Positions 1 through 37,560 of a DNA stretch of 37,560 nt are shown here, one piece after another; position 1 is the first letter of the stretch; each line of letters starts with the position of its first letter. The DNA lies in assembly GCA_028749475.1 (NCBI GenBank), contig JAQVWN010000016.1, positions 1 through 37,560 on the forward strand, given 5' to 3'. The notes under the pieces were generated by a model. That model made no database searches and was not told the DNA's origin. It saw only the letters and a program-made list of their open reading frames with translations. Source of the stretch: Thomasclavelia sp. Lineage in GTDB: Bacteria; Bacillota_I; Bacilli_A; Erysipelotrichales; Coprobacillaceae. A program made the translations under genes and the position numbers.

Positions 1-33
1 TAAGTATCTTGCATTTTGTGATATAGTATTCAT
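1..33 (-). CDS. Start of a cut-off gene, possibly a transposase
   Basis: Only eleven codons lie in the window, reading MNTISQNARYL. An AAAGGAAAT ribosome binding site sits about 10 nt upstream of the ATG at 33, and a TATAAT box is at 67-72 on the minus strand. From memory, this opening resembles helix-turn-helix/DDE transposases of gut Firmicutes that begin MNKISQNAKYRQ. The hairpin around its translation start (34-86) is also typical of insertion sequences. The identity cannot be proven from eleven residues; a normal chromosomal gene is possible. Confidence 0.4.
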   Translation of the reverse strand, partial: MNTISQNARYL

Positions 34-86
34 GTGATTCATTTCCTTTCTTTGGTATGCAACTAAATTATAAAGGAATGAATCAC
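34..86 (-). promoter_or_regulatory. Hairpin hiding the RBS of the left-edge gene, with promoter box in its loop
   Basis: The arms GTGATTCATTTCCTTT (34-49) and AAAGGAATGAATCAC (72-86) pair over 15 bp with one bulged base. The minus-strand RBS AAAGGAAAT is inside one arm. A TATAAT -10 box (ATTATA on plus, 67-72) lies at the edge of the loop, so a transcript starting near position 60 would lack the second arm and leave the RBS free. A transcript entering from outside would fold and hide it. This resembles the protection from impinging transcription known for IS10 and IS50; the application here is inference. Confidence 0.5.
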
Positions 87-133
87 TTTTTTAATACTTT
101 TGTTTCACATCAATTGTAAACCTACAATAAAGA

Positions 134-1255
134 TTATTTTACTGGTAAATTAGTATTTAATTTAAATATATATGTTAGTAGCGTCAAAACAACTTTCCGA
201 TACTTTTCATTCATACTTTTAAGTCCTTGGATAGAACTAATAATTGTATTATATTTATTTGATGAAAGATCGTTTATATTGGTAATACCAGCGTTAGAAA
301 AAATATCAAAGAATTGATCAATCAATTCTTTTCTTTCTTTATAACTTAATTCTTCTAAAATAGAATTAACATCTTCTAAAATCTTTTTATTACTTTCATC
401 TAAATCATTGGCATAATCAAATTTACTTCCATTTACTATCCAATATAGCCCACTATGTTGCATCATATTATTAATTGTTGTATTTACATATCTAATTCTA
501 GTATTGTGATTTAAAAGCATTCCAAATACCGAACCTGAAGGAAGATAATTGGTAACTTTGTTATAAACAACTGTACTTTTTATTTCGTTTATTATTTGTT
601 GATCAAAACCAGGGCCATCAAAATTATCAACAGATATAATATTATTCATCATTTTTTGATTTGTATGAGTAGCCCCATAGATAGCGATATTACCACCTTT
701 AGAATGGCCTCCGCATCTAATAGTAATTTTACTTTTTAATTTAGAAAATATTGATATTCTTTTTAAATACTTAAGATAAAAATTGTTTAAATATTTAGTT
801 GCAGCTGTTTGAGAAGGAATAATAGTATAAGTCATATTTAAATCTTCTTTCCATCCAACTATTGTATCGTCAGTTCCTTTAAAGGCAATATAATAATCAT
901 TTAAACCCAATTTAGCGGCGTAGGCAGAGAATTGTTTTTCTTGTTCAAGGTTTATATCGTTGACATAATTATAAATAGTAATACCTTTAAATCTATTACT
1001 AGAAGCCATTAATTGAAGAATATATATATTATTAGAGATTAAAGATAGACGTTGTAAATCTTCTTTAATATTATGGACGTGAATATATTCATTAAATATC
1101 TCCTCTATTTTTTTACCTTCAATTTTTAATCCATCAAAATCAACATATGAAAGTTGACACATGATTAGACTATCTATTTCATTAAATGCACTTTCATTAA
1201 AAGTAATGTCTCCTCTAATTTTTAAGTAATCTATTATTGTATAAGAGTTATCCAT
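134..1255 (-). CDS. DUF2974 / Mbeg1-like alpha/beta hydrolase
   Basis: A 373-residue protein with an alpha/beta-hydrolase nucleophile elbow CGGHSKGGN, the presumed nucleophile being Ser185. The upstream segment YYIAFKGTDDTIVGWKEDL (about 121-139) matches the lipase-like core of the DUF2974 (Mbeg1-like) family, where the Gly-rich stretch after IAF forms the oxyanion region. The DNFDGPGF segment after the elbow is also typical. No signal peptide is visible, so it is probably cytosolic. Substrate is unknown for the family; lipase/esterase activity is inferred from fold. It starts with ATG after a GGAG-like site and has its own gap from the reductase gene, whose terminator lies between them. Confidence 0.8.
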   Translation of the reverse strand: MDNSYTIIDYLKIRGDITFNESAFNEIDSLIMCQLSYVDFDGLKIEGKKIEEIFNEYIHVHNIKEDLQRLSLISNNIYILQLMASSNRFKGITIYNYVNDINLEQEKQFSAYAAKLGLNDYYIAFKGTDDTIVGWKEDLNMTYTIIPSQTAATKYLNNFYLKYLKRISIFSKLKSKITIRCGGHSKGGNIAIYGATHTNQKMMNNIISVDNFDGPGFDQQIINEIKSTVVYNKVTNYLPSGSVFGMLLNHNTRIRYVNTTINNMMQHSGLYWIVNGSKFDYANDLDESNKKILEDVNSILEELSYKERKELIDQFFDIFSNAGITNINDLSSNKYNTIISSIQGLKSMNEKYRKVVLTLLTYIFKLNTNLPVK

Positions 1256-1278
1256 ATTTTCTCCTTGAAAGTATTATA

Positions 1279-1312
1279 AAAGAAAAGGCTTCTAAATTGA
1301 AGCCTTTTCTTT
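1279..1312 (-). terminator. Intrinsic terminator after the aldo/keto reductase
   Basis: AAAGAAAAGGCTTC (1279-1292) pairs perfectly with GAAGCCTTTTCTTT (1299-1312) around a 6-nt loop. On the minus strand the stem ends in a T-rich run, just after the reductase stop codon at 1317. Confidence 0.8.
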
Positions 1313-1316
1313 ATGT

Positions 1317-2297
1317 TTAATGTCCACCAAATACATCAAAATCAATAGATTCTATTTTTTGGTCTAACTTTTCTATTTCTTCTTTAGTTAAAAGAATATT
1401 ACCAGCATCGAAGTTTGATTGTAAGCGATCAAGTTTTCTACTACCTGGAATAGGAATAATAAAATCATATTTATTAATCATCCATGCAAGAGATACTTGA
1501 GCATCAGTACAATTATGGTTTTCACCTATTTCTTTAATAACTTCTAATAATTGGTTGGTTTTAGCAATACCTTCTTTAGTATATTGGGGCATTGTACTTC
1601 TAAAATCAGATCCATCTTTCTTAAAATCATCACTTGATTTATAAGCCCCAGTTAAGGCTCCGTTAGCAAGCGGAGAAAAAGCTACAAATGTAACACCTAA
1701 CTTTTTACAAGTATCAAAGATAGATTCATGCCATCTTGCCATCATTGAAAATCTGTTTTCAATTGCTGTTACTGGACAGACTTTATGAGCTCTAATAAGG
1801 TATTCTTCTGTTGTTTCTGAAATTCCCCAAGCCTTTATCTTACCTTCTTCAATTAATTCTTTCATTACCCCAGCAACTACTTCTGGTTCAACTTTAGGAT
1901 CAATTCGATGTTGATAATAAATATCAATATGATCAGTTTGAAGTTTCTTTAATGAACCTTCAATACTTTCTCTGATTTTTTTAGGACTACTATCAAATTC
2001 AAGATGGTCTCCTTTATGAGTAACCCCAAATTTACTACAAAGAATTACTTTATCTCTAAAAGGTTTAATTGCTTCTCCAACTATTTCTTCGTTATAGTTT
2101 ATTGAACCATCAGGATTTACTCCTGTATAACATTCTGCCGTATCAAAGAAGTTATACCCCATTTTATAAGCTTCTCTAAGTATTTCAATAGCTTGATCTT
2201 TTGGTGTTGGTGTTCCACTTGCATGAGAAAGTCCCATACATCCAAGTCCAATCTTATTTGAATACATATTTGTTTTACCTAATTGTGTTTGTTTCAT
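1317..2297 (-). CDS. Aldo/keto reductase (Tas/YajO-like)
   Basis: A 326-residue NAD(P)H-dependent (beta/alpha)8 barrel. The catalytic tetrad is visible as Asp52 and Tyr57 (FDTAECYTG), Lys89 (CSKFG) and His130 (YYQHRID). The cofactor-binding tail IPIPGSRKLDRLQSN is present. The start is supported by GGAGG ahead of MKQTQLGKTN. It is likely cytosolic and reduces aldehydes or ketones; the substrate cannot be read from sequence. It is monocistronic, bounded by a terminator downstream and a MerR-type promoter upstream, so induction by a reactive aldehyde or similar stress is a reasonable inference. Confidence 0.93.
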   Translation of the reverse strand: MKQTQLGKTNMYSNKIGLGCMGLSHASGTPTPKDQAIEILREAYKMGYNFFDTAECYTGVNPDGSINYNEEIVGEAIKPFRDKVILCSKFGVTHKGDHLEFDSSPKKIRESIEGSLKKLQTDHIDIYYQHRIDPKVEPEVVAGVMKELIEEGKIKAWGISETTEEYLIRAHKVCPVTAIENRFSMMARWHESIFDTCKKLGVTFVAFSPLANGALTGAYKSSDDFKKDGSDFRSTMPQYTKEGIAKTNQLLEVIKEIGENHNCTDAQVSLAWMINKYDFIIPIPGSRKLDRLQSNFDAGNILLTKEEIEKLDQKIESIDFDVFGGH

Positions 2298-2322
2298 ATT
2301 ATTACCTCCTATTTACATAATT

Positions 2323-2353
2323 AATTTAACACTTGGAGTTTACTCCATGTCAA
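2323..2353 (-). promoter_or_regulatory. MerR-type promoter of the aldo/keto reductase
   Basis: On the minus strand a perfect TTGACA -35 (plus 2348-2353) is followed by an 18-19 bp spacer and TTAAAT/TAAATT. The spacer carries the dyad CTTGGAGT-TT-ACTCCATG (2332-2349), one mismatch from perfect. An over-long spacer with a central dyad is the hallmark of MerR-family activated promoters. The same design occurs at 4719-4749 and 7773-7803. Confidence 0.7.
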
Positions 2354-2372
2354 TAATATATTTTAAATAATA

Positions 2373-2395
2373 AAAGCTAAGTTTAACTTAGCTTT
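2373..2395 (-). terminator. Intrinsic terminator after the GH1 gene
   Basis: AAAGCTAAG and CTTAGCTTT pair around TTTAA, and the minus strand continues with a T-rich run. It lies just after the glucosidase stop codon at 2404. Confidence 0.75.
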
Positions 2396-2403
2396 ATTAT
2401 TTA

Positions 2404-3897
<1,494 letters not shown>

Positions 3898-3976
3898 ACA
3901 ATTATTATACAATAAAGCCATAAAAATATTTATTATTTTCATAATGTGAAAATAAATAAAAAACAATTTATAAAAA

Positions 3977-3999
3977 AATAGAATCTTAAAGATTCTATT
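3977..3999 (-). terminator. Intrinsic terminator of the small membrane-protein pair
   Basis: AATAGAATC and GATTCTATT pair around TTAAA. The stop codon of the 99-residue gene lies inside the stem, and the minus strand continues in a run of T. Confidence 0.8.
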
Positions 4000-4294
4000 T
4001 TCTATAAATATTGTGTAATGGGTCTTTTATAAAGACATAACATATCCAAATAACTAAAGCTATTGCAATAATTGTTAGTCCTAAAAAAGTATCATTTAAC
4101 ATGGTTGATAAACTAGGCGTAAAATATTTTGCTCCAAGTTGAATATATTCAAATATAGCATCAACAAACCACATCAAAGACGCACCACCAAATAAGTAAC
4201 ATAACAACCCTACTTTTAGTTTTTTTGCGAGTTTAGAAACATACCAAATAGTCATTGAAATAACTGTCGCAAATACGCTAAGTAAAAGAGTCAT
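3995..4294 (-). CDS. Small membrane protein, function unknown
   Basis: 99 residues with three hydrophobic helices (about 2-20, 28-48, 70-90) and a short charged C-terminus, KDPLHNIYRK. The start ATG overlaps the stop of the upstream gene as TAATG, which indicates translational coupling and joint function with the 129-residue protein. No catalytic motif is visible. I do not recognise a named family. A conserved pair of this kind is, from memory, seen in other gut Firmicutes. Expression is probably controlled by the MerR-type promoter ahead of the pair. Confidence 0.75.
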   Translation of the reverse strand: MTLLLSVFATVISMTIWYVSKLAKKLKVGLLCYLFGGASLMWFVDAIFEYIQLGAKYFTPSLSTMLNDTFLGLTIIAIALVIWICYVFIKDPLHNIYRK

Positions 4295-4683
4295 TATTTT
4301 GCTCCTTCGATAGCTCTATTTTCTACTTTGTAAGAAATAAGTGTAATAACAGCCCAGATTGCAGTAATAAATACAGCCATTGCAACTCCAACAGTCAACA
4401 TTTCAATAAGTGCTGATTGAAAATCTGCAGCACTTTTTGCAGCTGTTAAAAATGGGAAGAATAATGTTAATTCTCCATGCCATAAATGTTCAATTGCTAG
4501 TAATACTGATCCACCCCAAAGTAAACCATTTAATAATTTAAGTTTCTTTGAGAATCTATTTTTACTAACTTCTCTTCCTTCTTTTAATGCAACTTCTTCT
4601 TGTTTATTTTCTTTATTTTCTAATACTTTTGTAGCTATTGTAGTAACGATAGCTTCAGTTGCAGGTACGATAAAACATGACAT
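4294..4683 (-). CDS. Small membrane protein with a conserved MSCFIVPATEA start
   Basis: 129 residues. The N-terminus MSCFIVPATEAIVTTIATKV is followed by a charged stretch (about 22-48), a hydrophobic helix near 50-63 (LNGLLWGGSVLLAIEHLW) and another near 92-117. From memory the N-terminal phrase is conserved in many Clostridia and Erysipelotrichia proteins of unknown function. The His in IEHLWHGE could bind metal, but that is speculation. First gene of a two-gene operon with a textbook MerR-type promoter 36-66 bp upstream, hence likely part of a stress or metal response. Confidence 0.75.
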   Translation of the reverse strand: MSCFIVPATEAIVTTIATKVLENKENKQEEVALKEGREVSKNRFSKKLKLLNGLLWGGSVLLAIEHLWHGELTLFFPFLTAAKSAADFQSALIEMLTVGVAMAVFITAIWAVITLISYKVENRAIEGAK

Positions 4684-4718
4684 AATTTTTGTCCTCCTTA
4701 TAATTAATATCTGTTTAT

Positions 4719-4749
4719 AATATACATCTTAAAGTGTACTTTAAGTCAA
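4719..4749 (-). promoter_or_regulatory. MerR-type promoter of the membrane-protein pair
   Basis: Minus strand: TTGACT (plus 4744-4749), exactly 19 bp, then TATATT (4719-4724). The spacer contains the perfect 18-bp palindrome CTTAAAGTGTACTTTAAG (4728-4745; as read on plus). This is the clearest of the three related promoters. Confidence 0.8.
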
Positions 4750-4752
4750 CAT

Positions 4753-5664
4753 CTATTTAAAATATTCTTTGATTTTATTTTCATTTAAATTTGATCCAAT
4801 AATAATTATTACATTTTGTCCAGATTCAATGCTATTAATGTACACATTATTTTTAGTTGCATTTATTTCATACCATTTATCATTTTTATCTACAAAGCCT
4901 TTTATTCTAAAAATATATCCACAATTAGAATCTTTAAATATTGTATCGATTACGCTAGAGTACTTTTCTATTGAAATATTGTTATTAAAAAGATAAATAG
5001 TTTGATAGATTGTTTTTGTATCAAGGTTCAAATAAGGATATGACGCTAACTGATAACCTGCATTTAATATCTCATAAAAATCATTATCTTTATAATCCTT
5101 TAATGGTTTTGTAATCAAATCTTCAATATTTAGTTTCCTTTGGCATTTAATCAAATCTAAAGATTTATTTAAATAATCCAAAATATTATTTTCATTATTA
5201 GTAGTAATGATTTTACCAGCATATGCTACTTGTGATGCTAAAATACTTTGGGCTTCTTGAGGAAGAGAACTATTAATATTAGAATCTACTAAAGTAATAA
5301 TGCTACCTATTTCGTACCAATTTGATAAGGGATCATCATTAATTACATCAAAGAACTCATCCATATCATATATTCCTGAAGGTTCAACTAAGATTCGATC
5401 ATACCCTATCATTTTCATCGCAATAAGTTTGGTTTTAAAACGACGATAATGAGTTTGTTTATCACAACCACCAGATATCATTTCGATATCACAGTTAGGT
5501 GATTGCAAGTCTTGTAAAATCATTAAATCAACATTTACAGCCCCATAATCATTTTCTATTATTCCTATTTTATAGCCTTCATTCAACAAATATGAAGCAT
5601 ATTGTTTTATAAAGCTAGTTTTGCCACTACCTAAGAATCCAGTTATTAAATCTACTTTTATCAT
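4753..5664 (-). CDS. CobW/COG0523-family GTPase without the usual CXCC motif
   Basis: About 303 residues. Walker A GFLGSGKT at 9-16 after the typical MIKVDLIT strand; IENDYGAVNVD (switch region) and EPSGIYD (Walker B region) follow. I chose the ATG at 5664, which has GAGGT seven bases upstream, over an in-frame ATG at 5691 that overlaps the previous gene. COG0523 GTPases are metal chaperones or metal-enzyme maturation factors, usually with a GCxCC metal motif between the two; here that place reads ISGGCDKQTHYRRF, with one Cys and one His. So this is a divergent subgroup. It shares an operon with the esterase upstream (17-nt gap). Confidence 0.85.
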   Translation of the reverse strand: MIKVDLITGFLGSGKTSFIKQYASYLLNEGYKIGIIENDYGAVNVDLMILQDLQSPNCDIEMISGGCDKQTHYRRFKTKLIAMKMIGYDRILVEPSGIYDMDEFFDVINDDPLSNWYEIGSIITLVDSNINSSLPQEAQSILASQVAYAGKIITTNNENNILDYLNKSLDLIKCQRKLNIEDLITKPLKDYKDNDFYEILNAGYQLASYPYLNLDTKTIYQTIYLFNNNISIEKYSSVIDTIFKDSNCGYIFRIKGFVDKNDKWYEINATKNNVYINSIESGQNVIIIIGSNLNENKIKEYFK

Positions 5665-5681
5665 ATTAACCTCATAGTATA

Positions 5682-6422
5682 CTATTTCCAAAGATAATCC
5701 ATATATATTTTATTAGATTTCTCCCAAGTAGCTTCGTTATGTTTCCCGTTAACAACTAAACGCGGATAAAAAGAAACCTGATATTTATCTAGTTCACTTT
5801 TAATTTGATCAAACATTTTCATGACTTTACTTGGATCCTTAACTTCTTTACTACCAATATCCATGTATATATGTGTATCACTAGATAAATTATTAATATC
5901 TTGGAGACAATCTTCTAAACAAAAATGAAGAGCTGGCGAAAGACACGCTGCTTTAGAAAAGATATTGTTATAAGTAGTAACGGCATTTAAAGCCATTAAT
6001 CCTCCCATCGAACTTCCTGCAATGCCAGTACATTCACGTAGTGGCATCGTTCGATATGTTTTATCTATCATTGGTTTAAGTTCATCTACAAGCCATTTGT
6101 TAAATATTTTTCCTGTTCCTTGAATATATCCAACATATTTATCATAAATATTATAAGGACAGAATTCTTCTATTCTTTTGTTTCCTTCATGATTACATTC
6201 AATTCCAACAATAATCATCTTTTTGTCATAATTATTTAAAAATGTTTCTAATCCCCATGATTTACCATAGGTCGCATCTTTATCAAAAAATAAATTATGG
6301 CCATCATACATATACATTACTGGATATGTTTCATTACTTTTATAATAGTCATTTGGTAAATGTATATGTAATGTTCTATTTAGTTTATAAGGAGTTATAA
6401 ATACTTCTTTTTTTTCTATCAT
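5682..6422 (-). CDS. Esterase D-type alpha/beta hydrolase
   Basis: 246 residues, putative esterase family (PF00756-like, COG2819). The nucleophile elbow GIAGSSMGG gives Ser138; an Asp in IYMDIGSKE and His in NGKHNEATW complete a plausible triad. The early segment YPVMYMYDGHNLF (about 33-45) is typical of Fes/esterase-D relatives, some of which cleave siderophore esters or S-formylglutathione. No signal peptide is visible, so it is probably cytosolic. First gene of an operon with the CobW-type GTPase, which might hint at a metal-related role, but the exact substrate is unknown. Confidence 0.85.
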   Translation of the reverse strand: MIEKKEVFITPYKLNRTLHIHLPNDYYKSNETYPVMYMYDGHNLFFDKDATYGKSWGLETFLNNYDKKMIIVGIECNHEGNKRIEEFCPYNIYDKYVGYIQGTGKIFNKWLVDELKPMIDKTYRTMPLRECTGIAGSSMGGLMALNAVTTYNNIFSKAACLSPALHFCLEDCLQDINNLSSDTHIYMDIGSKEVKDPSKVMKMFDQIKSELDKYQVSFYPRLVVNGKHNEATWEKSNKIYMDYLWK

Positions 6423-6456
6423 AATAACCTCCTACGTATTATAACATAATAAATAA

Positions 6457-6481
6457 AATGGAATTCAATATGAATTCCATT
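6457..6481 (-). terminator. Intrinsic terminator after the Dabb gene
   Basis: AATGGAATTCA (6457-6467) pairs with TGAATTCCATT (6471-6481) next to the stop codon at 6485; the minus strand continues TTTATTT. Confidence 0.75.
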
Positions 6482-6484
6482 ACT

Positions 6485-6787
6485 TTAACAATTATAATCA
6501 ATACAAGTTCTAGTTTTAGTAAATGGTCTTACTTTACCATTAGCTACTTCTACATGTTTAGGATTAGTTGAATATCCTTTTAAAGAATCTTCATCTTCAA
6601 ATACTGAATATAACATTACATCAGCATTAGAAGATTCCAATTTATCTATTTGAACCTTTATTTCTTTAAGACCTGGAATTTGTCCTTGTAAACCTTCTAG
6701 ACCTTCTTTAATTCCTTGTAGGACTTCTTCTTTTTTTGTAGAACTTAATTCATCTTTTAATTGCCATAATATAATATGTTTAACCAT
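6485..6787 (-). CDS. Dabb-domain (stress responsive A/B barrel) protein
   Basis: 100 residues forming a single dimeric alpha/beta barrel domain (PF07876). The opening MVKHIILWQLKDE and the later GLKEIKVQIDKLESSNADVM and TNPKHVEVANGKVRPF segments are the family's conserved blocks; the His after the first strands is typical. The domain is found in stress proteins and in some small enzymes, and the exact function here is unknown. Transcribed alone between terminators. An imperfect inverted repeat AAACTAT (6803-6809) / ATAGTTT (6824-6830) lies in its upstream region and might be an operator. Confidence 0.88.
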   Translation of the reverse strand: MVKHIILWQLKDELSSTKKEEVLQGIKEGLEGLQGQIPGLKEIKVQIDKLESSNADVMLYSVFEDEDSLKGYSTNPKHVEVANGKVRPFTKTRTCIDYNC

Positions 6788-6854
6788 TTTTTTCTCCTTA
6801 ACAAACTATTAATATGATAAATGATAGTTTATTTTTATAATTATTACAAGTCAT

Positions 6855-6879
6855 AAAAAAGAAGCACAATTAGTGCTTC
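6855..6879 (-). terminator. Intrinsic terminator after the second aldo/keto reductase
   Basis: GAAGCAC (6861-6867) and GTGCTTC (6873-6879) pair around AATTA; on the minus strand six T follow (plus A-run 6855-6860). Stop codon of the reductase is at 6885. Confidence 0.85.
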
Positions 6880-6884
6880 AAATA

Positions 6885-7754
6885 TTAATCATGAATTTTT
6901 GTATCTAACACCATCTTAACAAATTCAGGATCGAAATGTTTTGTTCTAGTTCCACCTTGTCCCATATCTAAGGAAGATACTTGTTCCATTTCTTCTTTTG
7001 TTAGAGTAAAGTCAAAAATATCAAAGTTTTCTTTAATTCTTTCCACATGCGTTGACTTAGGGATAACTACTACTCCTCTTTGAGTATTCCATCTAAGGAT
7101 TACTTGACTAACTGTCTTATTATGATCTTTTGCAATCTTAAGAAGCATTTCATTTTCAAAAGGATTATATCTTCCCCCACCAAGAGGAGCCCACGCTTCA
7201 GGAATTACTCCGTATGATTTCATAGTTTCTACTGAATCATTTTGAGTAAAATAAGGATGAAGTTCAACTTGATTTACCATCGGCATAATTTCTACTGTTT
7301 CACAAAAATTAGTTAAAATATTTGGATAGAAATTAGATACTCCAATAGCCTTAAGTTTTCCTTCTTTATAAGCATCTTCCATTGCTCTCCAAGCAGCAAA
7401 ATAATCGCCTAAAGCTTGATGCTCTAAATATAAGTCAAGATAATCAACACCCATTTTGCTTAATGAAGCATCAATTGCCTTTTTAGCACTTTCGTAATCT
7501 TTCATATCTTGAACCCATAGTTTAGAAGTAATAAATAAATCTTCTCTTATACAAATTCCTTCAGAAATGGCTTTTCTAACCCCATCTCCAACTGCATCCT
7601 CATTGGTATAAGCAGCAGCAGTATCTATTAAACGATATCCAGTTTTAATAGCTTCATAAACCGAATTAGCGCAGTCTTTTTTATCAGGTACTCTAAATAC
7701 TCCAAATCCAATCATTGGCATTTTTAAACCATTTTTTAAAGTTACATATTCCAT
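6885..7754 (-). CDS. Aldo/keto reductase (2,5-diketo-gluconate reductase type)
   Basis: 289 residues from the ATG at 7754, which has GGAGG at a good distance; an in-frame ATG at 7781 lies in the promoter/RBS region and is rejected. AKR5-type barrel with MEYVTLKNGLKMPMIGFG, catalytic Asp44 and Tyr49 (LIDTAAAYTNE), Lys78 (ITSKLW) and His112 (YLEHQAL). The C-terminal IPKSTHVERIKEN binds the NADPH phosphate. Such enzymes reduce methylglyoxal, diketones and other carbonyls. Monocistronic with a MerR-type promoter of the same design as the reductase at 1317, so a common inducer is likely. Confidence 0.93.
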   Translation of the reverse strand: MEYVTLKNGLKMPMIGFGVFRVPDKKDCANSVYEAIKTGYRLIDTAAAYTNEDAVGDGVRKAISEGICIREDLFITSKLWVQDMKDYESAKKAIDASLSKMGVDYLDLYLEHQALGDYFAAWRAMEDAYKEGKLKAIGVSNFYPNILTNFCETVEIMPMVNQVELHPYFTQNDSVETMKSYGVIPEAWAPLGGGRYNPFENEMLLKIAKDHNKTVSQVILRWNTQRGVVVIPKSTHVERIKENFDIFDFTLTKEEMEQVSSLDMGQGGTRTKHFDPEFVKMVLDTKIHD

Positions 7755-7772
7755 ATACTTACCTCCATATAT

Positions 7773-7803
7773 ACTATACAACTTAAAGTAAACTCGAAGT
7801 CAA
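7773..7803 (-). promoter_or_regulatory. MerR-type promoter of the second aldo/keto reductase
   Basis: Minus strand TTGACT (plus 7798-7803), exactly 19 bp, then TATAGT (7773-7778). The spacer holds CTTAAAGT-AA-ACTCGAAG (7782-7799), a near-perfect dyad. Same architecture as 2323-2353 and 4719-4749. Confidence 0.8.
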
Positions 7804-7804
7804 A

Positions 7805-8306
7805 TCATTTTTCTAAACTTAAAGAAACTTCAATATTCCAATTACCTAATGCTTCTTTCCATCCAGTAAGATCATCTATAGATGCAAGTTTTGTATAACT
7901 CCAACTATTTGAACCATAAAACACAACTATCTGGTTACTATTATATAAAACAATATCTCCTGAAGAAGTTGTTATATGTTTATTTGAGGTTGGGAGATTT
8001 ACTCCTAAATCTCCAACCTTTTCAAATCCGGAATAATCTGAGAGATTTAAAACTATTGGTTTTTCTTTCATCATTTTTATAAGATCTTTTGTAGCATTAT
8101 TATCTACTAAAGTAGCACTAAATTCTTTGTCTACTATTTTTAACTTTCATCTTTTCCACCTCTATTGTTTGTTTTTGAGTACTATTATTGCTTCTAGTAC
8201 TAGAACTATGAAAGTTATAGAAATTAATTAATAATAATACGACTATTAATAAACATACGATAGTAATTAATATAACTTTAATCTTGTTTATTGAATGTAT
8301 TTTCAT
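7805..8306 (-). pseudogene. Membrane-anchored cyclophilin-like protein gene broken by a one-base frameshift
   Basis: Two open frames belong together. The first (8306 down to 8118) codes an N-terminal anchor, MKIHSINKIKVILITIVCLL plus a Ser/Asn-rich linker, and ends ...EKMKVKNSRQRI. The second, one base off, carries a cyclophilin-like domain (VDKEFSATLVDNNATKDLI, ...GDIVLYNSNQIVVFYGS, ...SYTKLASIDDLTGW). Removing one base from the five-T run at 8137-8141 joins them as MKVKIVDKEFSATL, exactly where the family's domain begins. So the gene is a recent frameshift, a slippery-run phase switch or an assembly error. The start overlaps the end of the MalY gene by 29 nt. Confidence 0.75.
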
Positions 8307-9456
8307 AACTACATATACCTTTTTTTAATCTGTTGAGTCCATCTAACAATGTAACTTTATTACAAGCAATATTGATTCTAACAAAGTTCTTTCCACTATT
8401 TCCATATTCATTTCCTGCTGTTATGAATAAACCTGTTTCACTTCTAATATGATCAACTAGTGTTTTGGTTTCCTTACAAACTTTACTGCAATCAACCCAT
8501 AGTAAATAAGTTGCATCTAATGATACAACAAACAATTCTGGGATTTCCTTCTTTAAAAATTCAACTACAATATCTTTATTTTCTTGAAGATAAACTCTTA
8601 GTTCATCTAGCCAGGCTTCACCTTTGGTATAAGCAGCTACTGCTGCTAAAACGCCAAACGTATTTGTTTCTGCAATTTCATCGTTATTTAAAGCTCGGTA
8701 TACTTTATGTCTTAAATTAACATTAGGAACCACTACAGCTGCACTTTGCAGCCCAGCAATGTTAAAAGATTTTGTAGGAGCAATACAAGTAATACTATTA
8801 TATTTACAAATATCGTTCACACTTGCAAATGGAATGTATTCTTTATTTGGTGCAGTTAAATCACAATGAATTTCATCAGAAATAACTATCACATTGTATT
8901 TAGCACATAAATCACCAATACGACTAAGCGTATCTTTGTCCCAAATCTTGCCAATTGGATTATGGGGATTACATAAAATCATAAGACTAGTTTGGGGATT
9001 AGATAATTTATCTTCTAAATCATTAAAATCAATACTATAAGTCCCGTTACTATATAAAAGAGGACTTTCAATAACATTTCTCCCATTATTTAAAATACTA
9101 TTAAAAAAGATATTATAAACTGGTGTTTGAATTAAAACATTTTCAGCTGGAGTAGAAAACTTTCTTACTACACTAGAAATGATTGGTACTACCCCGGTTG
9201 AAAACATCAACCATTCTTTTTCTATCTCCCAATGATGTCTTTTTTTCCACCAATAATTATAGGCTTCATACCAATTGTCAGGGATTATATTATAGCCAAA
9301 AACACCATGACTAACACGAGTTTTAATTGCTTCAATAATTTCAGGAGCAGTCTCAAAATCCATATCAGCTACCCACATTGGTAGTTCATTACTTTTGACA
9401 TTCCATTTTAAAGAATTGGTATTTCTTCTGTTTATAGTTTTATCAAAATCATACAT
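8278..9456 (-). CDS. MalY/PatB-family PLP-dependent cystathionine beta-lyase/aminotransferase
   Basis: 392 residues, fold-type I PLP enzyme. The start YDFDKTINRRNTNSLKW and ELPMWVADMDFETAPEI are diagnostic for MalY/PatB. PLP lysine is Lys229 in APTKSFNIAGLQ; CNPHNPIGKIW and SDEIHCDL bind cofactor and substrate. The usual reaction is beta-elimination of cystathionine or cysteine conjugates to homocysteine/thiol, pyruvate and ammonia. Its RBS AAGGAG sits at the end of the small upstream gene (4-nt gap), giving an operon DUF3737 - small protein - MalY, divergent from a LysR gene that probably controls it. Confidence 0.9.
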   Translation of the reverse strand: MYDFDKTINRRNTNSLKWNVKSNELPMWVADMDFETAPEIIEAIKTRVSHGVFGYNIIPDNWYEAYNYWWKKRHHWEIEKEWLMFSTGVVPIISSVVRKFSTPAENVLIQTPVYNIFFNSILNNGRNVIESPLLYSNGTYSIDFNDLEDKLSNPQTSLMILCNPHNPIGKIWDKDTLSRIGDLCAKYNVIVISDEIHCDLTAPNKEYIPFASVNDICKYNSITCIAPTKSFNIAGLQSAAVVVPNVNLRHKVYRALNNDEIAETNTFGVLAAVAAYTKGEAWLDELRVYLQENKDIVVEFLKKEIPELFVVSLDATYLLWVDCSKVCKETKTLVDHIRSETGLFITAGNEYGNSGKNFVRINIACNKVTLLDGLNRLKKGICSYENTFNKQD

Positions 9457-9459
9457 ATT

Positions 9460-9699
9460 TTAATCTCCTTTTTGACAATGACATTTTTCAAGTTGAAGCG
9501 TCATATAATCTAACATATCTATTTCTTTTTGCTTTTGATGCATTGCATCAACAAGATTTTTTCGATGATTGCCTATTATTTGTTTTTGCTTAAGGTAGTT
9601 GTCTTGATCAAAACCTTCCAAAAAACTATTTATAGTATTTTGATCACAGCCAGCATCTTTTAAATTCTGAATAACTGTATTTCTACATGTATAATCCAT
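9460..9699 (-). CDS. Small conserved protein of unknown function
   Basis: 80 residues from the ATG at 9699, preceded by AAAGAGG; a longer frame to 9747 is inside the upstream gene and rejected. Helical, with Cys at CRN, AGCDQ and the C-terminal KCHCQKGD. The segments DAGCDQNTINSFLEGFD and NHRKNLVDAMHQKQKEIDML resemble, from memory, small proteins often found near LysR or MerR regulators in gut Firmicutes, where the second half looks like a regulator's coiled-coil tail. It overlaps the end of the DUF3737 gene by 17 nt, so is translationally coupled. Confidence 0.75.
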   Translation of the reverse strand: MDYTCRNTVIQNLKDAGCDQNTINSFLEGFDQDNYLKQKQIIGNHRKNLVDAMHQKQKEIDMLDYMTLQLEKCHCQKGD

Positions 9700-10573
9700 C
9701 CTTATAACCTCTTTCACAAGTTTCATTATTAACCTTTTCAGTTTCAATTATTTCGGTATTATTTTTACATACATCATCATTATCAAAAATAATTTCATGA
9801 ATACTATGAGCTTTAATTTTGCCAGATATTGGATTCTTAACACTATCAATACTACTATCAATTGTAGCATCGACAGTCGAATATTCAAAAGCTAAATTAG
9901 TATTTAACAACTTACAATTTTTCATTACTAAGTTATCCATATAACACATACCTTGTTCACTTTCGATAGTACAATTAATTAAAGTAACATTTTTAGAATT
10001 CCAACCAAAATATTCACCAGTAATAAAAGAATCATAAATAGTCACATTTTCACAGTTCCAAATACAATCTTTTGATAATAGTTTGGAATTTCTTATAACT
10101 AGATTCTTTACGCCATCAAAGGAATAATCTCCTACTAAAGTTAGATTATCTATTTCTATATTAGAGCATCCCATTGCAAAATAATGACCTTTAGCGCTCA
10201 TATTAGAAATCTTTACATTATTACAATTCCATAGTGTTTCTGAGGCATCAGGGATAACAATGTTTTCTAAATCTAAATCATTACATTTTCTAAATCCTTT
10301 TGGAGCATTATAAGTAATATTATTCATTTCAATATTATTAGAATACCAAACTCCAGCTCTAGCCATTTCAAACATAGTTGAGTTAGTTACTTTAATATCA
10401 TTGCAATACCAAAATGGATATTTCCATTCAAACATACAATTATCTACAATTAAATTAGAACTTTCTTTAAGTGGTGATTCACCATCAGCAAAACTACAAT
10501 AAGTAATTATTGCTCCTTTAGTTTGATATAGTGGTCTTTCACCTGTATATTTAGTTTCATTATATTTTTTCAT
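9683..10573 (-). CDS. DUF3737 family beta-helix-like protein
   Basis: 296 residues built of short repeats such as NCMFEWKYPFWYCNDIKVTN, NSKLLSKDCIWNCENVTIYD and NCTIESEQGMCYMDNLVMKN, which suggest a right-handed beta helix (pentapeptide/pectate-lyase-like stack). This matches the DUF3737 family, whose opening reads ..YTGERPLYQTKGAIITYCSFADGESPLKES. No signal peptide. Function is unknown; no catalytic residues are known for the family. First gene of the three-gene operon with the small protein and MalY, facing the LysR gene with a 140-bp gap holding a 19-bp dyad. Confidence 0.88.
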   Translation of the reverse strand: MKKYNETKYTGERPLYQTKGAIITYCSFADGESPLKESSNLIVDNCMFEWKYPFWYCNDIKVTNSTMFEMARAGVWYSNNIEMNNITYNAPKGFRKCNDLDLENIVIPDASETLWNCNNVKISNMSAKGHYFAMGCSNIEIDNLTLVGDYSFDGVKNLVIRNSKLLSKDCIWNCENVTIYDSFITGEYFGWNSKNVTLINCTIESEQGMCYMDNLVMKNCKLLNTNLAFEYSTVDATIDSSIDSVKNPISGKIKAHSIHEIIFDNDDVCKNNTEIIETEKVNNETCERGYKDGLYM

Positions 10574-10655
10574 TTAAATTCCTCCATCTCTTTTAAGATG
10601 AATTTATGATAACACCAGTAATAAAGAATAACTAATACTTATATATTATATATTT

Positions 10656-10674
10656 CTATGCTTGACAAGCATAG
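10656..10674. promoter_or_regulatory. Perfect dyad, likely LysR operator
   Basis: CTATGCTTGACAAGCATAG is a 9-bp perfect inverted repeat around one base, in the gap between the divergent LysR and DUF3737 genes. It fits the T-N11-A LysR box, and TTGACA inside it can serve as the -35 of the LysR gene, which suggests autoregulation. Confidence 0.65.
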
Positions 10675-10713
10675 ATAATTATTTACTATTAATATATAAG
10701 GAGAATTAAAAAT

Positions 10714-11604
10714 ATGGAATTTAGAGTACTAGAATATTTTCTAGCAGTTGCAAGAGAACAAAATATATCAGCAGCTGCCAAATCTTTACATCTTTCTCAA
10801 CCAACTCTTTCAAGACAACTTCATGATTTAGAAGATGAGTTAGGAAAATCTTTATTTATTAGAGGTAGTAGAAAAATAACTCTCACTGAGGAAGGCATTA
10901 TTTTAAGAAAAAGAGCAGAAGAAATAGTAAATCTAATGCAAATGACAGAAAATGAAATTACAATGTCTGATGAACATATATCCGGTGATATCTATATTGG
11001 AACAGGTGAATCAGAAGGTGTTCGTTTAATTATAGAAGCTGGATTATTACTTCAAAAAGAGTATCCAGATATCCATATTCATACAATCAGTGGTGATTCA
11101 TTAGATATTCTTGAAAAACTAGACAATGGTTTATATGACTTTGCTGTTGTATGGGAACCTACTGATATATCATCTTATGAATCTATATCACTACCATATA
11201 AAGATGTAATTAGTTTATTAATGCCTAGAAATTGTGAATTAGCGAAAAAAGAAAAAATTACTTTAAACGACTTAGCTTCTCTCCCTATTATTGTGTCTAG
11301 GCATCAGCTAAAAGATAATTTCCTAGATTACTTCTTTAATGAGAATAAAAAAATGTACAATATAGTTGCTACGTATAATTTAATATTTAATGCTTCTTTA
11401 ATGGTTCAAGAAGGTATGGGATATGCTATAGGATTTAATCATATTATAAATACATCCAAAGAAAATAATCTTATCTGTAAACCATTATATCCAAAGGTAG
11501 AGCTTGGAATGAACTTAATAAAGAAGAAATATCAAACACTTTCAAAACCTGCAAAATTATATCTTAAAAAAATAGAAGAGCTTATTGCCTTAAAACAGCA
11601 ATAA
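10714..11604 (+). CDS. LysR-family transcriptional regulator
   Basis: 296 residues. N-terminal winged HTH (about 1-60: MEFRVLEYFLAVAREQNISA ... LHLSQPTLSRQLHDLEDELG), linker helix, then a periplasmic-binding-like effector domain from about 90. Good RBS AAGGAG. It faces the DUF3737/MalY operon and shares with it a gap that holds a LysR-type dyad, so it most likely regulates that operon and itself. Effector unknown; a sulfur amino acid or related compound would fit MalY. A strong hairpin overlaps its stop codon. Confidence 0.93.
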   Translation: MEFRVLEYFLAVAREQNISAAAKSLHLSQPTLSRQLHDLEDELGKSLFIRGSRKITLTEEGIILRKRAEEIVNLMQMTENEITMSDEHISGDIYIGTGESEGVRLIIEAGLLLQKEYPDIHIHTISGDSLDILEKLDNGLYDFAVVWEPTDISSYESISLPYKDVISLLMPRNCELAKKEKITLNDLASLPIIVSRHQLKDNFLDYFFNENKKMYNIVATYNLIFNASLMVQEGMGYAIGFNHIINTSKENNLICKPLYPKVELGMNLIKKKYQTLSKPAKLYLKKIEELIALKQQ

Positions 11605-11609
11605 GCTCT
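11577..11609. terminator. Bidirectional terminator between LysR and TrkH genes
   Basis: AGAGCTTATTGC (11577-11588) and GCAATAAGCTCT (11598-11609) form a 12-bp stem. The LysR stop codon is inside the stem. On the minus strand, after the TrkH stop, the hairpin is followed by a T-rich run, so it can stop both convergent units. Confidence 0.85.
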
Positions 11610-11631
11610 TTATATATAATAAGAATAAAAT

Positions 11632-13044
11632 TTAAGAACTTCTTCTAGCAAATACTTTAAATATTGCAAATATTTCTAGCCTTCCTAGAATCATTCCTAT
11701 AATTTCAATAATTAAACAAATAGAAGAAGTATGAATACTAGTTACTCCTATAGATAAACCAACTGTTCCTAATGATGAAGCAAATTCAAACGCACCCTTT
11801 AATATAGAGCAGCCTGCAAAATAACTCAATAGAATTGTTCCAATAACATATATAATAAGATAAGTTTGTGCATAAGTAGAAGCTTCTTCTACTCTATCAT
11901 CAGATAATACCTCGTTTTCAACCCCTCGATTATAGTGACATAAAAGAACACTTCGATCAGGTAATACTTTTAATTTGATATTTCGCCATAAATTCTTTAA
12001 AACGATACATATTCTGCCTAGTTTAATACCACCAGCCGTTGATCCGATACCTCCACCAATAATCATTAATAAGATAAGTAAAACAATTCCAACTTGGGGC
12101 CATGTATTATAATCACTCGTAGCATAACCAGTTGTCGATAATGCTGAAAAGGCATTAAAGAAAGCTTGACGAATACTATATAACACTCCACTACCGCTAG
12201 ATGCTAAAAATAAAGCAATGATTGGGACAAAAATTCCTACTAACCCAACTAGAAAACGCATTTCACTTGATCTAGTAAATTCTTTTAGTTTGCCTCTAAA
12301 AAGAAGTAAAAGTAAAGAAAAGTTAGTGGTACCAATAATCATCAAAATAACTGTAATTACTTCAATTGGTACAGAATTATAATAACCAATACTAGTTAAA
12401 CGATTAGAAAAACCACCTGTCGATAAAGCACACATTGTATGAATTACACTATCAAATATATTCATTCCAGCAATTACATACGCTATACTTCCAATAACTA
12501 GAAAGAATGAATACATTTCTAAGATTACTTTTGCTGTTTTTCCTATATTGGGCATTAAACGATCTGGATGTCCTTCCGCTTCATATAAAGTAACCGAATG
12601 TTTACTTTGTATAAAGACTAACATCATCATGACAAATCCAAGGCCTCCGACATATTGTAAAAAACTACGATAAAAAAGAAATATTTGTGGTGTTTTAACA
12701 ACATTAAGAACTGATAAACCGGTTGTAGTAAAACCACTTACTGATTCAAAAGTGGCTTGGACAAAGTTTAAATTACCATATAAATAAAATGGTATCGCTC
12801 CAAGGATAAAGCCATACATCCATGCTCCAACTACAAATCGATTACTATTAAGCTTTTTAGGATTTCTCTTGCATTTGCAAACAAGATACCCCAAAGCTAT
12901 TGAAACAAATGCTGGGAGTAAAAACATCCAAATGAGTTTTCTCTCTTGAAAGTAAAATGGAATAATCAAAACAGGAACGACTAAGATTAGTCCTTCCAAA
13001 ATCATCATTTTTCCAATCATGGATGTTTTCTCATTTTTCATCAT
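11632..13044 (-). CDS. TrkH/KtrB-family potassium channel subunit
   Basis: About 470 residues, some ten hydrophobic helices. The four pore loops are visible: SVSGFTTTGLSVL, CALSTGGFSNRL, SALSTTGYATSDY and SSLGTVGLSIGV, each with the filter Gly of the TrkH/Trk/Ktr superfamily. GGLGFVMMMLVFIQ follows the first loop, as usual. I start at the ATG at 13044, 10 nt after AAGGAG within the RCK gene, giving a small overlap; 13071 is less likely. Takes up K+ (with Na+ or alone) at the membrane under control of the RCK proteins encoded just upstream. Last gene of the operon. Confidence 0.93.
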   Translation of the reverse strand: MMKNEKTSMIGKMMILEGLILVVPVLIIPFYFQERKLIWMFLLPAFVSIALGYLVCKCKRNPKKLNSNRFVVGAWMYGFILGAIPFYLYGNLNFVQATFESVSGFTTTGLSVLNVVKTPQIFLFYRSFLQYVGGLGFVMMMLVFIQSKHSVTLYEAEGHPDRLMPNIGKTAKVILEMYSFFLVIGSIAYVIAGMNIFDSVIHTMCALSTGGFSNRLTSIGYYNSVPIEVITVILMIIGTTNFSLLLLLFRGKLKEFTRSSEMRFLVGLVGIFVPIIALFLASSGSGVLYSIRQAFFNAFSALSTTGYATSDYNTWPQVGIVLLILLMIIGGGIGSTAGGIKLGRICIVLKNLWRNIKLKVLPDRSVLLCHYNRGVENEVLSDDRVEEASTYAQTYLIIYVIGTILLSYFAGCSILKGAFEFASSLGTVGLSIGVTSIHTSSICLIIEIIGMILGRLEIFAIFKVFARRSS

Positions 13045-13723
13045 AACCCATTTGCTCCTTAACCAAAACAATTTTTTCTTTATCAGAAGAAATAATCAAT
13101 AAGTTATCTCCAGCCATTAAACGAGTATCGCCTCGAGGAATTAAACTTTGTTCTCCTCGAAGAACACATCCAATTATTATTTCTTTAGGAAAATTCAATT
13201 CCCATAATCTTTTTCCAATAATAGGTGCATCATTTGATACTCGAAGTTCAACTATTTGAATTCTTCCTTCTTCGATTGGAATCATTTTAGTCATCTCATT
13301 CATGATGGCATGCTCTTCCATAATATTTGTAATCATGTTCATAGCACATACAACCCGGTCCACTCCCATTTCATAAAAGAATTCGGCTTTTTTCGGATCG
13401 TTTAATAAACAAACTGTCTTTTGAATATGAAATATTTGTTTTCCCATTTGACAGATTACTAAGTTGCATTCATCATTATCAGTCAAAACAATCATAACTT
13501 TATTTCTACTGGCATCTGCATCTTCTAAGATAAATTTTTTACTTCCATCACCATAGATAGTATTTAAGTTTTCTATTTCTGCTAGTTTTTCACATTTTTT
13601 TAAGTCTTTATTAATAGCAGTTACTTTATATCCTTTTTTTATTAAAGATTTAGCTAAAGATTGGGTTTTATGATAACCACCAACAATTAGTATTCGATCT
13701 TTTTCACGTTGTTTAAGAATCAT
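13031..13723 (-). CDS. TrkA/KtrA-type RCK protein with degenerate nucleotide site
   Basis: 231 residues from the ATG at 13723, which overlaps the previous stop (TAATG) and has GGGAG upstream. N-terminal RCK fold (DRILIVGGYHKTQSLAKSLI..., about 9-130) then an RCK_C domain (IVELRVSNDAPIIGKRLWEL ... GDTRLMAGDNLLIIS, about 160-225). The Rossmann loop reads GGYHKT rather than GxGxxG, so NAD(H)/ATP binding may be weak. It probably pairs with the 143-residue RCK_N protein to build the gating ring of the TrkH-like channel, like the two halves of a full-length E. coli TrkA. Confidence 0.88.
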   Translation of the reverse strand: MILKQREKDRILIVGGYHKTQSLAKSLIKKGYKVTAINKDLKKCEKLAEIENLNTIYGDGSKKFILEDADASRNKVMIVLTDNDECNLVICQMGKQIFHIQKTVCLLNDPKKAEFFYEMGVDRVVCAMNMITNIMEEHAIMNEMTKMIPIEEGRIQIVELRVSNDAPIIGKRLWELNFPKEIIIGCVLRGEQSLIPRGDTRLMAGDNLLIISSDKEKIVLVKEQMGYDEK

Positions 13724-14154
13724 TAATGAACACTCCCATCTTTTACATCTACTAAAACTTCTTGTTCTGATAAAATAGTTGGGCATATAGTTTCTATATT
13801 ATATTTTTCTACTAAAACACTTTTACATTCGTCGTAGATTCTAGCAACGACATAAGGAACGTTAAACATTTTTTTAGCTATTTGAGCTACAAAAATATTA
13901 ACATTGTCATTGTTAGTTACGACAATAACATTATCTGCTTCATTCATTTTGGCTTTTTTAAGTTTTTCAATATCAGTGGCATTGGCTGCCATGGTTATTC
14001 CACCATATGATTTAGATAGCTTCCTAAATGCAGAACCTTCTAAATCAATAACCATAACATCCTTTCCTTCTTCAGAAAAATGTGTAGCTAAAAATGATCC
14101 TAGTCCCCCACAGCCAACAATAATTGAATAACCATGTTTTTTACTGTCCATCAT
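13723..14154 (-). CDS. TrkA-type RCK_N-only protein
   Basis: 143 residues, a single Rossmann/RCK_N domain. The nucleotide loop IIVGCGGLGSFLA is intact and followed by an acidic strand end (VMVIDLE), which fits NAD(H) binding. There is no RCK_C domain; the protein ends SVH right where the next gene starts. Overlaps both neighbours by a few bases, so all are co-translated. Likely the nucleotide-sensing half of a two-gene RCK gating ring with the following protein. Confidence 0.9.
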   Translation of the reverse strand: MMDSKKHGYSIIVGCGGLGSFLATHFSEEGKDVMVIDLEGSAFRKLSKSYGGITMAANATDIEKLKKAKMNEADNVIVVTNNDNVNIFVAQIAKKMFNVPYVVARIYDECKSVLVEKYNIETICPTILSEQEVLVDVKDGSVH

Positions 14155-14549
14155 CTTTTCTTAAAACCTCTTAACTTTCTAACCATATGACCAACATGAT
14201 GATCATCATATTCAACATCAAATTGTGAATCCGATTTAGTTTTAACAATTTCTATACAATCATTCATACAATACGCTGGAATAAAACTATGGGAATTGAG
14301 TCCTCCGAACTTTTCAAGATTATATCTAGCAGGAGTATATGTAGGATCTAAAGCATTAGCTGCTCTAAAATGTTTCATTGCTAGAATATGTTCATGTTGT
14401 TTTTCTAACATAATTCCATAAAGATTATGTGGAACAGGTGAATGTGGATTACTTAACATTAAATCAACTATTTCTTGTTCACAATTATCGTATAAATTTT
14501 CACTTATTAAATGCTTAATATTATCTATTTCTTGTACTAATTCTTCCAT
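14151..14549 (-). CDS. TPR-like protein of the potassium operon
   Basis: 132 residues. A tetratricopeptide-like part at about 5-85 (PVPHNLYGIMLEKQHEHILAMKHFRAANALDPTYTPARYNL has the TPR spacing of Gly, Ala and Pro) is followed by a His- and Asp-rich tail (YDDHHVGHMVRKLRGFKKR). First gene of the operon TPR - RCK_N - RCK - TrkH, overlapping the next gene by 4 nt (ATGA). The RBS GAGGGAG is strong. Probably a scaffold or regulator of the channel, from context only. Confidence 0.8.
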   Translation of the reverse strand: MEELVQEIDNIKHLISENLYDNCEQEIVDLMLSNPHSPVPHNLYGIMLEKQHEHILAMKHFRAANALDPTYTPARYNLEKFGGLNSHSFIPAYCMNDCIEIVKTKSDSQFDVEYDDHHVGHMVRKLRGFKKR

Positions 14550-14572
14550 ATAGTTCTCCCTCTTTTTATAAA

Positions 14573-14578
14573 TATTAT
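14573..14578 (-). promoter_or_regulatory. Likely -10 box of the TPR-Trk operon
   Basis: TATAAT on the minus strand, about 25 bp upstream of the TPR start codon. At 17 bp spacing the -35 position reads AACTAT, far from TTGACA, as expected for an activator-dependent promoter. The direct repeats at 14590-14641 begin there. Confidence 0.6.
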
Positions 14579-14589
14579 ATTAAATATGA

Positions 14590-14641
14590 TGTGATATAGT
14601 TGTGAGGATTTTTGATTTTGTGTGAGAATTCTGTGAGGATT
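14590..14641 (-). promoter_or_regulatory. Two pairs of 11-bp direct repeats, likely KdpE operator
   Basis: On the plus strand TGTGATATAG (14590), TGTGAGGATT (14601), TGTGAGAATT (14621) and TGTGAGGATT (14632). Within each pair the start-to-start distance is 11 bp. OmpR/PhoB-family regulators bind direct repeats with this period, and the KdpE-like gene is adjacent. The repeats overlap and lie upstream of the weak -35 of the Trk operon. Confidence 0.65.
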
Positions 14642-14661
14642 TACTAATGAGTTATAAGTAC

Positions 14662-14704
14662 AAAAAAGCCTTTAATTATAGTAATTACGACTAAAATTAA
14701 AGGC
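14662..14704 (-). terminator. Intrinsic terminator after kdpE-like gene
   Basis: GCCTTTAATT (14668-14677) pairs with AATTAAAGGC (14695-14704); six T follow on the minus strand. It separates kdpDE from the Trk operon. Confidence 0.85.
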
Positions 14705-14715
14705 TAAATATACTT

Positions 14716-15411
14716 TTATTCAATTTCATTCATTCGATAACCAACACCTATTTCTGTATTAATATATTCAGGTTTAGCAGGGTTATCTTCTATCTTTCTT
14801 CTTAGGCCAGCCATTAACGCTCTTAAGGCTTGAGTATCATTACCATACCCACTTCCCCATAGTTCATGTATTATAACGTTATAAGTTAAGACCTTACCAA
14901 CATTTTTTAAGAATAAAACTAGTAGTTGATATTCTAGTGGCGAAAAGTGAACTTCTTTTTCTTTTAAAGTTATAATATGTTTATTAGTATCAGCTTTTAT
15001 TTTACCATTTTGGATAACACTTATATCCATTTTTTGATTATCACTATAATAATGACGAAGAGCAACTCTAATTCTCGCTAATAATTCAGTTGCTGAAAAA
15101 GGTTTTGTTAGATAGTCATCGGCTCCATCGTCTAACGCAATTACTTTTTCATTATCTTGATCACGGGCTGACACAATTATAATTGGCATTTGACTATATT
15201 CTCTTATCTTATGGAGAACAACCATTCCGTCGATATCAGGAAGACCAAGATCTAAAAGCATTAAATCAATGTTTTCTTCAACTTGACAATCAATAGCCGC
15301 CTGACCACTATCAGCTTCATATACTTGATAGTTTTCTTGTTTAAGTGTATATGTTATAAAGTTTCGTATTTGAACATCATCTTCAACAACTAAAATATTT
15401 TCTTTAAACAT
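14716..15411 (-). CDS. kdpE: KdpE-like OmpR-family response regulator
   Basis: 231 residues: receiver domain (1-120) with acidic pair Glu10-Asp11/Asp12, phosphoacceptor Asp54 (LLDLGLP), SARDQDNEK and the Lys of YLTKPF; then an OmpR/PhoB winged helix (about 130-230) ending VGYRMNEIE. High similarity in layout to KdpE. The kinase gene sits 18 nt upstream, so the pair forms one operon. There is no kdpFABC here; the downstream Trk-type operon is the obvious target, supported by 11-bp repeats at its promoter. Confidence 0.9.
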   Translation of the reverse strand: MFKENILVVEDDVQIRNFITYTLKQENYQVYEADSGQAAIDCQVEENIDLMLLDLGLPDIDGMVVLHKIREYSQMPIIIVSARDQDNEKVIALDDGADDYLTKPFSATELLARIRVALRHYYSDNQKMDISVIQNGKIKADTNKHIITLKEKEVHFSPLEYQLLVLFLKNVGKVLTYNVIIHELWGSGYGNDTQALRALMAGLRRKIEDNPAKPEYINTEIGVGYRMNEIE

Positions 15412-15429
15412 TGTAATTCACTTCCCCTC

Positions 15430-16914
15430 TTATATTTTGATAGGCAATTCAAAAGTAAACTCTGCTCCTTTGCCATCACTACGATTATTAGCATATATTT
15501 TCCCACCATGAGCTTTAATAACCGTTTCACAAATGGCTAGTCCTAAACCAACTCCCTTATTGGCATCAGCTGATTTATTACCACTAGTATAGAACATTTG
15601 GAAAATATTCTTTTCATCTTTTTTATCTATTCCAACACCTTCATCTTGAACACATACCTTTGCTATATCATTATCGTAACTAACTATAATAGTTATCTTA
15701 TCATTTACAGTAGTATGTTTGATGGCATTATCTAGTAGGTTATTGATAACTTGTTGAATCAGTCTAGCATCCATTGGAACAAGGACAAAGTCGTCAGGGA
15801 GTTTTACTTGAATCTCTCTACTAGGATAAATTCTTTCAGTATGAGTAATTGCTGCGGCAATTACTTCTTCTAAAGCTTCTGGCTCTTTTTTAACGTCCAT
15901 ATTACCATCTTTTAATCTTGTTAAACTTAAAATATTTTCAACCATTGAATGTAACCAATCAGCATCTTTATAAATACCTTGCATCATTTCATATCTTTGA
16001 TCATCATTATCAGTCATATCCATAATCATCTCAACTGTTCCCATAATACCAGTTAAAGGTGTTCTTAAATCATGAGAAATGGCTCTTAATAGATTTGCTC
16101 GATATCTTTCTCTAACTGCTGCTTCACGGTCTAGGATTCGTTCTTTAGTTACTAATATTCTATCTAATGCAATAGCAATATTTTCAATCATTGAATGCAG
16201 CAATCTTTTTTTATCTTCATCTAAACTTAACCATACTTCTTTTTTTAAATGAATAGCACCTAAAAGTTTATCGTTTACTCTAATAGGAAAATCAATATAT
16301 CCATTTTCTTCAGCATATTCAGTTCGAAGATTCTTTAGTAACAAATGAATATCAGCTACCTCACTACTATTTCGATATATAAATTCATGATTAAGCTTTT
16401 GAATAAGAATTTGTTTATTAGTTTCTTTAAAATAGGCAATTCCAGCATCATTATTAATCAAATTACAAATATTACTAAGTCCTATCTCTAGAATTTTTGA
16501 TGTATCTTCGGCATCTGAAAGTTGATTTGTAAGATTATATAAAGCTAAACTTTCGGCTTCTTTGTCTTCAGCTTTTTTAGTATACATTTTAGCTGTTGAA
16601 GTTAATGTACTAGTAACAATGGAAGTAATAGCCATAATTGCAAAAGTTATAAAATAATTAGGATCATAAACATTAAAGGTATGATATGGTGCCGTAAAAA
16701 AATAGTTAAATCCTAAGATTGAAAAGATAGAAGCGATAATTCCAAAAATATATCCATTCGTAATCCTGGCAGTTATTAAAACTGCTAAAATATAAATAAC
16801 TACTATATTTACTTCAGTAAAATGTAGACTTGTAAATAAAAAGCCTATTAATGAAGCTAAAATAAATATTAAAATAGTTTTACCCAAATCTATGAAATAC
16901 TCTTTCTTTATCAT
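15430..16914 (-). CDS. KdpD-like sensor kinase lacking the N-terminal KdpD/Usp domains
   Basis: 494 residues. Four hydrophobic helices at about 10-105 match the DUF4118 membrane unit of KdpD, followed by a GAF-like region (about 125-250), the H box with His281 (LLRAISHDLRTPLTGIMGT) and an ATPase domain (INNLLDNAIKHT, GVGIDKKDEKNIFQMF, GVGLGLAICE). Classical KdpD is about 900 residues with an N-terminal ATP-binding and Usp sensor half; that half is absent, so sensing must come from the membrane or GAF part. RBS GGGAGG is strong. Phosphorylates the KdpE-like protein. Confidence 0.9.
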   Translation of the reverse strand: MIKKEYFIDLGKTILIFILASLIGFLFTSLHFTEVNIVVIYILAVLITARITNGYIFGIIASIFSILGFNYFFTAPYHTFNVYDPNYFITFAIMAITSIVTSTLTSTAKMYTKKAEDKEAESLALYNLTNQLSDAEDTSKILEIGLSNICNLINNDAGIAYFKETNKQILIQKLNHEFIYRNSSEVADIHLLLKNLRTEYAEENGYIDFPIRVNDKLLGAIHLKKEVWLSLDEDKKRLLHSMIENIAIALDRILVTKERILDREAAVRERYRANLLRAISHDLRTPLTGIMGTVEMIMDMTDNDDQRYEMMQGIYKDADWLHSMVENILSLTRLKDGNMDVKKEPEALEEVIAAAITHTERIYPSREIQVKLPDDFVLVPMDARLIQQVINNLLDNAIKHTTVNDKITIIVSYDNDIAKVCVQDEGVGIDKKDEKNIFQMFYTSGNKSADANKGVGLGLAICETVIKAHGGKIYANNRSDGKGAEFTFELPIKI

Positions 16915-17019
16915 TACTAAAAGCCTCCCTGGCTACAAAACATATTATAACAAACGATTTTATTATAAGTCTTTTTTATTATCATACAATTAAAACATAT
17001 GATATTTCAAAGCCAAAAG

Positions 17020-17058
17020 AAAAGATCTATAACAATTCAACATTATTTTAGACCTTTT
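17020..17058. terminator. Weak terminator after Fe-S aldo/keto reductase
   Basis: AAAAGATCTA (17020-17029) pairs with TAGACCTTTT (17049-17058) with one G-U pair and a long loop. A T-run follows in both directions. It lies between the reductase stop (17079) and the kdpD-like promoter region. Confidence 0.5.
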
Positions 17059-17078
17059 TTTATATCTAATATAAATAA

Positions 17079-18188
17079 TTATTCCTCGTCAAATAATTTA
17101 GATACTTTCTTTAATAAATTAATTATTTCTAAATGTTGAGGACATACTCCTTCACATTGACCACATTCAATACAAGCTGATGCAGGATTTTGAGGAGCAG
17201 TAGAGTGCTTTGTATAGTAGTGTTTATAACGTGAACTTTTTCCATATAACATTTGACTATTATAGGCAGTAAATAATTCAGGTATTTCAACCTTCATAGG
17301 ACATCCTGGGACACAGTATCGACACTTGGTACAAGGAATTGTTGGTTGATTTAAAATCATATGGGTGATTTTATCAATGATTTTATATTCATCTTCATTC
17401 ATCTTTTTGAATTCACTCATTGTTTGAAGATTATCTTCTAATTGTTCCTGCGTAGACATTCCTGAAAGAACAGTCATTACTCCATCTAATGAAGCAATAT
17501 ACCTAAGAGCCCATGAAGCAATAGAGGCCCTTGGATTATAGTCTGTTAATTCACTTTCTATTTCTTTCGTAAAGCTAGCTAATGTTCCACCTTTAACAGG
17601 TTCCATAACAACAATAGGTACATTATGTTTTCTAGCAACTTCATAATTCTTTCGAGATTGAACAACTTCGTTGTTCCAATCTAAATAATTAAGTTGTAAT
17701 TGGACAAATTCTATTTCTGGATGAGCAGTTAATACTTCATCTAAGAGTTTAGAATCATCATGGAAAGAGAATCCAATATGTTTAATCTTTCCTTCTTCTT
17801 TCATTTTCTTTACGAATTCAAAACAGCCATATTTTTGATATGTTGGATAGTGACTTTCTTCAATACTATGCAATAGATAAAAATCAAAGTAATCTACTCC
17901 ACATAAAGATAATGATTCATTAAATATCCTTTCAACATCTTCTTGTTTGTTGATTTTCCATGCTGGAAGTTTATCAGCAAGAGTAAAAGATTCTCTAGGA
18001 TATTTATCTACTAATGTTTGTTTGATGGCAGCCTCACTACCAGCATAAGCATAAGCAGTATCAAAATATGTAAATCCTTTCTTCATAAAAGCATCTACCA
18101 TAGTTTGGACCTTATCAATAATGATATTCCCTTCTTCATCTTTTGGTAAACGCATTAAACCAAAACCTAATTTTGAATCTGATAACAT
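17079..18188 (-). CDS. Aldo/keto reductase with C-terminal 4Fe-4S domain
   Basis: 369 residues, COG1453 type. AKR barrel with Asp43 and Tyr48 (YFDTAYAYAG), Lys73 (ADKLPAW) and His107 (YLLHSIEE), then a C-terminal ferredoxin-like domain with two clusters of Cys: CTKCRYCVPGCPM and CIECGQCEGVCP. These Fe-S reductases are common in anaerobes; the clusters probably feed electrons to or from the barrel, but the substrate is not known. RBS AGGAGG. It has its own gap upstream (about 150 bp, an AACTTAAGTT palindrome at 18266-18275 and a TATAAT box) without the MerR-type dyad seen for the other two reductases. Confidence 0.92.
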   Translation of the reverse strand: MLSDSKLGFGLMRLPKDEEGNIIIDKVQTMVDAFMKKGFTYFDTAYAYAGSEAAIKQTLVDKYPRESFTLADKLPAWKINKQEDVERIFNESLSLCGVDYFDFYLLHSIEESHYPTYQKYGCFEFVKKMKEEGKIKHIGFSFHDDSKLLDEVLTAHPEIEFVQLQLNYLDWNNEVVQSRKNYEVARKHNVPIVVMEPVKGGTLASFTKEIESELTDYNPRASIASWALRYIASLDGVMTVLSGMSTQEQLEDNLQTMSEFKKMNEDEYKIIDKITHMILNQPTIPCTKCRYCVPGCPMKVEIPELFTAYNSQMLYGKSSRYKHYYTKHSTAPQNPASACIECGQCEGVCPQHLEIINLLKKVSKLFDEE

Positions 18189-18339
18189 TTTATTTTCCTC
18201 CTATTATTAGTTTTCTTATTATTAATATTTTATAAATCCAGAATATATTTTATTAATTTCATTATAACTTAAGTTTAATAATTAACCTAAATTTTATTTT
18301 CTCTTTAATCTTAAACAAACTTTATATTAAATGTTGGGT

Positions 18340-18645
18340 TTAGTTTTCTTCGATATAATTATCAATTATTTTTAATGTTTGTTTTAAGTTTTGTTTTTGA
18401 TTTTTCATCATTTCTATTTTTTTATTTTGAGGTAAATCAAGATAAATTTTAATTTCTTTAAGTGAAATACCTGTTTGTTTTAAATCAACAATTTCTTTAA
18501 TTCTCTCTATTGTTTCTTTGGAATATAACCGCCGACCAATATCTGATCTAGTTATTTCATACATCCCAAGATTGTTGTAATATCTAAGGGTAGCAGCAGG
18601 CACATTGAGTAATTTAGAAACTTCTTGAATAGTATAATATTTCAT
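18340..18645 (-). CDS. Short MerR-family regulator
   Basis: 101 residues. N-terminal MerR HTH with YYTIQEVSKLLNVPAATLRYY, the wing motif GRRLYSKETIERIKEI and LKQTGISLKEIKIYL, followed by a short dimerisation coil (KKIEMMKNQKQNLKQTLKIID). It lacks a C-terminal ligand domain, like NmlR/AdhR-type regulators of aldehyde stress. Last gene of an operon with a MATE exporter; its RBS lies in the end of the MATE gene. It is the only MerR gene in the window and hence a candidate regulator for the three 19-bp-spacer promoters at 2323, 4719 and 7773, though no such dyad precedes its own operon. Confidence 0.88.
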   Translation of the reverse strand: MKYYTIQEVSKLLNVPAATLRYYNNLGMYEITRSDIGRRLYSKETIERIKEIVDLKQTGISLKEIKIYLDLPQNKKIEMMKNQKQNLKQTLKIIDNYIEEN

Positions 18646-18647
18646 AA

Positions 18648-20012
18648 TTATTCTAAAACCTCCTGATTATTTAATTTCTTTTTAATAAAATATCTAAAGT
18701 AATTAACATTAGTTATGGTTGTTATTAAGTCAGATATTGGTTCTGCTAAGACTACAGCGATTAAGGAATTTGGTAGGACTAAAGGTAAAATAAATATTAA
18801 AGGAATTAATAAGATAATCTTTCGATAAAATGCAAAGAAAAATGATCTTTTACCTTCACCAAGTGAATTATAAGTTTGTTGACAAGTAGAGTTAGCACCC
18901 ATAATAAAGCAACCAAAAATGTACACTCTAAGCATTGAAGATGCCATAGTCATAAGTTTAGGATCACTAGTAAATAATCCAACAAATATTTGAGGGAAAA
19001 GTTCCATACAAAGAGTACCAACAATGCTATAAGTCAGAGTAATCTTAATAGCTAAAGAGATTGTCTTTTTAACTCTATCGTAGTTTTTCGCTCCATAATT
19101 ATAGGAAATTATTGGTTGTGATCCTTGGGCAACACCTTCCATTGGAAGTAATAAAAGCTGAAACATCGATGCCATAATTGTCATTGAACTGACAGCCATA
19201 TTCCCTCCATAATATAATAGTTGCTGATTAAAACAGATTGTTAGTAATCCTTCCGTAGCAGACATAAAGCAAGGTGCTGCTCCTAGAGTTAAGACTTTTT
19301 TCATAATACGCCACTCAGGTTTTAATAATTTCTTTTCAATTTTAAGAATTGTTGTTTTACCAAATAAGAATTTTAGTACCCAGATGCAAGAAACACCTTG
19401 AGCAATAATCGTAGCTAAAGCTGCTCCTTTGATTCCCATGTTTAAACCATAAATAAAGATTGGATCTAAAACAATATTCAGTAGTGCCCCAATCATAATG
19501 GTCATCATCCCAAATTTAGTAAATCCTTGAGCATTGATAAAATAATTCAAACCAACTGTAAGTTGGACAAAGATTGTACCAAGTGAATAGATAGAAATAT
19601 AATCAGTGGCATAAGTAATTGTTTCTTTACTAGCCCCAAACATGTATAAAATATTATTTTTAAATAATAATACGGTAAGAGTAATGATAATTGATGATAT
19701 CGCTAAACAGATAAAACTATTAGAAAGGATATGATTAGCTTCATGATGATTACCTTCACCTAGTTTAATTGAACTAAGTGGCGCTCCACCTCGACCAAAT
19801 AAGCCATTAAAGGCATTTATTATTGTTGTTAAAGGAACACATAATCCAATAGCTGCCATGGCCATTGCCCCACCAGGCATTCTTCCAATATACATTCGAT
19901 CTACCATATTGTAGATTAGAGATACTATTTGAGCAAATATTGAAGGTATTGCAAGCGACCATAATAATGAAGATATATTTTGAGAAGCTAATCTTTCTTC
20001 CATTTTATTCAT
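18648..20012 (-). CDS. MATE-family efflux transporter
   Basis: 454 residues with about twelve hydrophobic helices in two homologous halves. The opening SLLWSLAIPSIFAQIVSLIYNMVDRMYIG and the repeated-half LGAAPCFMSATEGLLTICFNQ are typical of MATE exporters (DinF/NorM-like, Na+ or H+ coupled). Start ATG 20012 follows a perfect AAGGAGGT. Overlaps the upstream C_GCAxxG gene by 8 nt. Exports drugs or metabolites; substrate unknown. The MerR gene that follows may regulate it. Confidence 0.93.
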   Translation of the reverse strand: MNKMEERLASQNISSLLWSLAIPSIFAQIVSLIYNMVDRMYIGRMPGGAMAMAAIGLCVPLTTIINAFNGLFGRGGAPLSSIKLGEGNHHEANHILSNSFICLAISSIIITLTVLLFKNNILYMFGASKETITYATDYISIYSLGTIFVQLTVGLNYFINAQGFTKFGMMTIMIGALLNIVLDPIFIYGLNMGIKGAALATIIAQGVSCIWVLKFLFGKTTILKIEKKLLKPEWRIMKKVLTLGAAPCFMSATEGLLTICFNQQLLYYGGNMAVSSMTIMASMFQLLLLPMEGVAQGSQPIISYNYGAKNYDRVKKTISLAIKITLTYSIVGTLCMELFPQIFVGLFTSDPKLMTMASSMLRVYIFGCFIMGANSTCQQTYNSLGEGKRSFFFAFYRKIILLIPLIFILPLVLPNSLIAVVLAEPISDLITTITNVNYFRYFIKKKLNNQEVLE

Positions 20013-20406
20013 CTAAGCACCTCCTTAACATTTTATAACCACCAACTAAAACATCAGTACAACATCTTTCTTTACAATTAGTTTTTAAGATATCACTACA
20101 TTTTAAAGACCTATATTCATCTTTAAATTCCATTGCTAAACATTTAGCACAGGCATAACTTTCTAGTTTAGTTTGAGGATTTTCTAGATTACTATCACTA
20201 GTTTCTAGAAAAGATACAATCATAGAACTAATTATCGGAATACAGCACATATCCTCGAGTCCTCCAACTCCTCTTCCTAGTCCTTCAGATAACTTAAATA
20301 GTTTTTGTTTATCAATATTTAATTCATCTGACCATACACATAAAAATGCTTGGGCACAGTTATAACCTTTTTTATGTAGTTTTCTTATTTCTTGTTCTTT
20401 GTTCAT
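20005..20406 (-). CDS. C_GCAxxG_C_C family protein
   Basis: 133 residues with eleven or so Cys. YNCAQAFLCVWSDELN, GLGRGVGGLEDMCC, SYACAKCLAMEFK and the late CKERCCTDVL match the C_GCAxxG_C_C family pattern (PF09719), where paired Cys may bind a metal or cycle between thiol and disulfide. Here the central GCAxxG reads CCIPIIS, so it is a degenerate member. No signal peptide. First gene of the operon with the MATE exporter and the MerR regulator, which hints at a redox or toxic-thiol response. Function is unknown in the family. Confidence 0.85.
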   Translation of the reverse strand: MNKEQEIRKLHKKGYNCAQAFLCVWSDELNIDKQKLFKLSEGLGRGVGGLEDMCCIPIISSMIVSFLETSDSNLENPQTKLESYACAKCLAMEFKDEYRSLKCSDILKTNCKERCCTDVLVGGYKMLRRCLDE

Positions 20407-20480
20407 ATTTTCACCTGACTTTATAATTAAATGATAATTATTTAAGATATTAAAAAAAGAGATATTAAGATTATTAAAAC

Positions 20481-20527
20481 ATCATTTACAAATATATTTA
20501 CAAAAATCAGTGTAAATTGTAAATGAT
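20481..20527. promoter_or_regulatory. Inverted-repeat operator ahead of rpiR-type gene
   Basis: ATCATTTACA (20481-20490) and TGTAAATGAT (20518-20527) form a perfect 10-bp inverted repeat. Two further half sites, ATTTACA (20496-20502) and TGTAAAT (20511-20517), lie between them. The same half site recurs ahead of the SemiSWEET gene. Confidence 0.65.
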
Positions 20528-20566
20528 ATTTTAATATGCTAATATTTAAATAAAGAAGGTGATTCA

Positions 20567-21457
20567 ATGTTACTAATTGATGAAATGAAACAATATCCAT
20601 TTTCTAATAGTGAAAGAATAGTAGTTGATTATATCCTAGAAAACAAAGAAAAAATCAAAGACTATTCAACAAAACAAATAGCCGAGGCGACTTATACATC
20701 CCCTTCTATTCTAATTAGAATAGCTAAAAAACTAAGCTTTAAAGGATGGAATGATTTAAAAGCTGCCTATCTAGATGAACTAACATATTTAAACAGTCAT
20801 TTTACAGATATTGATGCCAACATGCCATTTAATAATCAAGATTCTATTACTACAATCGCTAATAAAATATCTAAACTACATAGCGAAAGTATTAATGATA
20901 CACTTTCTCTGATTAACCATGATTCACTGCAAAAAGCAGTTCAAATCATGCGTAAGAGTTCAAAAACGAACATCTTTGGAATAAGTAACATGAATTTTCT
21001 AGCCATGAATTTTGCATTTAAACTAAAAAGAATCGGTAAAGATGTCGAATGTGATCCAATTAGTGAAAACCTGTTTCAAAACGCTTCTATGGCCACTAAG
21101 AGTGAGTGTGCAGTCTGTATTTCTTATTCTGGACAAACACTAGCAATTCTTAAAGTTGCACGGATATTAAAGAAAAACAACGTTCCGATAATAGCTATCA
21201 CTAGTATGGGTAATAATGATTTATCCAAACTTGCAGATGTAACATTAAACATTTCAACAAGAGAACGTTCTTATTCAAAAATTGGAGCTTTTACATCAGA
21301 GGAATCTATCAACTTAATTTTAGATATTTTATTTTCTTGTCTATTCTCACTAAACTATCAAGCAAACTTAGATTATAAACTAGCTATCGCTAGTCAAATA
21401 GAAGTTGGAAGAGTAATAGATAATCCAATTATTGAAGAAAAAGTCAAAGAAGATTAA
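20567..21457 (+). CDS. RpiR/MurR-family regulator
   Basis: 296 residues. N-terminal HTH_6 domain (about 1-78, YPFSNSERIVVDYILEN ... YTSPSILIRIAKKLSFKGWNDLKA) and a C-terminal SIS sugar-phosphate-binding domain (about 115-260, with GISNMNFLAMNFAFKLKRIG and CISYSGQTLAILKVARILK). Such regulators sense sugar phosphates. RBS GAAGGTG. Converges on the SemiSWEET gene, and shares with it the operator half site ATCATTTACA, so it probably represses both itself and the transporter. Confidence 0.92.
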   Translation: MLLIDEMKQYPFSNSERIVVDYILENKEKIKDYSTKQIAEATYTSPSILIRIAKKLSFKGWNDLKAAYLDELTYLNSHFTDIDANMPFNNQDSITTIANKISKLHSESINDTLSLINHDSLQKAVQIMRKSSKTNIFGISNMNFLAMNFAFKLKRIGKDVECDPISENLFQNASMATKSECAVCISYSGQTLAILKVARILKKNNVPIIAITSMGNNDLSKLADVTLNISTRERSYSKIGAFTSEESINLILDILFSCLFSLNYQANLDYKLAIASQIEVGRVIDNPIIEEKVKED

Positions 21458-21485
21458 AAATAGAGGAAATATTTCCTCTATTTTT
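21456..21485. terminator. Bidirectional terminator between RpiR and SemiSWEET genes
   Basis: A perfect palindrome, AAAAATAGAGGAAAT then ATTTCCTCTATTTTT, with A- and T-runs on either side; serves both convergent genes. Confidence 0.9.
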
Positions 21486-21486
21486 T

Positions 21487-21735
21487 TTATTTATATTTAA
21501 TTTTAAAAATTAAGATAATTCCAGCTAAGATAAATGTTATTCCATTAGCTACGATTAAAGATATATCTCCAATATTTACTCCATGAATAATCCATAAGAA
21601 TACTCCTAATACAAACATTGAATACATTCCAAGTGAAATACCTGAAGTATCTTTTGTCTTTATTACTTGGACTGCTTGAGGTACAAAACTAAGCGTTGTA
21701 AGACATGCAGCAATTGGGCCTATAAATTCTAACAT
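21487..21735 (-). CDS. SemiSWEET sugar transporter
   Basis: 82 residues, three transmembrane helices (about 3-22, 38-56, 60-78), the standard size of a bacterial SemiSWEET. The PQ motif is in LSFVPQAVQVIKTKDTSGIS, which is the family's signature loop. Functions as a dimer that lets sugars diffuse across the membrane; the sugar is not known. Strong RBS GAGGAGG. Its 170-bp upstream region holds a 13-bp inverted repeat and a TCATTTACAAATGA near-palindrome at the RBS, both sharing the half site found ahead of the RpiR gene. Confidence 0.9.
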   Translation of the reverse strand: MLEFIGPIAACLTTLSFVPQAVQVIKTKDTSGISLGMYSMFVLGVFLWIIHGVNIGDISLIVANGITFILAGIILIFKIKYK

Positions 21736-21748
21736 AATAATATCCTCC

Positions 21749-21762
21749 TCATTTACAAATGA
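21749..21762. promoter_or_regulatory. Near-palindrome at the SemiSWEET RBS
   Basis: TCATTTACAAATGA overlaps the GGAGG region of the SemiSWEET gene and carries the same TCATTTACA half site as the RpiR-type operators, so it may be a second operator. Confidence 0.5.
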
Positions 21763-21810
21763 AAGATATCATTAATAATTGATCTGAGAAATATATTATT
21801 CTTGTTTTAA

Positions 21811-21862
21811 AATGTCATTTACATTTTTTAACAATAGATGTTTGTTATTTGTAAATGACATT
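21811..21862. promoter_or_regulatory. 13-bp inverted-repeat operator ahead of SemiSWEET
   Basis: AATGTCATTTACA (21811-21823) and TGTAAATGACATT (21850-21862) are perfect inverted repeats with a 26-bp spacer. On the minus strand ATGACA at the near edge, 17 bp, then TATATT could be the promoter. The motif repeats that of 20481-20527, which favours an RpiR operator; a weak terminator for the flavin reductase is the alternative. Confidence 0.65.
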
Positions 21863-21909
21863 TATATTATATTTATTATTCCTAAAAAAGTGGAAACATT
21901 ATATTTAAG

Positions 21910-22464
21910 TTACTTTTCATATATTCCTTCAGGTACCCATTTTGCCATTAGATCATGATAATCCTTGATATCGCCATCAACAATAAATCTACCATCACCA
22001 ATAGCATGAAATCCTTTTTCCATAATATATTTTTCATTGATTACTAAACGTTTTGGTTCAAGAATTACTATTCCATATTTTTCAATATAATCCGTTACAA
22101 TACATTCGATATTAGCTTTACACTCAACTATCAAAGGAGCTTTAACATTCTTTCCTTTTTCTTTTGTTAAGTCAAAGAGTTTAAACTTATCAACTTTACT
22201 TCCATTAATAGTACCTATTCTGACACACTTTTCTATCATTGAAGCAGTTGGAATTGCTACAACACATTCTTTATTTGTCATTAATGTTTCAAATGATTCA
22301 TTCCAAGGTCCAGTAGAAATAGCTATATTTCCTTCAAAGTTCATAGCCATAGTCCAAGATATAGTCATTACATTATCTTTTGCACCATTTCTAGTTGTAA
22401 TAAGTGTTACAGGTCCTGATTCAATAAATGTAAATACTTTAGAAAGTGAAAGTTCTTTCAACAT
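21910..22464 (-). CDS. Flavin reductase-like FMN-binding protein
   Basis: 184 residues, flavin-reductase-like split barrel (COG1853). The segments VTLITTRNGAKDNVMTISWT and IAISTGPWNESFETLMTNKECVVAIP hold the FMN-binding and core strands, followed by IECIVTDYIEKYGIVILE. Probably a small NAD(P)H:FMN oxidoreductase or flavoprotein; the partner is unknown. Strong RBS AAGGAGAG. Lies downstream of the lipoprotein array on the same strand, with no clear terminator between, so read-through from the T7SS operon is possible. Confidence 0.88.
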   Translation of the reverse strand: MLKELSLSKVFTFIESGPVTLITTRNGAKDNVMTISWTMAMNFEGNIAISTGPWNESFETLMTNKECVVAIPTASMIEKCVRIGTINGSKVDKFKLFDLTKEKGKNVKAPLIVECKANIECIVTDYIEKYGIVILEPKRLVINEKYIMEKGFHAIGDGRFIVDGDIKDYHDLMAKWVPEGIYEK

Positions 22465-22530
22465 AATCTTCTCTCCTTTTTTTGTAATTGTTTTATATAA
22501 TCATATATATTATTGATATCTCATTCTCAA

Positions 22531-23118
22531 TTATTTTGAAATCACATTTTCATCATACATTTTATTTCCATACAAAACTAAATCTTTTTCACTAATACCT
22601 GCATTGTCTAATAACTTTTGGACATCTTTCTTATAGAAATCAATACATCCCTTTCTTACATCACCAGATGCCTCTTTATAGTAACCTGAAAGAAATTTTT
22701 CACCATCATCAACTTTAGTACTAGGATCTCCATTTATAATATACACACTCGCCTTATTGTCTTTATTTTTCTCAATATATACATATTTTATTTTATATTT
22801 ATTCCAAATAACGAAAGTATATTTTTCATCATCATCAATAGTATTATCACATATTCCTATGTCTGATAAACCATCTTTTGAAAAAACAAAAGTAATATCA
22901 AGTACATTTTCTTTTGTCGACAATTGAATAGTAGATAAACTTCCATTATTTTCATCTTTTTTAATTTTTATTTCAAAATAATTATTAATCTTTTCTTTGA
23001 TTGTCTCAATATCTTGTTGCTTGCCTGCTAAGCTAAATTTTTTGACTTCTTCTTTTTTGTTCGAAGCGCAGCCAACCAACATAAATAAACAAATTATAAT
23101 AGTAATATATTTTTTCAT
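22531..23118 (-). CDS. Lipoprotein 5 of the immunity-like array
   Basis: 195 residues, last of five tandem paralogues. Signal peptide MKKYITIIICLFMLVGC with lipobox LVGC, so a surface lipoprotein. The tail YGNKMYDENVISK differs from the others, which end in TTNE. It is a mosaic: residues about 48-85 match copy 3 (NNYFEIKIKK..NGSLSTIQLST), GICD matches copy 2, and from about 105 on (FVIWNKYKIKYVYIEKNKDN and SGYYKEASGDVRKGC) it matches copy 1. Likely an immunity or decoy protein against an LXG toxin acting outside the membrane; this is inferred from position. Confidence 0.85.
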   Translation of the reverse strand: MKKYITIIICLFMLVGCASNKKEEVKKFSLAGKQQDIETIKEKINNYFEIKIKKDENNGSLSTIQLSTKENVLDITFVFSKDGLSDIGICDNTIDDDEKYTFVIWNKYKIKYVYIEKNKDNKASVYIINGDPSTKVDDGEKFLSGYYKEASGDVRKGCIDFYKKDVQKLLDNAGISEKDLVLYGNKMYDENVISK

Positions 23119-23165
23119 ATCAACTTCCTCTTTTATTATTAGTTACAGCCATTATTATTTTATAA

Positions 23166-23756
23166 TTATTCATTAGTTGTCTGATTTTCTTTATATTGTT
23201 CTTCTCCATATAAAACTAAATCTTTCTCACTAATACCTGCTTTATCTAATAATTTCTTTTGGATATCATTCTTATAGAAATCAATACATCCCTTCCTTAT
23301 ATCACCGGATGCCTCATTATAATATGACATAAATTTTTTGCCATCAGTAACCTTCGTATTAGGATCTCCATTTATTATATACATGCTCATTTTATGATCT
23401 ACCATTTTATTGAAATTTACATATTTTAGTTTATATTTATATCTAATAACAAAAGTATATTTTTCACCATCATCAATAGACTCATCATTTATCTCTATGT
23501 ATGACAATTTATCTTTTGAATCACTAATAATAATAGAAAGAATATTTTTTTCTGTCGATAAGTAAATATAATCAAGTCCTTTATCTTTTTCATCTTTTTT
23601 AATCTTTACATCGAAATAATTGTTAATCTTTTCTTTGATTGTCTCGATATCTTGTTGCTTGCCTGCTAAGCTAAATTTTTTGACTTCTTCTTTTTTGTTC
23701 GAAGCACAGCCAACCAAAATAAATAAACAAATTATAATTGTAATATATTTTTTCAT
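23166..23756 (-). CDS. Lipoprotein 4 of the immunity-like array
   Basis: 196 residues from the ATG at 23756, with AAGAGGAAGT just upstream; a longer frame to 23846 is rejected because it runs into the previous gene and lacks a signal peptide at its start. Lipobox LVGC after MKKYITIIICLFI. Middle part (DEKDKGLDYIYLSTEKNIL, IISDSKDKLSYIEINDES) is the most divergent of the five; from KYVNFNKMVDHKMSMYIING it follows copy 2. Ends YKENQTTNE. Anchored outside the membrane; presumed immunity protein from context. Confidence 0.85.
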   Translation of the reverse strand: MKKYITIIICLFILVGCASNKKEEVKKFSLAGKQQDIETIKEKINNYFDVKIKKDEKDKGLDYIYLSTEKNILSIIISDSKDKLSYIEINDESIDDGEKYTFVIRYKYKLKYVNFNKMVDHKMSMYIINGDPNTKVTDGKKFMSYYNEASGDIRKGCIDFYKNDIQKKLLDKAGISEKDLVLYGEEQYKENQTTNE

Positions 23757-23802
23757 ATTAACTTCCTCTTTTATTTTAGGTATAAACTTGTTTATTTCAT
23801 AA

Positions 23803-24393
23803 TTATTCATTAGTTGTCTGATTTTCTTTATATAGTTCTTTTCCATACAAAACTAAATCTTTTTCACTAATACCTGCTTTATCTAATAATTTCTTTTGGA
23901 TATCATTCTTATAGAAATCACTACATCCTTTTCTTATATCGCCAGATGCCTCTTTGTAATGTGAAATAAATTTTTTTCCATCAGCAATCTTCGTATTTGG
24001 ATCACCGTTAATAATATACACACTCGATTTATTATCTTCGATTTTGTCTAAATATACATATTTAATTCTATATTCATACCGAATCAAAAAAGTATATTTT
24101 TCATCATCATCAATAGTATTATCACTTATTAATATTTTTGATAACCCATCTTCTGAAAAAACAAAAGTAATATCAAGTACATTTTCTTCTGTCGATAATT
24201 GAATAGTAGATAAACTTCCATTAGTTTCATCTTTTTTAATTTTTATTTCAAAATAATTATTAATCTTTTCTTTGATTGTCTCCATATCTTGTTGCTTACC
24301 TGCTAAACTAAATTTTTTGACTTCTTCTTTTTTATTCGAAGCACAGCCAAGCAACATAAATAAACAAATTATAACAGTAATATACTTTTTCAT
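23803..24393 (-). CDS. Lipoprotein 3 of the immunity-like array
   Basis: 196 residues from the ATG at 24393 (RBS AAGAGGAAGT), rather than from 24426. Lipobox LLGC. The early middle (FEIKIKKDETNGSLSTIQLS) is nearly the same as in copy 5, the later middle (LIRYEYRIKYVYLDKIEDNK) is unique, and the end YKENQTTNE is shared with copies 2 and 4. RKGCSDFYK has Ser where the others have Ile. Presumed immunity protein for an extracellularly acting LXG toxin. Confidence 0.85.
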   Translation of the reverse strand: MKKYITVIICLFMLLGCASNKKEEVKKFSLAGKQQDMETIKEKINNYFEIKIKKDETNGSLSTIQLSTEENVLDITFVFSEDGLSKILISDNTIDDDEKYTFLIRYEYRIKYVYLDKIEDNKSSVYIINGDPNTKIADGKKFISHYKEASGDIRKGCSDFYKNDIQKKLLDKAGISEKDLVLYGKELYKENQTTNE

Positions 24394-24440
24394 ATCAACT
24401 TCCTCTTTTATTGTTAGGCAGAGCAATTATTATTTCACAA

Positions 24441-25031
24441 TTATTCATTAGTTGTCTGATTTTCTTTATATAGTTCTTTTCCATACAAAACTAAATCTTT
24501 TTCACTAATACCTGCTTTATCTAATAATTTCTTTTGGATATCATTCTTATAGAAATCAATACATCCCTTTCTTATATCACCAGATGCCTCATTGAAATGT
24601 GAAATAAATTTTTTGCCATCATCAATCTTAGTATTAGGATCTCCATTTATAATATAAACGCTCATTTTATGATCTACCATTTTATTGAAATCTACATATT
24701 TTATTTTGTATTTATTCCAAATAGAAAAAGTATATTTTTCACCATCATCAATAGAATCATCACATATTCCTATTTCTGATAAACCATCTTTTGAAAAAAT
24801 AATAGCGATAGAAAGTTCATTTTCTTCTGTTGATAGAGAAATACCAATTACATGTTCATCCTCTTCAGATTTTTTGATTTCTACATCAAAATAATTGTTA
24901 ATCTTTTCCTTGATTGTCTCAATATCATGTTGCTTACCTGCTAAACTAAATTTTTTGACTTCTTCTTTTTTTTTCGAAGCACAGCCAACTAACATAAATA
25001 AACAAATTATAATAGTAATATATTTTTTCAT
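24441..25031 (-). CDS. Lipoprotein 2 of the immunity-like array
   Basis: 196 residues. Lipobox LVGC, then CASKKKEEVKKFSLAGKQ. The middle FDVEIKKSEEDEHVIGISLST resembles copy 1 in its KKS..D.H pattern. The segment KYVDFNKMVDHKMSVYIING is shared with copy 4. The conserved tail GDIRKGCIDFYKNDIQKKLL has one extra Lys relative to copies 1 and 5. Same operon as the toxin. Presumed immunity protein. Confidence 0.85.
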   Translation of the reverse strand: MKKYITIIICLFMLVGCASKKKEEVKKFSLAGKQHDIETIKEKINNYFDVEIKKSEEDEHVIGISLSTEENELSIAIIFSKDGLSEIGICDDSIDDGEKYTFSIWNKYKIKYVDFNKMVDHKMSVYIINGDPNTKIDDGKKFISHFNEASGDIRKGCIDFYKNDIQKKLLDKAGISEKDLVLYGKELYKENQTTNE

Positions 25032-25078
25032 ATTAACTTCCTCTTTTATTGTTAGTTAGAGCCCTTTTTATTTCATAA

Positions 25079-25669
25079 TTATTCATTAGTTGTTTTAATC
25101 TCTTTATATTGTTCTTTTCCATACAAAACTAAATCTTTTTCACTTATACCTGCTTTATCTAATAACTTTTGGACATCTTTCTTATAGAAATCAATACATC
25201 CCTTCCTTACATCACCAGATGCCTCTTTGTAATAACCTGAAAGAAATTTTTCACCATCATCAACTTTAGTACTAGGATCTCCATTTATAATATATACACT
25301 CGCCTTATTGTCTTTATTTTTCTCAATATATACATATTTTATTTTATATTTATTCCAAATCACAAAAGTATATTTTTCATCATCATCAATAGAATTATCA
25401 CTTATATCTATGTATGATAATCCTACTTTTGAATAAATAAAAGCAATAGAAAGATCATTTACATCTGTCGATAAGCCAATAGCAACTAAATGTCCATCTT
25501 GTACAGATTTCTTTATTTTTACATCAAAACAATTGTTAATCTTTTCTTTGATTGTCTCGATATCTTGTTGCTTACCTGCTAAACTAAATTTTTTGACTTC
25601 TTCTTTTTTATTAGAAGCACAGCCAACCAACATAAATAAACAAATTATAACAGTAATATATTTTTTCAT
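25079..25669 (-). CDS. Lipoprotein 1, directly downstream of the LXG toxin
   Basis: 196 residues from the ATG at 25669, 20 nt after the toxin stop codon; the alternative start at 25684 lies inside the RBS (GGAGGAAAT). Signal peptide MKKYITVIICLFMLVGC with lipobox. Unlike the others it has Cys in INNCFDVK. The last part (KYVYIEKNKDNKASVYIING to KDVQKLL) is almost identical to copy 5. As the first gene after the toxin it is the best candidate for the cognate immunity protein. A precedent is the lipoprotein immunity TilA for S. aureus T7SS lipase TslA; homology to it is not claimed. Confidence 0.87.
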   Translation of the reverse strand: MKKYITVIICLFMLVGCASNKKEEVKKFSLAGKQQDIETIKEKINNCFDVKIKKSVQDGHLVAIGLSTDVNDLSIAFIYSKVGLSYIDISDNSIDDDEKYTFVIWNKYKIKYVYIEKNKDNKASVYIINGDPSTKVDDGEKFLSGYYKEASGDVRKGCIDFYKKDVQKLLDKAGISEKDLVLYGKEQYKEIKTTNE

Positions 25670-25689
25670 ATCAATTTCCTCCATTGTTA

Positions 25690-27366
25690 TTAGTTATAGT
25701 CATCTTTTGTGATTTCATCATTTTGTTTATTATAAGAATATTCATTTTTAAGTTTATATCTAGCTGAATATTCATAGTTCGAATCAGTAGAAACCGGTTT
25801 CATGTCATATGCTTTATGAGTGTATTTTCTCTCATTTAGCTCTTTGATTTCACCAGAATCATCATTTTCCACACCAATAAAATTAAATGACTCAGAATTT
25901 ACAATCTTTAGTTTATCTTCTTTACTTAGTTTATTAACACTATTTTCAGATAATTTTGGATTACCATCTTTACCTATTTTTAAAGCATCCCATTGCGTTA
26001 CAAAGTTTCTATCTTTGCTATCAACAATAAATTCACAGTGTCCATCATTGACAACAAGTTTATCGTTTATTTGATGCTCGTTAGTAGGAGTATTTCTATC
26101 ATGATAATAAGATCTTACATCATAATTGATTTCTTTTCCTTCTTGAGATGCACAGTAAACAAGTTTTTCATAATCATTATTTCCGACACCATGTGTTCTT
26201 ACATAATTGATGTTTTGTCTATCAATATACATTCTAAACTGTGATACATGCTGAAAATCCTTACTTGTAGGGTCAAATCCGACCACAGCTTTCATTGAGA
26301 ACTTGTTCCAAAAATCATCAAATGGTGAAAGATTTGCATCAAATTTGTAGCCATCTTTTTTAAATTTGAGATTTCCATTAGAATCCATATATCCACCCAT
26401 TTGTTTTTTAATCATATTATCGACAATTTTATTATCTGGTAGTTTAGAATTATCAAATAATATTTGATAGTTCTTTGATCCTACTTTTTTGGTTTGAGCA
26501 AAATTATCTAATAAAGACTTTTTAACTGATTCATAAGGCTGGTTTTCAAAGTCTGCTGTTACATTTTTAAAATATCCATTAATTGCAGGTTTATCCCAAC
26601 CATCTTTTTTTAATTGAGTATTTTCATCAACGATAGTTTTTAAATATTCTTTCTTTTCTTCAACCGTCATGTTACTTGGAATTTTAACATTATTAAAATC
26701 AATATCGTTAACATTCATAGTAACATTACAAAAAGAGTTATTAGCATATAAAGGTGTGAAATCGTATTTTCCATTATAAGTTGAAATAACATTTTTAAGT
26801 GATTCTATTGATTGATTAATAGATGAATTTAAATCTTGGCAATTAGTAAAGAATGAAGCTGTACTACCATAAAAAGATTTAAATTTATCTAAGATAGCTT
26901 GATATCTTTTAATCATTGAATCAATTAATTCGTTAGTAGCAATTAGTTGACCTAACAATCCATTCGCACTACTATTTTTATCAGTTCCATTATCTGTTTG
27001 AAAATTAGATATATTAACCATTAGACTATTCTTTGATTTAGTTAAATGATTAATCTGTTCTATTACCCCATCTTCATTTACTTCATAGATATCATAAACA
27101 TCACCTATAGACGTAGTAAAGCTGTTATTCATTTTATCAATGGAATCAACTAAATCATTCATTAGATTTTTTAAACTCTTAATCAAAACCACTGTATTTG
27201 AATATAATTCTTTAGTGTTATCAATTGTTTCACTAGTAGAACTATCTGAATTTATTTTTTTAATCTTTTTAGTAATACTATTTAGATCTTTAATTTGACT
27301 ATCAATATCACTCTTTATAGATTTTTTTACATTATTTATAGATTTTGAATTATAAAAATACCCCAT
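25690..27366 (-). CDS. LXG-like T7SS effector with unassigned C-terminal toxin domain
   Basis: 558 residues. N-terminal half (about 1-220) is helical and coiled, with the LXG-type layout: MGYFYNSKSINNVKKSI start, ELYSNTVVLIKSLKNLMND helix, a GDVYDIYEVNEDGVIEQ turn, then long helices to near 205. A linker follows and the C-terminal half (about 230-558) is globular, charged and without a signal peptide. The block QFRMYIDRQNINYVRTHGVG ... CEFIVDSKDRNFVTQWDALK resembles, from memory, DUF3114-type domains; unverified. Its enzymatic activity is unknown. Starts as TAATG with the helper gene. Downstream lipoproteins suggest it acts at the outer face of the membrane. Confidence 0.78.
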   Translation of the reverse strand: MGYFYNSKSINNVKKSIKSDIDSQIKDLNSITKKIKKINSDSSTSETIDNTKELYSNTVVLIKSLKNLMNDLVDSIDKMNNSFTTSIGDVYDIYEVNEDGVIEQINHLTKSKNSLMVNISNFQTDNGTDKNSSANGLLGQLIATNELIDSMIKRYQAILDKFKSFYGSTASFFTNCQDLNSSINQSIESLKNVISTYNGKYDFTPLYANNSFCNVTMNVNDIDFNNVKIPSNMTVEEKKEYLKTIVDENTQLKKDGWDKPAINGYFKNVTADFENQPYESVKKSLLDNFAQTKKVGSKNYQILFDNSKLPDNKIVDNMIKKQMGGYMDSNGNLKFKKDGYKFDANLSPFDDFWNKFSMKAVVGFDPTSKDFQHVSQFRMYIDRQNINYVRTHGVGNNDYEKLVYCASQEGKEINYDVRSYYHDRNTPTNEHQINDKLVVNDGHCEFIVDSKDRNFVTQWDALKIGKDGNPKLSENSVNKLSKEDKLKIVNSESFNFIGVENDDSGEIKELNERKYTHKAYDMKPVSTDSNYEYSARYKLKNEYSYNKQNDEITKDDYN

Positions 27367-27698
27367 TAATAACCTTCACTCCTTATCTTTTGAATCTCTT
27401 CTTGCAATTCTCTTTCATTTAACTTTTTCTTTTTTATATCATTTTCGTATTCTTCATCTAATATATTTTGAAGTCTTAAAATAGTCTTTTTTTTATCACT
27501 CAAGTCATCATATGCATTCTCTAAATACTTATTTTCTCCTTTAATACCACTATTACCAAATTGTTTCATCATACCATCTAATTGAAATAGATAATCATCT
27601 ATACAATTGTTGTTATTGTTTCTAGTTTTAACTATTTCATCTATTTCATTTTCAATACTATTTAGTTCATCTTTAATTTTTAAATATTCATCATCCAT
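27366..27698 (-). CDS. Small coiled-coil LXG partner (YwqH/DUF5082-like)
   Basis: 110 residues, almost entirely helical with heptad-like spacing (LKIKDELNSIENEIDEIVK, then DDLSDKKKTILRLQNILDE) and a highly charged tail. The size, position and pattern match the targeting/chaperone proteins that pair with LXG toxins, for example YwqH (DUF5082) ahead of YwqJ in B. subtilis or Lap proteins of streptococci. Ends in a TAATG overlap with the toxin gene, so it is co-translated. Function as export partner is inferred. Confidence 0.75.
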   Translation of the reverse strand: MDDEYLKIKDELNSIENEIDEIVKTRNNNNNCIDDYLFQLDGMMKQFGNSGIKGENKYLENAYDDLSDKKKTILRLQNILDEEYENDIKKKKLNERELQEEIQKIRSEGY

Positions 27699-27702
27699 TT
27701 TG

Positions 27703-27954
27703 TTATAACTTCATCTTTCTTGCTTGAGCTTGATCATTTTCTTCTGATTTTTTCACATATGTATTTAGATTTTTAGTTATACTATGAATATGTGTATTTA
27801 AATCATCAAGCATGGCATTTAAAGATCCACTCAAAGCATTGACTGAGTTTTCAACATTTGTAGAATTCATATCATAAGACTTTTTGATAGATGCTTTTAT
27901 ATTATCATCATTTAGTGATTCTACTTTGTGTTTAAATTCTTTTTTTATTTCCAT
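27703..27954 (-). CDS. Small WXG100-like LXG partner (DUF5344/DUF3130-like)
   Basis: About 83 residues from the ATG at 27954 (AAGTGAG upstream); the longer frame starts with TTG at 27972 and lacks an RBS. Two helices separated by a loop near SYDMNSTNVENSVNAL, and a C-terminal tail YVKKSEENDQAQARKMKL that resembles the export tail of WXG100-like proteins (aromatic-xxx-Asp-xxx-Ala pattern). No WXG. First gene of the T7SS operon; likely Lap-type partner of the toxin. Confidence 0.75.
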   Translation of the reverse strand: MEIKKEFKHKVESLNDDNIKASIKKSYDMNSTNVENSVNALSGSLNAMLDDLNTHIHSITKNLNTYVKKSEENDQAQARKMKL

Positions 27955-28017
27955 CGTTTTACTCACTTTCAACTAGTTCATTAAGTATTTATATTTAGAT
28001 TAATTAAATATATAAAA

Positions 28018-28058
28018 AACAGGGCTCAACAAAAACTTTGTTTTGTTTCTTCCCTGTT
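28018..28058 (-). terminator. Intrinsic-terminator-like hairpin in the leader of the T7SS operon
   Basis: AACAGGG (28018-28024) pairs with CCCTGTT (28052-28058), and AACAAAA (28028-28034) with TTTTGTT (28041-28047), with small bulges. On the minus strand the stem is followed by TTTTTTATAT. It lies about 10 nt after the predicted start site at 28067 and about 60 nt ahead of the first gene, so it could act as an attenuator. Confidence 0.65.
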
Positions 28059-28073
28059 TAGTTATCGTGTAAT

Positions 28074-28102
28074 ACTATAACTTATTTTACTTATTCTTTC
28101 AA
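28074..28102 (-). promoter_or_regulatory. Promoter of the T7SS operon
   Basis: Minus strand TTGAAA (plus 28097-28102), 17 bp, TATAGT (28074-28079), close to sigma-A consensus. Start would be near 28067. The 28-kb gap 27955-28270 otherwise holds only the hairpin, the dyad below and AT-rich DNA. Confidence 0.7.
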
Positions 28103-28126
28103 TATATTCATAGTGAATACATTGAA
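28098..28126. promoter_or_regulatory. Large dyad overlapping the T7SS promoter
   Basis: TTCAATATATTCA (28098-28110) and TGAATACATTGAA (28114-28126) are inverted repeats around TAG, one mismatch in 13. It overlaps the -35 box, where a bound protein would repress. Outer bases (ATTCTT at 28093 and AAGAAT near 28132) extend the symmetry in part. Confidence 0.6.
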
Positions 28127-28270
28127 ATTTTAAGAATTAAACTCAATTACTTACAATCCTTAATTCCATACAATGTTCGTTTATAATATAGAAATCACAA
28201 GTAATACAACATATTTTCAATTTTACCTCATAGTTTTGTTTATAAGTTTTTAGAGTTTTAAAAGTATTTA

Positions 28271-28810
28271 CTATCTAAATTCAACAATATCATCAATTGA
28301 TTTTCTAGGCCGTTGTTTTGGATTTTCATCAGCATAACCAAGCGTAATAATTCCACTAACATACATACTACTAGGAATACCTAGAACAGTACGCATTTCT
28401 TTTTGTTCATACCATCCAGTCCAGCATGTATTAAGACCCTGATGTTGTGCTTCCAACATTAAATATGATATTGCGATAGATGTATCTCTAATAATTAATT
28501 TTAATTCCGGATTTGTACTATCTTCTTCCAAATTAATCATATCATTATTTTTTATACGAACTCCTATATCAGCTAAACATACAATAAATACTGGTGCTGT
28601 TAACATCCATTTCTGTTTATGATCTACTTCAACTATTTTTTCTTTTAACCGTTCATTTCTAATTACTATAAATTTCCAAGGTTGCGTATTACTCCCTGAT
28701 GGTGCTAATAGTGCTGCTTCTAATATTCTATTTATTCCTTGGTCAGTAACTTCTTTTGATTTATATTTTCTTATACTTCGTCTATTTTGTATCTCAGTCA
28801 ATATGTCCAT
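28271..28810 (-). CDS. Nitroreductase family protein
   Basis: 179 residues, FMN-dependent nitroreductase fold. RRSIRKYKSKEVTDQ with the start RSIR, the SGSNTQPWKFIV loop, and the late TCWTGWYEQKE and GIITLGYADENPKQRPRK blocks are family hallmarks. Typical single-domain size. Uses NAD(P)H and FMN to reduce nitro groups, quinones or similar compounds. It stands alone, 190 bp upstream of the T7SS promoter. RBS AGAGGTGA. Confidence 0.92.
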   Translation of the reverse strand: MDILTEIQNRRSIRKYKSKEVTDQGINRILEAALLAPSGSNTQPWKFIVIRNERLKEKIVEVDHKQKWMLTAPVFIVCLADIGVRIKNNDMINLEEDSTNPELKLIIRDTSIAISYLMLEAQHQGLNTCWTGWYEQKEMRTVLGIPSSMYVSGIITLGYADENPKQRPRKSIDDIVEFR

Positions 28811-29005
28811 ACTTTCACCTCTATAGATTCATAGTTTACCCTCTTCTTTATTAGATGTCTAATTATAGTTTTTAATTTTTCTATGGGATATTTGATTGTA
28901 TATAACATAAAATTTCATAATAATTACTTTTCTTCTTTTGACACTTTAAATCGTTTTATTTTAAGAATTTATCAATTTTACCTTTTAGCCACATTCCTAA
29001 AAAGG

Positions 29006-29050
29006 AAAAAGTCCCAAAGATCTTATAAATTAAGGATTTTGGGACTTTTA
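29006..29050 (-). terminator. Intrinsic terminator after guaA
   Basis: AAAAGTCCCAAA pairs with TTTGGGACTTTT around an AT-rich centre; on the minus strand it runs into TTTTTCCTTTTT. The 28811-29054 gap otherwise holds the nitroreductase promoter region (a TATAAT at 28862-28867 on the minus strand). Confidence 0.85.
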
Positions 29051-29054
29051 TTTA

Positions 29055-30599
29055 TTATTCAAACTCAATAGTTCCTGGTGGTTTACTAGTAATGTCATAC
29101 ATTACTCTATTAACACCTTGAACTTCATTAATAATTCTATTCATTACCTTATTTAGTACTTCATAAGGTATTTGAGCAGCTTCAGCTGTCATAAAATCAA
29201 TAGTATTTACAGCTCTAAGAGCAATTGCATAGTCATAAGTTCTTTCATCACCCATAACTCCTACCGATTGCATATTGGTAAGGGCTGCAAAGTATTGACC
29301 AATAGTTTTATCTAAACCAGCATTAGCTATTTCTTCACGATAGATAGCATCAGCATCTTGAACTATTTTAACTTTATCAGCTGTAACTTCCCCAATAATT
29401 CTAATCCCTAGTCCTGGACCTGGGAAAGGTTGTCTAAAGACAAGCTTTTCAGGAATACCTAGTTCTAATCCTACTTTACGAACTTCATCTTTAAATAGAT
29501 CTCTTAAAGGTTCAATGATTTCTTTGAAGTCAACATAATCAGGTAATCCACCAACGTTATGATGACTCTTAATAACGGCAGATTCTCCACCTAAGCCACT
29601 TTCTACGACATCGGGATAAATTGTTCCTTGAACAAGGAAATCGACCTTACCAATCTTTTTAGCTTCTTCTTCAAAGACTCTAATAAACTCTTCTCCGATA
29701 ATCTTACGCTTAGCTTCTGGTTCACTAACACCTTTAAGTTTTTTATAATATCGATCTTGAGCATTAACTCTAATAAAGTTTAAGTCATAATTACCGCTTT
29801 TACCAAAGACTTCTTCAACTTCATCACCTTCGTTTTTACGAAGTAAACCATGATCTACAAAGACACATGTAAGTTGGTTACCAATAGCTTTTGATAGAAG
29901 CACAGCTGCTACAGAAGAGTCTACTCCTCCTGAAAGAGCACATAATACTTTTCCATCTCCGACTTTTTCTTTAATTTCTTTGATTGATTCTTCAACAAAA
30001 GAATCCATCTTCCATGAACCATCACATCCACAAATATCTAATACAAAGTTAGATAAGATTTCTTTTCCATACTCAGTATGTAATACTTCTGGATGGAATT
30101 GAATAGCATATAATTTCTTAGATGCATCTTCACATGAAGCTATAGGACAATCTTTAGTATGAGATGTAATAGTAAATCCTGGTGCCTCTTTAGTAATGGC
30201 ATCAAAGTGAGACATCCAAACATTACTTGTTTTTGGAACATCTTTAAAGATGTTTGCATTTTCGGATATTTCTAAACTACATTTACCATATTCCTTAACA
30301 TTAGCTCTTTGAACTTTACCACCAAGAACATGTTGCATTAGTTGTGCTCCATAACAAAGTCCAAGTACTGGAATATTAAGTTCAAACAATTCTTTAGAAT
30401 ATGTTGGTGAATCATCTAAGTAACAACTATTAGGTCCCCCAGTTAATATGATTCCTTTAGGATTCATTTCTTTAATCTTTTCAATATCTACTTTATAAGA
30501 GTAGATTTCACAATAGACATTACATTCTCTAACTCTTCTTGCTACAAGTTGATTATATTGACCACCAAAGTCAATAACTATAACCAATTCTCTTTTCAT
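29055..30599 (-). CDS. guaA: GMP synthase (glutamine-hydrolysing)
   Basis: 514 residues, full length. Class I glutamine amidotransferase domain (1-190) with Cys82 in [17 protein letters not shown] and the His-Glu pair in [15 protein letters not shown] pyrophosphatase domain with [13 protein letters not shown] near 222; and the dimerisation domain ending [11 protein letters not shown]. Converts XMP to GMP. RBS TAGGAGG; starts 9 nt after the purA stop, so the two purine branch enzymes share an operon. Confidence 0.97.
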
Positions 30600-30608
30600 A
30601 TTTACCTC

Positions 30609-31892
<1,284 letters not shown>

Positions 31893-31995
31893 TCATCCTT
31901 TCATCTTTAATTGACTATTTTACATTAAGATTATATTATACTATTAGTTATTAGTAAAATTAATATTATAGCAAAGTGTTATAAGGAGAACTAAT

Positions 31996-32865
31996 ATGTA
32001 TATTAAACTAGAACAATATAAAATCTTTAATGAAGCAGCTAGTACTTTATCTTTTTCGGAAGCAGCTAGAAATCTATTCATTTCCCAATCAGCTGTTTCC
32101 CAAACTATTCATACTTTAGAAAAAGAATTAAATACCCAATTATTTATTCGTAAGTCTAAAGGAGTAATTCTAACTAAAGATGGAGAATTACTTTATGAAA
32201 ACATTTCTAAAGCATTAAATATTATTAATGATGTTGAAAACAACTTATCTTTATCTAGTGAATTATCTAGTGGTGAACTAATTATTGGTTCTAGTGATAC
32301 TTTCCTAGAAAACTATTTAATGCCTGTAGTTAATAAATATCATTTAAAATATCCTAATATCAAAATAAAGATTATCAATCGGACAACATTAGAAACTATT
32401 GAACTAATAAGAAGTGGTCAAATTGATATCGGATTCTTAAATTTACCAATTAACGATGATAGTTTAATTATTAATAAATGTATTGATGTTCATGATATCT
32501 TTGTCTCAAACAAAAAGACTAATCATAAATATAGTCTAAATGATGTTTCTAAAATGCCGCTTATTCTTTTAGAACAAAACTCTAATACTAGAAAATTCTT
32601 AGATTCTTATTTTAATACTCATAATTTGAATTTGAATCCTATTATTGAACTTGGTGCTCATGAGTCTTTAGTAGATTTTGCAAAAGCTGGAATTGGCAAT
32701 ACCTGTGTTATTAAAGAATTTATTCAAGATGAATTAAATAAAAAAGAGCTTTATGAAATAAAGCTCTCTAATGACTTACCTCAAAGATCTATTGGTTATG
32801 CTTACTTAAAATCAAGAATTTTATCTAATAGTACTAAAGCCTTTATTGATTTATTAAATAATTAA
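31996..32865 (+). CDS. LysR-family regulator divergent from purA
   Basis: 289 residues. Winged HTH (about 1-60: LEQYKIFNEAASTLSFSEAARNLFISQSAVSQTIHTLEKELN) and a C-terminal effector domain. RBS AAGGAGAA. Shares a 109-bp gap with purA-guaA, so it is a plausible regulator of purine branching, though LysR genes often control other targets. The gap has TATAAT boxes for both sides and no obvious perfect dyad. Its 3' end runs four bases into the end of the convergent cinA-like gene. Confidence 0.9.
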   Translation: MYIKLEQYKIFNEAASTLSFSEAARNLFISQSAVSQTIHTLEKELNTQLFIRKSKGVILTKDGELLYENISKALNIINDVENNLSLSSELSSGELIIGSSDTFLENYLMPVVNKYHLKYPNIKIKIINRTTLETIELIRSGQIDIGFLNLPINDDSLIINKCIDVHDIFVSNKKTNHKYSLNDVSKMPLILLEQNSNTRKFLDSYFNTHNLNLNPIIELGAHESLVDFAKAGIGNTCVIKEFIQDELNKKELYEIKLSNDLPQRSIGYAYLKSRILSNSTKAFIDLLNN

Positions 32866-33911
32866 TCTTGTAAAAATAGATATAATTGATTAGTTATTTT
32901 AGCCATCAATCGGCTCATTGAAATATTAGCATCTTTAAGTAAAGGAACTTCAAAAGAAGTTTCTTTTTTATCTGTTTTTAAATTAATCTTAACAATGTCT
33001 CCTAAAGTATGTTTGGTATTATTAATTGTGATAATTAAATCATTACCAGGATTATTAAAATCATAAGTTTCTGGTAAACGCAGATCACAGTTATATTCAA
33101 TATGATATGGAGGAATTATACTTTTAACTTCTTCATAAACATTTTTAGCTTTTATAACATGACTACCGAGTCTTTTTACTATTTCATTATAAGTTGGTTG
33201 CATTATCTTACTTGCTTCTTGTTCACTACTAGAGGACACCCCTAGTCTGATTCTAACAGACTGTTCAGAAGCATATAAAGCAATACTGACTTCTTTTTGG
33301 TTTTCAATGATATCTGAAAGAACTTCATCCACTTTAGATTCCCCAATACTCATTGTAATAATATCTTTAGTATAAATAGTATTACTAGCATATTGTTTTA
33401 GAAATGGTTTTAAAGAATGATCAACTACATAAGTCATTTCTTTAGGTGGTCCAGGAAGATTAATAATCATCTTTTCATCTTTAGACATCACACATCCATT
33501 AGCAGTTCCCACTTCGTTTTCTAAGATATAGGCATCTTTTGGAAAATAAGCTTGTTTGAAGTTGTTTTGAGGAATAACTTCAAGTCCTGTTACAAACTTA
33601 CACTTATCATCAACTTTCTTAGCTTCGTTTTCATCGTATATCATTTCTAAGCCTAAATAAGAAGCTGAAAGTTCTTTAGTTAAATCATCTTTTGTAGGGC
33701 CTAATCCAGCCGTAGTGATAACACAATCTGCCCCTCTATTAAAGGCTACTTCAAAACAATCTGTTAACCGATGAATATTATCACCAACAACTGTTTGATA
33801 GTAAACATTAAATCCTAGTTCTTTACACATTTTTTGTAGGTAAACGGCATTTGTATTTACTATTTCACCTAGTAATAATTCTGTTCCAACATTTATAATT
33901 TCAATATTCAT
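32862..33911 (-). CDS. CinA-like protein with degenerate C-terminal domain
   Basis: 350 or so residues from the ATG at 33911 (GGAGGC upstream). N-terminal MoaB/MogA-like domain (about 1-170) with NVGTELLLGEIVNTNA, TTAGLGPTKDDLT and INLPGPPKEM. The usual CinA C-terminal NMN-amidohydrolase domain, marked by ESCTGG, is not there; the region after about 250 (IIPPYHIEYNCDLRLPETYD...) keeps only faint similarity to its ends, so about 70 residues including the active site seem lost or replaced. NMN deamidase activity is therefore unlikely; ADP-ribose pyrophosphatase activity of the N-terminal domain remains possible. Shares its strand with the DUF368 gene. Confidence 0.85.
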   Translation of the reverse strand: MNIEIINVGTELLLGEIVNTNAVYLQKMCKELGFNVYYQTVVGDNIHRLTDCFEVAFNRGADCVITTAGLGPTKDDLTKELSASYLGLEMIYDENEAKKVDDKCKFVTGLEVIPQNNFKQAYFPKDAYILENEVGTANGCVMSKDEKMIINLPGPPKEMTYVVDHSLKPFLKQYASNTIYTKDIITMSIGESKVDEVLSDIIENQKEVSIALYASEQSVRIRLGVSSSSEQEASKIMQPTYNEIVKRLGSHVIKAKNVYEEVKSIIPPYHIEYNCDLRLPETYDFNNPGNDLIITINNTKHTLGDIVKINLKTDKKETSFEVPLLKDANISMSRLMAKITNQLYLFLQD

Positions 33912-33930
33912 AGTTGCCTCCATGAAATAA

Positions 33931-33952
33931 AGTAAGTAGCAAGCTACTTACT
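33931..33952 (-). terminator. Hairpin between DUF368 and cinA-like genes
   Basis: AGTAAGTAGC (33931-33940) and GCTACTTACT (33943-33952) form a perfect 10-bp stem over the DUF368 stop codon. The run after it on the minus strand (TTTATTTC) is weak, and the cinA-like RBS follows within 10 nt, so read-through must occur or the hairpin stabilises mRNA. Confidence 0.55.
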
Positions 33953-34814
33953 CTATCTTTGATAATCCTGTAACCATCGCTCCTCCCAGTAAGAATACAA
34001 GGAATGAAGAAATAATAGTAATTGCATCATATGATGCATTAAATGGAATTAAAACAATACTACTAGCCACGATAAGTCCTAAGATAACTGATAAGAATTC
34101 TCTTTCAAAGTTATTAACTGCATACTTACAAAACTTAGAACTTAAGACAATACCAAGTAAAATTCCAATAGCCATAAACCCTAAAGGAATAATAATATCA
34201 AGTGAAAAACTAGTCACATTGGCTAAATAACTTTTAAATAAATAATATTCACCAAGAATAAGTAAAACCATGCTTCCAGAAACTCCAGGCATAATCATAG
34301 TAGCTCCAGATATAAATCCCACAAGAACTTCTCTAATAAGTAAACCAAAAGTAATAGCTGGAAAAGCTGGATTAACAACTTTTGAAGATTGACCAGGATT
34401 TAAGTATTCAAGAAGAAAGATAATAGCTAAACCGGCAACAAAACATCCTAAATGTAGTTTTTTACCTTTAAGTTCATCTTTTAAAAAGATGGGAACACTA
34501 AACATTACTAGTCCAACAAACCAAAACATTGTTTGAACCTCGAAATGAGCAAACAAGTATTCTAATATTTTTGCAAAAACGATAACCCCTACTCCAGCTC
34601 CAATTAAAACTTGAGCTAAGAAAATGATATCATCCTTACGGTGATCATTATCTTTTTTAAAGACATCAGAAATAGCAGCTGTCATTCGATTAAATATTCC
34701 TAAAATAACCATCATAGTACCACCAGATACTCCTGGGATAACATTTGCGATACCTACAGCGATACCACCAATAATATTTTTTATCATTTTATTATATATA
34801 TGTATTAAATACAT
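33948..34814 (-). CDS. DUF368 family, probable polyprenyl-phosphate translocase (PopT-like)
   Basis: 279-288 residues with about eight hydrophobic helices in two inverted halves. The two matching motifs GIANVIPGVSGGTMMVILG (near 20) and GFISGATMIMPGVSGSMVLL (near 160) are the DUF368 signature. Recent work assigns DUF368 (PopT) to recycling of undecaprenyl phosphate across the membrane, together with DedA-type UptA. The start is uncertain: ATG at 34814 follows AAAGGA too closely, ATG at 34787 has no clear RBS. Expressed with the cinA-like gene behind it. Confidence 0.88.
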   Translation of the reverse strand: MYLIHIYNKMIKNIIGGIAVGIANVIPGVSGGTMMVILGIFNRMTAAISDVFKKDNDHRKDDIIFLAQVLIGAGVGVIVFAKILEYLFAHFEVQTMFWFVGLVMFSVPIFLKDELKGKKLHLGCFVAGLAIIFLLEYLNPGQSSKVVNPAFPAITFGLLIREVLVGFISGATMIMPGVSGSMVLLILGEYYLFKSYLANVTSFSLDIIIPLGFMAIGILLGIVLSSKFCKYAVNNFEREFLSVILGLIVASSIVLIPFNASYDAITIISSFLVFLLGGAMVTGLSKIE

Positions 34815-34860
34815 TTCCTTTCATTAATTTCTTAGATATTATAGTTTATCTATAATAAAA

Positions 34861-34885
34861 AAGAAATAAGAATGTCTTATTTCTT
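34861..34885 (-). terminator. Intrinsic terminator after the GntR gene
   Basis: AAGAAATAAGA (34861-34871) and TCTTATTTCTT (34875-34885) pair around a 3-nt loop; the GntR stop codon lies in the stem and T follow on the minus strand. Confidence 0.85.
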
Positions 34886-35593
34886 TCTATAAGCTACTTG
34901 GTTAAATGTATAACGGTCACATCGATAATATGTATGACCATATTCGATACATTTACCATTATTAAGTCTAGTTACTGATAATACTCTAAGAAGAGGATCA
35001 TTTGGTTTTATTTCTAAATACTTAGCGATATCTTTTCCAGCAATTATGGCATCCATTTGTTGATCTGAGTAAGCTATTTCATAACCTTTAGTATCTTCAA
35101 AGTATTTAAATAATGATGTTTCAGCCACTTCATTAGGAATATCTCCTACTAAATCATAGTTAATGTAGTCATCTTCATAAGCAACAGTTTCACCTTTAGT
35201 AGATCTAACTCTTGTAAGATGCCAAACATTATCATTTTCTTTGATTCCCATTTCTAAAGCAACTTCTTTAGAAGCTTTTTCTTTAGAACTATAGATGATA
35301 ATAGAAGTAGCTTTTCCTTGTTTACGACTACTATCTTCACTAAAAGAGTTTAATCCATTGAAGTTTTTGAACTTACTTTTCTTAGCGACAAAAGAACCTA
35401 TCTTAGGAACTGAGTAAATGATATTATCATTTACTAACTCGCTAAGAGCTTGGCGAACAGTCATTCTAGTAACCCCAAAAATGTCACATAACTCATGTTC
35501 AGATTCTATTTTTTCGTTTTCTTTGTATTTTCCTTCATCAATGTTTTTTACAATATATTTTTTAATTTTGATATATTGTGGCTCTCTTTTCAT
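34877..35593 (-). CDS. GntR-family regulator of the HutC type
   Basis: 238 residues from the ATG at 35593, six bases after GAGGG; the ATG at 35599 is too close to it. N-terminal GntR winged helix (about 1-72: YIKIKKYIVKNIDEGKYKENEKIESEHELCDIFGVTRMTVRQALSELV) and a UTRA effector domain (about 90-235). UTRA proteins sense sugars, amino acids or related small molecules. No target operon is adjacent. A HutC-like site is 12-23 bp upstream of its start, so it probably represses itself. Confidence 0.92.
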   Translation of the reverse strand: MKREPQYIKIKKYIVKNIDEGKYKENEKIESEHELCDIFGVTRMTVRQALSELVNDNIIYSVPKIGSFVAKKSKFKNFNGLNSFSEDSSRKQGKATSIIIYSSKEKASKEVALEMGIKENDNVWHLTRVRSTKGETVAYEDDYINYDLVGDIPNEVAETSLFKYFEDTKGYEIAYSDQQMDAIIAGKDIAKYLEIKPNDPLLRVLSVTRLNNGKCIEYGHTYYRCDRYTFNQVAYRKK

Positions 35594-35604
35594 AATCATC
35601 CCTC

Positions 35605-35616
35605 ATATCTAGACAT
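35605..35616 (-). promoter_or_regulatory. HutC-type GntR operator candidate
   Basis: ATATCTAGACAT on plus, ATGTCTAGATAT on minus, one base from the HutC consensus GTNTANAC core and fully palindromic in its centre. It lies just upstream of the GntR RBS. Confidence 0.5.
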
Positions 35617-35643
35617 ATAATAACATATAATTATAACAATTTC

Positions 35644-37311
35644 TTATTTTCTTTTACGACTTTTTCTTTCGTGTTTCATACTAATTGTAAGGTTTTTTCC
35701 ATTATATGAAACATTACTCATTTTTTGCATTGCTTGTTTAGCTTCTTTAGAAGTTACTTCCACAGTTGTTTTAAGTCTTTGAATATCAATATTACCAATA
35801 GCGTGATCTTTTAATTTTCCGTTCTTCTTCAAAATATTAATTGCTTTATGAACATTAATACCATCATTTCTTCCAGCGTTAATAGTAATTACTTCATATT
35901 TATTACTGTTAGAATTATTTGATTTGTTAGATCTGCTTGCTTGTTTATTATCTCTTCCACGGTCTCTACCATGGTCTCTGTCTCTATCTCTACTATTACT
36001 TTTCTTTTTCTTTTTACTAGTTACTAAGATAGGTTTTGGATTTGCAAGTGATATTAAAGCACATACAATATCTTGAGCTTGTAAACCTTCTTTTAATAAA
36101 TCATTAGCAATATTTAGATTTTCATCATTTAAACCTTTTTTAGATTCTTCAACAACCTTTTTAATAAATAATTCATTATGAACTTTAACTAATTCTTCAT
36201 TAGAAGGCATTTGTCTTTCATCGATATTAGATTTAGTATATTTCATTAATTGTTTTACTAATCGAAGATCTTTTTTTGTTTTACAAAGAGTAATAGCTAC
36301 CCCCTGTTTACCAGCTCTTCCAGTTCTTCCAATTCGATGAATATATAATTCATTTTCTTGTGGAAAATCATAGTTAATTACTAAATCAATATTATCAACA
36401 TCTATTCCTCTAGCAGCTACATCGCTTGCTACAAGAACCATTTTTTCAGCATGTTTAAATGTCTTCATAATTCTAGTACGACGTTCTTGAGCAATATCTC
36501 CATGTAAAGCCGCTGAATTAATTCCCATTTTATTTAATTTTTCTACTAATTCATCAACTTTTCTTTTGGTATTACAAAAGATAATTGTTAAATCTGATTT
36601 ATAGTAATGTAATAAAATTTTAGTTGCATCATCTTTATTACCACCATCAAGATAATAATAATATTGATCTATTTTATCTACGGTTTTATGTTTACTTCTT
36701 ACTTCAATTTCAACTTGATTATTTAAGAATTTTTCAGCTAATTGTCTAATTTCTTTAGGCATTGTAGCACTAAATAAAACTGTTTGATGGTTTTTAATCA
36801 TTGATAAGATATTTTCAATATCTTCTCTAAATCCCATATTTAGCATTTCATCAGCTTCATCTAAGACAACTGCTTCTACATTCTTTAAATTAACTACTTT
36901 TCTTTTTACAAGGTCTTGAATACGACCAGGTGTACCAACTAAAATATTAAAACCTTTATTTAATTGTTGGATTTGTCTATTTATTGGTGATCCACCATAA
37001 ACAGTAACAATCTTTAAATATGATAAGTATTTAGCATATCTATTAATTTCATCTGAAACTTGCATAGCAAGTTCTCTTGTTGGACAAATTACTAGTGCTT
37101 TATTTATTTCATCGTTTGTTAGTTTCTCTAAGATAGGTAAACCAAATGCTGCTGTTTTACCTGTTCCAGTATTACTCTTAGCAATAATATCTGTACCTTC
37201 TATAACTAAAGGAATGGCTTTTGCTTGAATCTTAGTAGGTTCTAAATACCCCATCTCTTCTATTCCTTTAATAAGGTTTTCATTTGTGATTAAATCATTA
37301 AATTTCTTCAT
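35644..37311 (-). CDS. DEAD-box RNA helicase (CshA/DbpA type)
   Basis: 555 residues from the ATG at 37311 (RBS GGAGAT); the frame to 37347 is longer but less supported. All helicase motifs are visible: Q motif, SNTGTGKTAAFG (I), PTRELA (Ia), GTPGR (Ib), VLDEADEML (II), SATMP (III), IIFCNTKRKVDEL (IV), VASDVAARGID (V) and HRIGRTGRAG (VI). After about 430 comes a basic/acidic repeat-rich linker (SRDRDRDHGRDRGRDNK, then Ser/Asn) and a DbpA-type RNA-binding domain (about 480-555, YEVITINAGRNDGINVHKA). Probably acts in ribosome assembly or mRNA decay. Monocistronic. Confidence 0.94.
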   Translation of the reverse strand: MKKFNDLITNENLIKGIEEMGYLEPTKIQAKAIPLVIEGTDIIAKSNTGTGKTAAFGLPILEKLTNDEINKALVICPTRELAMQVSDEINRYAKYLSYLKIVTVYGGSPINRQIQQLNKGFNILVGTPGRIQDLVKRKVVNLKNVEAVVLDEADEMLNMGFREDIENILSMIKNHQTVLFSATMPKEIRQLAEKFLNNQVEIEVRSKHKTVDKIDQYYYYLDGGNKDDATKILLHYYKSDLTIIFCNTKRKVDELVEKLNKMGINSAALHGDIAQERRTRIMKTFKHAEKMVLVASDVAARGIDVDNIDLVINYDFPQENELYIHRIGRTGRAGKQGVAITLCKTKKDLRLVKQLMKYTKSNIDERQMPSNEELVKVHNELFIKKVVEESKKGLNDENLNIANDLLKEGLQAQDIVCALISLANPKPILVTSKKKKKSNSRDRDRDHGRDRGRDNKQASRSNKSNNSNSNKYEVITINAGRNDGINVHKAINILKKNGKLKDHAIGNIDIQRLKTTVEVTSKEAKQAMQKMSNVSYNGKNLTISMKHERKSRKRK

Positions 37312-37370
37312 ATATCTCCATTTCGTGCAACAGTAAGAACATAACACTTTATGTAGATTATTACAACAAA

Positions 37371-37389
37371 AAAAGGCTTTAAGCCTTTT
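37371..37389 (-). terminator. Orphan terminator upstream of the helicase gene
   Basis: AAAAGGCTT and AAGCCTTTT pair around T; seven T follow on the minus strand. No gene on the minus strand ends here in the window, so the unit it serves lies beyond or was separated by an insertion. It also isolates the helicase promoter, for which TTGTTG - 17 bp - TGTTAT just below it is a weak candidate. Confidence 0.65.
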
Positions 37390-37448
37390 AATTATACTTT
37401 ATAAATGATAAAAACATAAAAATAGAAAATATATGAAGTTGTAAACTC

Positions 37449-37500
37449 AAAGTAGACACAAAAAAAGATATAATAAATATATCTTAGAAGTGTCTACTTT
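37449..37500 (+). promoter_or_regulatory. Hairpin with promoter box in the loop, ahead of right-edge gene
   Basis: AAAGTAGACAC (37449-37459) pairs with GTGTCTACTTT (37490-37500), and AAGATATA (37465-37472) with TATATCTT (37478-37485). The outer stem runs into TTTTCT, so read-through RNA would form a terminator. TATAAT (37469-37474) lies in it, so the gene's own transcript would start after the left arm. Confidence 0.55.
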
Positions 37501-37529
37501 TTTCTATGTAGAAATGGAGGATTATACAA

Positions 37530-37560
37530 ATGGGAAGACATAAAGGTGGAAAGAATCGTT
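37530..37560 (+). CDS. Start of a cut-off gene, possibly an IS transposase
   Basis: Ten codons reading MGRHKGGKNR, with GGAGG at 37516-37520, nine bases ahead of the ATG. From memory, this basic start resembles the first ORF of IS3-type transposases in Firmicutes, but ten residues are not enough to be sure. Confidence 0.45.
   Translation, partial: MGRHKGGKNR

Follow-up and report, generated by a model that had tools for sequence, protein, structure and literature searches.

Analysis of the window (the whole 37,560-nucleotide stretch of Thomasclavelia sp. DNA) located kdpD-like, kdpE-like and Trk-operon genes, all of them on the minus strand. They are listed here in the direction of transcription.

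15430-16914, minus strand: short KdpD-like sensor kinase with DUF4118, HisKA and HATPase domains
14716-15411, minus strand: KdpE-like response regulator of the OmpR/PhoB family, hereafter KdpE1, the proposed binder of the half-sites
14151-14549, minus strand: O132, first gene of the operon, a 132-aa conserved small protein with a TPR-like core
13723-14154, minus strand: TrkA-N domain subunit of 143 aa
13031-13786, minus strand: subunit with TrkA-N and TrkA-C domains, ORF listed as 251 aa
11632-13071, minus strand: TrkH-family K+ uptake channel subunit (TIGR00933)

The operon order is O132, TrkA-N protein, TrkA-N/TrkA-C protein and TrkH; it contains the TrkH channel and the TrkA (RCK) subunits of a Trk K+ uptake system, with TrkA split over two genes. 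The true start of the TrkA-N/TrkA-C ORF is probably further in than listed. The TPR-like core of O132 was recognised from weak TPR matches of the homologue in L006 and from an alignment of 20 homologues. Its conserved core reads PHNLMGI...AMKHFRAAyALDPtY (window 14151-14549; L092 14310-14669), and no family covers the window copy. A second TrkH is encoded elsewhere in the genome (contig C13, 68672-69979).

The region between the kdpE-like gene and O132 contains a terminator, four direct repeats and a -10 element, read here towards the Trk operon.

14660-14706, minus strand: intrinsic terminator downstream of the kdpE-like gene, with an 11-bp stem and a T-run
14632-14636, minus strand: half-site 1, TCACA, distal pair, kept in relatives
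14621-14625, minus strand: half-site 2, TCACA, distal pair, 11 bp from half-site 1, kept in relatives
14601-14605, minus strand: half-site 3, TCACA, proximal pair, 20 bp from half-site 2, kept in relatives
14590-14594, minus strand: half-site 4, TCACA, proximal pair, 11 bp from half-site 3, kept in relatives; this pair overlaps the -35 position
14574-14579, minus strand: -10 element TATAAT, 10 nt after half-site 4, with no recognisable -35

The preliminary description had read these repeats on the plus strand, as TGTGA words starting at 14590, 14601, 14621 and 14632 with an 11-bp period inside each pair. Positions and spacing were recovered in the sequence exactly as given, but the repeat proved longer than described, the full half-site having the consensus TTCTCACA(C). 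The promoter itself lies on the minus strand, where half-site starts are 11, 20 and 11 bp apart. A good -10 and a poor -35 covered by repeats had also been proposed, and both were borne out: TATAAT is perfect (14579-14574) and begins exactly 10 nt past the last half-site, while the best -35 has two of six matches (spacers 16-18) and is overlapped by the promoter-proximal pair. The distance of 75 bp reported for the kdpE-like gene likewise agrees with its stop at 14716 and the end of the described interval at 14641. The terminator hairpin between this gene and the promoter has a folding energy of -15.8 kcal/mol (z -4.85), and inspection by eye showed similar hairpins in the corresponding interval of several relatives. 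With so strong a terminator behind the kdpE-like gene the Trk operon requires its own promoter, barring read-through transcripts. A simple promoter scan did not list the array promoter, because its -35 is too poor, and it also missed the terminator, because of its loop.

When up to three mismatches were allowed, the four-part pattern had one match in the window, against 0.02 expected from shuffles, and a pattern search of the 1.84-Mb genome returned a single occurrence; the second TrkH on contig C13 has no such array. The two-copy pair alone, with one mismatch, was found three times in the window against 3.1 expected, which is not significant. Weight rests on the exact four-copy array and its conservation and not on a single pair, and the repeats are real, not chance. 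Apart from these four copies, a fifth half-site (TTTGA, 14611-14615, spacing 10/10) was considered and rejected because the 15-bp spacer is not conserved among relatives. Concerning autoregulation of kdpDE, no such repeats were seen in 16900-17090.

The regulator harbors a receiver domain (PF00072) and an OmpR-type winged helix (PF00486). Its best solved-structure match in the PDB is E. coli KdpE (4kny, 5e-52), its best curated model is that of KdpE (NF007820), and the base-contact residues R193, R200 and T215 of E. coli KdpE are conserved in it. The label KdpE used in the preliminary description holds for a relative of that protein and not for a strict orthologue, as the score of 204 bits lies below the equivalog cut-off of 325 and the regulator falls outside the kdpFABC-linked KdpE. 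Specifically, KdpE1 orthologues form one clade (support 97/92), whose sister clade (support 100/98) comprises the kdpFABC-linked regulators located beside full-length KdpD. No kdpA was detectable in the window genome (G000), which is 97.9% complete. The kinase carries the DUF4118 membrane domain, HisKA and HATPase characteristic of KdpD, and it aligns only to the C-terminal half of that protein (model positions 407-882 of 895); the N-terminal KdpD domain (PF02702) and the Usp domain are absent. In relatives, too, KdpE1 has a short kinase next to it, with about 480-560 aa where intact.

The preliminary description had proposed searching for the repeat before the same operon in related genomes. 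We searched 315 genomes of the order for the exact array, with the reversed pattern as control. The array was found in 13 genomes and the control in none of the 315. In 11 of these 13 the array lies directly before O132, and trk genes follow in nine. G016 and G025 have it before an O132 standing alone, without trk genes. O132 stays under the array there and may itself be an adaptor under K+ control. In a phylum sample of 392 genomes the array occurred only in four genomes, all from the family to which the window belongs and all among those that the order search had already yielded. A relaxed search, in which a middle spacing of 19 or 21 bp and TAACA-type half-sites were allowed, added G227, G228, G229, G232, G248, G180 (L006), G247 and, weakly, G218. 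Outside the order, it also added two Clostridia (L007 and L008).

The presence of the array follows that of the regulator. Setting the threshold for a KdpE1 orthologue at ≥55% identity to the window regulator yielded 18 genomes of the order, and the array precedes O132 in all 18, being weakest in G218. Disappearance of the repeats from relatives that keep the gene order, named beforehand as the outcome that would count against the proposal, was looked for and not encountered. Eight trk operons in genomes without KdpE1 (five of genus g21, together with G279, G169 and G281) lack the array. Fisher's exact test for co-occurrence gives 4e-6 with kinship ignored, the genomes being related and the counts not independent. 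One exception is G247, which has the array while KdpE1 was not detected; its operon is located at a contig end. The array is retained in G005, G021, G016, G025 and G027 too, where kdpE1 does not lie directly upstream of the operon; what the array follows is therefore the occurrence of KdpE1, not mere adjacency. The promoter geometry is fixed as well: a hexamer matching TATAAT in at least four of six positions lies at exactly +10 after the fourth half-site in 17 of 20 loci, and no -35 exceeds three of six matches in the 16 promoters measured. When twenty loci were cut into 600-bp tiles, those bearing the array scored 30 to 61 and the next best scored 4; the weak G218 array reaches 17 with the promoter region scored as one piece. 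The nearest relatives by protein, G218 (65%) and G180 (64%), have the weakest sites.

A few arrays were found in other settings. G098 (L119) and G105 (L120) carry the exact array by an ftsH-like gene, a different context, and on the reverse strand their TGTGA repeats point to a secreted-protein gene; these are possibly WalR-like sites. A second array of G139 (L200 2605-2651) has good promoter geometry with no recognisable gene behind it, and is possibly a decayed copy or belongs to a small RNA.

Relatives having both systems bear a different half-site at the kdpFABC promoter from that of the Trk array. In G005, G021, G016, G025, G027 and G248 this promoter (L090 8100-8360; L089; L092 5410-5470; L093; L094; L185) has four half-sites in the same geometry as the Trk array, with spacings of 11, 20 or 21, and 11 bp followed by 10 nt to the -10, and with the words TTAATA, TTAACA and TTTATA (TTAAYA/TTTATA). 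The G025 site is the same as that of G016, hence five sites were tested for six genomes, and at each of them the observed score was reached by 0 of 300 shuffles. Three sites are clear, with scores of 25.8-26.5 (four of the six genomes, counting G025), while those of G027 and G248 are marginal (23.8, where the shuffles reached at most 23.5 and 23.1). G005 possesses a contiguous potassium cluster (L090 5810-19448) in the order short kdpD-kdpE1-kdpABC-full kdpD-kdpE2-O132-trkA-trkA-trkH.

The recognition helix reads DTQALRALMAGLRR in KdpE1 and DVASLRVFMATLRK in the sister clade, the two differing at nearly fixed positions (DTQALRALMAGLRRK in KdpE1, DVASLRVFMATLRKK in the sister clade). Among KdpE1 proteins, the helix carries Val in place of Ala in exactly L006, L007 and L181, which are the loci with at least two non-C half-sites, their half-sites having drifted from TCACA to TAACA/TTACA. 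The association is 3/3 against 0/16 (p 0.001) and represents about two independent events. This co-change of helix and half-site is the strongest evidence from sequence that KdpE1 itself would read the array. The KdpE-type reading of the repeats given in the preliminary description gains good comparative support, since the array tracks the KdpE1 clade and co-changes with its recognition helix.

We consider it highly likely that the adjacent KdpE1 uses the 47-bp element as an activator site that drives the Trk operon, and the four repeats are very probably the landing pads of this neighbouring KdpE-like regulator. According to the proposed mechanism, the short KdpD-like kinase would phosphorylate KdpE1, probably at low K+ (or turgor), and two head-to-tail KdpE1 dimers would occupy both 11-bp direct-repeat pairs. 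The proximal pair would cover the missing -35 and recruit RNA polymerase, the promoter would be opened from the -10 located 10 nt downstream, and this would yield O132-trkA(N)-trkA(N+C)-trkH, the operon for a K+ uptake system of the Trk type. PhoB-type activators overlap a missing -35 in this way, their proximal site replacing the element and recruiting polymerase. What we infer from the comparison of genomes is that KdpE1 binds, that it is phosphorylated, that it activates and does not repress, and that K+ is the signal. That a KdpE paralogue with its own half-site would drive the Trk operon, in a genome without detectable kdpA, is well supported.

It is unlikely that another OmpR/PhoB-family regulator (WalR/YycF-, PhoP- or PhoB-like) uses the array and that the kdpE neighbourhood is incidental. 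The WalR box is TGTWAH-N5-TGTWAH, which the TGTGA-N6-TGTGA of the opposite strand resembles, although the conserved G of TGTGA misfits the A/T of WalR. The window genome encodes eight matches to the regulator, the G098 and G105 arrays lie in another context, and 11-bp direct repeats are common to all these regulators (PMC4415409). However, the array follows the KdpE1 clade and not a universal regulator, being absent at the eight Trk operons mentioned above; half-site changes track the KdpE1 helix, and the single array of the window genome is unlike a global regulator. Binding by KdpE1 with repression of the operon as its outcome is quite improbable too. A protein bound over the -35 could obstruct polymerase, and E. 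coli KdpD without its N-terminal half keeps the response to K+ limitation and fails to shut off completely at high K+ (PMC2714519), so that the response here may follow a curve unlike the textbook one, and the regulatory logic could differ as well. Against repression, none of the promoters measured has a -35, as is usual where transcription depends on an activator, the -10 stands at a fixed distance of 10 nt, and kdpFABC, of which KdpE is the activator, shares the geometry in six relatives. A chance or low-complexity origin in an AT-rich intergenic region is extremely improbable and already refuted by conservation: a single pair with one mismatch is not above chance in the window, whereas the four-copy array exceeds expectation, its reversed pattern is nowhere in the order sample and the array is kept across diverged genera. 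Finally, TGTGA is the CRP half-site word, but a CRP/FNR-type site has a negligible likelihood, as CRP sites are inverted (TGTGA-N6-TCACA) and all four copies here run in the same direction.

Activation by KdpE1 can be set beside several known systems. The E. coli KdpD/KdpE-kdpFABC system is alike in the families of regulator and kinase, the 11-bp period of the direct repeats, the contact residues and K+ uptake as the target. The E. coli KdpE site consists of two 6-bp repeats, TTTATA/TTTACA, with 5 bp between them (PMC3264566). One such pair is described there, against two pairs with half-site TTCTCACA here and four half-sites at the kdpFABC promoters of relatives, whose words are close to the E. 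coli half-sites. The action of E. coli KdpE is regarded as essentially confined to kdp (PMC7657598). A review treats Trk as constitutive, with kdpFABC as the target that KdpDE induces (PMC3610689), whereas here the target would be trkA/trkH, the kinase lacks the N-terminal half and kdpA was not detected. The PHO box likewise has 11-nt direct repeats bound in tandem, head to tail (PMC4415409), like the same-orientation half-sites about 11 bp apart described here, and differs in sequence, regulator and physiology. In M. tuberculosis, deletion of KdpDE was reported to change both expression and activity of Trk as well as Kdp (PMC8358298), an influence on Trk in a different phylum and with a full Kdp system present; the parts of that report consulted describe no operator for direct Trk control. 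T. maritima TM1088A/B is a two-subunit TrkA (PMC4380455), somewhat similar to the two trkA genes of the window; that work concerns the gating ring of the transporter and not its regulation, and the likeness lies in the gene split. No report of a KdpE-type operator before a trk operon was found in the open-access literature, and a KdpDE-type system with a defined operator appears to be dedicated to Trk across Erysipelotrichales-type gut bacteria. It is likely that a KdpE paralogue and a KdpD without its N-terminal regulatory half became dedicated to Trk, the kdpFABC geometry being kept and the half-site (TTAAYA/TTTATA to TTCTCACA) changing with the helix. If so, one cell could run two KdpDE systems in parallel that do not cross-talk, and genomes lacking kdpFABC would be left with the Trk branch alone. 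Paralogues with matched promoter geometry and different half-sites and helices offer a clean natural experiment on the insulation of two-component regulators after duplication.

Follow-up and report, generated by a model that had tools for sequence, protein, structure and literature searches.

The RpiR-family regulator and the SemiSWEET sugar transporter encoded next to each other in a 37,560-nucleotide stretch of Thomasclavelia sp. DNA (the window) share a specific site upstream of both genes, made of two dyads. The site recurs in front of SemiSWEET genes in other genera, and the link between regulator, site and SemiSWEET is well supported by sequence comparison. That part of the original prediction stands. 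The idea that the regulator is dedicated to the SemiSWEET does not, since there are other predicted targets.

The window is an entire contig (C14) of a genome of 1.84 Mb in 43 contigs (G000). The rpiR and SemiSWEET genes are convergent, and they and the features around them are as follows.

17079-18188, minus strand: aldo/keto reductase with a 4Fe-4S domain; orthologues lie in the rpiR/SemiSWEET clusters of relatives.
18340-18645, minus strand: MerR-family regulator, at the end of the MATE operon, where it is placed by co-direction only.
18648-20012, minus strand: MATE-type exporter (PF01554), in one operon with the C_GCAxxG_C_C gene; predicted target.
20005-20406, minus strand: C_GCAxxG_C_C redox-active-type protein (PF09719), divergent from rpiR across site S1; predicted target.
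20474-20534: site S1, with dyads at 20474-20490 (11/14 matches) and 20518-20534 (12/14) whose starts are 44 bp apart; the site separates rpiR from the divergent C_GCAxxG_C_C-MATE operon.
20567-21457, plus strand: RpiR-family regulator, with HTH_6 and SIS sugar-phosphate-binding domains.
21456-21485: bidirectional terminator-like hairpin between the convergent rpiR and SemiSWEET genes, from the terminator scan.
21487-21735, minus strand: SemiSWEET sugar transporter, 82 aa.
21749-21762: lone half-site, the third match reported earlier, overlapping the predicted SemiSWEET transcription start; its role is doubtful.
21807-21866: site S2, with dyads at 21807-21823 (12/14) and 21850-21866 (13/14), starts 43 bp apart, upstream of the SemiSWEET gene.
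21910-22464, minus strand: flavin reductase-like protein, upstream of the SemiSWEET gene; a 64% homologue follows the SemiSWEET in genome G033.

A GH1 gene lies 17.6 kb distant in the window (2404-3870), and the genome-wide scan with the site model R1, described below, lists no site there at E<=10. On the other side, five tandem paralogous lipoprotein-like genes of about 195-226 aa (22531-25684, minus strand) lie downstream of the gene for a 558-aa protein. The five share a near-identical signal peptide and 'KKEEVKKFSLAGKQ' start, and neither of the two that were tested has a Pfam match. In the region 25690-27972 (minus strand), the 558-aa protein has a C-terminal DUF3114 match (PF11311, 72 bits) and is preceded by two small proteins with no Pfam match, a layout that may resemble secreted effector loci of the LXG type, in which immunity genes are duplicated.

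The original prediction had placed one repeat pair before rpiR, a second before the SemiSWEET gene and a third recurrence at 21749-21762, and all three sequences are found where it placed them. The two pairs hold up. There are seven matches to TCATTTACA in the window against 1.20 expected, a number reached in none of 100 shuffles; five of them are the reported half-sites and two lie elsewhere (15701 and 25455). The paired pattern TCATTTACA-N0..30-TGTAAATGA occurs twice in the window and in none of 100 shuffles, and TCATTTACA-N8..30-TGTAAATGA finds the same two places and no others in the whole 1.84-Mb genome (reversed-pattern control, 0). The 7-mer halves alone, ATTTACA-N22..30-TGTAAAT, also return these two places, with three in the reversed control; both the pairing and the TC/GA bases next to the halves are therefore important. 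Taken singly, with up to 2 mismatches allowed, dyads show no enrichment in the genome (45 vs 77 in the control); the single dyad was therefore dropped as the unit and the pair alone was used. The significance belongs to the paired, extended site. The third sequence is present but is a single half-site with no dyad pair, at a position that is not conserved in relatives. It is ruled out as a full site and may be a chance occurrence.

The full site is larger than first reported. From the upstream regions of RpiR relatives it was recognised as two 17-bp dyads, TGTAAATN3ATTTACA, separated by 26 bp and covering about 60 bp in all. In a sample of the window and 19 other loci (366,149 bases), 16 pairs with at least 22/28 matches have a start-to-start spacing of 43; the next best spacing has 5, and shuffles give a mean of 0.17 per spacing. 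The minus strand of S2 contains a perfect 14-bp inverted repeat, and its symmetry is stronger than in most relatives' sites.

The sequence-only model R1 was built from 17 sites of eight relatives, aligned over 60 columns without gaps. Because the relatives' sites were first sought with the window's half-site, R1 depends partly on the window, and it is with this dependence that it ranks S2 first (E 2.1e-5) and S1 second (E 1.2e-4) in their own genome. No information on the spacing, on the location ahead of rpiR in other genera or on the other target genes entered the site search. The third place in the genome is G000:C2:25250-25297 (E 7.4e-4) and the next has E 0.06; the genome-wide search thus returned three sites at E<0.01, and not a motif in front of many unrelated genes. 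An ungapped 60-bp matrix with the 43-bp spacing misses S1 (z 1.9) because its spacing is 44; 37 of 85 rpiR upstream regions pass this matrix and that of the window fails. The pattern search across the family also hit places far from rpiR or coding-like (e.g. G013:C2, G020, G027, G040), and the R1 hits of the family scan that were analysed further were mostly those up to about E 0.001.

The regulator is a two-domain protein by its Pfam matches, PF01418 (49.7 bits) and PF01380 (61.8 bits), both above the gathering cut-off. It falls in none of the named NCBIfam equivalogs (AlsR, MurR, HexR and others), the best score being 112 against a cut-off of 378. Its SIS domain has an S-x-S-x-x-T phosphate loop (S186, S188, T191), of which S186 and S188 are invariant in 13 rows; the pattern was borrowed from S179/S181/T184 of SpNanR (PMC12713135). 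Orthologues at 59-63% identity are found in 7 family genomes, and a quick tree places the protein inside a 23-row clade with an SH-aLRT support of 100.

Across genomes, the site tracks this RpiR group as judged by comparison. With thresholds of E<=1e-80 for the orthologue and E<=1e-4 for the R1 site, a strong site is present in 15 of the 19 family genomes that have the orthologue and in 2 of the 24 that do not (43 genomes, p 2.6e-6). When the eight genomes that supplied the sites are left out, the counts are 7/11 and 2/24 (Fisher p 0.0013). Of the 66 RpiR loci searched outside the family, 19 have an R1 match at E<=0.01, in 16 of them no more than about 150 bp upstream of rpiR; these loci belong to Bacillaceae, Exiguobacterium, Enterococcus and Trichococcus. 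The site is missing at L077, L078, L079, L080, L085 and L090, the six RpiR genes tested from other lineages. The paired-dyad site would also be a regulon motif common to RpiR proteins of Erysipelotrichia, Bacillaceae, Enterococcus and Exiguobacterium, and RpiR would bind it, probably as a tetramer.

The transporter is a single 3-TM MtN3/PQ-loop unit above the curated cut-off (NCBIfam NF037968 SemiSWEET_2, 108.1 bits vs 80; PF03083, 36.9 vs 23.7). Its relatives in the PDB are 9kax, 4qnc and 4x5m, the last of which we take to be the E. coli SemiSWEET protein. The PQ motif is formed by P19 and Q20, and W48 and N64 are pocket residues. A phmmer match (5-78 on 7-80 of 4x5m) aligns these four with P21, Q22, W50 and N66, which are named as residues of E. 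coli SemiSWEET (PMC4309421).

There are 18 SemiSWEET matches in the family, one of them (G034) weak and partial. The gene is directly behind the site in three of the 18 (the window, G002 with a spacing of 44, and G005) and in a co-oriented run headed by the site in five more (two more in G005, and those of G006, G013 and G029). Ten of the 18 copies have no such site in front, and the SemiSWEET run of G033 has none directly in front. At one locus of G005 (L051:16419-16986), two tandem SemiSWEET genes are followed by a GH1 gene, with one site ahead of all. In Trichococcus (L181 and L185), SemiSWEET and a 6-phospho-beta-glucosidase of family GH1 (814 bits vs a cut-off of 624 in L181) are divergent from rpiR with the site between them. 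This site is weak (17-18/28 matches, R1 E 0.13-0.17), keeps the 43-bp spacing and passed the shuffled control. A Trichococcus-like RpiR region is also present in a record of Sedimentibacter sp. SX930 (L182:9549-9887), where the SemiSWEET frame looks broken; its RpiR groups with Trichococcus in the tree, and contamination or a pseudogene is possible. Five of the ten copies without a site in front (L077, L079, L080, L085 and L090) form a separate set, in which SemiSWEET is directly behind a different RpiR, with 23-25% identity to the reference RpiRs and no R1 site at E<0.01. In L077 and L079 the SemiSWEET is followed by a 6-phospho-beta-glucosidase above its curated cut-off. These five loci are apparently a second, independent RpiR-SemiSWEET pairing.

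The SemiSWEET gene is one of several genes behind the site. S1 also faces the divergent C_GCAxxG_C_C-MATE operon of the window; both genes follow the site in G002 (Beduini massiliensis) and G005, the C_GCAxxG_C_C gene follows it in G011 (Faecalibacillus intestinalis), and MATE orthologues are found downstream of it in relatives. The third site of the genome precedes a TauE/SafE-like transporter gene, to which a gene of the G013 rpiR cluster is 59% identical. Behind the relatives' sites are LacY-like MFS, EamA and MATE transporters, aldo/keto reductases and an iron-containing alcohol dehydrogenase. This dehydrogenase is distantly PRK15138-like (175 bits vs a cut-off of 645), PRK15138 being presumably YqhD, and a 4Fe-4S aldo/keto reductase comes after it. 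A clear dedicated regulator of the SemiSWEET, as had been proposed, is ruled out by these other targets.

A common promoter lies at a fixed distance from the site in the target genes. When 21 target flanks were aligned on the nearer dyad, they shared a -35 element that begins with TT at index 33 and, after a spacer of 17 bp, a -10 element at index 56; none of 500 shuffles was as conserved. Three subsets have the same best offset: 17 flanks (without L051), 8 flanks (the window and G002) and the remaining 9 flanks. The promoter score was reached by 0/500, 0/500 and 2/500 shuffles, respectively, and the sequence conservation of the 9-flank subset by 0/500. The centre of the nearer dyad is near -59 and the -35 element is poor beyond its TT, as expected for an activator site. 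At rpiR itself, the half-site TTGTAA serves as the -35 element, and in two relatives the -10 element is a perfect TATAAT; an overlap of site and promoter is as expected if RpiR limits its own synthesis. A promoter at the operator edge was considered for all genes and holds for rpiR only, the common target promoter lying further on. The promoter-like sequences of the window are the following.

20517-20545, plus strand: rpiR promoter-like TTGTAA-17-TAATAT; the -35 is the proximal half-site of S1.
21763-21791, minus strand: predicted weak SemiSWEET promoter, with -35 TTTCTC (21791-21786), -10 TATCTT (21768-21763) and start near 21756, placed by the conserved distance to S2.
21790-21818, minus strand: competing SemiSWEET promoter-like ATGACA-17-TATATT, 10/12 matches; the -35 is inside S2.

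The position of the site upstream of a weak promoter is an average over the targets; the SemiSWEET gene of the window also has the overlapping sequence, which scores better than the predicted promoter, and the number of such sequences in the region is at chance level. The spacing to the promoters suggests activation of the targets rather than simple repression, and the Gram-positive RpiR relatives GlvR, ClaR and SpNanR are activators (PMC4286628, PMC12713135).

Classical repression through the same link of RpiR and site is the most serious alternative, possible but rather unlikely. A tetramer on both dyads would block the promoters until a sugar phosphate releases it, as in E. coli MurR. A SemiSWEET promoter overlapping S2 would imply repression, and the sequence with its -35 inside S2 is such a candidate; the rpiR promoters, with the perfect TATAAT of two relatives, overlap the site as well, and for E. 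coli MurR, bridging of two neighbouring sites, which overlap the -35 and -10 elements, has been proposed (PMC12713135). However, the target flanks have their other promoter at a fixed distance, on which the three subsets agree, and the characterised Gram-positive RpiR proteins are activators (PMC4286628).

It is improbable that a different regulator binds the shared site and that the proximity of rpiR is incidental. In favour of it, the genome has 11 further RpiR-like matches, and binding by the RpiR of the window is a prediction from comparison. Against this, the site and this RpiR group occur together across the 43 family genomes and in distant genera, repeatedly before rpiR, and none of the six RpiR genes tested from other lineages has it. 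Still further from likely is an RNA hairpin at S2, either a terminator or the 3' end of the flavin-reductase transcript, in place of a protein site. The minus strand of S2 does fold at -16.6 kcal/mol (z -5.15), but the stem is not followed by a U-run, S2 has no Rfam match and no hit in the terminator scan, and S1 and S2 have conserved half-sites, which relatives also keep in places where there is no hairpin.

The neighbours of the wider group point to the kind of ligand. The genes most often present within 7 kb of rpiR, in a set of 80 RpiR loci, are those for GH1 (29 loci), GH4 (22), a beta-glucoside-type PTS permease (16) and a PRD/CAT antiterminator (11), and ClaR responds to cellobiose-6-phosphate (PMC4286628). 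A phosphorylated beta-glucoside is therefore the leading guess for the ligand, drawn from sister clades and ClaR, and glucose is a first guess for the sugar carried by SemiSWEET. The glucosidase neighbours were not accepted as proof of the ligand of the window RpiR, because its strict orthologues outside the family have epimerase or aldo/keto reductase genes as neighbours, not beta-glucosidases. A Cof-type HAD phosphatase gene follows SemiSWEET in G002 and G005 and precedes it in G016, which, by analogy with the YigL-SetA response of E. coli, suggests dephosphorylation followed by export.

Activation, which is preferred over repression, can be built into a model of a local regulon that is, as a whole, somewhat better than evenly likely. 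RpiR, probably a tetramer and sensing a sugar phosphate, would bind the 60-bp site with its two dyads about four DNA turns apart, and the target operons would be the SemiSWEET gene, the C_GCAxxG_C_C-MATE operon and the TauE-like gene. With the nearer dyad centred about 59 bp upstream of the start, beside the poor -35 element, ligand-loaded RpiR would switch the targets on. Towards rpiR, the regulator bound at the divergent site would cover the promoter of its own gene and so hold down its own production. As a passive sugar channel, SemiSWEET would release the unphosphorylated sugar from a sugar phosphate that has been split or dephosphorylated, the source sugar being most likely a beta-glucoside phosphate.

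A more speculative extension, offered as one chance among several, is that the system is a relief valve. The RpiR activator would sense a phosphorylated beta-glucoside or its product and turn on SemiSWEET as a passive exporter of the freed sugar, together with other exporters and with reductases that would remove the aglycone or reactive aldehydes; the partner in relatives would be the Cof-type HAD phosphatase or the 6-phospho-beta-glucosidase. If true, the SgrR-YigL-SetA logic would have a Gram-positive counterpart, and a bacterial SemiSWEET would have a physiological role. In any case the SemiSWEET now has a candidate regulator that is specific, along with a defined 60-bp site and a set of genes that would be co-regulated with it. 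The inducing sugar could be found through the ligand of RpiR, and the transported sugar could then be predicted from the inducer. In the literature collection that was searched, no paper joins SemiSWEET with RpiR, and the papers found for SemiSWEET with 'transcriptional activator' are plant work by their titles.

Several known systems resemble parts of this one. ClaR of Lactococcus lactis (PMC4286628), compared by its description, is an RpiR-family activator of cellobiose/lactose genes whose signal is cellobiose-6-phosphate. It has the same architecture and a Gram-positive host, and the wider group is likewise tied to phospho-beta-glucosidase and cellobiose-type PTS genes; unlike here, SemiSWEET and a palindromic site are absent from the available part of that description. 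E. coli MurR is also of the RpiR family, and its SIS domain (7en5) ranks second among the PDB matches of the window protein. Its tetramer is proposed to bridge two adjacent sites with 17 bp between them and a span of 47 bp, whereas the dyads described here are 26 bp apart and span 60 bp; MurR represses MurNAc genes, and here activation is favoured (PMC12713135). SpNanR, which acts on sialic acid genes, is closer in mode, being an activator with an effector-stabilised tetramer and a phosphate loop of the same pattern, but its site is one 18-bp near-palindrome with a degenerate half-site, and the sequence, ligand and targets differ (PMC12713135).

The SgrR/SgrS-SetA-YigL response of E. coli to glucose-phosphate stress links a sugar phosphatase with a sugar exporter (PMC13060122), as the SemiSWEET of relatives adjoins a Cof-type HAD phosphatase. 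It differs in the regulator family and the transporter and in its small RNA, of which none is seen here, and the SemiSWEET of the window has no adjoining phosphatase gene. The catalogue of SemiSWEET contexts by Jia et al. 2018 (PMC5972207) names, in its available part, neither a regulator nor a binding site, and it places SemiSWEETs in carbohydrate-metabolism operons, as is the case here.
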